NCBI RefSeq assembly: GCF_027579695.1
Contig: NC_083589.1
Location: 39,990,835-40,054,834 of the forward strand
Direction of reading: 5' to 3'
Length of the DNA: 64,000 bases
DNA from: Neoarius graeffei
Taxonomy: Eukaryota; Chordata; Actinopteri; Siluriformes; Ariidae
Made by a program: the position numbers and the translations under genes. Under the pieces are notes generated by a model. It was not told where the DNA came from. It saw only the letters and a program-made list of their open reading frames with translations, and searched no databases. Of this stretch, positions 1 to 64,000 are shown one piece after another. Position 1 is the stretch's first letter; every line of letters begins with the position of its first letter.

Positions 1-540
1 CTTTGAAAGATGATTTGCGAGAGTAATCACTGACATTTGTCATTTTAATGAGTTTTTTTTTCATCAGAATTGTATCACTGGCTGCACTAGTACTGTACAG
101 CACTATTTCTTAAAGCTTGGTCCGCGGACACGCGACCCCTGGTGGTCCAAGAGTTGATGTAGTAAAATGACATTTTATCAGTGTTTCTCAAATTGCCTAT
201 GTGACTCCAAAAGCAAAGTTCTGAGTAGCAGAGATGAGTTGTTTTCTATATTGAAGAATAAAGTCCGATGTAAATTCAAATAGTAGCCTATTATTTGAAT
301 TTGTCTGACATTAGCACGCCGACAGCTTTGCGACACTGCTGATAGCTACGTCAGTTCAGGTTACACTTTCATATCAACATCACCTCTGAATGTGGAGGGA
401 ATGTGAAGAAACTACGAGTAACCAAATTAGGTTTAGCATCAAACCGTCAAAAAGATAACAGATCGGTGGCTGAAGACCGGGTCAGTCAAAAGAAAAGCAC
501 AAGAAACGTCTGAGACGAGTAAGGACAAAGTGCAAAGACA

Positions 541-661
541 TGATGATTCTTTGTTTGAGAAAACAAAGCAGCGCAACCAGATCAATGTGGCCCCCGATAT
601 GAGATTAAAACTGTCCAGGTTGGAGTCAGACATTCCTTCACTGATGTATCAGAATAAATAG
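541..661 (+). pseudogene. hAT transposase C-terminal remnant
   Basis: A short reading frame ends LKLSRLESDIPSLMYQNK followed by TAG. It resembles the tail that follows the dimerisation domain in fish hAT/ZBED transposases. The flanks carry hAT-like end sequences (CAGTGTTTCTC at 176-186, and its complement ending near 1433), but no 8-bp target duplication could be matched. Recognition is weak. Confidence 0.35.
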
Positions 662-679
662 CATCATTCTTCCCATTAA

Positions 680-1235
680 AGGGGAACTGAAGTCGTTTTT
701 AAACTTGCTTTATTTCTTAATTAACGTGTTATTCAATTACGTTTTCGGTTTTAGTAACCTTATATCGTGACTCGTATTGGCAACTCATCTCATCTCATTA
801 TCTGTAGCCGCTTTATCCTGTTCTACAGGGTCGCAGGCAAGCTGGAGCCTATCCCAGCTGACTACGGGCGAAAGGCGGGGTACACCCTGGACAAGTCGCC
901 AGGTCATCACAGGGCTGACATATAGACACAGACAACCATTCACACTCACATTCACACCTACGGTCAATTTAGAGTCACCAGTTAACCTAACCTGCATGTC
1001 TTTGGACTGTGGGGGAAACCGGAGCACCCGGAGGAAACCCACGCGGACACGGGGAGAACATGCAAACTCCGCACAGAAAGGCCCTCGCCGGCCACGGGGC
1101 TCGAACCCGGACCTTCTTGCTGTGAGGCGACGGCGCTAACCGCTACACCACCGTGCCGCCCATGCATTCCAATATATTTAATAAAATGAGAGAAATAGAA
1201 TTTTGATAATAAAAAAATTTGCCTTCAGTTCTCCT
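680..1235. mobile_element. TTAA-flanked DNA transposon (Kolobok-like MITE) with V-SINE insert
   Basis: The ends AGGGGAACTGAAG and CTTCAGTTCTCCT are inverted repeats, flanked by TTAA at 676-679 and 1236-1239. TTAA duplication is typical of Kolobok and piggyBac elements. A V-SINE (783-1160) makes up most of the length. Confidence 0.7.
783..1160 (-). mobile_element. V-SINE, full length
   Basis: Reads on the minus strand from a tRNA-like head (GGCGGCACGGTGGTGTAGCG) through the conserved central V domain (GTTTCCTCCGGGTGCTCCGG, then CCAAAGACATGCAGG) to a tail of ATGAG units. It belongs to the dominant family of this window, called V-SINE subfamily 1 here. It sits inside the TTAA element 680-1235. 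Confidence 0.92.
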
Positions 1236-1239
1236 TTAA

Positions 1240-2155
1240 GAGAAGGACAACAATGAGTGAGTTGGCGAGACTATTTATAAAACTATCATCTCATTAGAGT
1301 GCAATTTATAACATACTGTTGAAGGAAATTCATTGTTTTTTGTTCAGGATATTTAGGGTGTTACTGTAGGTGGTCTGTTTTTTTTTTTTACAGATAAAAG
1401 TGGTCCTTGATCTGAAAAAGTTTGAGAAACACTGTCGTAGAGCGATTAGCGAGCGCCATTTTGGATTTGTGCTTATCCATTTCAGATCTTGAGTCCAAGG
1501 AGGTCTATTGATGTTTTAACATTAACAGGGCAGAAAGTCACACAGTGATTCAAGGCCACGGAGTACTTTAAAACATTACTCTTCAACGTTTTCCCCTCAG
1601 TGTACCATTTCCAGAACGCATGCTGCAGTGAGCTGCTGAGGTCAGACATCTCTGCCAATGACGGGAGCAGAAATAAAGGAGCAGTAAGTTTTTGGGGTTT
1701 TTTTTCCTCTGTGCTCTTGTGTTCTTCTGGCAGCTTTCTAAAATACAACAGGCCAGGATTTTCAGAACACAGACTAAATATACAGTGCAGCCCAAACGTC
1801 TGAGAGCACTAGTGACTTTATTTTGCGTTCTTTACAAATTCAATACAATCATTTTCAATATAAACAAGTAAACAACAGGCAAAACAAAACCTCGCCCGGT
1901 AGCACTTACGATGAATATGAAGGAAGATATGGTGAAAAAAATAGGTCCCCTATGGGTACATGTGGCTACTGCTTATAAATAAAATTGTTTTCTGATCCCA
2001 TGTCCATACAGTAAATATAGCATATATATTTACTCTATAAGGCAGTAGCTACAAAAATGAAGCGTAATCCAAAAATGAACAATTTAAAAATCACAGAAGT
2101 AAAATATACCAAGTGTCTGAACTTTATATTATTCTACTCTTACCTCTTACAGTTT
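1240..2155. other. no gene recognised
   Basis: AT-rich sequence without a supported gene. At about 1777-1810 there is a Tc1-like terminal sequence (TACAGTGCAGCCCAAACGTC), related to one near 11885. Confidence 0.4.
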
Positions 2156-2395
2156 TCAAAACTGAAACCTCCGAACCGAGGCTGACATACACACGCTGTC
2201 ACCATGACCCAAACTCTTATTTCCCGGAAATGGCCCGGCGCTAGAGCTCAGTGGAACACACTTTCTCTTTGTAATAAGCATAAACATGTCTGAAAGCGAT
2301 TTCTTTAGTCCAGTTATTTCAAATGGTGAACCAAATTGTATACACTCACCGGCCATTTTAATCGGAACATGTGTATGCGCATCTTAATCGGAACA
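2156..2395 (-). repeat. dispersed repeat with exon-like ORF, copy 1
   Basis: The minus-strand ORF begins MAGECIQFGSPFE and contains SLSDMFMLIT and PFPGNKSLGHGDSVC. A close copy lies on the plus strand at 13910-14125. A GTGAGT follows seven bases after the start of ATGGCCG. It is a repeat, probably part of a DNA transposon I cannot name. Confidence 0.5.
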
Positions 2396-2406
2396 CGCAT
2401 ACACAA

Positions 2407-2660
2407 GTGAGCACACACTTGCAGTTAGGGGTTAGGTACCTTGCTCAAGGGCACTTCAACCCAAGGCCCCCCCATGTTAACCTAACTGCATGTCTTTGGA
2501 CTGTAGGGGAAACCGAAGCACCCGGAGGAAACTCGCACAGACACAAGGAGAACATGCAAACTCCACACAGAAAGGCCCTCCCCTGTCAGCCGCTGGGCTC
2601 GAACCCAGAATCTTCTTGCTGTGAGGCGACCGTGCTAACCACTACACCACCGTGCTGCCC
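2407..2660 (-). mobile_element. V-SINE subfamily 2, truncated
   Basis: The tRNA-like head and V domain are present, then the sequence switches at GTTAACATGGGG to a different 3' part (CAAGGGCACTTCAACC), as in the copies at 19522 and 43893. The distal tail is missing. Confidence 0.8.
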
Positions 2661-2739
2661 TTATTGCGATTTAATTTGTGAAAATTTTACCAGAGTTTTG
2701 ACCCTTGATTAAATAACTTGTACTCTGACAATTTCATGA

Positions 2740-3215
2740 GGGCGTACGTTCTTCTGAAATCAACTCCTCTCACAATTTGTGGAGGAATTTCACCAAACTT
2801 GGCAAAAGGCTTTGTTATATGACAGTTATACGCATATTGAAATTTCGTTTAATTTGGGCAAATTTTCCCAGAGTTATGCGCTTGATTATTAACAAACTTG
2901 TACTTTGGCAATTTCATCAAGGTGTGCTTGCTTTCTGAAATCAACTTCCCTCGCAATTTTTATCCCCCGCTGGCTGAAAGGCCCGAAGGGGGATTATGTC
3001 GTAGCGATGTCCATCTGTCCGTCCTGGGAAGGGGACGCTCCTTCTGAAATCAACTCCTCTCTGAATTTTTGGAGGAATTTCACAAAACTTGGCAGGATTC
3101 TTCGTTATATGTCAATAATACGCATATTGCAATTTTGTTTAATTCAGTCGCATTTTACCAGAGTTAGGGTATAGTTGCCAGCGGGGGAGATTGTGCTCTC
3201 AGAGCACTCTTGTTG
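2740..3215. repeat. internally repeated AT-rich repeat
   Basis: Blocks containing TCTGAAATCAACTCC, GAGGAATTTCAC and ACGCATATTG recur at about 2750-2860, 2930-2960 and 3035-3130. It is a degenerate tandem or dispersed repeat of unknown class, with no coding signal. Confidence 0.5.
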
Positions 3216-3219
3216 TAGA

Positions 3220-3622
3220 ATGCTCGCATAATTGCCTCGTGTTTAACGTGAACGTTGTTGCATGTCCACATACTTTTGTATTGTTTATTCATGTCATGCT
3301 GCATGTGTAAAGACCTCAAACTGTAACAATTAATAAATGTCATGACTACTTCTCTAGATACAAAGTTCATATAATGTCCATGAAGCGTGAATAACCTTGT
3401 ACAAATAATAGTTTATTACACATATGTAACTATAAACAGACATGTTGATACAGGCAGGAAATAACTTCATATGAATTATTCGCCGATTAAATAATTCAGT
3501 CACTCTTCGTCCTGTTACACAGCAGCATTTCTGTTGTAATAATTGAAAAGCTTATCTGTGTGTGTTCATGAATGGATTTTTTTTTCAAGGCATTAATATG
3601 AAAAGGCATTCCCAAAATATAT

Positions 3623-3656
<34 letters not shown>

Positions 3657-4256
3657 TGTATGTATGTATGTATGTGTGTGCGTAGTAAAAATAAATAAGC
3701 TCTTAAATATTCTTGATGTAATTCATAGAATAAAAAATGCAGGACAGTTATACGATCTGAAGCGTATCGATCGATCGAGGTTTACATTAGTGAGTCTTCT
3801 TCCATGCAAACTGACACAAAGTCAAGATCTTTCACGGGATACAGAACTAACTAGACTTCCATGAATATAACACGATGTGTAAACAGTCAAATGAAGAAAT
3901 TATTTTGTATCCAGCTTAATAAACGAGGACCAGTGTAGCAAGCACTACTGGGTAAGATAGCAACGTGGAGAAAACAAATACCTTCACAATCCAGCACACA
4001 AAACAACAAGCACTATATAGGCCACTCTCTGAAGATAGATAAATAATGTATTAGATTTAGCCGCCGTGTTAATTAGCTTGTGTATAAACTCACTTTTTTT
4101 ATAAGGAGACTAGCTGTGGTTGCGGTTTCTAATCAAAGTATGGAGGTTTAAGCACAGAACACAATCTGACTGATACGTTTGCCCTGATAGACACCAACAA
4201 ATGAACCCCTTGGTCTGTGATTGATTTTTGAATGCAGGACTGCATTCAATAATATC
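3220..4256. other. no gene recognised; TATG microsatellite
   Basis: AT-rich DNA. A (TATG)n microsatellite lies at 3627-3674. The 100-aa frame across it is the microsatellite read as codons. Confidence 0.5.
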
Positions 4257-5198
4257 TATTAGAGCAGACCTGGGCATTTTACGGCCCGCGGGCCACATCC
4301 GGCCCTTTGGTTCATTCTGACCGGCCCGTGTAAGGTTAATGAGAAATTACAAAATAAACATTTTCTAATTTTACCTCATGCATGGACTGAATGTGCAGTG
4401 CTTTTATTTTGAAGTTGTGTTCAACAAAAACGCAATGCGCGCGACATGAAAATGACATGAAATCCCACGAAACCTAATCCCACGATAACTACTTCCGTAA
4501 TTTGTCTAGACCAACCACAAACTTGTACGTCATCCTTCAAACGGTCCAGCCAATCACATAGTGTGATGTCACCAGCAGGCGCCGGAGCCGATCTCTGGCG
4601 AAAAGCACCAAATGACAGTGGCGGCTGGTAGTCTTTCAAACAGGGGAGGCTGGTCGGTTACGATATTTCCAGATTTTAAAAGAAAAAACACATCAATTTT
4701 GCCCATACTCTTGCCTCTGATCTGGCTGATTGTTGGCAGGGTCACAAACTGTGAAATAACAGGTTCTTTTGGCCCATTAGCCTACTGTCCAATATACATG
4801 ATGGTGGTGTTGGGGGGGGGTATATTTTAACATTTTATATTTTAAAATTGTGGCATGTTGTTTAAAAATTGATCATTATTGAAAGCAGCTCTTTGTCAGG
4901 AACCTCAGCAGTAGAGCTGGGTGCCACACATTTCATTCAATGACACTTTCCCTATATTTTACTTATTTTGACTGAGAAATGTTTTATTGACAATTTTGAT
5001 AACCCTTCACTTTTAATCCAGGTCTGTAGTGTGAAATGTTCTCGGCTGTGTTTTTGTTTAAAAATGTTTTCCAAATTGTAGCTGTGTTTAATTCATATCC
5101 AGAAAAATATATATTCCAATATAATATACTCAGCATAAACATTTTAAATAGATTCTATATTTTTGGTCCATCCATGACATATTACTAAAGTAGCCTAT

Positions 5199-5402
5199 TT
5201 ACTGTTGTTGATGTGGGTCACTTGCTGTTAGCCAATTCACTTTCTCGTACCAGGAGAGCTGAAAGGAACGAGTATTATTCCCTACCTTTTTCACCAAGTC
5301 AATTTGAGGCGTTGGTCTACCCTGCTCTTTAATTTTAATTTTTTCCTCGAAAGGAAGACTGGCAAATGGCTTCGCCAAAATTAAATCAGCAATGCTTGGC
5401 AT
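5199..5402 (-). pseudogene. TTF-type finger hAT transposase fragment
   Basis: 67-aa frame with LAKPFASLPFEEKIKIKEQG and SFQLSWYEKVNWLT. The pattern of a Trp-Tyr sequence followed by a Trp-Leu sequence is typical of the TTF/ZMYM-type zinc-finger region in hAT transposases. No downstream catalytic part is present, so it is a fragment in a non-autonomous element. Confidence 0.55.
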
Positions 5403-5757
5403 CCGTGCGCAGCTTTCTTGCTAGCTGACTAGCCCCCTCAAGTTCAAGTTCAGTCACTCAAATAAACGAAATTTCTGGAACTAAGATAGCAAACTTGACA
5501 ACACTATATTTACACTTTATTTACAATGAAAATATATACAAACTAAAAAAGCTGGTAGAAACCGTATGTAATGAATGAAATCGAAATGTAAGCTGATCTC
5601 TTACAATACGCCACAGCACTTGCGAATCCGCATGGGACTGAACAGAAATTCACCGCTGCCTGTCTATATTTGAAACGAGCTGTCAATCAAAGAAAATATC
5701 CGGCCGCTTTCACCAATCACCAGTCTCCTCGCGGAAACTGCCATGTCCCTCCCATGT

Positions 5758-5979
5758 GAGGCTGGGAGTCCGTGGGCGGGCATTTTCGCAGTATTTGTCC
5801 AATAACCGTCTTGCATTTTGAGATTGAAAAGCGCATAGCTCCCAAATGCCGTTGAAGTCCACTGAGGCTGGGAGTCCGTGAGACTCCGTGGGCGGGCGTT
5901 TTCGCAGTATTTGTCCAATAATCGTCTTGCATTTTGAGATTGAAAAGCGCAGAGCTCCCAAATGCCATTGAAGTCCACT
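5758..5979. repeat. tandem duplication, two units of 106 and 116 bp
   Basis: Unit 1 is 5758-5863 and unit 2 is 5864-5979; both start GAGGCTGGGAGTCCGTG. Unit 2 carries about 10 extra bases near its start. They differ by a few substitutions. Confidence 0.9.
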
Positions 5980-6415
5980 GAGGCTGGGCTGCATCGCGCT
6001 GTCACGAGGGGGAAAAACTCACACACACATTAAAGTTATAAGGGCATTTTTAGAGGAGGCTGAGCCTCCCTCGTTGTCTTAGAGCAATAGCCCATGCCAA
6101 ATGAGATGATTAAACTACAAATGTGGGCATCATTATTATAATATGATGTATCTTGCTTGATATTTGGAGTAGAAAGACAATATTGTGATGTCTTTATTGT
6201 CTTTTGGGGTGAATGTGACTGAAAAAAAATGGTACAAACGTTCACATTTTGTTAGCCATTGTTTTGGGAAATTTGATTGAATAAATGACATTTTTTGTAA
6301 GGCAACCTCGTTTTTTCCATACTCTTACCAGTCTTAGCAGCTTGTAAAAACAATGTTATTTATTGCTTTATATGAAGAAATACAATTAATATTATGCAGA
6401 ATTTAGTTCAGCCTT

Positions 6416-6790
6416 GGGGCGGCACAGTGGTGTAGTGGTTAGCGCTGTCGCCTCACAGCAAGAAGGTCCAGGTTCGAGCCCCGTGGCCGGCGAGGGCCTT
6501 TCTGTGCGGAGTTTGCATGTTCTCCCCATGTCCGTGTGGGTTTCCTCCGGGTGCTCCGGTTTCCCCCACAGTCCAAAGACATGCAGGTTAGGTTAACTGG
6601 TGACTCTAAATTGACCGTAGGTGTGAATGTGACTGTGAATGGTTGTCTGTGTCTATGTGTCAGCCCTGTGATGACCTGGCGACTTGTCCAGGGTGTACCC
6701 CACCTTTCGCCCGTAGTCAGCTGGGATAGGCTCCAGCTTGCCTGCGACCCTGTAGAACAGGATAAAGTGGCTACAGATAATGAGATGAGA
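6416..6790 (+). mobile_element. V-SINE, full length with target duplication
   Basis: Subfamily 1 copy flanked by TAGTTCAGCCTT at 6404-6415 and 6791-6802. It sits near the right end of the hAT at 4265-6872. Confidence 0.95.
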
Positions 6791-6880
6791 TAGTTCAGCC
6801 TTTTGGTCCGGCCCTCCACAAAATTTTCTGTTTCTCATGTGGCCCCATGGAAAAAATAATTGCCCACCCCTGTATTAGAG

Positions 6881-7760
6881 CCTGCTCTGTGGGCCACACT
6901 GCTGCGTGTTACGCCATCACTGTTTTGGAAATCATTCTACTGAACAAATACAAAGCAATGAAAAAAAAATAATTCCTCATGAATACGTGAGGTAGATGCA
7001 AAATAGGCGTATTTACACCTGAAGAGCGAGTTCACAAGATCGTGAGTGATGAACAACAACAAGGAACTTGTGACAGGAGAAGCAGAAGTGTGGAAAGTGT
7101 GGATCGTATAGGAAGTTGTTTTTTTAATTTAAAAAGAACACCACAAAACCTACCTTAGCCATTTAATAACAGAAACCTGGAAGCAGAACTAAAAGACTAG
7201 AGTCAGAACAGCAGGCAGACACGGTGACAAAAGCACCGGTCTAATAATAACCCCGAACCTCATTTAAAATACGCCCATGTGCTGTTTTTGGGCCTCTGAA
7301 CCTCATTTGTCAAGTCAGGGCTTAAACCTCATTACCACAGCTATCTGAGACAGCAGCGCTGGTGACGTAAGCACTCCTACCACTAAATCAAATAAACTGG
7401 ATTCTTTTTTGGGGCTTTTTTGGGCCTCGACCAAGTGAGGAACATTAAGTTTAGGGAAAAACATGTGGTTACATTTTTAGCCTACATTAATATTAAACAC
7501 TATGCAGCACATCAACAGGGAAAACATGTCCTTCAGCTGACAGACCTGATACACAAGGAAGGAGGTACATACGCGTACACACCTTCACCCAGGATTAGTG
7601 CTAATCTAATAGGATAAAGCGCGAGACCCACTGAGGGTGATGGGATGGTTCTAGTTGGAGTAAAATGAAAGTGCAGAAAACAATGGAATATTTCAGGGTT
7701 GTTTCCTTGCCGATACTCGATGCTGACTGGTTACAGCCCATGTCAGTCTGAGACTCGATA
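6881..7760. other. no gene recognised
   Basis: No supported gene, splice pattern or named repeat was seen here. The 65-aa frame at 7420-7617 has no recognisable motif. Confidence 0.4.
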
Positions 7761-7776
7761 AAAAGCAGTGAGCTGG

Positions 7777-7949
7777 GGGGCATCATGGCTCAGGTGACTA
7801 GGGCGCCATACCATAAATCCGGGGACCCGGGTTCGATTCCGACCCGAGGTCATTTCCCGATCCCTCCCCATCCCTCTCTCCTGTCCTGTCTCTACACTGT
7901 CCTATCCAATAAAGGTGAAAAAAGCCCAAAAAAATCTTTAAAAAAAAAA
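7777..7949 (+). mobile_element. tRNA-derived SINE with A-rich tail
   Basis: The tRNA-like head has a B box GGTTCGATTCC, followed by a body ending CCAATAAAGGTGAAAAAAGC and an A-rich tail. The flanking duplication AAAAGCAGTGAGCTGG lies at 7761-7776 and 7950-7965. A second copy is at 63770-63951 (minus). It is distinct from the V-SINEs. Confidence 0.9.
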
Positions 7950-8337
7950 AAAAGCAGTGAGCTGGAGGATGTTTACAGTAAGAGGAAACAGGAGCCAAAA
8001 TTAATCCGCTGATGCTTTTATTTGTCCTTTTTTTTTAAATCAAGGGCATGTTATTTTAAACGTGCTCTCAACTTTGTAAGACATTAAATGTGAGCAAGCA
8101 AACGCTGAAATCCCATCCAGCAGACATGTTAAGGTTATTATCACTCTAAAAACGTAAGGAACTTTTTTTTATCTTTCCAGCAATGCCAGATCGATTAAAA
8201 TACAAACCCAGTACAAACTGTGTCAGCTTTTACACAGTGAGAATAGTGTGATCCAGAGATAGTCATGTACCATGGATTTATAGGTTTCAATTAGATTGTT
8301 AGCTACACCACAGTGAACTGAATGAGTTAATCTAATG

Positions 8338-8396
8338 TCTTAATTTCCCTGAGGGAACCCGCCCAAAGGGATCAATAAAGTTCTATCTAATCTAAT
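8338..8396 (+). mobile_element. LINE 3' tail fragment
   Basis: AATTTCCCTGAGGGAACCCG followed by GATCAATAAAGTTCTATC and short ATCTA repeats: the 3' end of a fish LINE. The same tail lies in reverse at 43287-43342. Confidence 0.6.
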
Positions 8397-8440
8397 CACA
8401 ATAATAAGAAAAATGCAACTACAGAACCCATCATTTATAC

Positions 8441-8724
8441 CAGCGTTTCTCAACCTTTTTTCAGTCACGGCACCCTTCAGAAGTATGCAAATTCTCAAGG
8501 CACCCCCATATAAAATATACGCAGTCACGCTGACCATACGCTGACCCCGGCAGTGACGTTGTGACATGGGAAAGGGGGCCGTGAGACAAATTTTGATGAT
8601 GCATGAGGCGGCGATGATCTGCATTAGTGTAACTATCGGTTTTTGGAATTTTAATTCATTTTATTTATTTCAATGTTAGAATATATAATTTTTTGACAGC
8701 ACCCCTAACGAAGCCAGACGGCTG
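8441..8724. mobile_element. short hAT-type element (284 bp)
   Basis: Starts CAGCGTTTCTCAACC and ends in CTG. It is flanked by the 8-bp duplication ATTTATAC (8433-8440 and 8725-8732). Inverted ends are short and degenerate. Confidence 0.65.
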
Positions 8725-8881
8725 ATTTATACATTATACAGTATAGTATATTATATGGACACAAGTGTTTTACTGGGAAATACAATCCTATTTTTCATAC
8801 GAGACACATCCGGGACATGGAGAACCAAAACTGTGACTTAAATCTCTATATGAAGTTATTAATCCCTCAGGATTATTAAAG

Positions 8882-8936
<55 letters not shown>

Positions 8937-9137
8937 AGTATTTATTAAAAGTATTTAGTAACATTATTTTAGAAAAAATGAGATTTATTTAAGAAAATTA
9001 GATTTATTTAAGAAAAATGCAACTACGGAACCCATCATTTATACATTATACAGTATAGTATATTATATGGACATGAGTGTTTTACTGGGAAATACATCAA
9101 TCCTATTTTTCATACGAGACACATCTGGGACAGCGGC
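8721..9137. repeat. duplicated AT-rich segment around an (ATT)n microsatellite
   Basis: The block from ATTATACAGTATAGTATATT to CATACGAGACACATC occurs at about 8733-8810 and again at about 9047-9125. (ATT)n lies at 8884-8935. Confidence 0.7.
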
Positions 9138-9405
9138 CATGTTTGTTTACAAACTGTCACAGTCGCTCACTAGCGTGGAAGTTTTACGTCTCTGACGTGT
9201 GACGTCATGTTGTCTTGACAACCATGCAATATCGTCAACCATATTCAACGCTCATTCTTGATTGGGTAGCGCGACATAATACACATAGGATAAGCGATAT
9301 GCTAACAATATTGCATACTATCAAACTAAATGAATGCAACCTGCTAGCAGGGAATAGAACACGTTTTTATTCCACTGAAAAAATGTCCTGTATGTAGAAT
9401 AATCA
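9125..9405. repeat. dispersed repeat, also at 17845-18570
   Basis: Shares GGCCATGTTTGTTTACAAAC, CATGTTGTCTTGACAAC and CAATATTGCATACTATCAA-type blocks with 17845-18570. It is probably one DNA-transposon family; ends are not defined. Confidence 0.5.
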
Positions 9406-9622
9406 CCGATATTTCACTCGAATGACGTCACACCCAGTGTTTTCCGGCACGTTGTCAAAATGGCGAACTGGCTTGAAATTAAAATTCTTTTGATTAACTT
9501 GCGTTTTTTTTTTTTTTTTGGTGGATGTGTCCATATAATATAAAAAACATTACACAGTGGCACGATAATATGAAGTTTATCTTCTTGTACTGAAAACATT
9601 TTCACTCAATATATATTCACCA

Positions 9623-9991
9623 TGGGCGGCACGGTGGTGTAGTGGTTAGCGCTGTCGCCTCACAGCAAGAAGGTCCGGGTTCGAGCCCCGTGGCCGGCGA
9701 GGGCCTTTCTGTGTGGAGTTTGCATGTTCTCCCCGTGTCCGCGTGGGTTTCCTCCGGGTGCTCCGGTTTCCCCCACAGTCCAAAGACATGCAGGTTAGGT
9801 TAACTGGTGACTCTAAATTGAGCGTAGGTGTGAATGTGAGTGTGAATGGTTGTCTGTGTCTATGTGTCAGCCCTGTGATGACCTGGCGACTTGTCCAGGG
9901 TGTACCCTGCCTTTCGCCCGTAGTCAGGTGGGATAGGCTCCAGCTTGCCTGCGACCCTGTAGAACAGGATAAAGCGGCTACAGATAATGAG
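9623..9991 (+). mobile_element. V-SINE, full length with target duplication
   Basis: Subfamily 1 copy flanked by ATATATTCACCA at 9611-9622 and 9992-10003. The target is a palindromic MITE-like sequence: GAAGTTTATCTTC on the left and GAAGATAAACTTC on the right of the SINE. Confidence 0.94.
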
Positions 9992-10069
9992 ATATATTCA
10001 CCACTCGAAGATAAACTTCATACATCTTTGCACAACCATGTAATATTCTCTATTTATTTTTTTCGCGGT

Positions 10070-10780
10070 CTGGTTTCCATCAAATCCTGTGCTCTGATTG
10101 GCTGGCGAGCGGGTCCGTATCCTACGATACGGACCCCAGTGACGGACCTCTGGTGACTCACTCGTTTACAACAACAACAAACATAGTAGCATTTTTTGTC
10201 AAAATTTTTTTAATAAGATTTATTTATAAGATTATCAGAAATCTTATACATTTTTGCCAGCATTTCTCAGGAGATTAGCATTAATTTTACAGCATGGATA
10301 GCGATAACGACAGTGTTCACAGCGAAAGCGAGTTTTACTACCCTGAGGAAGAAGAAATAAAATAAAACATTTCAGGAGAAAGCTGAAAACCTCTAACTCT
10401 TGCTAACGTCGAGCAAAAACATGGCTGAATCCTGAATGACTCCTATTTGTATAAATAGGGACTACATAGGCGGCAAAATGTAATTTTTTTCCTGCCATGG
10501 AAGTGCACTTGTATACCGAGGAGGAAGCCATTTACATTACAGCCGTGAATGAGGATTCAAAATGGCGGCTCGCCTTGGCTCGGTTTTCCCTTTCGGGCGC
10601 TCTCGTTTTCTGTTAGAATTTGGTAAAGAAAAAAATAAATATATTCTTTACCAGCCTAAGGTTGGTCCGTATGGTGAAATACCGTGACCTCGGCCCTGAA
10701 TACTGACCTCGGCCCAGACGGCCTCGCTCAGTACTTCCAAGACCTCGGTCACGGTATTTCACGATACGGACCTCCCAGCT
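10070..10780. repeat. inverted-repeat sequence of an unnamed DNA element
   Basis: GGTCCGTAT and ATACGGACC motifs occur at 10110-10135 and again around a larger inverted repeat, 10662-10772 (GGTGAAATACCGTGACCTCG against CACGGTATTTCAC). A small frame at 10294-10365 reads MDSDNDSVHSESEF, resembling acidic N-termini of fish transposon ORFs. Confidence 0.45.
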
Positions 10781-10821
10781 GGGAAATATATGTACGATAT
10801 ATTATATATATAAAATATATC

Positions 10822-10869
<48 letters not shown>

Positions 10870-10875
<6 letters not shown>

Positions 10876-11985
10876 TTAGATATCTTCATGCCTCGATCAT
10901 TCTATGACTCATTTCCTTTTGTGCAGGGTAAAGTACAGTCTGGCTGGTAAATGACTCCCTGTGTTCAAAGCCAGAAGGACCTCTCAGTAGGAGAGAAAGC
11001 CCCAGTCCTGTAAAACCTCTAAAACCATATGGCCTACTCAGACTAACACTGCCAGAAATGCATCAGCCTCAATGACAGGATTCACAACAGGCAAAGATTT
11101 CTTACACACAGAGCTTAAAGCAACGTTTTAGAAGTCATGCACCTCAGAGAAATGGCTTCTCACTATCTCACTAACTACCGAGAGCTGCCTACTCAAGTCC
11201 AAAGTTATATAAGTCTTTACGCTGGGAAAGTTCCTTGTATTCAGAGTCAGGTTAAGAAGGTACTTTTTCTCTTTTGTTGACTGGAACTACTCTGCTGTAA
11301 AGAACACAATCGCCATGCTTTGAAGCCTCAGGTTTCATCCTTTCGCCATACTGCAAATCCACACTGGATTAAAATGAGAAAAAAAACACTTTGTAAAGGT
11401 TCTCCTGAGCATAGTACTGAAACTGGAACAGGATTAAGAAGTGTTATTTGGTCATATACAGTGGTAACATACTTATACGAGGTAAAGATGGCACTGGAGG
11501 ACATAAGGACAGTCAGGGGTCATGTATACACCACGATGCTTTGCATCAATTACACTGCGTGCCCTCGTTACCTACGCAGGTTTGCGTATTCAGACGCAGC
11601 CAAACTGAATGAGAGACTCCTGCAAACCTGCAGCTGTGTGTTTTATTGTGTGCTTCTACAACCTGCGCCCTGACTGGGGGAATGCGCTCTTTTTGTAGAA
11701 TTAAGTATTAGAAAAATCGAATCTGCTGCAGAATAAATAAATAAATAAATAAATAAACCCTGCTTTTTCACACCTTTGATGTGAAAGTGTTGGCAGGAAA
11801 ACAAGGACAAAATCATTATTTTAAAAAAAATTGTAAAGACAAATCGCACTGTATATGTAAAGTCTTTAGAGTCCTGACATTCAGTGGGATCCAAAAGTCT
11901 GAGAGAACGTTGAAAATGTTTTTTGTCCATTTAAAATCAGAAATAAACAGGTTTTAGAATTTTTAAATATTTTCAACAAAGAAAG
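10870..11985. other. no gene recognised
   Basis: A (TA)n tract precedes it (about 10825-10862). A Tc1-like end (CAGTGGGATCCAAAAGTCTG) begins at about 11882. The frames at 11320-11673 and 11643-11930 show no motif. Confidence 0.4.
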
Positions 11986-11987
11986 TA

Positions 11988-13218
11988 CACTACCTTTCAA
12001 AAGTTTGGGGTCACCCAGACAATTTTGCGTTTTCCATGAAAAGTCACACTTTTATTTACCACCATAAGTTGTAAAATGAATAGAAAATATAGTCAAGACA
12101 TTTTTCTGGCCATTTTGAGCATTTAATCGACCCCACAAATGTGATGCTCCAGAAACTCAGGCTACGTTTACATTAGACCGTATCTGTCTCGTTTTCTTCG
12201 CGGATGCACTGTCCGTTTACATTAAACCGCCTGGAAACGCCGGGAAACGGGAATCCGCCAGCGTCCACGTATTCGATCCAGATCGTGTCAGCTCCGGTGC
12301 TGTGTAAACATTCAGAATACGCGGATACGCTGTGCTGAGCTCTAGCTGGCGTCTCATTGGACAACGTCACTGTGACATCCACCTTCCTGATTCGCTGGCG
12401 TTGGTCATGTGACGCGACTGCTGAAAAACGGCGCGGACTTCCGCCTTGTATCACCTTTCATTAAAGAGTATAAAAGTATGAAAATACTGCAAATACTGAT
12501 CCAAATACTGCCCATTGTGTAGTTATGATTGTCTTTAGGCTTGCCATCCTTCGACTTGCAAGTGGTAAGTGATATGCGCTGGGATCACACACACAGCGGC
12601 TCAGTCCCGAATCACAGCTTGTTCACTTCACTCGCGCGCTCTGTGAGCTGCGCAGGGGCGGAGTGCGCACCCTCCAGAGGGCACTCGCTGTTCAGGGCGG
12701 AGTGATTTGGAGCGCAGGATGCCTGCGGAGCCGAGCGTATCCGTGTATTGGTATTGCTGTGTGCACGCAAATCGTGTATTGGTGTTGCTGTGTGCACACT
12801 AATCGTTTTAAAAACGTTAATCTGATGATCCGCTGATACGGTCTAATGTAAACATGGGCTCAATCTGCTCAAAGGAAGGTCAGTTTTATAGCTTCTCTAA
12901 AGAGCTAAACTGTTTTCAGCTGTGCTAACATGATTGTACAAGGGTTTTCTAATCATCCATTAGCCTTCTGAGGCAATGAGCAAACACATTGTACCATTAG
13001 AACACTGGAGTGAGAGTTGCTGGAAATGGGCCTCTATACACCTATGGAGATATTGCACCAAAAACCAGACATTTGCAGCTAGAATAGTCATTTACCACAT
13101 TAGCAATGTATAGCGTGTATTTCTGATTAGTTTAAAGTGATCTTCATTGAAAAGAACAGTGCTTTTCTTTCAAAAATAAGGACATTTCAAAGTGACCCCA
13201 AACTTTTGAACGGTAGTG
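11988..13218. mobile_element. Tc1/mariner-type element split by a Harbinger insertion
   Basis: Inverted ends CACTACCTTTCAAAAGTTTG and CAAACTTTTGAACGGTAGTG, flanked by TA on both sides. Without the insertion at 12160-12859 it is about 530 bp, so it is non-autonomous. Confidence 0.85.
12160..12859. mobile_element. Harbinger-like non-autonomous element (700 bp)
   Basis: Inverted ends GGCTACGTTTACATTAGACC and its partner GGTCTAATGTAAACATGGGC. The 3-bp duplication TCA lies at 12157-12159 and 12860-12862. It interrupts the Tc1-like element 11988-13218. Confidence 0.75.
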
Positions 13219-13604
13219 TATATGTTCAATGTCTTAAATAGTTAATATTCAAGGTTTTGCACTTTTTTTTTTTTTTGGTCCGTATTTAAATGTGTAAAAG
13301 CAGATGTGCAATATTGACAGTTAATTAACTGCTTTGTACAAAAGGTCAGATTTTCCTCATGTCTAATCTCTTCCACTGAAGCACATGTTCAGACGACACT
13401 CCGATGGATCTGATCTAGAATGGATCATTTAAAAGGTTAAAAAGGATAAAAATGTTTTGGACAAACTTGTGAAGTCCATGTCACCTCGAATTCACAGTAA
13501 AGCATTAAAGCAAAAAATGGGCACGCTAAATACTAAAACTCTGAAACCCATGCAAATATTTCAAATATTCTAGTTTTTAGTCAAGTTGTTGGCAAAAATA
13601 TAAT

Positions 13605-13900
13605 TACCTCGTCCGCTACGGAGTAAGCAGGACGAGGTATTGTTTTTGGTCGGGTTTCTTTGTTTGTTTCTTTGTTGTTTTGTTAACGATATTACAGGAA
13701 AACGGCTGGATCAATCTTCATGAAACTTTCAGGATAGATGGGCACTGGTCTCAAATAGAACCTCCAACATTTTGAGGGTCGTCCGGTCAAGGTCACTAAA
13801 AAGGTCAAAATCGTTTTTGTTGTGGCTACTGCCTCATATAGAGGTGCTAGCTACTACGTCATCGTGCTGTAAGAATCTAAGAGTGTAACAGTCGTGCACT
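13605..13900. repeat. dispersed repeat with hairpin end
   Basis: Begins with CCTCGTCCGC and GCAGGACGAGG, which form a stem, followed by a T-rich TTTGTTTG run and ACGATATTACAGGAAAACGG. This type of repeat is familiar from many aquatic animal genomes, but I cannot assign a class. Confidence 0.4.
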
Positions 13901-13909
13901 GCACATGTG

Positions 13910-14125
13910 CATACACGTGTTCCGATTAAAATGGCCGGTGAGTGTATACAATTTGGTTCACCATTCGAAATAAATGGACTAGACTAAAGAAATCGCTTTC
14001 AGACATGTTTATGCTTATTACAGAGGGAAAATGCGTTCCACTGAGCTCTAGCGCCGGGCCATTTCCGGGAAATAAGAGTTTGGGTCATGGCGACAGCGTG
14101 TGTATGTCAGCCTCGGCTGATGGAT
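13910..14125 (+). repeat. dispersed repeat with exon-like ORF, copy 2
   Basis: Plus-strand partner of 2156-2395, containing AAAATGGCCGGTGAGTG and the frame SLSDMFMLIT. This copy has lost the frame near its start. Confidence 0.5.
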
Positions 14126-15085
14126 TTATTGTAGTTTGTTAAAACTGTAATAAACTGGAATGTACAGTTGGAATGGAAGACTGTTGGTAAATTTCTTCCT
14201 ACTTGTGGTTTATAAGACGAACCTCACACTGTCCCTTTCCTCTTTAAATTGAAATTGAAACCACTGTTGCTCTCTAGGTGTGGACAAATCAGAACAGGAA
14301 ACCCAACTAACCAGGCTAAACAGCGTCTACTAATTAAGAACTAAACATGACGAGTGTTGTTGTAGAAAACTATTCACCGATATTCAAACGGTTCAATGTT
14401 TTATCTGATTAATTAACAGAATGTCATGCTTTTTATCAGTTTATAGTTGTGTTTAATGCTGTAGAACATCTGCAAGATGAGTTCGTTCCTGTTATCCTTT
14501 ATGTTATAGCAGCTATAAAAGCAGTCCTTATATTCTTCTGTCTCTTTACGTTAAAGGTTCTGACTGCAAAGTTGAATTCTGGGCAAAATGTTCTATTTCT
14601 ATTGCTGTTGGAGTTTGGAGATGTTTCGCTGCTGTACACACCGTGTATCCTGTGTGTAAATGTTTTTGCCGAGATAAAACCCGCTCCGCATTTTATGATT
14701 CCGGAGGTTGCTGAAACAAGTGAGCAACAATATCATGTGACCACCGTGGGGCGTGTTTAACCTACTTTTAACCAAAACAAGTCGGCATGGGCAAACATGG
14801 CGGACTCGGCTCTCCCGCCAGGAAAAGAAAAGGAAAGCCTGCGTAGTGAGTGCAACTGCAAGATACAGCAAGGTTAGATGACGTCATTTTTCTGGACAGA
14901 TAACTAAATCATTCTAGCTAGTGCTTAGCTATCTTATCCTTAGAATGCATGGACTCGACTCCACGGTAGCGAGTATGGAGTTCTACACCTAATGTTTCGA
15001 TCTTACAGAGAAAGAAACGATAACACAAAAGCAGTAACAGAGAAAAGATATACTTGTCTTTTGTTTCACGGATCTATTCACAAAT

Positions 15086-15464
15086 CTCATCTCATCTCAT
15101 CATCTCTAGCCGCTTTATCCTGTTCTACAGGGTCGCAGGCAAGCTGGAGCCTATCCCAGCTGACTACGGGCGAAAGGCGGGGTACACCCTGGACAAGTCG
15201 CCAGGTCATCACAGGGCTGACACATAGACACAGACAACCATTCACACTCGCATTCACACCTACGGTCAATTTAGAGTCACCAGTTAACCTAACCTGCATG
15301 TCTTTGGACTGTGGGGGAAACCGGAGCACCCGGAGGAAACCCACGCGGACACGGGGAGAACATGCAAACTCCGCACAGAAAGGCCCTCGCCAGCCACGGG
15401 GCTCAAACCCGGACCTTCTTGCTGTGAGACTACAGCGCTAACCACTACACCACCGTGCCGCCCC
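15086..15464 (-). mobile_element. V-SINE, full length with target duplication
   Basis: Subfamily 1 copy flanked by CTATTCACAAAT (15074-15085) and CTATTCGCAAAT (15465-15476). Confidence 0.94.
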
Positions 15465-15476
15465 CTATTCGCAAAT

Positions 15477-16590
15477 GTCAACCACAAATTTCATACCTGC
15501 AATTCAAAACTCCCCGAGGTCGACGCAGAGTCACAATGTTTTCCACGCATTGCCATCTTGGTGTGACCCAGTTCCATAATTACGCTAATTAACTAAAGCT
15601 CCTCGCGTTCGGCTATTTCCGTAGGGCCATACTGTTTACCTCAAGAGGTAGGAAAACGGTCCCAAAATGGAGGAACACGACCCTCAGGACATCAAAATGA
15701 TCACATTTTGTCCACATGATATTGTTCTTGCGAGACACAGGAAAATGCCATGCACAATAAAAAAAAAATTTAATTTTAAAATTTCAGATAACTCTGCAGT
15801 CAGCGTATTTAATAAAACAATGCTAAACAAACAAAAATAAAAACACAGCTTGTCATGTACAACAAACTAGAAAAAACACAAAGTCCTGAAACTGTCTTGT
15901 GATGGAAAATTTACTGTCTGTTGCAAATGCTGACACTGGAGTCTCCTTCCATAAATGTTAAATTTACTGTCCGCACAATAAGCTTAACCATACTTACGAT
16001 TATATTATTAGGCTTAGATTATGTGATCATCCACCCTACACGTTCCTGTGTTAGGTGTTACTGCGGAAACAATAATATATTCAAGAAAATAAATACTGTA
16101 TAAACGTGCGATCTGAATTACATAAACACCTTCTGACCAATCAGAAAAGAGCATTCATCAGAGCTGTAGTTTAACAATTGAAAGTAAAAGTATAGTAAAC
16201 TAATTATATAATATTAATACAGACTAAGGAAAATCTCTACGTAGTTGAATCAATGGAAAGGGTGATTTTATGTAACCACAATCTTTAACTTTTCCTGTTA
16301 TCTCTGGTGATGAAATATCATGTTTGCACCATTGACAGAAAGTCAGTGGCTAATATTTTGGGTACGAGCAGTGGTGTCCATTCACACGATGATGTCACGA
16401 GAGTCTAGCTAGCTCTAGCTAACGTTGACGTGTTTCTGAATATGCTGGTGCGTTTTGGTTTTGACGTTGCTGTATTTTTAGTTTGTTCATGAGTTTTGCA
16501 CTCACAGTTCACTGTTGTAGTCTCTTATTCTGTGTCATTTAAATAGCTTGCCTCTCAGGCTCTGGACTGTCTGTAGAACATCTAAATAAT
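15477..16590. other. no gene recognised
   Basis: AT-rich; the 60-aa frame at 15921-16103 has no motif. No supported feature. Confidence 0.35.
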
Positions 16591-16593
16591 ATT

Positions 16594-16727
16594 GGCTGGC
16601 TTTTTTCGTGGTCTATCAGATATATTCCTTTCAGCTAGCATGATACTGAACGAGTCTTCAACTCGTTCAGTATCATGCTAGCTGAATGGAATATATCTGA
16701 TAGACCACAAAAAAAGCCATCCAATAT
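16594..16727. mobile_element. palindromic MITE
   Basis: Nearly perfect hairpin. The left arm runs from ATATTGGCTGGC to GATACTGAACGAGT, the loop is CTTCA, and the right arm is its complement back to CCAATAT. The same arm occurs singly at 63690-63763, so it derives from the ends of a longer element. Confidence 0.85.
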
Positions 16728-16736
16728 TATTATTAT

Positions 16737-17547
16737 TAGGGCTGTCAAAAGATTAATTTTCTTGATCGCAACTAATCTCAGAAATTTCATAGTTAATCGC
16801 GATTAATCTTGATTTACTTTGCATGTGTAAAATTGATATTGTGCAGTAAGACCATTCGAATCTAAAGTTAAACCCACAATGCAAAGTATTTTGACCATTG
16901 TGTCTTAAATTGGAATAAAATGAAGACAGAGACAAAAGCAGAATTTATCTTTTGGCCTTTTTTATTTCAAAAAGAGTGTAGAGAAAGGAAAACAAGTATT
17001 AAGAATGAATGACTGGCTACTTTGGAGAAATTGTAAATAAATGAACACAAGAAAAAAATCAGAAAAAGTGCCATGTAGACCCACTTGTCTCTACTTCAGA
17101 TTTGACTATGAACAATGTAATGTCAGGCCACTCTCTTCTTCAAAAATAAAATGTCACCATAAAAAAATAAATAACCATACAAAGCACTTCATAACTTAAA
17201 TTCAAACAAACCATTCAGAGGTCCAGAAAACCGTTGCTTATCCATCACAAAAGAGGACTAAACTGAAGACAACAGCGTGTCCTTCCATGCCAATGCCAAC
17301 AACTCGATGGAAACCACACGCTTCCGCTCGAACTGCCTACGGATGCGTAGAAGGAACAAAAGACTAGCAAACTCGAAATAGCGCGTTTAACCGAAAATGA
17401 GTTTAATTAATACAACCAGAGGAGCTGCATGTGGATGGTAGAAGTGCGGAAAATGCTGGTAAACTCTGATCGCGATTAAAAAAAATATTCGCGATCACAA
17501 TTTACATTAATCTAATCACGATTAACGCGTTAATATTCCCAGCCCTA
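16737..17547. mobile_element. hAT-type non-autonomous element (811 bp)
   Basis: Ends TAGGGCTGTCAAAAGATTAA and TTAATATTCCCAGCCCTA, with an 8-bp flank ATTATTAT at 16729-16736 and 17548-17555. The flank sits in (ATT)n DNA, so the duplication is less telling than usual. No transposase frame. Confidence 0.75.
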
Positions 17548-17580
<33 letters not shown>

Positions 17581-17844
17581 ATACACTCTTTTTATATCAG
17601 CATTCTCAAAGGCCAATGCTAGCTTACCCGCGACTCGGTGCTGTTAGCGTGGCAGTCCAGTTAGCTTCCAGCTGGTGTAATGTTAATGCAGCCCAATGCT
17701 AGTGCAGTCAAGCGGAATATTATTATTTCCCTGTGTAATTTACTTAATTACTTTTAAACTCAACATCAACAACTACACACAACAGAGCAACCTGGCAGCC
17801 AAAATTCTCTCAAAATCGTCCGCTTTTAACGAAGCAAACCTCGT

Positions 17845-18570
17845 GGCCATGTTTATTTACAAACTGTCACAGTCACTCGCTGGCACGGAAGTTTTACATC
17901 TCCGATGTGTGTCTTTTCCAGTTTTTCAATGTCCGTTGGTATGTTTTTCTCTTGTAAATATGCGTGAAGAATATATATAATGAAGTTTTAGTAGCCTTTT
18001 GGGTGTTCAGCGCATCTTTAATTTCAGTTTATTTATTTTGTGCTTAAACCTGTAGGCTCAGGCGTAAGAATAGGCGTAACGTATCCTCTACATGTCGTAA
18101 AAGGCGACTAAAAGGGGTTGGCGTCAGGAAGGGCATCCGACCGTAAAACCCCGCCAGAACCTAGATATGACAAGTCAACCAAGCACAGCTTCGGAAAATA
18201 AGAAGACTTGTCAGAAACGCCGACCCCACGTAGAAGTGGGAAAAGGTGGAGAGAAAGAAGGAGAGCTTAAACCTAGCACTGGATTAGCCTCGTCTTCTCG
18301 CTTTCCTGGCGGACAAAGAAATGATTGTGCGCATGCACAGCAGAAAAGTTTTGTCATTGGATTTTCACATGAGCTCGGACATGTGACGTTGTGTTGTCTT
18401 GACAACGTGCAATATTATAACAGTATTGCACGCTCATTCTCCATTGGGGAGAGTGGTGTAATACATGGAGGATAAGCAATATGATAACAATATTGCATGC
18501 CATCAATAAACCCGCTAGAAGGGAATAGAATACAGGTTTTTATTCCGTGGAAAAAGTGGCCCGTATGTAT
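17845..18570. repeat. dispersed repeat related to 9125-9405
   Basis: Related blocks at both ends: GGCCATGTTTATTTACAAAC near 17845 and GTTGTCTTGACAACGTGCAA near 18390. Between them, about 18050-18170 contains GGCGTCAGGAAGGGCATCCG, familiar from fish repeats. Confidence 0.5.
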
Positions 18571-18574
18571 AATA

Positions 18575-19495
18575 ATACCTGGTATTGCAGCATAAAAAAT
18601 GAAGAAGCGCTCACACCTCAGCTTCACGATGAGAAGATGCTTGGCCTACAAAGAACAAATCTGCGAACAAGCGCCACTCCACTGGGACACATGCTGAGGA
18701 TGGTCCATTTTTGAAGGTTTATTAATAAGCCTGTGCCTTACAACAGGGAAAAGGACTTCAATTCAAATGTTCTCTTCATATGATAATTTATCCTTTGAGA
18801 TCACACACCTGGTCAGTGGGATGTGGGATGCGAATACAATGAAAATGGTAAACAGGCTTGCAGGCTGGATGCCAGATCTTGTAATTACAGCTCATTTACA
18901 ATTCAGTCTGGATATATTGTAGCTTTCTTTGTTTATATTAACAATGTCTGAGACAATATTATGATCTCAAAGCTTCAGACAATAGAACTGATACAACTTG
19001 CTTTCCCAATAATTAATCATTTCATAATTACTAATAATACAACACTGCTTCCCTTTGAGTCCTTGTCTTGTCTTTGCCACGACCCCTTAAACCACGGCTG
19101 ATACACAGGACGCAAAATGCCATGACATCATTAAATGAACGCATTTAGGTTAGTGATGGAAGAGTCACATGTCTTACCACATAGCCTAGGCGAGTGACAA
19201 CAGTGGCTTGTGTCATCATATTCCATGACACACATGACAAGTCTTGTGCAAACAACTTTTTTTTTTAAGGAATAAGTAGCTGAAATGAATCTTATTCTTC
19301 CTGCATAGAGCAGGAGGTTGCTGGATGGTATTGAGGGATGAGCAGCAGAACATGAACAGGAAGACACTCTCAGGTTCATGTGACTGAGGGTGCATTAGTA
19401 TTATGATGTAACAAAGAAGCATCAGTGGAATGACAGGATTATGATTAAGAGATGCCAGACATGTGACATGACAGCAGTCACGTCATTAGTAGATT
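18575..19495. other. no gene recognised
   Basis: No supported gene or named repeat. Short frames (19131-19379, 19216-19422) have no motif. Confidence 0.35.
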
Positions 19496-19497
19496 GA

Positions 19498-20010
19498 GCT
19501 ATATGAAGCAGCTTTGAGACCAGAAGAAGAACTTTATTCATCATACGTACACTTAAGCACAGTGAAATTCCTCTCTGCATTTAACCCATCTGAAGCAGTG
19601 AACACAGACGTGTGAGCAGTGAGCGCACGCACACACATACCCAGAGCACTGGGCGGCTATGCTACAATACCCAGGGAGTAGTTGAAGGTTAGGTGCCTTG
19701 CTCAAGGGCAATTCAGCCCAAGGCTGCCTCATGTTAACCTAACTGCATGTCTTTGGACTGTGGAGGAAACCCATGCAGCCACAGAGAGAACATGCAAACT
19801 CCACACATGACTGCTGGGCTCAAACCCAGAATCTTCTTGCTGTGAGGCGACAGTGCTAGCCACTACACCACCGTGCCACCCTAAAGGTCACTGGTTTAAT
19901 TCCCTGGACCAGCAAGAATGGCTGAAGTGCCCTTGAGCAAGGCACCTGCTCGCCAGGCTGCTCCAGGTACGTCGTGCATCACTCTGGATAAAAGCATCCG
20001 CTAAATGTAA
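19498..20010 (+). mobile_element. tRNA-SINE with UnaL2-like tail, split by a V-SINE
   Basis: The left piece (to about 19521) reads GAAGCAGCTTTGAGACC; the right piece (19882-20010) resumes AAAGGTCACTGG and ends CTGGATAAAAGCATCCGCTA. The uninterrupted order is seen in the copy at 23346. The end matches the conserved 3' stem-loop of UnaL2/L2-type LINEs. Confidence 0.75.
19522..19881 (-). mobile_element. V-SINE subfamily 2, full length
   Basis: V-SINE head and V domain joined to a different 3' part, ending on this strand at AAGAAGAACTTTATTCATC. It is inserted within the SINE at 19498-20010. Confidence 0.85.
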
Positions 20011-20053
20011 TATATGTTCTGACTGAGAGAAAGTAAGTAAATAAATACATGCA

Positions 20054-20056
<3 letters not shown>

Positions 20057-20102
<46 letters not shown>
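20057..20102. repeat. (GA)n microsatellite
   Basis: About 23 uninterrupted GA units, 360 bp from the large minisatellite. Confidence 0.95.
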
Positions 20103-20105
<3 letters not shown>

Positions 20106-20465
20106 ATCAGTATGATTATAATTATAACTCAGAAGCCATCAGAAGTGTGATCTGACTGCAGATGCATCATCAGAAATAAATGTGATCGAAGAGAAGGGAT
20201 CTGATCTGATCTGCAGGTATGAGCAGCATGATATGAAAGAAGCAGCTAGGACATTAATTATAATGGACAGTAGTCTACAACATCTTTGGAAGATCACAGC
20301 TATATGGTGTGACTGTATGGTAAGAGGTTGATCAAGGAGACTGATATGATCACATCTTCAACATGGCAAAGTTTCACAGTCGGACATGTCTAAGGAAGGC
20401 CTGGTTGAAGATGCAGTGTGATCTGATAGAGAAGACTGAGATGTGGTGATGCCTGACAGAGCAGT

Positions 20466-22019
20466 ATGATATGAGATGTGATATATGAGATGATATATAT
20501 GTGATATATGATATATGAGATATATGAGATGTGATATACGAGATGTGATATACGATATGATGTACGAGATGAGATGATATGAGATGTGATCTATGAGATG
20601 ACGTATGAGATGTGATCTATGAGATGCGATCTGTGATATGATATATGAGATGTGATCTATGATATGATATATGAGATGTGATCTGTGATATGATATAGGA
20701 GATGTGATCTGTGATATATATGATATATGAGATATGATCTATGATATGTGATCTATGAGATGAGATATGAGATGAGATAAATGAGATGTGATCTATGAGA
20801 TGTGATGTGGTCTATGAGATATGTGATCTATGAGATATGTGATCTATGAGATATGTGATCTATGAGATGTGAGATGTGATCTATGAGATATGTGATCTAT
20901 GAGATGTGAGATGTGATCTATGAGATATGTGATCTATGAGATGTGAGATGTGATCTATGAGATATGTGATCTATGAGATGTGAGATGTGATCTATGAGAT
21001 ATGTGATCTATGAGATGTGAGATGTGATCTATGAGATATGTGATCTATGAGATGTGAGATGTGATCTATGAGATATGTGATCTATGAGATGTAAGATGTG
21101 ATCTATGAGATGCGGGATGTGATCTATGAGATGTGAGATGTGATCTATGAGATGTGAGATGTGATCTATGAGATGTGGTCTATGAGATATGAGACGTGAT
21201 CTATGAGACGTGATCTATGAGATGTGAGATGTGATCTATGATCTATGAGATGTGATCTATGAGATGTGAGATGTGATCTATGAGATATGTGATCTATGAG
21301 ATGTAATCTATGAGATGTGATCTATGAGATGTGATCTATGAGATGTGGTCTATGAGATATGAGACGTGATCTATGAGACGTGATCTATGAGATGTGAGAT
21401 GTGATCTATGATCTATGAGATGTGATCTATGAGATGTGATCTATGAGATATGTGATCGATGAGATGTGATCGATGAGATGTGATCTATGAGATGTGATCT
21501 ATGAGATGTGATCTATGAGATGTGAGATGTGATCTATGAGATGTGATCTATGAGATGTGAGATGTGATCTATGAGATGTGATCTATGAGATGTGATCTAT
21601 GAGATGTGATCTATGAGATGTGAGATGTGATCTGTGAGATGTGATCTATGAGATGTTAGACGTGATCTATGAGATGTGATCTATGAGATGTGAGACGTGA
21701 TCTATGAGATGTGATCTATGAGATGTGATCTATGAGATGTGATCTATGAGATGTGAGACGTGATCTATGAGATGTGATCTATGAGATGTGATCTATGAGA
21801 TATGAGACGTGATCTATGAGATGTGATCTATGAGATGTGAGATGTGATCTATGAGACGTGATCTATGAGATGTGATCTATGAGATATGAGACGTGATCTA
21901 TGAGATGTGATCTATGAGATGTGAGATGTGATCTATGAGACGTGATCTATGAGATGTGATCTATGAGATGTGAGACGTGATCTATGAGACGTGATCTATG
22001 AGATGTGATCTATGAGATG
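20466..22019. repeat. 1.55 kb minisatellite, basic unit about 14 bp
   Basis: Long tandem array of the unit ATGAGATGTGATCT and variants (ATGAGATATGTGATCT, ATGAGACGTGATCT). The left part (20466-20800) is degenerate and the right part is homogeneous. Between about 20820 and 21090 a higher-order unit of about 37 bp recurs, alternating ATGAGATATG and ATGAGATGTGAG subunits. The array lies inside kiaa0930 intron 1, and its right edge is only about 35 nt from the exon 1 donor. It has no spacer structure and is not a CRISPR array. Confidence 0.97.
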
Positions 22020-22054
22020 ATGTACATCAGTATACTGTATGCTCCAGGACTCAC

Positions 22055-22199
22055 CGATCCCGCTGATCTCCTGCCGAATATTCAGTCGGTTCCGCTCTTC
22101 TGCGATGGCCTTGAGTATGTGCTGCAGGGACCGGTCCGGCTCTCCGGGCTCCTCCTCCGCTGCTCCCGCCGTCTGACAGTAACTCGGGAGGGACGCCAT
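22055..22199 (-). CDS. kiaa0930: kiaa0930 homologue, first coding exon (partial gene)
   Basis: The exon encodes 48 residues plus one base of a split Gly codon. It starts at an ATG in a good context (G at -3, ATGG). The C-terminal stretch LKAIAEERNRLNIRQEISGI matches the start of human KIAA0930 (AIAEERGRLSLRREVCGLG, followed there by CFKDDRIVFWTW). The exon ends exactly where that conserved block is split, at a consensus donor (GTGAGT on the minus strand, 22049-22054). The N-terminal 25 residues are Ala/Glu/Pro-rich and look disordered. The family is conserved in vertebrates but its molecular function is poorly known; no catalytic motif is visible here. I looked for exon 2 in 1-22000 and did not see it, so intron 1 probably exceeds 20 kb. 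An in-frame upstream ATG at 22259 exists, but the frame there runs through an acceptor-like ttttag, so I prefer 22199. Confidence 0.85.
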
Positions 22200-22439
22200 G
22201 CCCCAGCTGAGCTCATGACAGTCTAAAACACAGCCACAGCGCTCTGGATTAATCAGCACGGTTGATTGTGAATTTCAGTTGTGAGAAGGACTCCACACTG
22301 CTGCTGTCATGTCACGGTTACAGCATGACACTTCAGTTTTATACAGCTCTCTACACCACAAGCGTCCTCTTCTCACTTCCGACTTCTTCAACACAAAAGC
22401 TCAGCTGACAGCGTGTTTTTCCCAACCGTTTTGCGATAA

Positions 22440-22640
22440 ACCCGCCTCCTTTATTATGATTGGCTAGTCGCGTCCTGCCTTGCGCGCTTGATTTGGCAGA
22501 TCTACGATAAACCAATCAGAAAGCCGCTTTAGGGTAAACTACTGGCCAATCAGCGTGCAGGGGCGGTGTCTATCGTGAAGCTGGTAGGAAACAAAAGCAC
22601 AGGCGGCTGGGAAACACCCGACTTCCTGTAACGCAGGGCA
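22440..22640 (-). promoter_or_regulatory. putative kiaa0930 promoter region with CCAAT boxes
   Basis: This GC-rich, CpG-containing stretch lies directly upstream of kiaa0930 exon 1. It holds three CCAAT motifs in about 90 bp: one reading CCAAT on the minus strand at 22459-22463, and two reading CCAAT on the plus strand at 22512-22516 and 22546-22550. Clusters of CCAAT boxes are typical of NF-Y-bound, TATA-less housekeeping promoters. I see no TATA box. The transcription start site cannot be placed from sequence alone. Confidence 0.45.
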
Positions 22641-22706
22641 ACGGAAAACCTTTTAAAGGGGACGAGCATGAGAGCTTTGGGACGAGTCCCTTCCAAGTGC
22701 AGATAT

Positions 22707-22750
22707 TATAATAATAATAATAATAATTATTATTATTATTATTATTATTC
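22707..22750. repeat. (AAT)n/(ATT)n microsatellite
   Basis: ATA repeats change directly into ATT repeats, forming a small inverted repeat upstream of kiaa0930. Confidence 0.9.
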
Positions 22751-22806
22751 CTTCTACAACCGTTTGTAGCATGATATCTTGATATGAATATAAGATCATA
22801 CACAGA

Positions 22807-23131
22807 TGGTGCTGTAATGGTTAGCACTGTTGCCTCACAGCTAGAAGGTTCTGGGTTCGAGAACAGGGGCCTTTCTGTGTGGAGTTTGCATGTTCTTTCT
22901 GTGTCTGCGTAGGTTTCCTCCAAAGACATGCAGGTTAGGTTAACTGGTGACTCTAAATTGAGCGTAGGTGTGAATGTGAGTGTGAATGGTTGTCTGTGTC
23001 TATGTGTCAGCCCTGTGATGACCTGGCGACTTGCCCAGGGTGTACCCCGCCTTTCGCCCGTAGTCAGCTGGGATAGGCTCCAGCTTGCCTGCAACCCTGC
23101 ACAGGATAAGCAGTTACGGATAATGGATGGC
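22807..23131 (+). mobile_element. V-SINE, internally deleted
   Basis: Diverged subfamily 1 copy with deletions after the head and in the V domain. The flanking duplication TCATACACAGA lies at 22796-22806 and 23132-23142. The tail is ATGG-type. Confidence 0.88.
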
Positions 23132-23345
23132 TCATACACAGAGGCTAAATCCCAAATGGTTGTTTGAAGGACGCATAGTTTTAACAATATGACACCTGAT
23201 GACATGTATAACATCCCATTCCAGATTTAGCCCCCTTTGCTGTTATTAAAAAAAAAAAAACACTCTTCTGGGAAGGATTTCCATGAGTTTTTGGAGTACG
23301 GCTACTGAGATTTGTATCTATTCAGACACAATAGCATTAGTGAGT

Positions 23346-23520
23346 GGGGGAAGCCATGGCCTAATGGTTAGAGAAGCAGCTTTGGGACCAAAAGGTCACT
23401 GGTTTGATTCCCTGGACCAGCAAGAATGACTGAAGTGCCCTTGAGCAAGACACCAAGCCCCCAGGCTGCTCTGGGTACAGTATGTTGTACATTGCTTTGG
23501 ATAAGAGTGTCTGCTAAATG
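23346..23520 (+). mobile_element. tRNA-SINE with UnaL2-like tail
   Basis: The head is GAAGCCATGGCCTAATGG with B box GGTTTGATTCC. The tail TTGGATAAGAGTGTCTGCTA keeps the stem-loop that L2-clade reverse transcriptases recognise. Confidence 0.8.
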
Positions 23521-23679
23521 CCCATAATGTAGTGAGTGAAGTCAGGCACAGAAGTTGGGTGATGAGGCCAAGGGTGTAGAGGTCAGGGATCTGTGCAGGA
23601 CACTTGAGTCCTTCCTCACCAAACCATGTCTTTTTGAAGGTAATGCGACAGCACACAAAGACATTGGGAGTCGAATACC

Positions 23680-24562
23680 TGCTCTCTCACCAAGAAAGCA
23701 CAGCAGAGGATATACTTCCTGCAGCAGCTGAAGAAGTCTGATCTGCCAAAGACAATGAATGGTGTGTTTTTACACCACCATCATTGAGTCCATCCTCATC
23801 TCCTCTATCACCATCTGGTACACTGCTGCCACTGCCAGGGACAAGGGCAGACTGCAGTGCACCATTCGCTCTGCTGAGAGGATGATTGGCTGCAACCTTC
23901 CATCTCTTCAGGACCTGTACGAGTCCAGGGCCCTGAGGAGAGCAGAAAGGATTGTGGCCGACCCCTTTCACCCTGGACGCAAACTTTTTGAATCACTCCC
24001 CTTTGGTAGGAGGCTGCTGTCCATTAGAACCAAAACCGCATGCCATAAGGTCAGCTTTTTCCCCACTGCAGCTGGTCTCATCAAGAAGGTCAGAGACCCC
24101 CACTGACTAACCTCACACTTCCATCAATGCGCTTTGTCTCTGAACTACGATTTTCACATTTCAAGGTCATGTCATACATCTTCATTCTGTGAACTTTTAC
24201 TGCACATTCCGGCACACACTCTACAGCTTGGCGATTTATTTAAACCCACTGCACATATTCTCTTCCTCTCCCACATTCATGTCATGACTCTCCTCTATCT
24301 TCATCATGTGACCTATTTTGGCACATTCCGGGACATACTGTACAGCTTGGACTTCAACAACTCATGCACATACCCCTTAAATATATCCACGTTTCAAATG
24401 TGTATATTTTAGATTCTTCTTATTTTTTTATTCTATGTATACAGCTACTTTTGTCTTTGCTACATTCTTCTATCTGAACTGTTCAAGCCTCAATCACCAA
24501 AGCAAATTCCTTGTATGTGCAAACAGACTTGGCAATAAATTTGGTTCTGATTCTGATATTGT
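23680..24562 (+). mobile_element. Rex1-like LINE 3' fragment
   Basis: The frame at 23759-24106 reads IESILISSITIWYTAATARD and RLQCTIRSAERMIGC, the C-terminal region of Rex1/jockey-like reverse transcriptase proteins. The preceding KKAQQRIYFLQQLKKSDLP-like part is in another frame, so a frameshift lies near 23755. The 3' UTR ends AATAAATTTGGTTCTGATTC with short TTCTGA repeats, the typical Rex1 tail. Confidence 0.7.
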
Positions 24563-24569
24563 GTATAAC

Positions 24570-25155
24570 TGTGTACTTCCAAGGTTATTAACAGTTTTGA
24601 GAAGGCCCGCATGTCTGTGTGAAGGCCAGGTGTCCACAAACTTTTGACCACATAGTGGATGAGGACACCAAGGTTCGTTTTGGAAGTTTTTTTTTGTTTT
24701 AGTAAAGTTTACATGCATGTTTTCTTATTAATTACTGTAAAGAATATCCTTTTCAAGAAGAGATTATTTGTTTTGCATAAGTTTCTTCAAAGAAGTTTGT
24801 TAATTATGATAATAGTCAATTATGAGCAGCTAACAGGATAGAACAGGTTTATTGTTGTTTTTCAGTGGACTATTATTTCTCATTTTAAGCTTCCAAAGCA
24901 TGCTCATGGGCACGCACATTTACTGAGTCCTTTGGCAAAGCAAACTCTGCAGTAGACTCTTACCCAGTACACTTTGTGATTATTTGTAAAGATGAGTCAC
25001 AGAGGACAGCTTTGTTGAGAGCAAGGCAAGATGAAGAGAACAAGCAAGGTTCAAGGCAACACCAGTGAAAAATATATTCAAATGGTTCGAGTCCTAAATT
25101 GCTTTCTTTACTAATTTACCTTGCTATGAAGAAACATTAGAGCACATGTGATTCA
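24570..25155. other. no gene recognised
   Basis: AT-rich sequence between the Rex1-like fragment and the TA-flanked element. No supported feature. Confidence 0.4.
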
Positions 25156-25459
25156 GTAGGGGAGAGCAGGGAGACTTGGGACAGTTTGTATTCCCATAAA
25201 TTAACTTCAACCAAGCAGGTTTTAGATTACATCAGAAGTTAGATGTTGCCTCTTAGAGTAACCGACTTCCTTTGCAGCCACAAAGCTGGACACTGCAGTC
25301 AGGTTTGTGCAGTTCAATATTTTAGTCAACCAACACTTGTATTTTCTACTTCAGTCCACCTCCATTCTATGGTGTAATGTATGCTGGTGAATTCGGGATT
25401 TGTTAGGAATTAAAGTATGTAGCCCGAAGTTACCATACTGTATATAGGAGCAGCCATGG

Positions 25460-28400
25460 CACAGTGGTGTAGTGGTTAGCACTGTCGCCTCACAGCAAGA
25501 AGGTTCTGGGTTTGAGCCCAGTGGCTGACGAGGGCCTTTCTGTGCGGAGTTTGCATGTTCTCCCCGTGTCTGCATGGGTTTCCTCCGGGTGCTCCGGTTT
25601 CCTCCACAGTCCAAAGACGTGCAGGTTAGGTTAACTGGTGGTTCTAAATTGACCGTAGGTGTGAATGGTTGTGTGTCTCTATGTGCCAGCCCTGCAATGA
25701 TTTGACGACTTGTCCAGGGTGTACCCCGCCTCTCACCCATAGTCAGCTGGGATAGGATCCAGCTTGCCTGCGACCCTGCACAGGATAAAGCGGCTATAGA
25801 TAAGGCAAGGCAAGGCAAGTTTATTTATATAGCGCATTTCATACACAGTGGCAGTTCAATGTGCTTTACAGAGGTAAAGGCAAAACAGTAAACAATAGAA
25901 AATAAAATTACATAAAATTAAGGGGGAAGAAGAGAGAAAAATAAAAATAATATGAGAATTAAACAATAGTAGAAATAAAATAATAAAATGAAGTAAAAGT
26001 TCAGTAAAAAACAGCAGAATAAAATGAAATAAAAGTTAAGTAAAGTTTAAAACATGCAGAGACTGTAAAAGTTAAGTAAAGTTTAAAACATGTAAAGATG
26101 ATGATATTTATCAGTTAGCAGAAAGCATCTGAGAACAGCTTGGTCTTTAGTCTAGATTTGAAGCTGCCAACAGCAGGAGCATTTTTGATGTCCTCTGGGA
26201 GTTGGTTCCATAGCTGTACTGCATAGTAGCTAAAAGCTGCTTCACCACACTTTGTTTTAACAACAGGTTTTACCAGTAAATTTTGCTGCTGCGATCTGGT
26301 AGATCTGATTGGGTTAGGCCGCTGCAACATATCAGAGAGGTAATTGGGCCCTGTACCATTTAGAGATTTGTACACCAGCAGCAATGCTTTAAAGTCAATT
26401 CTGTAGCTTACTGGAAGCCAGTGAAGGGACCTTAGAATTGGAGTAATGTGCTCTGTTCTTTTTGTTCGTGTGAGAACCCTCGCCGCTGCATTTTGAATCA
26501 CCTGAAGTCGTTTGATGGTCTTTTTTGGCAGGTCTGTGAAAAGGCCATTGCAGTAGTCAACCCTACTAGAGATGAAGGCATGTATAAGTTTTTCCAGATC
26601 ATTTTTTGACATAAGTCCTCTTAATTTGGAAATGTTTTTTAGGTGATAAAATGCTGTTTTAGTGATTGCTTTCACGTGACTGTCAAAGTTTAGCTCGCTG
26701 TCAATGAAAACACCAAGATTTTTAACCATTTCTTTTGTTTTAATCCCCTTTGTGTCAAGAATAGTGGTAATCCTGAGTCTTTCATCTTTTTTCCCAAATA
26801 GAATTACTTCTGTTTTATCTGTGTTCAGCTGAAGAAAATTTTGTGACATCCAGTTGTTGATTTGGTCGATACACTGGTAGAGACATTCAAGGGGGGCATA
26901 ATCATTAGGTGATAGAGCAAAATAAATTTGGGTGTCATCTGCATAGCAGTGATACAAAATTGAGTTGTTCTTGATAATTTGTCCAAGTGGGAGCATATAA
27001 AGGTTGAATAGTCATGGTCCAAGGATCGACCCCTGGGGGACACCACAGGTCAAAGACATTGATGTTGAGGTACAATTTCCCATGGTAACAAAGAAGCTTC
27101 TATCTTTTAAGTATGATTTTAACCATTTGATAACTTTACCAGTCAACCCAACCCAGTGTTCAAGTCGATATAGCAGTATGTTGTGATCAACAGTATCAAA
27201 AGCTGCACTGAGGTCCAGTAACACCAGGACCGATGTTTTGCCTGCATCAGTATTAAGATGTATGTCATTTATAACTTTAATCAGCACTGTTTCAGTGCTG
27301 TGATTGGCATGAAATCCTGACTGAAAGTTATCAAAACAGCTGTTTGATATCAAGAAGGCAGTTAATTGATTGAAGACAATTTTTTCAAGGATTTTCCCGA
27401 TTGACCTGTAGTTGTTCAATACTGAAGCATCCAGATCATTCTTTTTAAGTAGGGGCTTTACAATGGCTTTTTTCAGGGACACAGGAAAAATGCCAGTCTC
27501 TAGGGATGTATTTATGATCTGAAGCACATCTGTAATTATGAGGTGAAGAACAGACTTAAAAAAGTTGGTGGGCAGAATGTCCAATTCAGATGTTGAGGAA
27601 CTGAGATTTTGTGCAGTTTTTTCAAGAGTCTCGTAATCAATCAAACAAAATTCTGACATTGTGTTGAAATTGTCTGTCTGTGTCACTGGTGATTGCAGCT
27701 TTTCAGTTATTTGCAACTGAGATATATTATGAGCAATATTCTGCCGTATTTTATCAATTTTACCTTTGAAGAAGGATGCAAACTCATTGCATTTATTAAC
27801 TGAGAGAAGTTCAGGTGCTAATTGTGGTGGGGGATTAGTTAGCTTCTCTACTGTTGAAAATAGCACACGGGCATTGTTCATATTCCTGTTGATAATGTTG
27901 GAGAAGAAAGACCGTCTTGCTTTACCAATTTCATAATTATATTTACAAAGCATCTCTTTATGGATTTGATAATGGATGTGAAGTTTAGATTTGCACCATT
28001 TTCTTTCAGTCTTCCTACATTCTCTCTTTAGCAGTTTAACAGCTGGGTATTGCTTCCATGGTGCTTTCTGCTTGTCATTGACTCTTTTGATTTTGAATGG
28101 AGCAATATCATCCATAATTTGGGTCATATTTAAATTAAAAATCTCCAGTAAGTCGTCTACAGAGTCTGACATTTTAGTTGAGATCCGTGAGAGCGCTTGC
28201 TCAAAGAGAACACATGTGTTGTCGTTTATGACTCTCCTACCCATAGTCGTTGAGCTGTTCTGAATGTGAGGGGACATAGAAACATCAGAGAAAACACAGA
28301 AATGATCAGATAAGGCCAGGTCAACAACAGTAGTAGAAACAGTAAGACCCTTTGCGATAGCGAGGTCAAGGGTATGACCACGAGAGTGGGTCGGCCCCTG

Positions 28401-29064
28401 TACATGTTGTACTAGGTTGAAGTTGTCAATAAGTGCAAGTAGTTCTCTGGCATAAGTGTTTTCAGGATTATCTACATGCAAGTTAAAATCCCCAGATATA
28501 ATAAGACAGTCAAACTCTAAGCAAATGACTGACAACAGTTCACCAAACTCTGCCAGAAAAACTTTGGCTGAATGTCTCGGAGGCCTGTAAATAGTTAATA
28601 ACAATATGTTAGGAGAGCATGTAACAAGTGCACATAAGTGTTCAAAGGATGTAAAATCACCAAGTGAGGATTGTTTACATTGAAAAGAGGCTTTGAATAT
28701 ATTTGCGATCCCTCCACCTTTCCCATGTCGGGTAGCACACATGAAATTAAAATTTGGGGGAGCTGCTTCAATAAGGGTGGTAGCACTATTTGCTTGAGCC
28801 AGCCATGTTTCAGTTAGAAGCAAAAAATCAAGATTTTGTTTGCAAATAAGATCATTAATTAAAAATGACTTGTTTGAAAGTGATCTAACGTTCAGAAGAG
28901 CTAGCTTTACAGAAAGTCTAGAAGTAATATCCGCTTGGGCACTCTGATGTTGTTTTGAAACAGGAAGGAGACTAGACTGGTTTACCCCCTGGGTTAAATA
29001 TGCTCTATGTTTTCTATTTCTTATCAACACAGGAATAGAGAATGGCATAAGATAATGGATGGAT
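25460..29064 (+). mobile_element. V-SINE interrupted in its tail by an L2 LINE
   Basis: The body is 25460-25802; the tail resumes at about 29050 (AGATAATGGATGG). The outer flanks carry the same 13 bp, GGAGCAGCCATGG, at 25447-25459 and 29065-29077, which proves that both parts are one SINE insertion. Confidence 0.88.
25803..29050 (-). mobile_element. L2-clade LINE, nearly intact ORF with one stop
   Basis: The minus-strand reading frame 29048 to 26115 (978 codons) is open except for one TGA at 27009-27011. Order: APE-type endonuclease (LLLTETWL, SGDFNLHV, LSDH), reverse transcriptase (FQSGFHANHSTETVL, DLSAAFDTVDH, VPQGSILGP, YADDTQIY), then a C-terminal part with LHWLPVSYRIDFK. The 3' UTR ends in the fish L2 signature TTATATAGCGC complement and AAGGC repeats (25803-25820). 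The TGA falls just after the conserved GVPQGSILGP. No ORF1 is present, so it may be 5' truncated. It inserted into the V-SINE tail. Confidence 0.88.
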
Positions 29065-29315
29065 GGAGCAGCCATGGCCTGAAGGTTAGCTGGTTTGATT
29101 CCTGGGACCAGCAGGAAAAATGTGAGGAGAGTTGGGTGAATGAGCAGCACTTTCCCCTCCCTCTGTATCATGGGAAAGTGACCCAGCTGCTCCCTGGGAG
29201 CTGTAGCATAGCTTCCCACTGCTCTGGGTATGTGTGTGTGCTCATTGCTCACTTATATAGCCACTGCTTCAGATGGGTTAAATACAGAGGAGGAATTTTG
29301 CTGTGCTTGAGAGTA
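29065..29315 (+). mobile_element. SINE with subfamily-2-type 3' part
   Basis: Head GCAGCCATGGCCTGAAGG and GGTTTGATTCC, then CCCACTGCTCTGGG and CACTGCTTCAGATGGGTTAA, the 3' part shared with V-SINE subfamily 2. Its first bases were the target of the V-SINE at 25460. Confidence 0.7.
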
Positions 29316-29323
29316 CGGTACAT

Positions 29324-29701
29324 CTCATCTCATCTCATTATCTCTAGCCGCTTTATCCTGTTCTACAGGGTTGCAGGCAAGCTGGAGCCTATCCCAGCTG
29401 ACTACGGGCGAAAGGCGGGGTACACCCTGGACAAGTCGCCAGGTCATCACAGGGCTGACACATAGACACAGACAACCATTCACACTCACATTCACACCTA
29501 CGGTCAATTTAGAGTCGCCAGTTAACCTAACCTGCATGTCTTTGGACTGTGGGGGAAACCGGAGCACCCGGAGGAAACCCACGTGGACACGGGGAGAACA
29601 TGCAAACTCCACACAGAAAGGCCCTCGCCGGCCACGGGGCTCGAACCCGGACCTTCTTGCTGTGAGGCGACAGCGCTAACCACTACACCACTGTGCCGCC
29701 C
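29324..29701 (-). mobile_element. V-SINE, full length with target duplication
   Basis: Subfamily 1 copy flanked by GTACGGTACAT at 29313-29323 and 29702-29712. Confidence 0.95.
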
Positions 29702-30086
29702 GTACGGTACATATGATAAAAATTAAAAGGCTTCTTCTATAGTATTATTTATTAAACTTTAATTCTGGGGGGAAACCATGTAAGGAATTTTTTCAAAATG
29801 GCCAGATGGGGAGAGTTGGGACAGTTCATGTTACAGGGTTTTTTTTGTTTGTTTTTGTGGTTTACAAATATAAAATTATTTAAACAGTTTTGTTAAAGAT
29901 GTGTACTGTACATGTACCTGCATGACAATTGAGCTTATTTTATTCCTTCTTGAAAATGGAACTGTTTTGTCTTGTCAGGTTTTGGGTAAACTGACATTTT
30001 TCTGTTGCTGTACCAGCATTGTGTGTTCATACAGTTCATATGTTACAAGTTTTGATCATAAATAAAAATTAAACATGTAGGCCTAG

Positions 30087-30794
30087 GTATCTGTGAAGAA
30101 ACTCAGTCGTCCAGGTACATAGTAATCTGTGGTTGGTTGAAGAGAGCAACTGGACTTGCCCGACGATTCTTGAAAACGTTTCACCTCTCCTCCGAAAGGC
30201 ATCCTCAGTTCTGTCTGACTACTAGGGAGTATCCAGTATTTATCCTCTCATGGATCATCATAGAATCCGAATCAGAATGCTGATGGCTGCATTGTGGGCG
30301 GCTGATAAGATGTCATAGACACCCACCTCTGTTCAATGATGGTCGTTCCAGGTTGACAAAAATGAACGATCCACTCTGGCTAAGATGTCTGCCAGTTTTC
30401 TGGAAGTCCTCTCATACTCCCGCACCAGTCGAAGGGATCTCATCCCAAAGTGCGTAGAAACATATCTGTGAAGAAACTCAGTCGTCCAGGTACATAGTAA
30501 TCTGTGGTTGGTTGAAGAGAGCAACTGGACTGGCATCTTAGCCAGAGTGGATCATTCATTTTTGTCAACCTGGAACGACCATCATTGAACAGAGGTGGGT
30601 GTCTAAGACATCTTATCAGCCACCCACAATGCAGCCATCAGCATTCTGATTCGGATTCTATGATGATGCATGAGAGATTAAATACTGGATACTCCCTATT
30701 AGTCAGACAGAACTGAGGATGCCTTTCGGAGGAGAGGCGAAACGTTTTCAAGAATCGTCGGGCAAGTCCAGTTGCTCTCTTCAACCAACCACAG
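30087..30794. mobile_element. Penelope-like element fragment with direct and inverted repeats
   Basis: Flanked by the 12-bp duplication ATGTAGGCCTAG (30075-30086, 30795-30806). GAAGAAACTCAGTCGTCCAG occurs directly repeated near 30095 and 30470, and the arms form a large inverted repeat (CGACGATTCTTGAAAACG against CGTTTTCAAGAATCGTCG). A minus-strand frame (30333-30536) contains LVREYERTSRKLADI. This mix of direct and inverted copies is typical of Penelope-like insertions; the family call is tentative. Confidence 0.5.
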
Positions 30795-31401
30795 ATGTAG
30801 GCCTAGGGATTTTATTTTTGTTCCATGTCTCCCTACTATGTCCCATGTCTCCCCTCAATGTCTCATGTCTCATTCAATGACAGGAAAAGTGAAACCTGAA
30901 GGCCAGTATATGTGACAAGCTGAGAAGCTAATGTTGTGGTATGAGGGTTCAGTAAATACTCTCTAATGCAATATGAATGTGACGCTACCTGCAGGGAATT
31001 TCACACAATCTACAAAAGCTGAACACTTGTCCCAAATCTTCCTGCTCTCCCCTACTCAAACCTATAGGTTAAGATGAGAAAAAATAACAAATAATAATTT
31101 ACATAATTAAGAAATATTTACACATGTGATCCTTTGGTTTTATAATGATGGTTAAATATCCAGTTTGGTTTGGCTAGCTGCCAAAACACAGATCGAGCTG
31201 ATCAAACTGGTCGCCCATCTTGATCAGCTATTAACTTATTTTCCAGCTTGCTTCCAACATAAATAAATTGAACAAACAATCTAGTAAATAGGAATTGAAA
31301 TTTCTGTGAAATAGTCATCTCAACATATTGGCTAATGCAACCAACCCTCCTCATGTTGGATTAACCCACTGTGTGTTCTGTCCAGTATTTATCTTGCACT
31401 T

Positions 31402-31403
<2 letters not shown>

Positions 31404-31462
<59 letters not shown>
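31404..31462. repeat. (AGAT)n microsatellite
   Basis: About 14 AGAT units. Confidence 0.95.
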
Positions 31463-32283
31463 AAATCTGTTTTTCGAGTGTAGATGCCTCCTGGTGGGTA
31501 ATCGTTTAAAAGAAAAATCTAACCACAGATAACTTCACTGCACTCTGTGTGGTTCAAGCAATCGAGAACTATTTGCTATTGTATGTCTTTTTTATGTCCA
31601 GTACCAGTCAAAAGTTTTGGACACACCTTCTAATTCAATGGTTTTTGTTTATTTTTATTAATTAAAAGTCACTCCATGTCTTAAAGTAATGATGGATGTC
31701 TTTACTTATTTGAGCGGTTCTTGACATAATATGATTTACTATAGTTGTGGAATAGGTCTATTTACTATATTTTTATTATTTACTATTTACTGTTTGGGGC
31801 GGCATGTTACCATCTGAGTAACAGTGAGAAAGAGACGCCCAGACAAACACAGTCCTGTACGAGTGTTCTTATGTTAAGTGTATTTATTCTTTTCATGAAT
31901 ACACTCCAGATGGGACTCCAATCCACTGTACGTACAGCGCACACACAGTCAAACACTCATTCACATCTAGAGGCAATTTAGCGTAGCTCATTCACCTACC
32001 AGCATGTTTTTGAGAATTGGACAGAAACCAGAGAACCTGCTGAAAACTCAGACAAACACCAGCAGAAGATGCAAAATACAGTCACCCAACCCAAGCCCAG
32101 GACCAACCATGGACCCTGGAGTAGTGAGGCAGCAGCCTTACCAACGCTTACACACGCTAATATTTGGCCAAACTTTATGATGGTTGTCCAAAAAAGAAAA
32201 AGGAAAAAAAAAATCTGCCTCGATGATAAAACCCTGTCTTTAGGGCATCAAATGATCAAATTAGAAACAATTGATGTGATCCA

Positions 32284-32662
32284 GGGGCGGCACGGTGGTG
32301 TAGTGGTTAGCGCTGTCGCCTCACAGCAAGAAGGTCCGGGTTCGAGCCCCGGGGCTGGCGAGGGCCTTTCTGTGTGGAGTTTGCATGTTCTCCCCGTGTC
32401 CGCGTGGGTTTCCTCCGGGTGCTCCAGTTTCCCCCGCAGTCCAAAGACATGCAGGTTAGGTTAACTGGTGACTCTAAATTGACCGTAGGTGTGAATGTGA
32501 GTGTGAATGGTTGTCTGTGTCTATGTGTCAGCCCTGTGATGACCTGGCAACTTGTCCAGGGTGTACCCCGCCTTTTGCCCATAGTCAGCTGGGATAGGCT
32601 CCAGCTTGCCTGCGACCCTGTAGAAGGATAAAGCGGCTAGAGATAATGAGATGAGATGAGAT
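32284..32662 (+). mobile_element. V-SINE, full length with target duplication
   Basis: Subfamily 1 copy flanked by GATGTGATCCA at 32273-32283 and 32663-32673. It lies inside the Tc1-like remnant. Confidence 0.95.
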
Positions 32663-33293
32663 GATGTGATCCACCAACATTCAGCCACTCAGGACAAGGA
32701 AGTGTCTGACCGTTCATGGCAAAGCTATTTAGCAAGTTTCCTCACCGATGCCTCACAAATCATAAACAAATTCATTTGGTTACAGTCATGGGGTTAGAAC
32801 ATACTAACATACAGGACAATGTTTACTTCCTGGTACCTTTTCAAAAATCTAAGTGAAAAAAAGCCCCAAAACTTATATATATGAAATCATTTTTACTGTG
32901 AAGTTCTGTCCACCATACTTTTTTTTTTATTTTATTTGAAGTTTGAGGGAGCTGCCACACAGATTTATGGGTAATAGGCAGCATCGAGGCTACATCAAAG
33001 TTACCTTCAACTGGGGGCAGTTTAAAGGCATTTTAGAAAACAGGAAATGAGAGCTCGGTCCTTGATAAACATCTTCCTGAGGCAGCAGTTTCCTGTTTCG
33101 AGCGCACCCAGTGTGTGCATGTGTTTTGGGGGCGTGGCTTAGGAAAGAACACTGCAGGAAAGGCTCATATTAAATTTATTCCCAATTCTCCACTGTCCAA
33201 CAGATACGTTTGAAATAATGCACGCTATCTGTGTTTATCTATAAATCAAATTTATATTTATTCACGAAATACATTTCACATAATGAATAATTA

Positions 33294-33661
33294 GGGGCGG
33301 CACGGTGGTGTAGTGGTTAGCGCTGTTGCCTCACAGCAAGAAGGTCCGGGTTCGAGCCCCGTGGCCGGCGAGGGCCTTTCTGTGCGGAGTTTGCATGTTC
33401 TCCCCATGTCCGCGTGGGTTTCCTCCGGGTGCTCCGGTTTCCCCCACAGTCCAAAGACATGCAGGTTAGGTTAACTGGTGACTCTAAATTGACCGTAGGT
33501 GTGAGTGTGAATGGTTGTCTGTGTCTATGTGTCAGCCCTGTGATGACCTGGCAACTTGTCCAGGGTGTACCCCGCCTTTCGCCCGTAGTCAGCTGGGATA
33601 GGCTCCAGCTTGCCTGCGACCCTGTAGAACAGGATAAAGCGGCTAGAGATAATGAGATGAG
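33294..33661 (+). mobile_element. V-SINE, full length
   Basis: Subfamily 1 copy with ATGAG tail; flanking duplication not clear. Confidence 0.92.
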
Positions 33662-34166
33662 ATTTACTGTTTGATCTCAAACACATTAAGAAACAAGAAA
33701 TTGTTAATTGAAAAGCGTTCCAGGTGACTACCTCATGAAGCTGGTTAAGATAATGCCAATAGTGTGCCAATCAAGATAATGCCAATCAAGGTAAATGGTG
33801 GCTACTTTGAAGAATCTAAAATATGACACATATTTTGTTTTTAACACTTTTTGTTTACCACATAATTCCATATATGTTCCATGTTATTTCATAGTTTTGA
33901 TGTCTTCAGTATTGTTCTACAATGTAGAAAATAGTCAAAATACGGAATAACCTGTGCATGAGTGGGGCGTCCAAATTTCTGAGCATATTCATTGCTGGCA
34001 ATTAGTGATAATGAGCAATAATTGTTGAGTCTATCACAACTGAACATTAGAGTGCTGAGGGTAAAGAGCCTTACTTAAGGGCCCTCTGGCATTCTACTGT
34101 ACTAGTGCTTGTCATGTTATATCAAGGAACATTCCTGGGACACCAAGTAATTTCTAATAAAGGGTA

Positions 34167-34239
34167 CAACCCAGGTGGGACTTGAACCCACAATCCCCAG
34201 CTCCGGAGGCTGATGCCTTATCCATTAGGCCACTGGGTC
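34167..34239 (-). tRNA. tRNA-Arg (anticodon CCG)
   Basis: The 73-nt minus-strand sequence begins GACCCAGTGGCCTAATGGAT and folds as a full cloverleaf. It has a 7-bp acceptor stem (G1-U72 wobble), a D arm with A box TGGCCTAATGG, an anticodon loop CTCCGGA giving CCG, and a T arm with B box GGTTCAAGTCC. It closely resembles vertebrate tRNA-Arg-CCG; the T loop differs by one base. No SINE body follows, so this is a stand-alone tRNA gene and not a SINE head. The downstream sequence has only TTT followed by ATT where Pol III normally stops at TTTT, so termination may be weak or the copy may be inactive. Confidence 0.85.
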
Positions 34240-34992
34240 TTGTGAATAAACGGAAAAAAACCTGTTATATAATTCATACTGCTCTTTCACAGTGGCTTCC
34301 ATCTTATCATTATTCACATCACAGCGGGAAAACTATCTACCTCTAGATGGAGTAGGTCTTATGGCTTAAAAAAAAAAAGTTTGCATTTTCAAGAGATGTA
34401 TTAGCAAAAGGCTTAGAAATCCATTATATTATAAACATTATGTTTATAATTAAATATGTAAGAAAGAAGACCACAAAGAGCCTCTGTATCAGAAAATAAA
34501 GGATGAGGAAATAAAACACAGTACTGAGAAATGTTGTTTTATTAAATTATACCATGGCTATGTAACAGCTCTTTAAAAAAAACAGATTATTAGGCTTTTC
34601 ATCATTTCTCAGCAATAAATGTAACTGTAAACTGATATGTAATCACTGTCAAATTGCTGTGGTATAAAAGAAATAAAACATTTTGGACCTTGCTGTTGGT
34701 TTCTCAGGAGGGTTTATTTGCTATACTGCACTGTGGATTGGGCTTTCAAGGCTGTTACTGTGATAGTTGTTGGATAATAGATATTAAAAATCTATAAATA
34801 AAAAAACAACACACACACATACCTACAATGACATTGCATTGCCTTATTTCAAGAAAGAGCCTAGTGATTTTCTGAGCAGACATTGTGACTGTCTTGCACT
34901 TGATACAGCTCTCCAGCACACATCACAACTGCTAGTTTTACAAGGTGAGACAGCAGGTTTGGTCAATTCACCAACAGTGTGTAAAGCCTGAC
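34240..34992. other. no gene recognised
   Basis: AT-rich DNA 5' of the tRNA-Arg gene; no supported feature. Confidence 0.4.
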
Positions 34993-34995
34993 TAA

Positions 34996-35677
34996 TGGCC
35001 CTTTTCCACTACCCTTTTTCAGCTCACTTCAGCCCGACACGGCTCGCGTTTCGACTATCTAAGAACAGCACGACTCAGCTCGCTTCAGCCCTGCTCAGCC
35101 CCCAAAACTCGCACGGTTTTGGAGTAGGGCTGAGGTGAGCCAAACCGAGCTGAGTGAGGCTAGGGGCGTGAGGAGACACTCCCCTGTGCACTGATTGGTG
35201 AGGAGGAGTGTCCTCATACACCCACACACGCCCCGCGAGCACGCTGGGATCTGTAAACACCATAAACCCGGAAGAAGGAGAATTACGAATTACGAGAATT
35301 ATGAAGCCTTATACGCCTCGCCTCATCTATACGCTCTTGCCAGTATCTGTTGGCGTTGTCGGTGACAACAAGCCACAGCACCAAGACCAGCAACACTAAC
35401 GACTCCATGTCCTCCATGTTTATTGTTTACTCTCCGGGTTGTGAGACTACCGCTTAAAAGGTCACTGATGTCACTGTTTGCGCCGCCTAACGACATCACC
35501 TGACGTCCACCCACTTTCGCTAACTCCACCCAATGTGTCCACCCACTTCCAGCCAGCACGGTTCAGCGCGGTTGTAGTCGAAATGCAACGCCAACAGCCC
35601 TGCTCAGCTCGACTCAGCCCAACTCAGCACGGCACGGCTCAGCCCAACTCAGCCGCATTGGTAGTGGAAAAGCGGCA
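34996..35677. mobile_element. Harbinger-type MITE family A, copy 1 (682 bp)
   Basis: Inverted ends TGGCCCTTTTCCACTACC and GGTAGTGGAAAAGCGGCA, bordered by TAA and TTA. The almost equal-length copy at 48499-49181 shares internal sequence, including a frame with LVLVLWLVVTDNANRYWQER in that copy, possibly an exon of the parent element. Confidence 0.8.
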
Positions 35678-35704
35678 TTAGTCGCGCTTACATAAGCCTG
35701 TGTT

Positions 35705-36050
35705 CCCAACAACATTCTAGAAAAGTCTGAGAAATGAGGAGACCAATTGTTGTAGTTTTGAAAGGGAAATGTTGTCCCATTCTTGTCTGATATAAGATTT
35801 CAGTTGCTCAACAATTCAGGGTCTCCTTTGTCATATTTTTCACTTTATAATATGCCAGATGTTTTCAGTGGGTGGCAGGTCTGGACTGCAGGTAGGCCAG
35901 TTTAACACCCTGACTCTTTTAATACTATGAAGCCATGCACTTTTAATAGGTGCAGAATGTGGTTTGAGAGTATCTTGCTGAAATAAGCAAGATTTTCCCT
36001 GAAAAAGACATTGTCTGCATGACAGCATATGCTGCTCCAAACCCTGTATG
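35705..36050 (-). pseudogene. Tc1-like transposase fragment
   Basis: The minus-strand frame 36040-35840 reads SCLFQQDTLKPHSAPIKSAW and NWPTCSPDLPPTENIWHIIK, corresponding to the second Asp and the final Glu regions of the DDE catalytic domain of Tc1 transposases. Stops follow directly, so it is a dead remnant. Confidence 0.8.
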
Positions 36051-36204
36051 TATTGTATAACAGACTGTTTCTATGTATAACAGACCATGTTTTGTCATGG
36101 AAATCTGAACTTCAAAAGTAGCCAAAAGTACACTTACATGAAAGAAGTTACCTGTAAAATCACCTTTATTACATTCACAATTTAAGCACTTGAGTGTTTT
36201 CTGG

Positions 36205-36558
36205 GGTGGCACGGTGGTGCAGTGGTTAGCGCTGTTGCCTCACAGCAAGAAGGTCTGGGTTCGAGCCCCGTGGCCGGCGAGGGCCTTTCTGTGCGGAGTT
36301 TGCATGTTCTGTCCGTGTGGGTTTCCTCCGGGTGCTCTGGTTTCCCCCACAGTCCAAAGACATGCAGGTTAGGTTAACTGGTGACTCTAAATTGACTGTA
36401 GGTGTGAATGGTTGTCTGTGTCTATGTGTCAGCCCTGTGATGACCTGGCGACTTGTCCAGGGTGTACCCCGCCTTTTGCCCGTAGTCAGCTGGGATAGGC
36501 TCCAGCTTGCCTGCGACCCTGTAGAAGGATAAAGCGGCTACAGATGATGAGATGAGAT
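36205..36558 (+). mobile_element. V-SINE, array member 1
   Basis: First of four head-to-tail copies. It is bordered by GAGTGTTTTCTGG at 36192-36204 and 36559-36571. The V domain has a short deletion. Confidence 0.93.
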
Positions 36559-36571
36559 GAGTGTTTTCTGG

Positions 36572-36907
36572 GTGGCACGGTGGTGTAGTGGTTAGCACTC
36601 TCGCCTCACAGCAAGAAGGTCTGGGTTCGAGCCCAGTGGCTGGCGAGGGCCTTTCTGTGCGGAGTTTGCATGTTCTCCCCGTGTCCGCGTGGGTTTCTTT
36701 CCGGGTGCTCTGGTTTCCCCCAAAGACATGCAGGTTAGGCTAATTAGTGGCTCTAAATTGACCCTAGGTGTGAATGGTTGTTTGTCTCGGCGTCAGCCCT
36801 GTGATGACCTGGCGACTTGTTCAGGATGTACCCTGCCTCTCACCCACAGTCAGCTCCAGCTTGCCTGTGACCCTGTAGAACAGAATAAGTGACTACAGAT
36901 AATGGCT
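36572..36907 (+). mobile_element. V-SINE, array member 2
   Basis: More diverged copy (GGTTAGGCTAATTAGTGGC). It starts immediately after the second GAGTGTTTTCTGG and runs into member 3 without one. Confidence 0.9.
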
Positions 36908-36908
36908 G

Positions 36909-37281
36909 GGGGGCGGCACGGTGGTGTAGTGGTTAGCGCTGTCGCCTCACAGCAAGAAGGTCCTGGGTTTGAGCCCCGTGGCTGGCGAGGGCCCTTCTGT
37001 GTGGAGTTTGCATGTTCTCCCCATGTTTGCGTGGGTTTCCTCCAGGTGCTCCGGTTTCCCCCACAGTCCAAAGACATGCAGGTTAGATTAACTGGTGACT
37101 CTAAATTGACCGTGAGTGTGAACGGTTGTCTGTGTCTATGTGTCAGCCCTGTGATGACTTGGCGACTTGTCCAGGGTGTACCCCGCCTTTCACCCGTAGT
37201 CAGCTGGGATAGGCTCCAGCTTGCCTACGACCCTGTAGAACAGGATAAAGTGGCTAGAGATAATGAATGGATGGATGGATG
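36909..37281 (+). mobile_element. V-SINE, array member 3
   Basis: The tail is ATGG-type and ends against the third GAGTGTTTTCTGG (37282-37294). Confidence 0.92.
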
Positions 37282-37294
37282 GAGTGTTTTCTGG

Positions 37295-37638
37295 GTGGCA
37301 CGGTGGTGTAGTGGTTAGCACTGTTGCCTCACAGCAAGAAGGTCCTGGGTTTGAGCCCAGTAGCTGGTGATGGCCTTTTTGTGTGGAGTTTGCATGTTCT
37401 TGCCGTGTCTGTGTGGGTTTCCTCCGGGTGCTCCGGTTTCCCCCACAGTCCAAAGACATGCAGGTTAGGTTAATTGGTGGCTTTAAATTAACCGTAGGTG
37501 TGAATGTGAGTGTCAGCCCTGTGATAACCTGGTGACTTGTCTAGGGTGTATCCCGCCTCTCGTCCATAGTCAGCTGGGATAGGCTCTAGCTTGCCTGCGA
37601 CGCTGTAGAACAGAATAAGTGGCTACAGATAATGGATG
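37295..37638 (+). mobile_element. V-SINE, array member 4
   Basis: Diverged copy with a deletion before GTGTCAGCCC. It ends against the fourth GAGTGTTTTCTGG (37639-37651). Confidence 0.92.
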
Positions 37639-37651
37639 GAGTGTTTTCTGG

Positions 37652-38640
37652 AATGCACTGAACTCTTAAAACTTCCACCATTAGTTTTTAAAGTCTGTCC
37701 TGCTTACAAGGGACCAACCCTAGAACCTCCCCAGAACAAAATGGCAGCTTCAACTGACTGGGTGCCCAATGCAGACTTCTCGTTGGCTGAAACATACCTT
37801 CCACTATCTTCAAAATAAAACAGACCTGCTCATATTTCATACCATATGGCATTTTAAGGGTTTTACAACACAATGGCAAGTCTGTGTTTGCCATACAAAG
37901 TGCCCTTATAATGATAAAAATCAGTGGTAAAGAAATGCAAGATGGTTACACACAAGATACGCTCAACATTTAAACTCATTAATTGTTCTTAGGCTCAGTT
38001 TAATGGAGCCTTTTGTCAGAAAACTATAAAACAAAGTATAATATCATAAATTCAGGCTAAATAATACAACATAATTTCTCCATGATCTGAGGAAAACATT
38101 TGTACCAAACTAATGCAGTTGTGTGTGTCAGGCCCATAAAATATTGGAATGAAATTGTATTGACTTTCTAAACTGGCTAACAAAGGAACATTCCACAGTC
38201 TGGCCTACTGACCCTTGGAAAGCAGAGCCTGGCACAAAAGATAAGTGTGGGCAGGGAAACAGAAATCCTAACATATTCTGATGCTCTAAACAGCAATCTC
38301 GAAGTATAAGATAATATTGCATGCTATGTACGTATAACAGACTGTTGCTATGGACCACGTAATTATCGGAAGCAATATAATAATTTTAAAATCAATAAAA
38401 TCATTTTTAAATCAATATTTTGTGTCATTTTGATTTCTTAAGTAAGTAGCTGTGTAATAAATGGGATAATGTACATCAAACCAGTCATTATTATGAAATA
38501 AAGCCATTCTGGATGATTTAGTATCATCCTGTCAGGGTGTATTTTGCAGTAATGACAGGTTCACTGTACATTATCCCTAATTTATTACATGGCTCATTTG
38601 AATAGTCAAATCTGATTAGTCAATTACAGCATTCAGTAGA
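37652..38640. other. no gene recognised
   Basis: AT-rich; frames at 37636-37818 and 38128-38358 have no motif. No supported feature. Confidence 0.4.
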
Positions 38641-38644
38641 TTGT

Positions 38645-39130
38645 TTTTTTTTAGTAGAAATACGGAGGTGATTATAAGAAATCATGTGCTGATTGGTCGA
38701 GATATCTGGATTATTTCTCGATAATTACCTCCAGCACCTCAGCAAAATTGCGGCCAAGCACTTCATCACAGTAACTGAGGAAGAATTACAAATTATGAAA
38801 GAAAATGCTGCTCCTTAAAGCACTAACGATGCTACAAAGTTTGGTCTTAAACTATTCAAAGGTAAGGTGGAATTGTGATTTATTTTATGGATTTCAAAAC
38901 AAAGTATTTTATGTGACTTGATGTAGATAAGTGACACAAGTCTGTGTGCATTACATTTGCATGCTGATTTTGAAGATCGAAATAAATTATTTTTTAAATA
39001 TGATTTTAAAAAATAATCACCTGTGCATTTATACTAAAACAATTATCTGCCTCAGGCTCAGTGAATATCGGTAAATAATAACCTTGACTTCGTCTCAGTT
39101 ATTATTCACCGATATTCACCTCACCTTCGG
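38645..39130 (+). mobile_element. degenerate DNA element with KENA exon, copy 1
   Basis: Strongly similar to 63300-63700. The frame reads EELQIMKENAAP and then hits a stop where the other copy continues, before a shared donor-like AAAGGTAAGG. A hairpin GTGAATATCGGTAAATAATA against TATTATTCACCGATATTCAC lies at about 39060-39120. Confidence 0.55.
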
Positions 39131-39377
39131 CGAATAATTGTTAAATATTAGATAAATTTGGCCATATTCAAGCTATATCAATTTCATATATCACTTTTTG
39201 CACTGTTATCTGTCACAGACAAAACAAAAATGATCAGTAGGCCTAACTGTGTTTATATTACAGAAACCACAGGTGAAATAAAGTTGTATATGTGGCCTTT
39301 GGCGAATAATTGTTAAATAACAGACCGTTGTTAAGTATAACAGATTATTGCTTTGGACCATGTCATTAGCGGAAGCA

Positions 39378-40005
39378 ATAAATCATGTATCCGTCCATCT
39401 TCGACCGCTTATCTGGATCCGGGTCGCGGGGGTAGCAGCCTAAGCAGAGCAGCCCAGACTTCCCTCTCCCCGGCCACCTCCACCAGCTCTTCCGGGGGAA
39501 TACCGAGGCATTCCCAGGCCAGCCAAAAGATGTAATCTCTCCAGCGTGTCCTGGGTCTGCCCCGGGGTGTCCGGGGCATACCCAGAAAACCTCCCTTGGG
39601 AGGCGTCCAGGGGGCATCCTAACAAGGTGCCCGAGCCACCTCAACTGATTCCTTTTGATGTGGAGGAGCAGCGGTTCTACTCCGACTCTCTCCCGAATGA
39701 CCAAGTTTCTCACCCTGTCTCTAAGGGAGAGCCCAGCCACCCTGCAGAGAAAACTCATTTCTACCGCTTGTATCCGCGATCTCATTCTTTCAGTTACTAC
39801 CCATAGCTCGTGACCATAGGTGAGAGTGGGAATGTAGATGGACTAGTAAATTAAGAGCTTTGCCTTTTGGCTCAGCTCTATCTTTATCACAACAGACCGG
39901 TTTAGCGTCTGCATCACTGCTGACGCTGACCCGATCCGTCTGTCCAACTCCTGCTCCCCCTTACCCTCACTTGTGAACAAAACCCAGAGATACCTAAAGT
40001 GGAGG
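39378..40005 (-). mobile_element. non-LTR retrotransposon 3' end
   Basis: The minus-strand frame 39785-39366 has MSFLCRVAGLSLRDRVRN and LRWLGHLVRMPPGRLPRE, the C-terminal end of a reverse transcriptase protein common in fish genomes. The spacing after this block is frame-shifted (the usual RGRPRTRWRD block is missing). Clade not assigned. Confidence 0.7.
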
Positions 40006-40011
40006 AGAAGC

Positions 40012-40160
40012 ATCCATCCATTATCTGTAGCCGCTTATCCTGTCCTACAGGGTCGCAGGCAAGCTGGAGCCTATCCCAGCTAACTATGGGCGAAAGGCGG
40101 GGTACACCCTGGACAAGTCGCCAGGTCATCGCAGGGCTGACACATAGACACAGACAACCT
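40012..40160 (-). mobile_element. V-SINE 3' fragment
   Basis: Only the distal body and tail (GGTCGCAGGCAAGCTGGAGC on this strand) remain. Confidence 0.85.
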
Positions 40161-40232
40161 TTAGAAAGTCTTCCAATTTCATGGAACACATTTTGATACA
40201 CAAATAACCATGACCAACAAATGAATATGTTT

Positions 40233-40401
40233 CATTCATCTCTAGCCACTTTATCCTGTTCTACACCCGGAGGAAACCCACACAGACACGGAGAGAACAT
40301 GCAGACTCCACACAGAAAGGCCCTCGCCAGCTACTGGGCTCAAACCCAGGACCTTTTTGCTGTGTGGCGACAGTGCTAACCACTACACCACTGTGCCACC
40401 C
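40233..40401 (-). mobile_element. V-SINE with large internal deletion
   Basis: The tail joins directly to the V domain (TTCTACACCCGGAGGAAACC), removing about 190 bp. Confidence 0.85.
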
Positions 40402-40433
40402 AGAAAACAAACAAACAAACAAACAAAAAATCC

Positions 40434-40748
40434 ATCCATTATCCTGTTCTACAGGGTCGCAGGCGGGGTACACCCTGGACAAGTCGCCAGGTCATCACAG
40501 GGCTGACACATAGACACAGACAACCACTCACACTCACATTCACACCTACGGTCAATTTAGAGTCACCAGTTAACCTAACCTGCATGTCTTTGGACTGTGG
40601 GGGAAACCGGAGCACCCGGAGGAAACCCACGCGGACACGGGGAGAACATGCAAACTCCGCACAGAAAGGCCCTCGCCGGCCCCGGGGCTCGAACCTGGAC
40701 CTTCTTGCTGCGAAGCAACAGCACTAACCACTACACCACCGTGCCACC
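40434..40748 (-). mobile_element. V-SINE with small tail deletion
   Basis: Subfamily 1; the segment between GTCGCAGGC and GGGGTACACC is missing. Confidence 0.9.
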
Positions 40749-40769
40749 CCCCAATGAATATGTATGACA

Positions 40770-42005
40770 TGCAAATTTATCTATGATGTCACTTGGCGAC
40801 TTTTAGATTGCTCGAGCAAATCTGCTCTAGTTTCCCCTGAACAGAGTTGGCAGCACTGTGTTCAGTGCACTAATGGACTTTTACCTCAGGTGATGGCAGG
40901 CTGTGGATGATGCTAACTAATAAGTCTTTCGAATTTGTCAGAAAGCTCATTAATAATACCCGAAAAACAGAGACGAGGGAATTCAATTCAGCACAGACCA
41001 GTTATTCATCTGTCCTGACTGTGAACCAGGAGGAGTTTGAACAGCACAGTATAATTTTTAAAAGTATGGATTTGTACTGATGTGCAAAATTAGCAACTAA
41101 GTCGAAACTGAAGTCTATAAAGAAACACAAAAAGGTAAGTAAACCCTGAGGCCCAGTACAGCTCAGTGTTTACCTGATTAGCCTGAGAGGTGACTGGCTA
41201 ACCTGTTAGCTAGCTATTTCACAAGGCTAGCTAGTTCATTTATTTATGCTTTTTTAAATTATAATTCACGAATGTGCTATATATTGGTTTGGAATAACTA
41301 ATAAACTTCATACTAATATAATCCTATTAGTGTTTACTCTGTTCTGACTGCTGACTTTAGCTTGTGAAATGCTAACTGAAATCCTAAAGGCGCACCTGAA
41401 GCTAAGCTAATTTCTGACTCAGCATTTTGTGTTCAGACTGATGCTTAAAGAACTGACATTTTGAACTGTAAATGTAAGACTGGCCCCTCACTACAGGGTT
41501 TGGGGTCTGATTTGGCCCTTTCCGATAATCTCAGTTTCAGAAGTCGATAATCTGCCCAAATAATCCTGAAGGGTTACAGACATCACCTCAGGTCACTGAC
41601 TGGATCCGAGCCTCACAGATTTAGCATACTTGCTAACTTTTGGGTTGTTTTACAATCAGGGTACAAAGTTTGTGTCACAGGGGTCCAAAATTCAAATTGA
41701 TTCAAACTGGTTCTTGTACCAGTTTTTAAATGAAGGACAAGTTAAAGAACAGATTTCAGGTAATTTTTTGACATACACTTAGGGTTGCCACCATTCAGAA
41801 ATGAAATAATGGACACGGGGCCCATGGGGTGGGGTGCTCACAGCAGTGGAATGTTTTATTTTGTAGGTGTTTTTAGTAAAGGGGTGATCAAGAAAGCAAT
41901 TACTCATACTTAAAGTTTGAAATGCCTTATTGCCAATGCTGTAAAAATATATAATGTACAAGTGGGCAACAATGAACTTTTAAAATATAATCTAAATATA
42001 TTGAG
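40770..42005. other. no gene recognised
   Basis: No supported gene or named repeat in this 1.2 kb. Confidence 0.4.
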
Positions 42006-42012
42006 AACCAGT

Positions 42013-42329
42013 GCTGTCGCCTCACAGCAAGAAGGTCCTGGGTTCGAGCCCCGTGGCCGGCGAGGGCCTTTCTGTGCGGAGTTTGCATGTTCTCCCCGTG
42101 TCCGCATGGGTTTCCTCCGGGTGCTCCGGTTTCCCCCACAGTCCAAAGACATGCAGGTTAGGTTAACTGGTGACTCTAAATTGACCGTAGGTGTGAATGT
42201 GAGTGTGAATGGTTGTCTGTGTCTATGTGTCAGCCCTGTGATGACCTGGCGACTTGTCCAGGGTGTACCCCGCCTTTCGCCCGTAGTCAGCTGGGATAGG
42301 CTCCAGCTTGCCTGCGACCCTGTAGAACA
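42013..42329 (+). mobile_element. V-SINE, 5' and tail truncated
   Basis: Starts inside the head (GTGCTGTCGCCTCACAGC) and stops at GACCCTGTAGAAC, where Harbinger-type sequence begins. Confidence 0.9.
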
Positions 42330-42583
42330 TGCGTGCTCGCGGGGCGTGTGTGGGCATGTGAGGACACTCCTCCTCACCAATCAGTGCACAGGGGAGTGTC
42401 TCCTCACGCCCCTAGCCCCACTCGGCTCGGTTTGGCTCGCTTCAGCCCCATTCCAAAACCGTGCGAGTTTTGGGTGCTGGGTAGGGCTGAAGCGAGCTGA
42501 GTCGTGCTGCTCTGAGGTAGTCGAAACGCGAGCCGTGTCGGGCTGAAGTGAGCTGAAAAAAGGTAGCGGAAAAGGGCCAATAG
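42330..42583 (-). mobile_element. Harbinger-type MITE family A, end fragment
   Basis: Contains one terminal repeat (GGTAGCGGAAAAGGGCCA) and about 230 bp of the adjacent sequence of the elements at 34996 and 48499. It lies between two oppositely oriented V-SINE pieces. Confidence 0.85.
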
Positions 42584-42808
42584 ACACAGACAACCATTCA
42601 CACTCACATTCACACCTACGGTCCGTTTAGAGTCACCAGTTAACCTAACCTGCATGTCTTTGGACTGTGGGGGAAACCGGAGCACCCGGAGGAAACCCAC
42701 GCGGACACGGGGAGAACATGCAAACTCCACACAGAAAGGCTGTGGGCTCAAACCCAGAACCTTCTTGTTGTGAGGTGACAGTGCTAACCACTACACCACT
42801 GTTCTGCC
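42584..42808 (-). mobile_element. V-SINE, truncated
   Basis: Starts within the body (ATAGACACAGACAACCATTC) and runs to the head, with a deletion near CAGAAAGGCTGTGGGC. Confidence 0.88.
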
Positions 42809-42907
42809 ATTTATTATTACTACTACTACTAGACCACTATGTAGTGAGCACATTTGGTATTTGGCCTAACTTAAAAATTGGTGGATTTTATGGAATGAAG
42901 TGATCTC

Positions 42908-43465
42908 GTACCCCTTTTCGACCAACAGGGAATGGGTTTCGTTCTAGTTCATGCACCACATTTTGAACCGTTCAGAGCATTTAGACCAAAAATAAATTGG
43001 TTCATAACCTAAAAAGTTGGTTCCCAGCTGGAACCAAAACATAGCTGGTGTTTCCAGCACGAACTGTGGCATCATCAGTGGGCGTGTCATTAGTTTGTAG
43101 AGGAAATGGAGCACAGTAATGAAGCACGCAACAGAAAAGGATACATCTTCAGAAAAAAATGGACTGAAAACAAATATCTGCAAAACAGAACACAACCTTG
43201 CAGGTAATCAGTGCACTTTACCATCTTGTTACTACTGTTTACGCCGATGTGCATTGTGTAACACCCTCCATTCATGACACATACTTAGATTAGATAAAAC
43301 TTTATTGATCCCTTTGGGCGGGTTCCCTCAGGGAAATTAACTTTACAACGGTTCTGCTCAAAACTGGTTAAAACATGGGACGGTTTGCTAACTGGCACCA
43401 AGGTTCAAAGAATCCTGAATGGAACCAGTTCAAGAACCCATTCCCTACTGGTTGAAAAGGGTATC
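42908..43465. mobile_element. DNA element with long inverted ends
   Basis: GTACCCCTTTTCGACCAACA at the left and CTGGTTGAAAAGGGTAT at the right, each next to GGAATGGGTT or its complement. Target duplication unclear. A LINE tail fragment sits inside at 43287-43342. Confidence 0.65.
43287..43342 (-). mobile_element. LINE 3' tail fragment
   Basis: Reverse-orientation copy of the tail at 8338-8396 (GATCCCTTTGGGCGGGTTCC). Confidence 0.6.
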
Positions 43466-43892
43466 AGTGATTTTGACTGTGCCATTATTGTTGGCTTGTG
43501 TTCCTGACTCGTGAATCGCCTACACTGCCATCTACTGGATGCTTGTGTTAGAACAACCGCAGCTTATCTGTTTCTTGAAATCAAGTTGTCTGTTGCAAAT
43601 CATGAGTCGCACTTCTGTCATTTTTGGCACACAGACATGAGAGAGAAAGTGTGTAAAAATAAGACTATGCTCCTGAGCGTTCAGAATGCAAGTTACAAAC
43701 ACAAACCCTGTGTTACGGTCTTGTATGAAATTAGGAGTACGCTTTGTGTTTTTTTGCAGATCGGAAGTTACAGTTGCAAACTCCAGAATGTGGTTTCATA
43801 AGTTGTGAATTACAATTGTTACAATAGTGCTTCACTTTAACAGTTCTCTGTTTACAAGCACAAATCATACTCTCTGCTTATTTGTATCGTAG

Positions 43893-44252
43893 GGCGGCAC
43901 GGTGGTGTAGTGGTTAGCACGGTCGCCTCACAGCAAGAAGATTCCGGGTTCGAACCCAGCAGCCGGCGAGGGCCTTTCTGTGTGGAGTTTATATGTTCTC
44001 CCCGTGTCTGTGTGGGTTTCCTCCGGGTGCTCTGGTTTCCCCCACAATCCAAAGACATGCAGTTAGGTTAACATGGGGTGGCCTTGGGCTGAAGTGCCCT
44101 TGAGCAAGGTACCTGACCCCTGACTGCTCCCCGGGCGCTCTGGTGTGGCTGCCCACTGCTCTGGGTGTGCGTGTGTGTTCACTGCTTCAGATGGGTTAAA
44201 TGCAGAGGATGAATTTCACTGTGCATGTGATAAATAAAGGTTTCTTCTACTG
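43893..44252 (+). mobile_element. V-SINE subfamily 2, full length
   Basis: Standard head and V domain; after GTTAACATGGGG the 3' part differs (GCTTCAGATGGGTTAAATGC, then GAATTTCACTGTGCATGTG). It lies about 100 bp upstream of stra8 coding exon 1. Confidence 0.9.
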
Positions 44253-44367
44253 AAAGCACGATTCTACCTTTTATATAATACACACAAGCCCTAAAACATT
44301 GATGGAAAGCATAGTTTTAAACTCTCCTGTTATATTTATGTTATAACAGGACAGATAGAGAGCAGGT

Positions 44368-44559
44368 ATGTCCTGTGTTGGTCAAGAGAAGCAGAAGGAT
44401 GACGGTGAGCAGCAGAACGTGAGAAGGAGAGCGCTGCTGCAGACCCGACATCGGGCCACAATTGCGGATCTTTTCGAGGCACTGAAAAATATGGTGTGTC
44501 CATCCAGTCAGTCCAGTCAGAACGGTGAAGCTTCTTCTAATCAAGGAAGTCCTGCCAAG
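44368..44559 (+). CDS. stra8: stra8 coding exon 1 (basic region and helix 1)
   Basis: Encodes residues 1-64. RRRALLQTRHRATIADLFEA aligns with human STRA8 RRRLSQARHRATLAALFNN. It ends in phase 0 at AAG|gtgagg. Upstream, an acceptor-like ttataacag ends at 44349; reading through from it gives an in-frame TAG at 44356-44358, so ATG 44368 is the likely start and 44350-44367 would be 5' UTR, with a non-coding exon further upstream. A second acceptor-like agcag ends at 44365, so an upstream coding exon cannot be excluded. Confidence 0.88.
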
Positions 44560-47500
44560 GTGAGGAAAACAGGGAGAGTTGGTTCATAGAGACTACATGT
44601 ACGGTAGTTCATCATACACTTAAGAAAGCTCATTAGTTTTTGGCACAAACAAAAATCATAGTTTGTAAATCATGGTTCTATCACAGGGCATGTCTGTCAT
44701 ACAGTTACCATAACTACGACAGTGAAACAACAGTGCTAACTTGTATTATTATTATTACACTATTATTTTGGCTAGGAATAAAACAATGAGGTGTGCTGTT
44801 ATGTATATTTTATTACTCTTACACTGTCGTAATGTGCCAATAATTAACGTGTGATCTGAATTTTAACCCTACCTAGTTACCTTTAATTTTGTAGAACATC
44901 CATGAGACAGGTTGGTTCATTTTATAGCTTTGTTGTTATCGCAGCCATAAACAGTTGTTCCTTCATTATCTTTCTCTCTCTCGAAGTCTCTTTTTTTTTT
45001 TCCTCTCTCTCTCTTTTTAAATTAATGAGACAAAAATAAACAGGGTGGCACAGTGGTGTAGTGGTTAGCGCTGTCGCCTCACAGCAAGAAGGTCCTGGGT
45101 TCGAGCCCCGGGGCCGGCGAGGGCCCTTCTGTGCGAAGTTTGCATGTTCTCCCCGTGTCCGCATGGGTTTCCTCCGGGTGCTCCGGTTTCCCCCACAGTC
45201 CAAAGACATGCAGGTTAGGTTAACTGGTGACTCTAAATTGACCGTAGGTGTGAATGTGAGTGTGAATGGTTGTCTGTGTCTATGTGTCAGCCCTGTGATG
45301 ACCTGGCGACTTGTCCAGGGTGTACCCCGCCTTTCGCCCGTAGTCAGCTGGGATAGGCTCCAGCTTGCCTGCGACCGTGTAGAAGGATAAAGTGGCTAGA
45401 GATAATGAGATGAGATGAAAAATAAACAGCTTGTCATGTAACAGAGAAGCCTGAAAGTTGAGTCCGCTGTTCTGAAGACTTTAATACGGTGGAAAACGTA
45501 CAGACTGTTACAAAGCTCTTTCGTAAATGTGAAATAAACATCGCCTTTCACAAAGCAGTTTCATATCAATGCTTATACATGACATTTTCTTTGTTAAATA
45601 CACCATAATTTATTTTATTCGTGTTAGATTATGTAGAGGGCGGCACGGTGGTGTAGTGGTTAACACTGTCACCTCACAGCAAGAGGGTCATGGGTTCGAG
45701 CCCTGTGGCTGGCAAGGGCCTTTCTGTGCGGAGTTTGCATGTTCTCCCCGTGGGTTTCCTCCAGGTGCTCCGGTTTCCCCCACAGTCCAAAGACATGCAG
45801 GTTAGGTTAACTGGTGACTCTAAATTGACTGTAGGTGTGAATGTGAGTGTGAATGGTTGTCTGTGTCTATGTGTCAGCCCTGTGATGACCTGGTGACTTG
45901 TCCAGGGTGTACCCCGCCTTTCACCCATAGTCAGCTGGGATAGGCTCCAGCTTGCCTGCGACCCTGTAGAACAGGATAAAGCGGCTAGAGATAATGGATG
46001 GATGGTGTAGAACATCTGTCATATAAGTTTCTGTGAATTAGCTGTTTGTGGTCATGTTTTAGAACAAGTGCATTAATAATTATTAAAAAAAACCCTAAAC
46101 CTATTATTTGAATTACAGCTGACCAATCAGATTTGAGAATTCATCATTTCTATGGTATAAAAGACAACAATAGTAAATGAAAGCAAAACATTTGACCATA
46201 GACCACTGTACTGTAGTACTGTAGTACAGCGGCAGTGTAATAGTTAAATGTCTAATACACATAGTTTACATAGTCCTCCAAACGTCAAGGTTTAACACAC
46301 AGTAAGTATTTGAAATACCACAGTAAAAGTACAGGTATATATTCAGGTTCATATAACCATAGTTAATATAAAGTTACCATAGAGTACCTTTGTAAAACTA
46401 TAGAAAAAATACAATATGAAGTCTTATAAGGATATTACCAATGTAAATCTACAGGATGTACTACTATTACAACTGCTCATAATAATAGTAATAATAATAA
46501 TGAGTGAACTTAAGAGAATATGTTAAAGAATATCCATCTCATTATCTGTAGCCGCTTTATCCTGTTCTACAGGGTCGCAGGCAAGCTGGAGCCTATCCCA
46601 GCTGACTACGGGCGAAAGGCGGGGTACACCCTGGACAAGTCGCCAGGTCATCACAGGGCTGACACATAGACACAGACAACCATTCACACTCACATTCACA
46701 CCTACAGTCAATTTAGAGCCACCAGTTAACCTAACCTGCATGTCTTTGGACTGTGGGGGAAACCGGAGCACCCGGCTCGGCCACTGGGCTCAAACCCACG
46801 ACCTTCTTGCTGTGAGGCAACAGTGCTAACCATTACACCAACATGCCACCTGTTAAAGAATATATTTAAGAGCATATGGTAAGGCATTGACCTGATTTTT
46901 GATGGCTTTTGCGACTGCATGCTTGTATGTCTGAACGACGAACCTGTCCCACCACATGGAAGTGCAAGGCAACGTATCTCATAAACACTTGATCACCGGA
47001 TTACGAAATTTGTACGGTATCTTTATTTACATAAGATAGATGGTTTTTATCCAGCTCTTATTTTTAATTTGCTTTTTAAAAAATAACGTGGGATTATTTA
47101 CTAACACATTTTACACTCATCAGGAGCTCTGCTTTTAGGCAGTAAGTAAATGAATAAGGATAAGTTTAATTTATATAGCGCCCTTCTCACACCCAAGGTC
47201 GCTTTACAGTTACAAAATCAAACAGCAGTATTTCTGAGCAGTAAATATCCATCCATTATCTATACCACTTATCCTTCAGGGTTGTGGGGAAGCTGGAGCC
47301 AATCCCAGCTGAATTCAGGCGAGAGACACCCTGGGCAGGTCTTCGATCTATCGCAGGGCTAACACGGAGACAAACAACCATTCACATTCACGGGCAATTT
47401 AGGTAGACAGTTGACCTAATCCACTTGTCTTTGGGCTGTGGGAGGAAACCAGACGAAACCCACATAGGCATGAGAACATGCAGGCTCCATACAGAAAGAC

Positions 47501-49184
47501 CCCAGTCAACTGTGAGATTCGAACCCAGAACCTTTTTGCTGTGAGGTGACGGTGCTAACCACTGCACCACTCTAAGCAGGAAATATACACATTAAAATCA
47601 GACACACTTCCCAACACATGTAATGTGAACTGAAGGATGTAACTTTGATTTCTTTCTCAAGTTTGACTGAGAATAAACGTTTGGAGATGATGATGATGAT
47701 GATGGTTTTTGCAGTGGAAGATCCTAGATCATGCCATGGGATTTCTTCTGGAGAAGGAGGCTTACCTGAGCAAACTCCTTGTACTGAAAGGTCTCTCTCT
47801 CTCTCTCTCTCTCTCTCACTCACACACACACTTGTCTTACTATCCTTATGAGGACTTTTTGTGACATTAATGCAGGTGTTGAATTCTATGCAAAACCTCT
47901 GGATGTGTTTTTGTTTGACTGAGTCACTTGTTTGTCTAGATCTTACATGTTATGTCTCATGACTAAATTTCTCACTTTTCTAGAAGCTTATCTTGATGAT
48001 GATGGAGGACCGAAGAGTTTGGAAGACGTGCGAGATCAGTATAGGAGGCGCTTTTCTAAACATGAGTAAGAATGCCCGTAGTTTTTATTAAGTATCACAA
48101 GATGGCAGCAGACACACACAGTAAAAATGGCATTGTACGGTTCTAATTCTGCTCTTACAGACTGTATTAGACTTTGTCATTATACACTAGAGGACATTTT
48201 GTAAGACTCCTCATTCATTCAGCTGTGACATTTTGTCCTCTGAGTTTGGGTTCTTTGCTGCATAATTAAAGTTTCATCAGATCCATTTTTGCAGTGATTA
48301 TTTATTGTTCTTGTTAACATTTTCCCTGAAGCAGTTTGCACATCAGGACACACAGCTGTAGAGCTTGGGTACCTGATGTAAATGAGGACCACGAGAACAG
48401 TGAGGTGGACTTAACTGATGAAGAAACGGACGAGCTGCTTCAGTCCCAGTCATCTGGGTCATCTGTCCACAACATCCAGGAGTTTGAGGGGTGAGTTATG
48501 GGCCTTTTCCACTACCCTTTTTCAGCTCACTTCAGCCCAACACGGCTCACGTTTCGACTACCTCAGAGCAGCACGACTGAGCTCACTTCAGCCTTACTCA
48601 GCACCCAGAACTCGCACGGTTTTGGAGTGGGGCTGAAGTGAGCCCAACCGAGCCGAGTGGGGCTAGGGGCGTGAGGAGACACTCCCCTGTGCACTGATTG
48701 GTGAGGAGGAGTGTCCTCACATGCCCACACACGCCCCGCGAGCACGCTGGGAACCACCATCTGTAAACACCGTAAACCCGGAAGAAGAAGAATTACAACA
48801 AATTATGCGCCTCGCCTCATCTATACGCTCTTGCCAGTATCTGTTGGCGTTGTCGGTGACAACAAGCCACAGCACCAAGACCAGCAACACTAACGACTCC
48901 ATGTCCTCCATGTTTATTGTTTACTATACGGGGCGTGAGATTACCGCTTAAAAGATCACTGATGTCACTGTTTGCGCCGCCTAACGACATCACGTGACGT
49001 CCACCCACTTTCGCTAACTCCACCCAATGTGTCCACCCACTTCCAGCCAGCACGGTTCAGCGCGGTTGTAGTCGAAATGCAACCCCAACAGCCCCACTCA
49101 GCTCGACTCAGCACGGCTCAGCCCAACTCAGCACCGCACGGCTCAGCCCAACTCAGCCGCGTTGGTAGTGGAAAAGCCCCATTA

Positions 49185-49223
<39 letters not shown>

Positions 49224-52200
49224 GTGAGTGAGCTCCTTAGCACAGATCCTACCACTTGTCTCCATGATTGTATTCGAAGGACAATCACCATTCTTCCAAA
49301 AGATATTCTATCCAGGCTTTCGTCTAAACGGGGGAACAGGGGCGCTGCGCCCTCTTACTCTCTGCGTGCGCCCCCTTACCGACTCCGTGAAAACATCCCA
49401 GCAACACTACGTGACAATGTGTCTGATCATCAAATACGTTATAATTGCTCCAAAAATATTCCAATCATAGTAGATACACCGCCAGACGGTGCAAAAACAA
49501 TCCGAATTGGCGTTTTCCAGACTGAGGCGCCATGTTGTTTAGTTGTTTACTTGTCGCGGCTGCTCTCGCGAGATTTGACATGGGTTACATACAAGGTCAG
49601 CTGACTTGTAGAGTGAGATTTCTCGAGACCGAATGACCTTTCACCCACCAGCACGGGAGCTTTTGACAGAAGTAGTTCGCGAGTTGTTTTTGTTGACACT
49701 TGGGCATTTAAAGATGTCGTCATCCCGCGGCACGAAGCGGAAGAAAGCCAAAGACTGTCCGGGGCAGAAGAAGATTACTTCTTTCTTTTTCAATGTTGAC
49801 AGACAATTTGTTACAATTTCCCTCTCAGATAGCCTCAGAATGTCCCATTGGAGCATTTTTCAAAGGCTTTGCACGGCAGGGGGGGACAACTGGCACCATC
49901 TCCCCCCCCCCCCGCTTCGTTCCCTCGCTATGGTGAGCGCCCTCATACTAAATTTTTCGAGAAAAAACCCTGATATCTGTTGGTGTTTTGATGATAGTGG
50001 AGAACGCGGCCTCCAAAATCTGCCATAGGCATTCTGCTGGGTTGCGTTCATATGCCATAGCATTTGATTTATGTGATTTTAATTCTTATAATACATAGGG
50101 CCAAATTACTCAATTCTGATTGGTCATTCAAGGAGGGCTTTTTTTTCCTTAACACAGGGCCTTATTTCTGAAATGCTATTGGCTAGTTCGTTGCTTGGTT
50201 ACTTGGTTAAATTTATACCGATGAATAGTATTTGTAATTCCTTTTAGATCAAGCATAGAGTTTTCTTGCATTTAGCAATCAGCTTTTGTAAAGAAGTTCC
50301 AATAAAATTTTGTAAACCACTTTCAAAATCCTCATGTCGTGTCGCCGTGTCATGATGAAAGACGCTTTAGAAACTGATTCAAATGTGCAAGATAGTCTCG
50401 CGCCCTGATTGGTTCAGAAAACGTGAATGACAAATGTTATGAACTTGAATGGGTATGAATTTGTTCCTATATATTATAAACAAGCAATCGTATGGGTCTT
50501 CGTAAAATTAAGGATCAATTTCACTTGTGATTTCAAAGTTTTGAAATGTTCAAAACTTTGAAATCACTCGTGAAATTAAATTTACAAATTCAACCCACGC
50601 GGACAACATGCAAACTCCGCACAGAAAGGCCCTCGCCGGCCACGGGGCTTGAACCCGGACCTTCTTGCTGTGAGGTGACAGCGCTAACCACTACACCACC
50701 GTGCCGCCCCATCATGCTCAGTCATAATAAATTTGTATAGATTTGCAGTGACGTGTCCCTCTAACGGAATAACCGAACCAAAACCATGCCAGCAAAATCC
50801 CACAGCATAACCGAGCTACCAGTTTTTCCTTTCTTTTGACATATAATGTTATTTTTAGCCACTGTGTTTTTTGCGATTCTGGAACGCTCGAGTGCCACAT
50901 GTGGACAGTTTGTATTGTGAGGTACCGTGAGGCTGCTTGAACAAATTAATATTGATTGACTTTGAATGAAATGTGTTTTTTGTTTGCCTCGATCAGTGTC
51001 AGTCTGAGTAAAGATAAAAAATAACAAGATCAGTGTGAAGTGAGAATCGTAAGATCAGCGGAGTCTGATAAATGCATTTATTTTACCAGGAGAGTCCAGT
51101 TAATAAAATTAAGAAAACCTGATCGGGAGACACAGTTGGACTTGTGTTTTGGGATTTATTTAAGGGCTCAGGTTCTTATGTTTGAATAAAATCCTAAACT
51201 TTGTTAAAATTTGCCTTGCTGCTTCTGTGCATACTTTTTATGGAGAAAGTGAAGGATATTTAAAATAATTTAAAAGTAAATAAGCCTGTAGATGTCACTT
51301 CTGCGTGGCGGGAGAGTTTGACGTTCTGCTACGAATGTGAAAAGGGATAAAGTTTGCATTTAAAAATTGTGATTATATTTGAGCTTTACGACTGCACTTT
51401 AGTCAACATTTGTTTTTAAATGTGTTTTACAAAGATATTTGACTTGACTTTAAAGATTGCAGTCCAGTTCCAAAGAAAGACACCACACACAATGATTGTC
51501 TAAATGCAAGTGCTGTTTATTGCTTTAATTGAAGCAATTTATTGATTGCATTTAATTTAATATGCAAGATTAAAATGTCATTAATTTTAATATGCAAAAT
51601 GATAAATTAGAACTAAAACCATAACTATAACAACCTAACAACTCTAATGTTGTTTCAGCCATTATTATTATTATTTTAGGGGCGGCATGGTGGTGTAGTG
51701 GTTAGCGCTGTCGCCTCACAGCAAGAAGGTCCGGGTTCGAGCCCCGTGGCCGGCGAGGGCCTTTCTGTGTGGAGTTTGCATGTTGTCCGCGTGGGTTTCC
51801 TCCGGGTGCTCCGGTTTCCCCCACAGTCCAAAGTAGGGGTGGGCAAAATTATCGATACGGCAATATATCGCGATACTTTGTCTTCCGATTCAATATTGAT
51901 ACTCAAAATTTGAATATCGATATTTTTTCAAATAATAAATCATGTTTCAGACGGGTTGTAAATCCAGTACGACTTCCGCACCTCCGCTCCGCAAGGTGTC
52001 GCTGTGCCACTACCTCACTGCAAGGCACTCTTCGTCTTCTCTTTTTTCCCCGGTGGTTGCAGTGAGGAAAAAAAAACAAGCAAGCATGGCTGTTAATGTA
52101 AACCTAGAGACGCCGCCGAACTTTAAGGCAGATGTTTGGAGGCACTTTGGATTCCAAAGGAAAGGAGAAAAAAAAAACAGTGAGCCGGACAAAGAGTACT

Positions 52201-53764
52201 CACTTTGCAAAACCTGTTTCGCTCCAATTAGATATTCAGGTAACACAACAAACTTGCGAATTTACTTAGCACGACGCCACCCCGACATATTAGCTCAGCC
52301 GGAGCCGCTGAAACCCAACCTGAAGCAAACTACACTGGACAGCGCCAAAGTCCTCCCGTCTACTTCAGTGATGTGTGACTTACTGTAACTGTGAACTTAA
52401 TTTTGTCATTTAAGGCCAAAGGCAAGAAGCTGCACTTTATTTTGCATTTTCAATTTTAGTGTGTGTGACACACTGCATTTTATTTTGAGTATTTACTCAA
52501 AGTTCAGAAGAAACGTGATTCACTGAGGTTTCAATTCAGTTTCAGTGTGTGGACGCTGACCCACACTGCACTTTGTTTCATAATTGTGCTCAGGGAGACT
52601 AAGATGCACACTGCACTTTTCAATGTGTTCCAGACAGTGTGTTGTTCCTGCAAATATGTTGTAACTTGCACTTGTATAGTTACAATAAAATGGCATGGAT
52701 AATTAGAATTACATTGTTTTGACTCAGTTTGTCCCATGAATTATCACTATCATCTGATGTACATACAACTCGGATTTTAAGATGCATAATGCGTTTACAT
52801 TTTTCAGTGAACTATGTAGAATATCGCAGTATCGTATCGTGACTCAAGTATCGTGATGCGTATCGTATCGTGACTCAAGTATCGTGATGCGTATTGTATC
52901 GTGAGGTCCTTGGCAATACCCACCCCTAGTCCAAAGACATGCAGGTTAGGTTAACTGGTGACTCTAAATTGACCGTAGGTGTGAATGTGAGTGTGAATGG
53001 TTGTCTGTGTCTATGTGTCAGCCCTGTGATGACCTGGCGACTTGTCCAGGGTGTACCCCGCCTTTCGCCCATAGTCAGCTGGGATAGGCTCCAGCTTGCC
53101 TGCGACCCTGTAGAAGGATAAAGCGGCTACAGATAATGAGATGAGATGATATTACTATTTTAGAATATTGACTACTGACAGACTTTTCAGAAGTCCTGTC
53201 CATCCAGCAGTCAGTCTGTGTTTAATAATATAATTTCTTGTTTTATATAAAAGGGCAAACATTTATAGCGTATTATAAATCATTATATTTAAACTATGAA
53301 CTATTTTAAGACTCCTTAATAACTTGGTTATTATCTCTAAAACAGTTGGAATGATCTTAAGCTGGTTAAATAAGATCCCGAGCATGTAAATGCCCTGCCT
53401 AGCTCAAATTTGATAATCCAATATACATTGGGGGACCTTTACTGTCAAATTTTAATTATACAGTTACCGTAAATCCTCTAATACTGGCCTGTATTCCATT
53501 ACTGGCCGGGACTCTAATATTGGCCGGTCTCGCTGTCGGAGGAGGTAAATAATGGCCGGACTCTAATACAGGCCGGGGCTATAACCAACGATGTTTCTGA
53601 GATCATAGTGGCCTTACACAATCGTTCCGATCTGAAAGACAATTGTGATCAGTGGCGCCGCCAGGCGTATGGCCGTAAGCACGAGGCGTACCTTGGGGAG
53701 AGAGATATATTTTTTTTAATTATAATTGTTACCTGAATGCTTTGGCAATGCAACATAATTTGAG

Positions 53765-53797
<33 letters not shown>

Positions 53798-54786
53798 CGT
53801 GTGTGTGCCGGCGCATTTGTGTGCTTCAGGAGTGGGTGGGGTGTGCGTGACCAAGAAAGCTCATTGGTCAATGCAGATATACTTTTCTTGCACCACTGAG
53901 ATTCTCTCCAGTTTTGAGAAACGGAGACAGACAATCGTCAGTAGTCAGAGCTTGTGCGAGAATTTATTGAGAAGCGAGTCAAAAATGAGTAAACGAACCC
54001 TGAAACAAACGAGCTTGTTTCAGACTTTTACGAAAAAGTCCAAAAGCAGTGATCCAGGGGCGTCATCTGCTTGCCAGTCCTCTCCAGTATCAGCTAGTAA
54101 CACGGCACCGGCAGCTTCCACTCCTCCGCAACCGAGCAGCAGTACGCTGCAGCTGGATGCGAGCTCAGTTCCTTTGAGGGAATTGCCTTCATCTAACTCT
54201 GAGTTTGAAACTAGCCATACATCCAGTGAATTTCATATAAGAACACCTACATCTCCCCATGTCCCTTACGATCAGAAGTAGATGGTTGCTCCACCTTGCT
54301 GACAAATGAGCCATCAGATAGCTTTACTAATGAGCCACGAGTCAGCCCGCTATCACTGACATCAGATTTATCAGACATAGGTAAACTTCAACCAGATGCC
54401 TTAAAATGTGCACCGGACTCTGTAAAGCTCAATGTCCTACAGAACCGCTTCAAACCAGACAGAGGGTGGGTGGCTCCTTCTACTCTGATTTTCGGTAAAC
54501 TCAGAAAAATACCCGAGGGGTTTTTCAGCGAGTCTCTGTACCCCACGTTGCGCTACAGTGTGTGTCAGAGTCGTGCGTGCGGTAGTGCTGAGCAAGTTCA
54601 CTAGATTCTAATCGAGGCTATAAAGAGTTTATTGTTTATTGTCGTGTGTAGTTCACATATATTGTTCAAATATCAGCCTGTGTTCATGGAAGGCTATTGT
54701 TCAATTTCAAGTTAAAGTTCTATCGTTGTTTTGTGTATAAGCCTATAGATCGACTCTTCATAGAAACTGCAGCACGCAAGCGTTTT

Positions 54787-54817
<31 letters not shown>

Positions 54818-57800
54818 GGATTACACCGCTAGTGCGTACCTTACAGTTCAACCCTGCAGGCGCCCCTGATTGTGATTACCGGTAGGTCTGGTGGTAACCA
54901 GGCAACCAAGCATCAACCTATTTTATAGGTTCAAATAGACACAAAATCTCGTTTTTATTCATTCCACTGGTAGTCTGTTTTGCTCAAATAGAAATAGAGG
55001 CCTGCCTCTAATTCTGGCCTCCTTCCAATAATGGCCTGGACCAAGATGCACTTGAGTGAAATAAAGGCCCCGGCCTATATTAGAGGATTTACGGTAACCT
55101 TATCTACCTTGTACCTTGTCCAGGTCTTCAGTTGTCATCAGGTGACGGCTCTGCCTGCTCACATTTTTTGCGTTCGTTCAGTGCAGTTAACAAGCGGTGA
55201 CGCCACTTGTTGCGATCTAATGCTAGTCTCGCACCATCCGAGATGCTGCAATCGTCACCCAAGAGGAGCCGGGGGTCTTGTTCTAAGATCTTCAACAGGG
55301 ATAGCCTGGGACGCCCAACGTGTCAAGACCCATGAGTGGGCAACCAGTAGAGGAGACGTAACGGGAGCCTTTCACTTGACATTCCAGCCACATGGCCGAA
55401 GTAGAGGAGACGTCGATGACTGACTGATGACGGTTGTTAGTGTGGAGCACCCAGTTCTTCTCCTTATCTCGCGGTTTGAAACGTGGTCGTAAAATCGGAC
55501 ATTCAAAATCCTTCGTAAGCAGTTGTGATGGAATGCATCCAAACGCTGTAGTTGTTGTTTAAGAGCCCATGTTGCACAGGCATTGAGCAGTGTCGTGATT
55601 ACTCCGCGCTCGTAGATTGTAATTTTGGTGCTCAGTGTGATCCATATATTATTCAAAGCATTAAAGGCGCTAGAAGCTAGACCCAACCTGGTGGTCATCT
55701 CTTTATCGGTTGAGCCATCACTAGAGATCGTGGCTCCCAGATAATGGAAGTGATTTACTTCATTTCCCATTTTAACTGCCTGATACTATACAGTTAAAAT
55801 GGGGAATGAATTCTCATTTTGATTGATTATCCTCCACATCGGTCTCTATCTGATGTAAAATTCACTTTGTGGTATTGAAACATGAGCCTTATCGTTGTCT
55901 TTTCCAGGGCTGTGAAAAATCCGCGGAATTCCGCGAATTTGGCCGCCAAAAATATCATTTTAGTAAATCATCTAATTTTGCAATAAAAATTGGGGGGGGA
56001 GGTTTCTTTTGCGACAATGACAGACCGGTTTACGGCATTTGCGCCATGCTTACAAACCACGGCGCAAATCTTGTGCTCTTTAAACACGCTTTCGATATCA
56101 ATGGTTTTGAAAAGGAGAATTTCGCGGTATGTCCGTGTCATGGAGGGACATCGCTCAGAGGGAGGACGGTGAGACCGACGATATCGAAAACATTTAACAA
56201 GGAAAACGGCATCAAAAATCCATGGAATTGGCGATGGCTGGAGTTTAAAGGAACAGTCCACCGTATTTCCATCATGAAATATGCTCTTATCTGAATTGAG
56301 ACGAGCTGCTCCGTACCTCTCCGAGCTTTGTGCGACCTCCCAGTCAGACAGACGCAGTCAGACGCGCTGTCACTCCTGTTAGCAATGTAGCTAGGCTCAG
56401 CATGGCCAATGGTATTTTTTGGGGCTGTAGTTAGATGCGACCAAACTCTTCCACGTTTTTCCTGTTTACATAGGTTTATATGACCAGTGATATGAAACAA
56501 GTTCAGTTACACAAATTGAAACGTAGCGATTTTCTATGCTATGGAAAGTGCGCACTATAATGACAGGCGTACTAACACCTTCTGCGCGCTTCGGCAGCGC
56601 ATTGATACGGAGCTCAGATATCAATGCGCTGCCGAAGCGCGCAGAAGGTGTTAGTACGCCTGTCGTTATAGTGCGCACTTTCCATAGCATAGAAAATCGC
56701 TACGTTTCAATTTGTGTAACTGAACTTGTTTCATATCACTGGTCATATAAACCTATGTAAACAGGAAAAACGCGGAAGAGTTTGGTCGCATCTAACTACA
56801 GCCCCAAAAAATACCGTTGGCCATGCTGAGCCTAGCTACATTGCTAACAGGAGTGACAGCGCGTCTGACTGCGTCTGACTGACTGGGAGGTCGCGCAAAG
56901 CTCGGAGAGGTACGGAGCAGCTCGTCTCAATTCAGGTAAGAGCATATTTCATTATGGAAGTACGGTGGACTGTTCCTTTAAAGTCGGTAGTGAATGAGCA
57001 CATACGGAAGATAAAAGAACCAGGGAAAGCTTACTGCATCTTGTGCCATCAGGATGTGAAGTACGGTTCTGGTGGAAGAACGCGTTTGGTTGACCATGTT
57101 AAAGGAAAAAAACATGCGGAATTGGTGAAATTGAAGCTGTTGAACTATAGATTACCAGGTAGACCATCTTGTTCACATTTATATATTCAATTAATTATAA
57201 TAATAATAATAATAATAATAAACAGTTCAAATTAAATGGCATGGTTGAGAAAATATTTGCTTTCAGGAGATGCTTCAAATCTATCAATATACACAAAATC
57301 TGTTCAGCTTCTGGGGCCCTGTGGGCCCCAGGCCCCCGGCTCCTGGGGGGCTGCTCCTCCCAGACCCCCTGCTAAAATTGTTTCCTCGGATTTTGTCATT
57401 TCTATTTCACAGTCCTGCTTTTCACTGATCGCTGTCCACTTTTACATCTGTAGAGAAAGAACTGACGTTTTGTTCTGTCGGTTAAACTTTCTGTTAGGCT
57501 GTTAAACATTTTGAAACGGTCGTCTATACAGTGTAAAAGCGCTCTTCTCTGTTTTTGATTTATGATATGACAGCGCAGGGGCGACACAGTGGTTAGCACG
57601 GTCACCTCACAGCAAGAAGGTTCTAGGCTCTAACCTTGTAGCTGACTGGGGTCTTTCTGTGTGGAGTTTGCGTGTTCTCCTCATGCCTGTATGGGTTTCC
57701 TCCCACAGTCCAAAGACGCGTATATGAGGTTAACTGGCTGCTCTAAATTGCCCGTCGCTATGAATGGTTGTTCGTCTCTATGTTAGCCCTGTGATAGATT

Positions 57801-60800
57801 GGTAACCTACTCAGGGTGTACCCCATCACTCAAAGTCAGATGGGATCAGCTCCGGCTTCCCCCATGACCCTGACGGATAAGCGGTATACAAAAGAGATGG
57901 CTGGATGACAGGGCCTGTATATTGTGCTCAATTTGAAAGCCGGTATCTGATTACAAACTAAATTAACGATGTCCGTTTCAATATGTCACAGCTATCCAGC
58001 AAAGCATAACGTTTCAGTCAAAACTTTTTTTTTTCTCCTCAGATACAGTGACCTTTGATAGTTTTTGCAGACACATATTTATAAAATCGGTCCATTTCTT
58101 GAAGGGAAAATAAAAATATACCACAAAATAAAAGAGAATAATCTGGCTACACTCTTTGTGCAGATATCTCTTTTTCTACAGTAGGACTCTTGAGGTTCTT
58201 TTGCGCAATGGAGTGCTCACGCCAGATCAGACAGGTCTTTCTGTAGTGTCCGAGGCCATCTCAGGTCTGTGGAGCTCTCTACCTTCAGAGCGAAGGGCAG
58301 AAGCACAGCAGCAGGCTCTCGACCAGAGCTCTGTCTTATGGGAAGGCCAAGCTGAGATCAGCGCCTCACCTCTCACCAGCTTAAATCCATCTGCAGCTTG
58401 TGTTCTTGAGGAGGTAAGGAGTGATGCTGCAAATTTGGGTTTGTTTCGAAAGCCATTTGCACTGCCGTTACACTTTCAGTATCCTTCCTTAGTTACAAAT
58501 GGCTATTGATAGCCCTCTGTTTTTCAGCCAATAGTTCTTTCTCTGTGCTTTCAAAGCCCTGAGCCTAGACTTTCTTTAACACCATTAATTTTGTTAATAT
58601 GTCAATAGCAGGGTCTGCTAGCAACATAAACAGGATCCTTCCTGCAAGGCCCCATCCAACATGAAAGTTGTCTAGAGGACATCAGAGACAAGAGCACAAC
58701 AGTCGAAAGCGTGCACGATTTCCGTCTCGCTGTGCCACTAAGGCTACATCCACACGACAACGGCAACGAGATGTTATTTAAAAATATATCGCGTCCAAAT
58801 GGGCAACAATCAGTAAAATATCAGGTCCATATGGCAACGCAACGCTTGCTGAAAACGATGCAATACACATGCCACACCTCTAGGGGCGCTGTAAGACGGT
58901 CCCTTCGGAGACACCAGAACAATAGAAGAAGTAAGGACGCATGCGCATAAACTATTATGCGCGAGACTTCATATTAGCCACAAAGTCAGAAAAATCTGTT
59001 CGTAAAATTACATTATAATGACCAAATACAATGAAAAGTATTTTTCCAGTCTCACCTGTGAAAGGTAATCCCATGTGATCTCGTTTGGACGGCAAACCTG
59101 TTGGTACAGTTAAACGCAGCTAATCTTTATTCTCCGCTTTGACCTCTCCAATATGGCGGCGAGGATGACGTATGATTCTATGCGGAAGGCGGCGTCTTTA
59201 ATGGTCCGGAATAAATTGAATACTACACGTTGATGGATTAATTTGTTGTTTCTCACCTGTGAAAGGTAATCCCATGTGATCTCGTTTGTACGGTAAACCT
59301 GTTGGTACAGTTAAAGGCAGCACATGAATCTTTATTCTCCGCTTTGACCTATCCAATATGGCGGCGAGGATGACGTATGATTCTATGCGGAAGGCGGCGT
59401 CTTTAATGGTCCGGAATAAATTGAATGCTACACGTTGATGGATTAATTTGCTCCTCTACGCCCTTTTTGAGGAATGTATTGTCGGACTTAAATCAACATC
59501 TGAAGAGGTGAGATCGCTCCTTTTTTTCCCTATTTTTGCTGGCGGGATTGACTCTGCCCTAAGGGCAGAGTCTCTCTCTCTCTCACTTTGCACCATTACA
59601 CAATAAATATTCACAGTGAAAATATTTTGTAAGCGCGTTTCATGAACCAAGTTATAGGATTTGTTGACAACTCGCATCGCATCGCAATGAGAAGATCATT
59701 GGCACTACTGGTGTTAAGAATCAGACCATTTCATAAATGAATATTTTGCTGTAGAGCTGCAGTGTTTGTACAATTGCATGTTTTTGCTTCACTATTACTG
59801 TCACTGTTCTGCTTCTTGCATTACTACTGTGAACTAACACTGAACATAATAATAATAATAATAATATCCAAGCTCGTGTTTCACTCTCACTAGTGCTCTG
59901 TAAGGCTTTTTCCTGGTGATATCCTGGTGATATTCGTTACACTTCTACCCGGCGTGAAGCACTCACAGTCATGTGGTTGTGACGTCATTGTAAACAAATC
60001 CGTTTTACTCATCCAGATGACTTCACAACGGCAACGTTGCCAGATCTTTCCACTCTGGAACCCGTTCTCAAAAAGATTGCGTTTTGGGCACCCAAAACGC
60101 CGGTGCCGTGTGGACGCCAGGCCTAAACGATAAGCAATTGTATCGGAGTCACCTGAATCCGTTGCCGTGTGGACAGGGCCTAAGCTTGCGACTTCAGCCA
60201 TTCACTTCATCGCTCTTTCTCAGGTTTCTGCGTTGCCGTGTCACTCCGTCCTCGTGCACAGGGCTGCAGAACTGTGTCTTCAACATTCTGATAATATCAC
60301 AGGAGAAAACTGACCACTTCTGAAAACACAAGACATTTTTGATTTACAGAGGTGGACAAAGTACCCAAGTTTATTGCTTAAGTCAAAGTACAGATCCCAC
60401 TGGTTAAATGTTACTCTGATACAAGTGAAAGTTGTCCAGTCAAATTTTTACTTAAAGGATATGGGACATGGATTTTTTTCTGGGTATAATTATGTATAAA
60501 GGACATAAGAAATGCCATCTAAATCACTGCAGGGCGTCAAAAATGTGAAAATCATCACATTATTCAACTTTTTTATACATCAGCGTAAAACAATGATTCG
60601 TTAATTAGCTAAGCGGTCACGTGACCCGTGACGTCACAAAAACTTTTCAAGGAGCCAGCGCTTGGGAATCTAATGTAAACAGGTTACCGAAATGGACACC
60701 ATCGACAGTGACATTCCCGATGTTTCACAGAGATGTGAAGTTAGACCCTATCAATTCGAACCGATAGCTGGAAATTCACATGAACATGGATCTTGTCTTT

Positions 60801-63061
60801 ACTCTGACGGGTCAGATGATTCTGAGAGTGAGAGTTCATTCAATCCCCATGAAACTGAAAGCGGTCGGCTCGATAACACTTCCTGCTAAGTTAAAAACAA
60901 TTCTGCTCAAAGGCTAATGATCTGTTGAAAGAAGTATTATTTTTGTATCATACATTGAAAGTTCATCATAGATCGAGCTAAAGTCCGTTGCAAGCTAGTT
61001 TTTTTTGCTGATATTTTTCGAGATTGATTGAGATACAATGCTTCCAGAGTCCGAGATGAAAACATTCAAAATGGCGAAACGAGTCAGAATTATGATAATC
61101 AATAATTGATACACCCAAAATTATAATACTAATCCTTACCGCATGAGGCCCATGGTAAAACCACACTTCCAGGAGGGGCTGCCGTCTGCCTCCCAAGCCG
61201 GCCGAGAGCGCTCCTCGTCGGGCACGGCCAGGCGGGTGAATGCCCTGGTCCGTCCGCCCTGTCTAAAAAATAATGGTACAACTCCGAGTGAAGGTATCAA
61301 TGCGCTGCCGAAGCGCGCAGAAGGTGTTAGTACGCCTGTCATTATAGTGCGGACTTTCCATAGCATAGAAAATCGCCACGTTTCAATTTTTGTAACTGAA
61401 CTTTGTTTCATGTCACTGGTCATATAAACCTATGTAAACAGGAAAAACGTGGAAGAGTTTGGTCGCATCTAACTACAGCCCCAAAAAATACCATTGGCCG
61501 TGCTGAGCCTAGCTACATTGCTAACAGGAGTGACAGCGCGTCGGACTGACTGGGAGGTCGCAATACACCATGATGTTCAATGTACGTTAAACACTCTAAA
61601 AACAAAACAATTTTCTTGTCATCCAAGACACAAAAACTATTTTGTCGCATTCGTCATCATCACGATTCACACTTCTCCATATTCATCTACCTGCTTGTGC
61701 TGTACCCGAAAGTTTTTGTGACGTATGATCACGTGACAGCGGCTCTTCCGGTTGTAAAATATGCATATCGGAGCTCAAGCAGAAATGCCATATAATCATC
61801 ACGAATATAACGATTTTGCTGAATTTAATAGATAATTTTGTATTTGTTGATGCAATTATTTCATATTTTTAATGGAAATAAACTGATATAGTGTGCATTT
61901 ATGTTTCATGTCCCATGTCCTTTAAGTTAAAGTACTTGCTTTTAAAAATACTTAAGTATTAAAAGTTCTGTCAACGCACTGTTGTATTATTGCTACAACG
62001 CTTACAATACCGAATACCTCTGAAGCAACCGACTGGATTTTCTGACTAGTTTGTAGAACCTGTAGAGCTGTAGCGCCACCTGACATGCTAGCAAACTCTC
62101 TTCAAACTCGAAATCATATTTGGTAGCTAACGCTACTAGAAAAGAAAGATTTCTACATTCTGTTTATTTGGCAAGATTATACTAAAGTTAGCGTAACTCC
62201 GTTTTTACATGCTAACTAACCGTGTCCAAATTAACTAGTAAACGTTGGCCGTGGACAAGGCGACGGCAACTTGGCGGGCAAATCCATAGAAAGTCATTTG
62301 ACTAACCAGACTGCATAGCTATTACAACGTTATCGCTAGCTCTAAAAGCACAGACAACTTCGTTGCAAGCTTTCTCTTGGAATAAAACGTTTACATACCT
62401 CAAAATGCTTCCGCAGGTTGGATGCCGAGTTTTTGCAGGCCGTGATGTGGCCATCAACTGATCGTGTTTAAATAATACTGCTGAGAAATTGAACTTGATT
62501 TTATCCAGTCTGTGGCTGTGACATGGCCCTAGTGATTACTGACAGGCTGTCTCAGTGTCACCTGCGAAAAAAAACAATCACGTTTTATAAAAGAAAAGAA
62601 AAAACATCCACTTTCAAAGCTGCTTCATAGTAACGAGGACCTTGATAGAAATGTAGTGGAGTGAAAAGTACGATATTTGTCTTTCAAATGTAGTGAAGTT
62701 AAAGTCAAAAGTTTCCAGAAAAATTAATGCTCAAGTAAAGTACAGTACTCAAGTAAATGTACTTCGTTACTGTCCACCTCTGTTGATTTATGATCGTCTC
62801 ACATCCTAAACAGATGCGTTTGAGATTTCTCTGTTCACCAGCAGCTCTGCAGCACTGAAACAGTCACCGGAATATTCACAGACTGACAGGAATGAGATGA
62901 GAAATAAACCCTAACTCTCTATTCACAGGGCGCTTCAGACTTTATAAGAACTCCAGGATTTGACATTTCCCTCTTTTGTGTTCATGTTATTGCTTACAGG
63001 ATCTACTACAGGATGCTTATGATGTGGTGCAGAGAGATATGGATGCTGCTTCAGTAAACGG
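44368..63061 (+). CDS. stra8: stra8, six coding exons (3' end outside window)
   Basis: Coding exons are 44368-44559, 47715-47790, 47984-48065, 48335-48490, 58164-58413 and 63000-63061. Every junction has AG/GT borders and compatible phases, giving an open frame of 272 residues plus a split Gly codon. STRA8 is the retinoic-acid-induced nuclear regulator needed for meiotic entry in mammalian germ cells. The match covers all regions: a bHLH-like basic region and helix 1 (residues 19-43), helix 2 (65-89), a linker (SLEDVRDQY, like human SLEEVKKEY), an acidic middle (about 118-168), an HMG-like block (170-222) and a DAYDV motif (human DAFDV). Human STRA8 has one further C-terminal block (FQLYMQIINFF region), which I do not see before 64000. 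Introns 4 (9.7 kb) and 5 (4.6 kb) are filled with transposons. The promoter is not identified. Confidence 0.9.
44565..45031. other. stra8 intron 1, unremarkable part
   Basis: AT-rich intronic DNA with a (TC)n-rich stretch near 44970-45015. Confidence 0.5.
45044..45417 (+). mobile_element. V-SINE in stra8 intron 1
   Basis: Subfamily 1 copy flanked by AAAAATAAACAG at 45032-45043 and 45418-45429. Confidence 0.95.
45636..46008 (+). mobile_element. V-SINE in stra8 intron 1
   Basis: Subfamily 1 copy with a short deletion in the V domain and an ATGG-type tail. Confidence 0.92.
46534..46850 (-). mobile_element. V-SINE in stra8 intron 1, internally deleted
   Basis: Flanked by TGTTAAAGAATAT at 46521-46533 and 46851-46863. 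It lacks about 60 bp after GAGCACCCGG. Confidence 0.93.
47155..47225 (-). mobile_element. L2-type LINE 3' tail
   Basis: TTATATAGCGCCCTTCTCAC and GGTCGCTTTACAG are the 3' end of a fish L2-like LINE, reversed. Confidence 0.65.
47249..47573 (-). mobile_element. old, diverged V-SINE
   Basis: All V-SINE blocks are present but heavily substituted (for example GGCTGTGGGAGGAAACCAGA), clearly older than the subfamily 1 copies. Confidence 0.8.
47715..47790 (+). CDS. stra8: stra8 coding exon 2 (helix 2)
   Basis: Encodes WKILDHAMGFLLEKEAYLSK and five further residues (65-89) plus one base. It aligns with human WQVLNKAKSHIPELEQ, where the human exon also begins at Trp. The acceptor is tttttgcag. The donor AAAG|gtctctct is weak because a (CT)n microsatellite begins at intron position +2. 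Confidence 0.88.
47791..47833. repeat. (CT)n/(CA)n microsatellite at a splice donor
   Basis: The CT run starts at the second base after the GT of the stra8 exon 2 donor and passes into CA repeats. Confidence 0.9.
47984..48065 (+). CDS. stra8: stra8 coding exon 3
   Basis: Encodes a split Glu, then AYLDDDGGPKSLEDVRDQYR and six more residues (91-116). SLEDVRDQY matches human SLEEVKKEY. The acceptor is ttttctag. The donor CATGA|gtaag leaves two bases, which exon 4 completes to Asp. Confidence 0.88.
48335..48490 (+). CDS. stra8: stra8 coding exon 4 (acidic region)
   Basis: Encodes residues 118-168 after a split Asp. The exon is rich in Glu, Asp and Ser (VDLTDEETDELLQSQSSGSS), as expected for the acidic middle of STRA8, where sequence is poorly conserved. 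The acceptor is ctgaagcag. The donor GAGGG|gtgagt is strong, but a Harbinger-type transposon starts at intron position +9. Confidence 0.83.
48499..49181. mobile_element. Harbinger-type MITE family A, copy 2 (683 bp)
   Basis: Inverted ends TGGGCCTTTTCCACTACC and GGTAGTGGAAAAGCCCCA, with duplication TTA at 48496-48498 and 49182-49184. It starts nine bases into stra8 intron 4. A minus-strand frame (48717-48911) reads LVLLVLVLWLVVTDNANRYW, probably from the parent element. Confidence 0.88.
49187..49221. repeat. (GACA)n microsatellite
   Basis: About nine GACA units next to the MITE. Confidence 0.95.
49340..49973 (+). mobile_element. hAT-like element remnant with TTF-type N-terminal ORF
   Basis: The ORF from ATG 49714 reads MSSSRGTKRKKAKDCPGQKK and ITSFFFNV, a lysine-rich start typical of TTF-finger hAT transposases. 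The rest is out of frame or lost. CAGGGGCGCTGCGCCC near 49336 and GAGCGCCCTCATAC near 49937 may be end sequences, but no 8-bp duplication matches. Confidence 0.5.
50060..50590. other. stra8 intron 4; hairpin only
   Basis: No gene. A hairpin lies at 50519-50577 (GATTTCAAAGTTTTGAA, loop ATG, then its complement). Confidence 0.6.
50595..50709 (-). mobile_element. V-SINE head fragment
   Basis: Only the tRNA-like head and the start of the V domain remain, with a 20-bp deletion. Confidence 0.85.
50710..51670. other. stra8 intron 4, no feature recognised
   Basis: AT-rich intronic DNA. Frames at 50718-50900 and 50761-51027 show weak Tc1-like words (GIAKN-type and VMLWDFAG) but not enough for a call. 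Confidence 0.4.
51834..52928. mobile_element. hAT element with BED-finger ORF (1095 bp)
   Basis: Inverted ends TAGGGGTGGGCAAAATTATC and GGCAATACCCACCCCTA, with 8-bp duplication GTCCAAAG (51826-51833, 52929-52936). Internal CGATACG/CGTATCG motifs lie near both ends. Only the N-terminal exon of a transposase remains. Confidence 0.93.
52086..52388 (+). pseudogene. BED zinc-finger exon of hAT transposase
   Basis: 100 aa from ATG 52086. FKADVWRHFGFQRK and CKTCFAPIRYSGNTTNLRIY form a BED finger (W..FGF, then C-x2-C), followed by LARRHPDILAQ. The first His of the usual H-x3-5-H pair is replaced (NLRIYL instead of NLRxHL), so the finger may not bind zinc. The catalytic part is missing. Confidence 0.75.
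53650..54868 (+). mobile_element. hAT element (1219 bp) nested in 53463-55097
   Basis: Ends CAGTGGCGCCGCCAGG and CCTGCAGGCGCCCCTG, with 8-bp duplication ATTGTGAT (53642-53649, 54869-54876). Includes a (GA)n run (53765-53797) and a T14G23 tract (54783-54819). Confidence 0.9.
53984..54603 (+). pseudogene. hAT transposase N-terminal remnant, frame-broken
   Basis: The frame from ATG 53984 reads MSKRTLKQTSLFQTFTKKSK then Ser/Pro-rich sequence to a stop at 54279-54281. A second frame (54296-54603) continues with KLNVLQNRFKPDRGW and STLIFGKLRK. This is the disordered N-terminus and the start of a TTF-type finger; the catalytic domain is absent. Confidence 0.6.
55099..55790 (-). mobile_element. non-LTR retrotransposon C-terminal fragment
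   Basis: The minus-strand frame 55770-55372 reads FHYLGATISSDGSTDKEMTT, TLLNACATWALKQQLQRLDA and LRRILNVRFYDHVSN, matching the post-RT region of RTE/L1-like LINE proteins (YLGSTIS...LLYGCETW). 5' truncated. Confidence 0.7.
55907..57420 (+). mobile_element. DNA transposon remnant with N-terminal zinc-finger exon, split by a palindrome
   Basis: The left end CAGGGCTGTGAAAAATCCGC resembles a hAT end; the right end is not fixed. The coding part KNPWNWRWLEF (about 56210-56247) continues after the palindrome with EHIRKIKEPGKAYCILCHQD and TRLVDHVKGKKHAELVK (about 56990-57150), a C-x2-C...H-x4-H finger of the kind found at the start of fish transposases. Confidence 0.6.
56249..56977. mobile_element. 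palindromic TTAA element, arms about 359 bp
   Basis: The two halves are inverted copies about an axis at 56613, with an 11-nt spacer (56608-56618) and no net length difference. The ends AGGAACAGTCCACCGTA and their complement are bordered by TTAA (56245-56248, 56978-56981). A right-half copy is at about 61290-61560. Confidence 0.92.
57578..57910 (+). mobile_element. old, diverged V-SINE
   Basis: The V-SINE block order is recognisable from GGGCGACACAGTGGTTAGCA to GGATAAGCGGTATAC, with many substitutions. It lies about 250 bp upstream of stra8 exon 5. Confidence 0.8.
58164..58413 (+). CDS. stra8: stra8 coding exon 5 (HMG-like block)
   Basis: Encodes residues 170-252 after completing a split Gly. 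GVLTPDQTGLSVVSEAISGL aligns with human GIITPQEAALPIVSAAISHL, and LWSSLPSERRAE with LWQNLSEERKAS. This is the HMG-box-like region of STRA8. It lies 9.7 kb from exon 4. The acceptor is tttgtgcag and the donor GAGGAG|gtaagg is phase 0. Confidence 0.9.
58742..60180. mobile_element. Harbinger-like element (1.4 kb) in stra8 intron 5
   Basis: Ends GGCTACATCCACACGACAAC and GTTGCCGTGTGGACAGGGCC, with duplication TAA at 58739-58741 and 60181-60183. Contains a 200-bp tandem duplication and no intact transposase. Confidence 0.82.
59051..59452. repeat. tandem duplication of about 200 bp
   Basis: Unit 1 is 59051-59251 and unit 2 is 59252-59452, both starting CTCACCTGTGAAAGGTAATC, with few differences. Inside the Harbinger-like element. 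Confidence 0.92.
60692..60889 (+). pseudogene. transposon-borne N-terminus of a P2RX7-C-like protein
   Basis: 65 aa. VRPYQFEPIAG and SDDSESESS followed by RLDNTSC match the start of fish transposon ORFs that carry the cysteine-rich intracellular domain of P2X7 receptors (VRPYxFEP...RLxNTxWCxCGNC). It stops exactly where the Cys-rich domain should begin, so the domain itself is missing. Confidence 0.55.
61290..61560 (+). mobile_element. half of the TTAA palindrome
   Basis: Matches the right arm of 56249-56977 from TATCAATGCGCTGCCGAAGC to GACTGACTGGGAGGTCGC, with a few differences. The left arm is absent. Confidence 0.88.
63000..63061 (+). CDS. stra8: stra8 coding exon 6
   Basis: Encodes DLLQDAYDVVQRDMDAASVN plus two bases. 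It fits human ILFEDAFDVASFLDKS, which likewise follows the HMG-like region after a short variable stretch. The acceptor is ttgcttacag and the donor AACGG|gtaatg. The remaining 3' exon or exons must be beyond 64000. Confidence 0.82.
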
Positions 63062-63299
63062 GTAATGCATACATCATACACAAGTACTGCACATTCTTCG
63101 AGAAATGAGTTCTAGCTTTACAATAAAGCAAAACTAAAATCAAATTGCTTTTAAAAGTTAGTTTGAATTATTAAAGCTAAAATATTTTAATGCCAATTAC
63201 TGTAGTAGTACATCAAACCAAATATCTGATTATTAAATAGTTTGAAATGAGTAAAATCATTTAAAAACTGGCCGAGTATTTTTAGATTTCATTTTAAAT

Positions 63300-63763
63300 G
63301 AAATTTCATTATGAGGAATTAGTAGAAATACAGAAGTGATTATAGGAAATCGCACGCGCTGATTGGTCGAGAGATTCGGACTATTTCTCGATAATCGCCT
63401 CCAGCAACTCGGCAAAATGGTGGCAAATCGCTGCGTCACTGTAAATAAGGAAGAATTAGAAATTATGAAAGAAAATGCTGTTCCTAAAAGCAGTAAAGAT
63501 GCAATGAAGTTTGGTCTAAAACTATTCAAAAGTAAGGTGGAATTGTGATTTATTTTATCGATTTCAAAACAAAGTATTTTATGTGACTCAGCGTAGATAA
63601 GTGACACAAGTTTGTGTGCATTACATTTGCATACCATTTTTGAAGTTTGAAATTAATATTTTTTAATATGATTTTTTTTTAAATAATCACCCGACTTGTT
63701 CAGTATCATGCTAAGTGAATGGAATATATCTGATATACCATGAAAAAAAGTCAGCCAATATTA
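63300..63763 (+). mobile_element. DNA element with KENA exon, copy 2
   Basis: The frame 63363-63548 reads MVANRCVTVNKEELEIMKEN and KSSKDAMKFGLKLFKS before a donor-like AAAAGTAAGG. The pattern EELE...NAxPKSSKDAxKxGLKLFK resembles the short N-terminal module next to tyrosine-recombinase (Crypton/DUF3504-type) domains; this is tentative. The element ends with the arm of the palindromic MITE at 16594. Confidence 0.5.
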
Positions 63764-63769
63764 TTATTA

Positions 63770-63951
63770 ACTTTTTTTAAAGATTTTTTTTTGGGCTTTT
63801 TTCACCTTTATTGGATAGGACAGTGTAGAGACAGGAAATGAGTGGGAGAGAGAGACGGGGAGGGATCGGGAAATGACCTCGGGCTGGAATCGAACCCGGG
63901 TCCACCGGATTTATGGTATGGCGCCTTATCCACCTGAGCCACGACGTCCCC
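63770..63951 (-). mobile_element. tRNA-derived SINE with A-rich tail, copy 2
   Basis: Reverse copy of the SINE at 7777, with B box complement GGAATCGAACCCGGG and T-rich start. The flanks ATTATTATTA (63760-63769) and ATTATTGTTA (63952-63961) form a target duplication. Confidence 0.88.
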
Positions 63952-64000
63952 ATTATTGTTATACATACACATTCGATGGAACAATTATAGATTTTACAAA

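Follow-up and report, generated by a model that had tools for sequence, protein, structure and literature searches.

The window analysed here is a stretch of 64,000 nucleotides (C22:39990835-40054834) of the Neoarius graeffei genome, which comprises 2,341,909,251 bases in 38 contigs. The exons of stra8, a gene that assists the precursors of eggs and sperm in entering meiosis, were rebuilt from the raw sequence, and 30 kb downstream of the window were added to give a stretch of 94 kb. The window was found to contain six stra8 coding exons on the forward strand, from nucleotide 44368 to 63061 (Table 1). The internal exon borders contained AG before and GT after the exon, and exons 1 to 6 ended in phases 0, 1, 2, 2, 0, and 2, respectively. 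Together the six exons make up 818 nucleotides, or 272 amino acids counted from the ATG at 44368. The initial annotation had described six exons with matching phases in 44350-63061, a spliced product of 272 aa, and a frame free of stops. The borders and the continuous frame bore out the first of these, the product length was exact, and the frame was open over the six exons as well as over all eight. Past nucleotide 64000, where the initial annotation had placed the last exon, two more coding exons and a TAG stop were found. The complete model contained eight coding exons with compatible phases and no internal stop. The predicted protein has 331 aa, 37.3 kDa, and a computed pI of 4.63. A poly(A) signal was present about 200 nucleotides past the stop codon.

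The translation start was placed at 44368 because an in-frame TAG (44356-44358) precedes this ATG in the presumed 5' UTR (44350-44367). A count of 272 aa running through the TAG at 44356 was rejected, as the ATG at 44368 and an exon 5 beginning at 58164 explain the same number. An exon 5 start at 58182 was replaced by 58164 on the evidence of primer F2; primer QR also extends into the added bases. Exon 7 was modelled to end at 69613 (donor score 4.4). The donor at 69628 scored better (6.0), both ends are in phase, and the longer exon gives 336 aa instead of 331; no primer discriminates between them. The predicted exon 3 and the junctions 1/2, 2/3, 3/4, and 7/8 are based on splice sites and phase, and on the Pfam match that crosses junctions 1/2 and 2/3.

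Table 1. Predicted coding exons of stra8 in N. graeffei. Positions beyond 64000 are extended coordinates of the 94-kb stretch.
Feature	Position	Coding part	Strand	Remarks
Exon 1	44350-44559	44368-44559	+	ATG (44368) after 18 nt of presumed 5' UTR; encodes the basic region and helix 1; donor GTGAGG; primer F0 (44360-44380, over the ATG), 3 mismatches
Exon 2	47715-47790	47715-47790	+	Helix 2 (WKILDHAMGFLLEKEAYLSKLLVLK); PF23175 match; primer sF0, 3 mismatches
Exon 3	47984-48065	47984-48065	+	Placed solely by splice sites and phase; outside all printed primers
Exon 4	48335-48490	48335-48490	+	Acidic middle; primers F1 (1 mismatch) and QF (3)
Exon 5	58164-58413	58164-58413	+	"HMG-like block" of the initial annotation; helical prediction of low confidence; primer F2 over junction 4/5, 0 mismatches
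Exon 6	63000-63061	63000-63061	+	DLLQDAYDVVQRDMDAASVN; last exon in the window; primer R2a over junction 5/6, 0 mismatches
Exon 7	L015:5543-5648	69508-69613	+	Primer sR0 over junction 6/7, 5 mismatches; alternative end 69628
Exon 8	L016:1215-1286	75180-75251	+	LRCSE and TAG stop; primer R0 over the stop, 2 mismatches

The family identity of the protein was examined by profile and structure searches. In the 331 aa protein, residues 16-91 matched the Pfam family PF23175 (bHLH_STRA8) with 34.7 bits (E 1.9e-8), above the cut-off of 25. The 76-aa open frame holding exon 1 matched profile positions 14-45 (26.5 bits, E 6.8e-6), and the best stretch of the 67-aa piece with helix 2 matched positions 50-78 (14.4 bits, E 0.041); the exons are therefore collinear with the profile. 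Outside residues 16-91, no curated Pfam family was found above its cut-off. Matches to DUF4423 and EFHB were discarded, as their scores fell below the cut-offs of these families. The NCBIfam search gave no match, and the search of solved structures gave, up to E 10, 16 sequences, all of them Cre recombinase (best E 0.64). The basic region reads QTRHR by hand alignment; the canonical bHLH basic region reads ERxR. STRA8 has been described as being without E-box determinants (PMC7810945, in part).

The initial annotation had listed a bHLH region followed by an HMG-like block. The search recovered the STRA8-type bHLH but bore out no HMG box in exon 5: up to E 10, no Pfam HMG match was listed for the 331 aa. 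A structure model of 77 aa of exon 5 (from 58183), built from single-sequence input, contained three helices with a mean pLDDT of 61.2 and a pTM of 0.35, a confidence too low for the fold to be relied on. The HMG box at aa 216-268 of STRA8 is itself a prediction (PMC7810945, in part).

As the remainder of the protein matched no curated family, printed primers of the Southern catfish (Silurus meridionalis) were used for that part. Table 1 of PMC3668142 (seen in part) gives 18 Stra8 primers for cloning and measuring the cDNA of this species, and the comparison is with these primers, not with the full cDNA. In the predicted transcript, three primers matched exactly, five had one mismatch, one had two, four had three, two had four, one had five, and two had eight. 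Thus 16 of the 18 lay at 0-5 mismatches; seven of the eight coding exons were touched, exon 3 not, and three of the seven junctions (4/5, 5/6, and 6/7) were spanned. The transcript was a better match than the best forward-strand non-exon place of the 94-kb stretch for 17 primers, and QR tied at four mismatches. The two actin primers in that table had 10 and 8 mismatches in the transcript, compared with 8 and 7 outside it. The overlapping exon 5 primers RACE-F3 and RACE-R1 had eight mismatches each, against 9 and 10 at the best non-exon place, and the best of 100 shuffles matched at least as well as RACE-F3. Several of the primers overlap one another. The design of the six fragment primers, including F2 and R2a, which match exactly over their junctions, was based on Stra8 sequences already known from other sources, and the 18 are therefore not all independent S. 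meridionalis sequence. The differences to the primers fell on the three codon positions at 7/77, 6/76, and 12/77, a weak third-position bias; this count excludes RACE-F3, RACE-R1, and a single conflicting site.

The curated family match is confined to residues 16-91, as it would be in another bHLH gene whose likeness to stra8 ends with the N-terminal half. However, with the exception of RACE-F3 and RACE-R1, the Stra8 primers in exons 5, 6, and 8 had zero to four mismatches, and sR0 crosses from exon 6 into exon 7 at five. The STRA8-specific model, moreover, matched at this locus; the 111 matches listed for general HLH (150 of 190 candidates scored) all lie elsewhere. Such a gene is extremely improbable here, provided that the published cDNA is itself that of stra8.

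In the whole genome, with 12 of 12 candidates scored, the 331-aa protein gave eight matches at E<=10, which correspond to the eight exons and follow one another in order on C22. PF23175 was listed at six places, of which that of the window alone was above the cut-off. Neither search points to a further copy of stra8 or to a retrocopy. The neighbors of human STRA8 include CNOT4, WDR91, and NUP205; the matches to PF11894 (NUP205-type) were all on C6 (6/6), whereas stra8 is on C22. The identity as stra8, which the initial annotation had also proposed, is supported by the open frame, the bHLH_STRA8 match, the primer matches, and the genome search. The locus almost certainly holds the sea-catfish orthologue of stra8, present in one copy, with eight coding exons and a product of 331 aa, or of 336 with the exon 7 end at 69628.

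The repeat fraction was 0.46 in intron 1, 0.24 in intron 4, 0.33 in intron 5, and 0.26 in the whole stretch, counted solely against the local sequence and 13 short loci. Two introns had been called heavily loaded with transposons. Repeats were indeed present in introns 4 and 5, but by this measure both are near the stretch-wide fraction, and neither is unusual beside it or beside intron 1. Intron 4 contained two open reading frames (51939-52385 and 56954-57142) with zf-BED matches slightly below the cut-off, which may derive from DNA transposons of the hAT type. On the forward strand, a recurrent pseudo-ORF (SKDMQVRLTGDSKLTVGVN...) stems from a highly abundant interspersed repeat, for example at 45040-45387, 45657-45893, and 52930-53118. 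Intron 6 contained an RNase H-like retroelement fragment (RT_RNaseH_2, 32.2 bits; L015:4701-5036, extended 68666-69001). Intron 7 contained an RVT_1 fragment on the forward strand (47.2 bits; L015:6422-6820, extended 70387-70785), which is probably a LINE remnant. About 18 kb 3' of stra8, a Ty3-type gag-like open reading frame was found (L017:9368-9997, extended 93333-93962), with matches to DUF4939 (43.2 bits) and Retrotrans_gag (28.7 bits).

No strict DR1, DR2, or DR5 element was found within the 10 kb that precede the first coding exon, where about 0.13 would be expected by chance. This says little, because the scan was anchored on the first coding exon and not on the transcription start or a non-coding first exon. 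A recently inactivated pseudogene, with its exons still open and its transcription or splicing gone, would fit this upstream region without a strict retinoic acid element, the long, repeat-bearing introns, and the weak third-position bias. Against it stand the 331 open codons across eight exons with AG/GT borders, the start and stop codons lying where the full-length S. meridionalis primers F0 and R0 put them, and the eight exons, all of which were free of local repeats (exon 5 examined from 58182). We consider a pseudogene very unlikely. A functional stra8 is a reasonable reading of the open frame and the homology.

The C-terminus of the predicted protein reads LLRCSESFDEDF and contains LRCSE at residues 321-325 of 331. 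This fits the RB-binding type LXCXE and is a putative RB site. In 100,000 shuffles of this protein, an LXCXE appeared by chance in the last 20 residues in 0.26% and anywhere in 5.3%. Mouse STRA8 binds RB via a C-terminal LXCXE, LKCLE, and the motif is reported, as a potential one, to be conserved in vertebrate STRA8 homologues, while the fertility of male mice without it was seemingly normal (PMC10600341, in part).

The most likely mechanism can be outlined from the literature on mouse, Southern catfish, and salmon, from which the retinoic acid induction, the germ-cell expression, the partners, and the role in meiosis are inferred. Retinoic acid would turn on stra8 in premeiotic germ cells, and the protein would move into the nucleus. 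There it would pair, by its HLH region, with MEIOSIN or another bHLH factor and bind RB-family proteins by its C-terminal LXCXE; through the pairing and the RB binding, premeiotic S phase and the meiotic genes would start together. The STRA8 HLH domain mediates contact with itself and with other bHLH proteins, and MEIOSIN, a STRA8 partner, also has an HLH domain (PMC7810945, in part). Extracts of published work report gonad or germ-cell expression of stra8 and a retinoic acid link for both Southern catfish and salmon; in salmon testis, the expression drops with an inhibitor of retinoic acid synthesis. Salmon stra8 crispants had more germ-cell death and still made sperm. In view of this and of the fertility of male mice lacking the LXCXE, control of meiotic entry may be too much to claim for stra8 in fish.

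An older view held that stra8 was lost in teleosts (PMC3769385, in part). The published pattern is one of independent loss in Cypriniformes and Acanthomorpha, and stra8 has already been cloned in Siluriformes, the order to which N. graeffei belongs. The surprise which the initial annotation attached to a teleost stra8 is out of date. A single literature search for stra8 with Ariidae found no paper. The stra8 of N. graeffei is one more retained copy, which leaves the published loss pattern unchanged, and it provides a full coding model in a chromosome-level sea-catfish genome. It is a good but ordinary find, a further member of a known family whose gene was already known from other catfishes. 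Since the HLH region and the LXCXE are both retained in a member of the Siluriformes, the STRA8 switch as a whole, in which an HLH partner and RB binding couple premeiotic S phase to the meiotic genes, may be older than the split between ray-finned fishes and tetrapods and may function in sea catfishes to this day; we rate this at slightly less than an even chance. If it is true, sea catfishes would lend themselves to comparison with the fish lineages in which stra8 was lost.

One close comparison is with Stra8 of the Southern catfish (KC533813), of 328 aa with a printed pI of 4.29 (PMC3668142, in part). The N. graeffei model is likewise acidic, with a computed pI slightly higher, and is of similar length, being three residues longer. 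The primers of that species match over the start, the stop, and three exon junctions, whereas a part of exon 5 (about 58355-58382) has diverged, with eight mismatches in two overlapping primers. The Stra8 of Atlantic salmon (XM_014182138.1), the same named gene according to an extract of the published phylogeny, has 348 aa and is 17 aa longer than the N. graeffei model. The mean similarity between fish and tetrapod Stra8 is below 30% (PMC3668142, in part). Mouse STRA8 shares with the N. graeffei protein the STRA8-type bHLH N-terminus and the C-terminal LXCXE (LKCLE in mouse, LRCSE here), and may differ from it in the HMG box, which is printed as a prediction for STRA8 and was not detected in N. 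graeffei.
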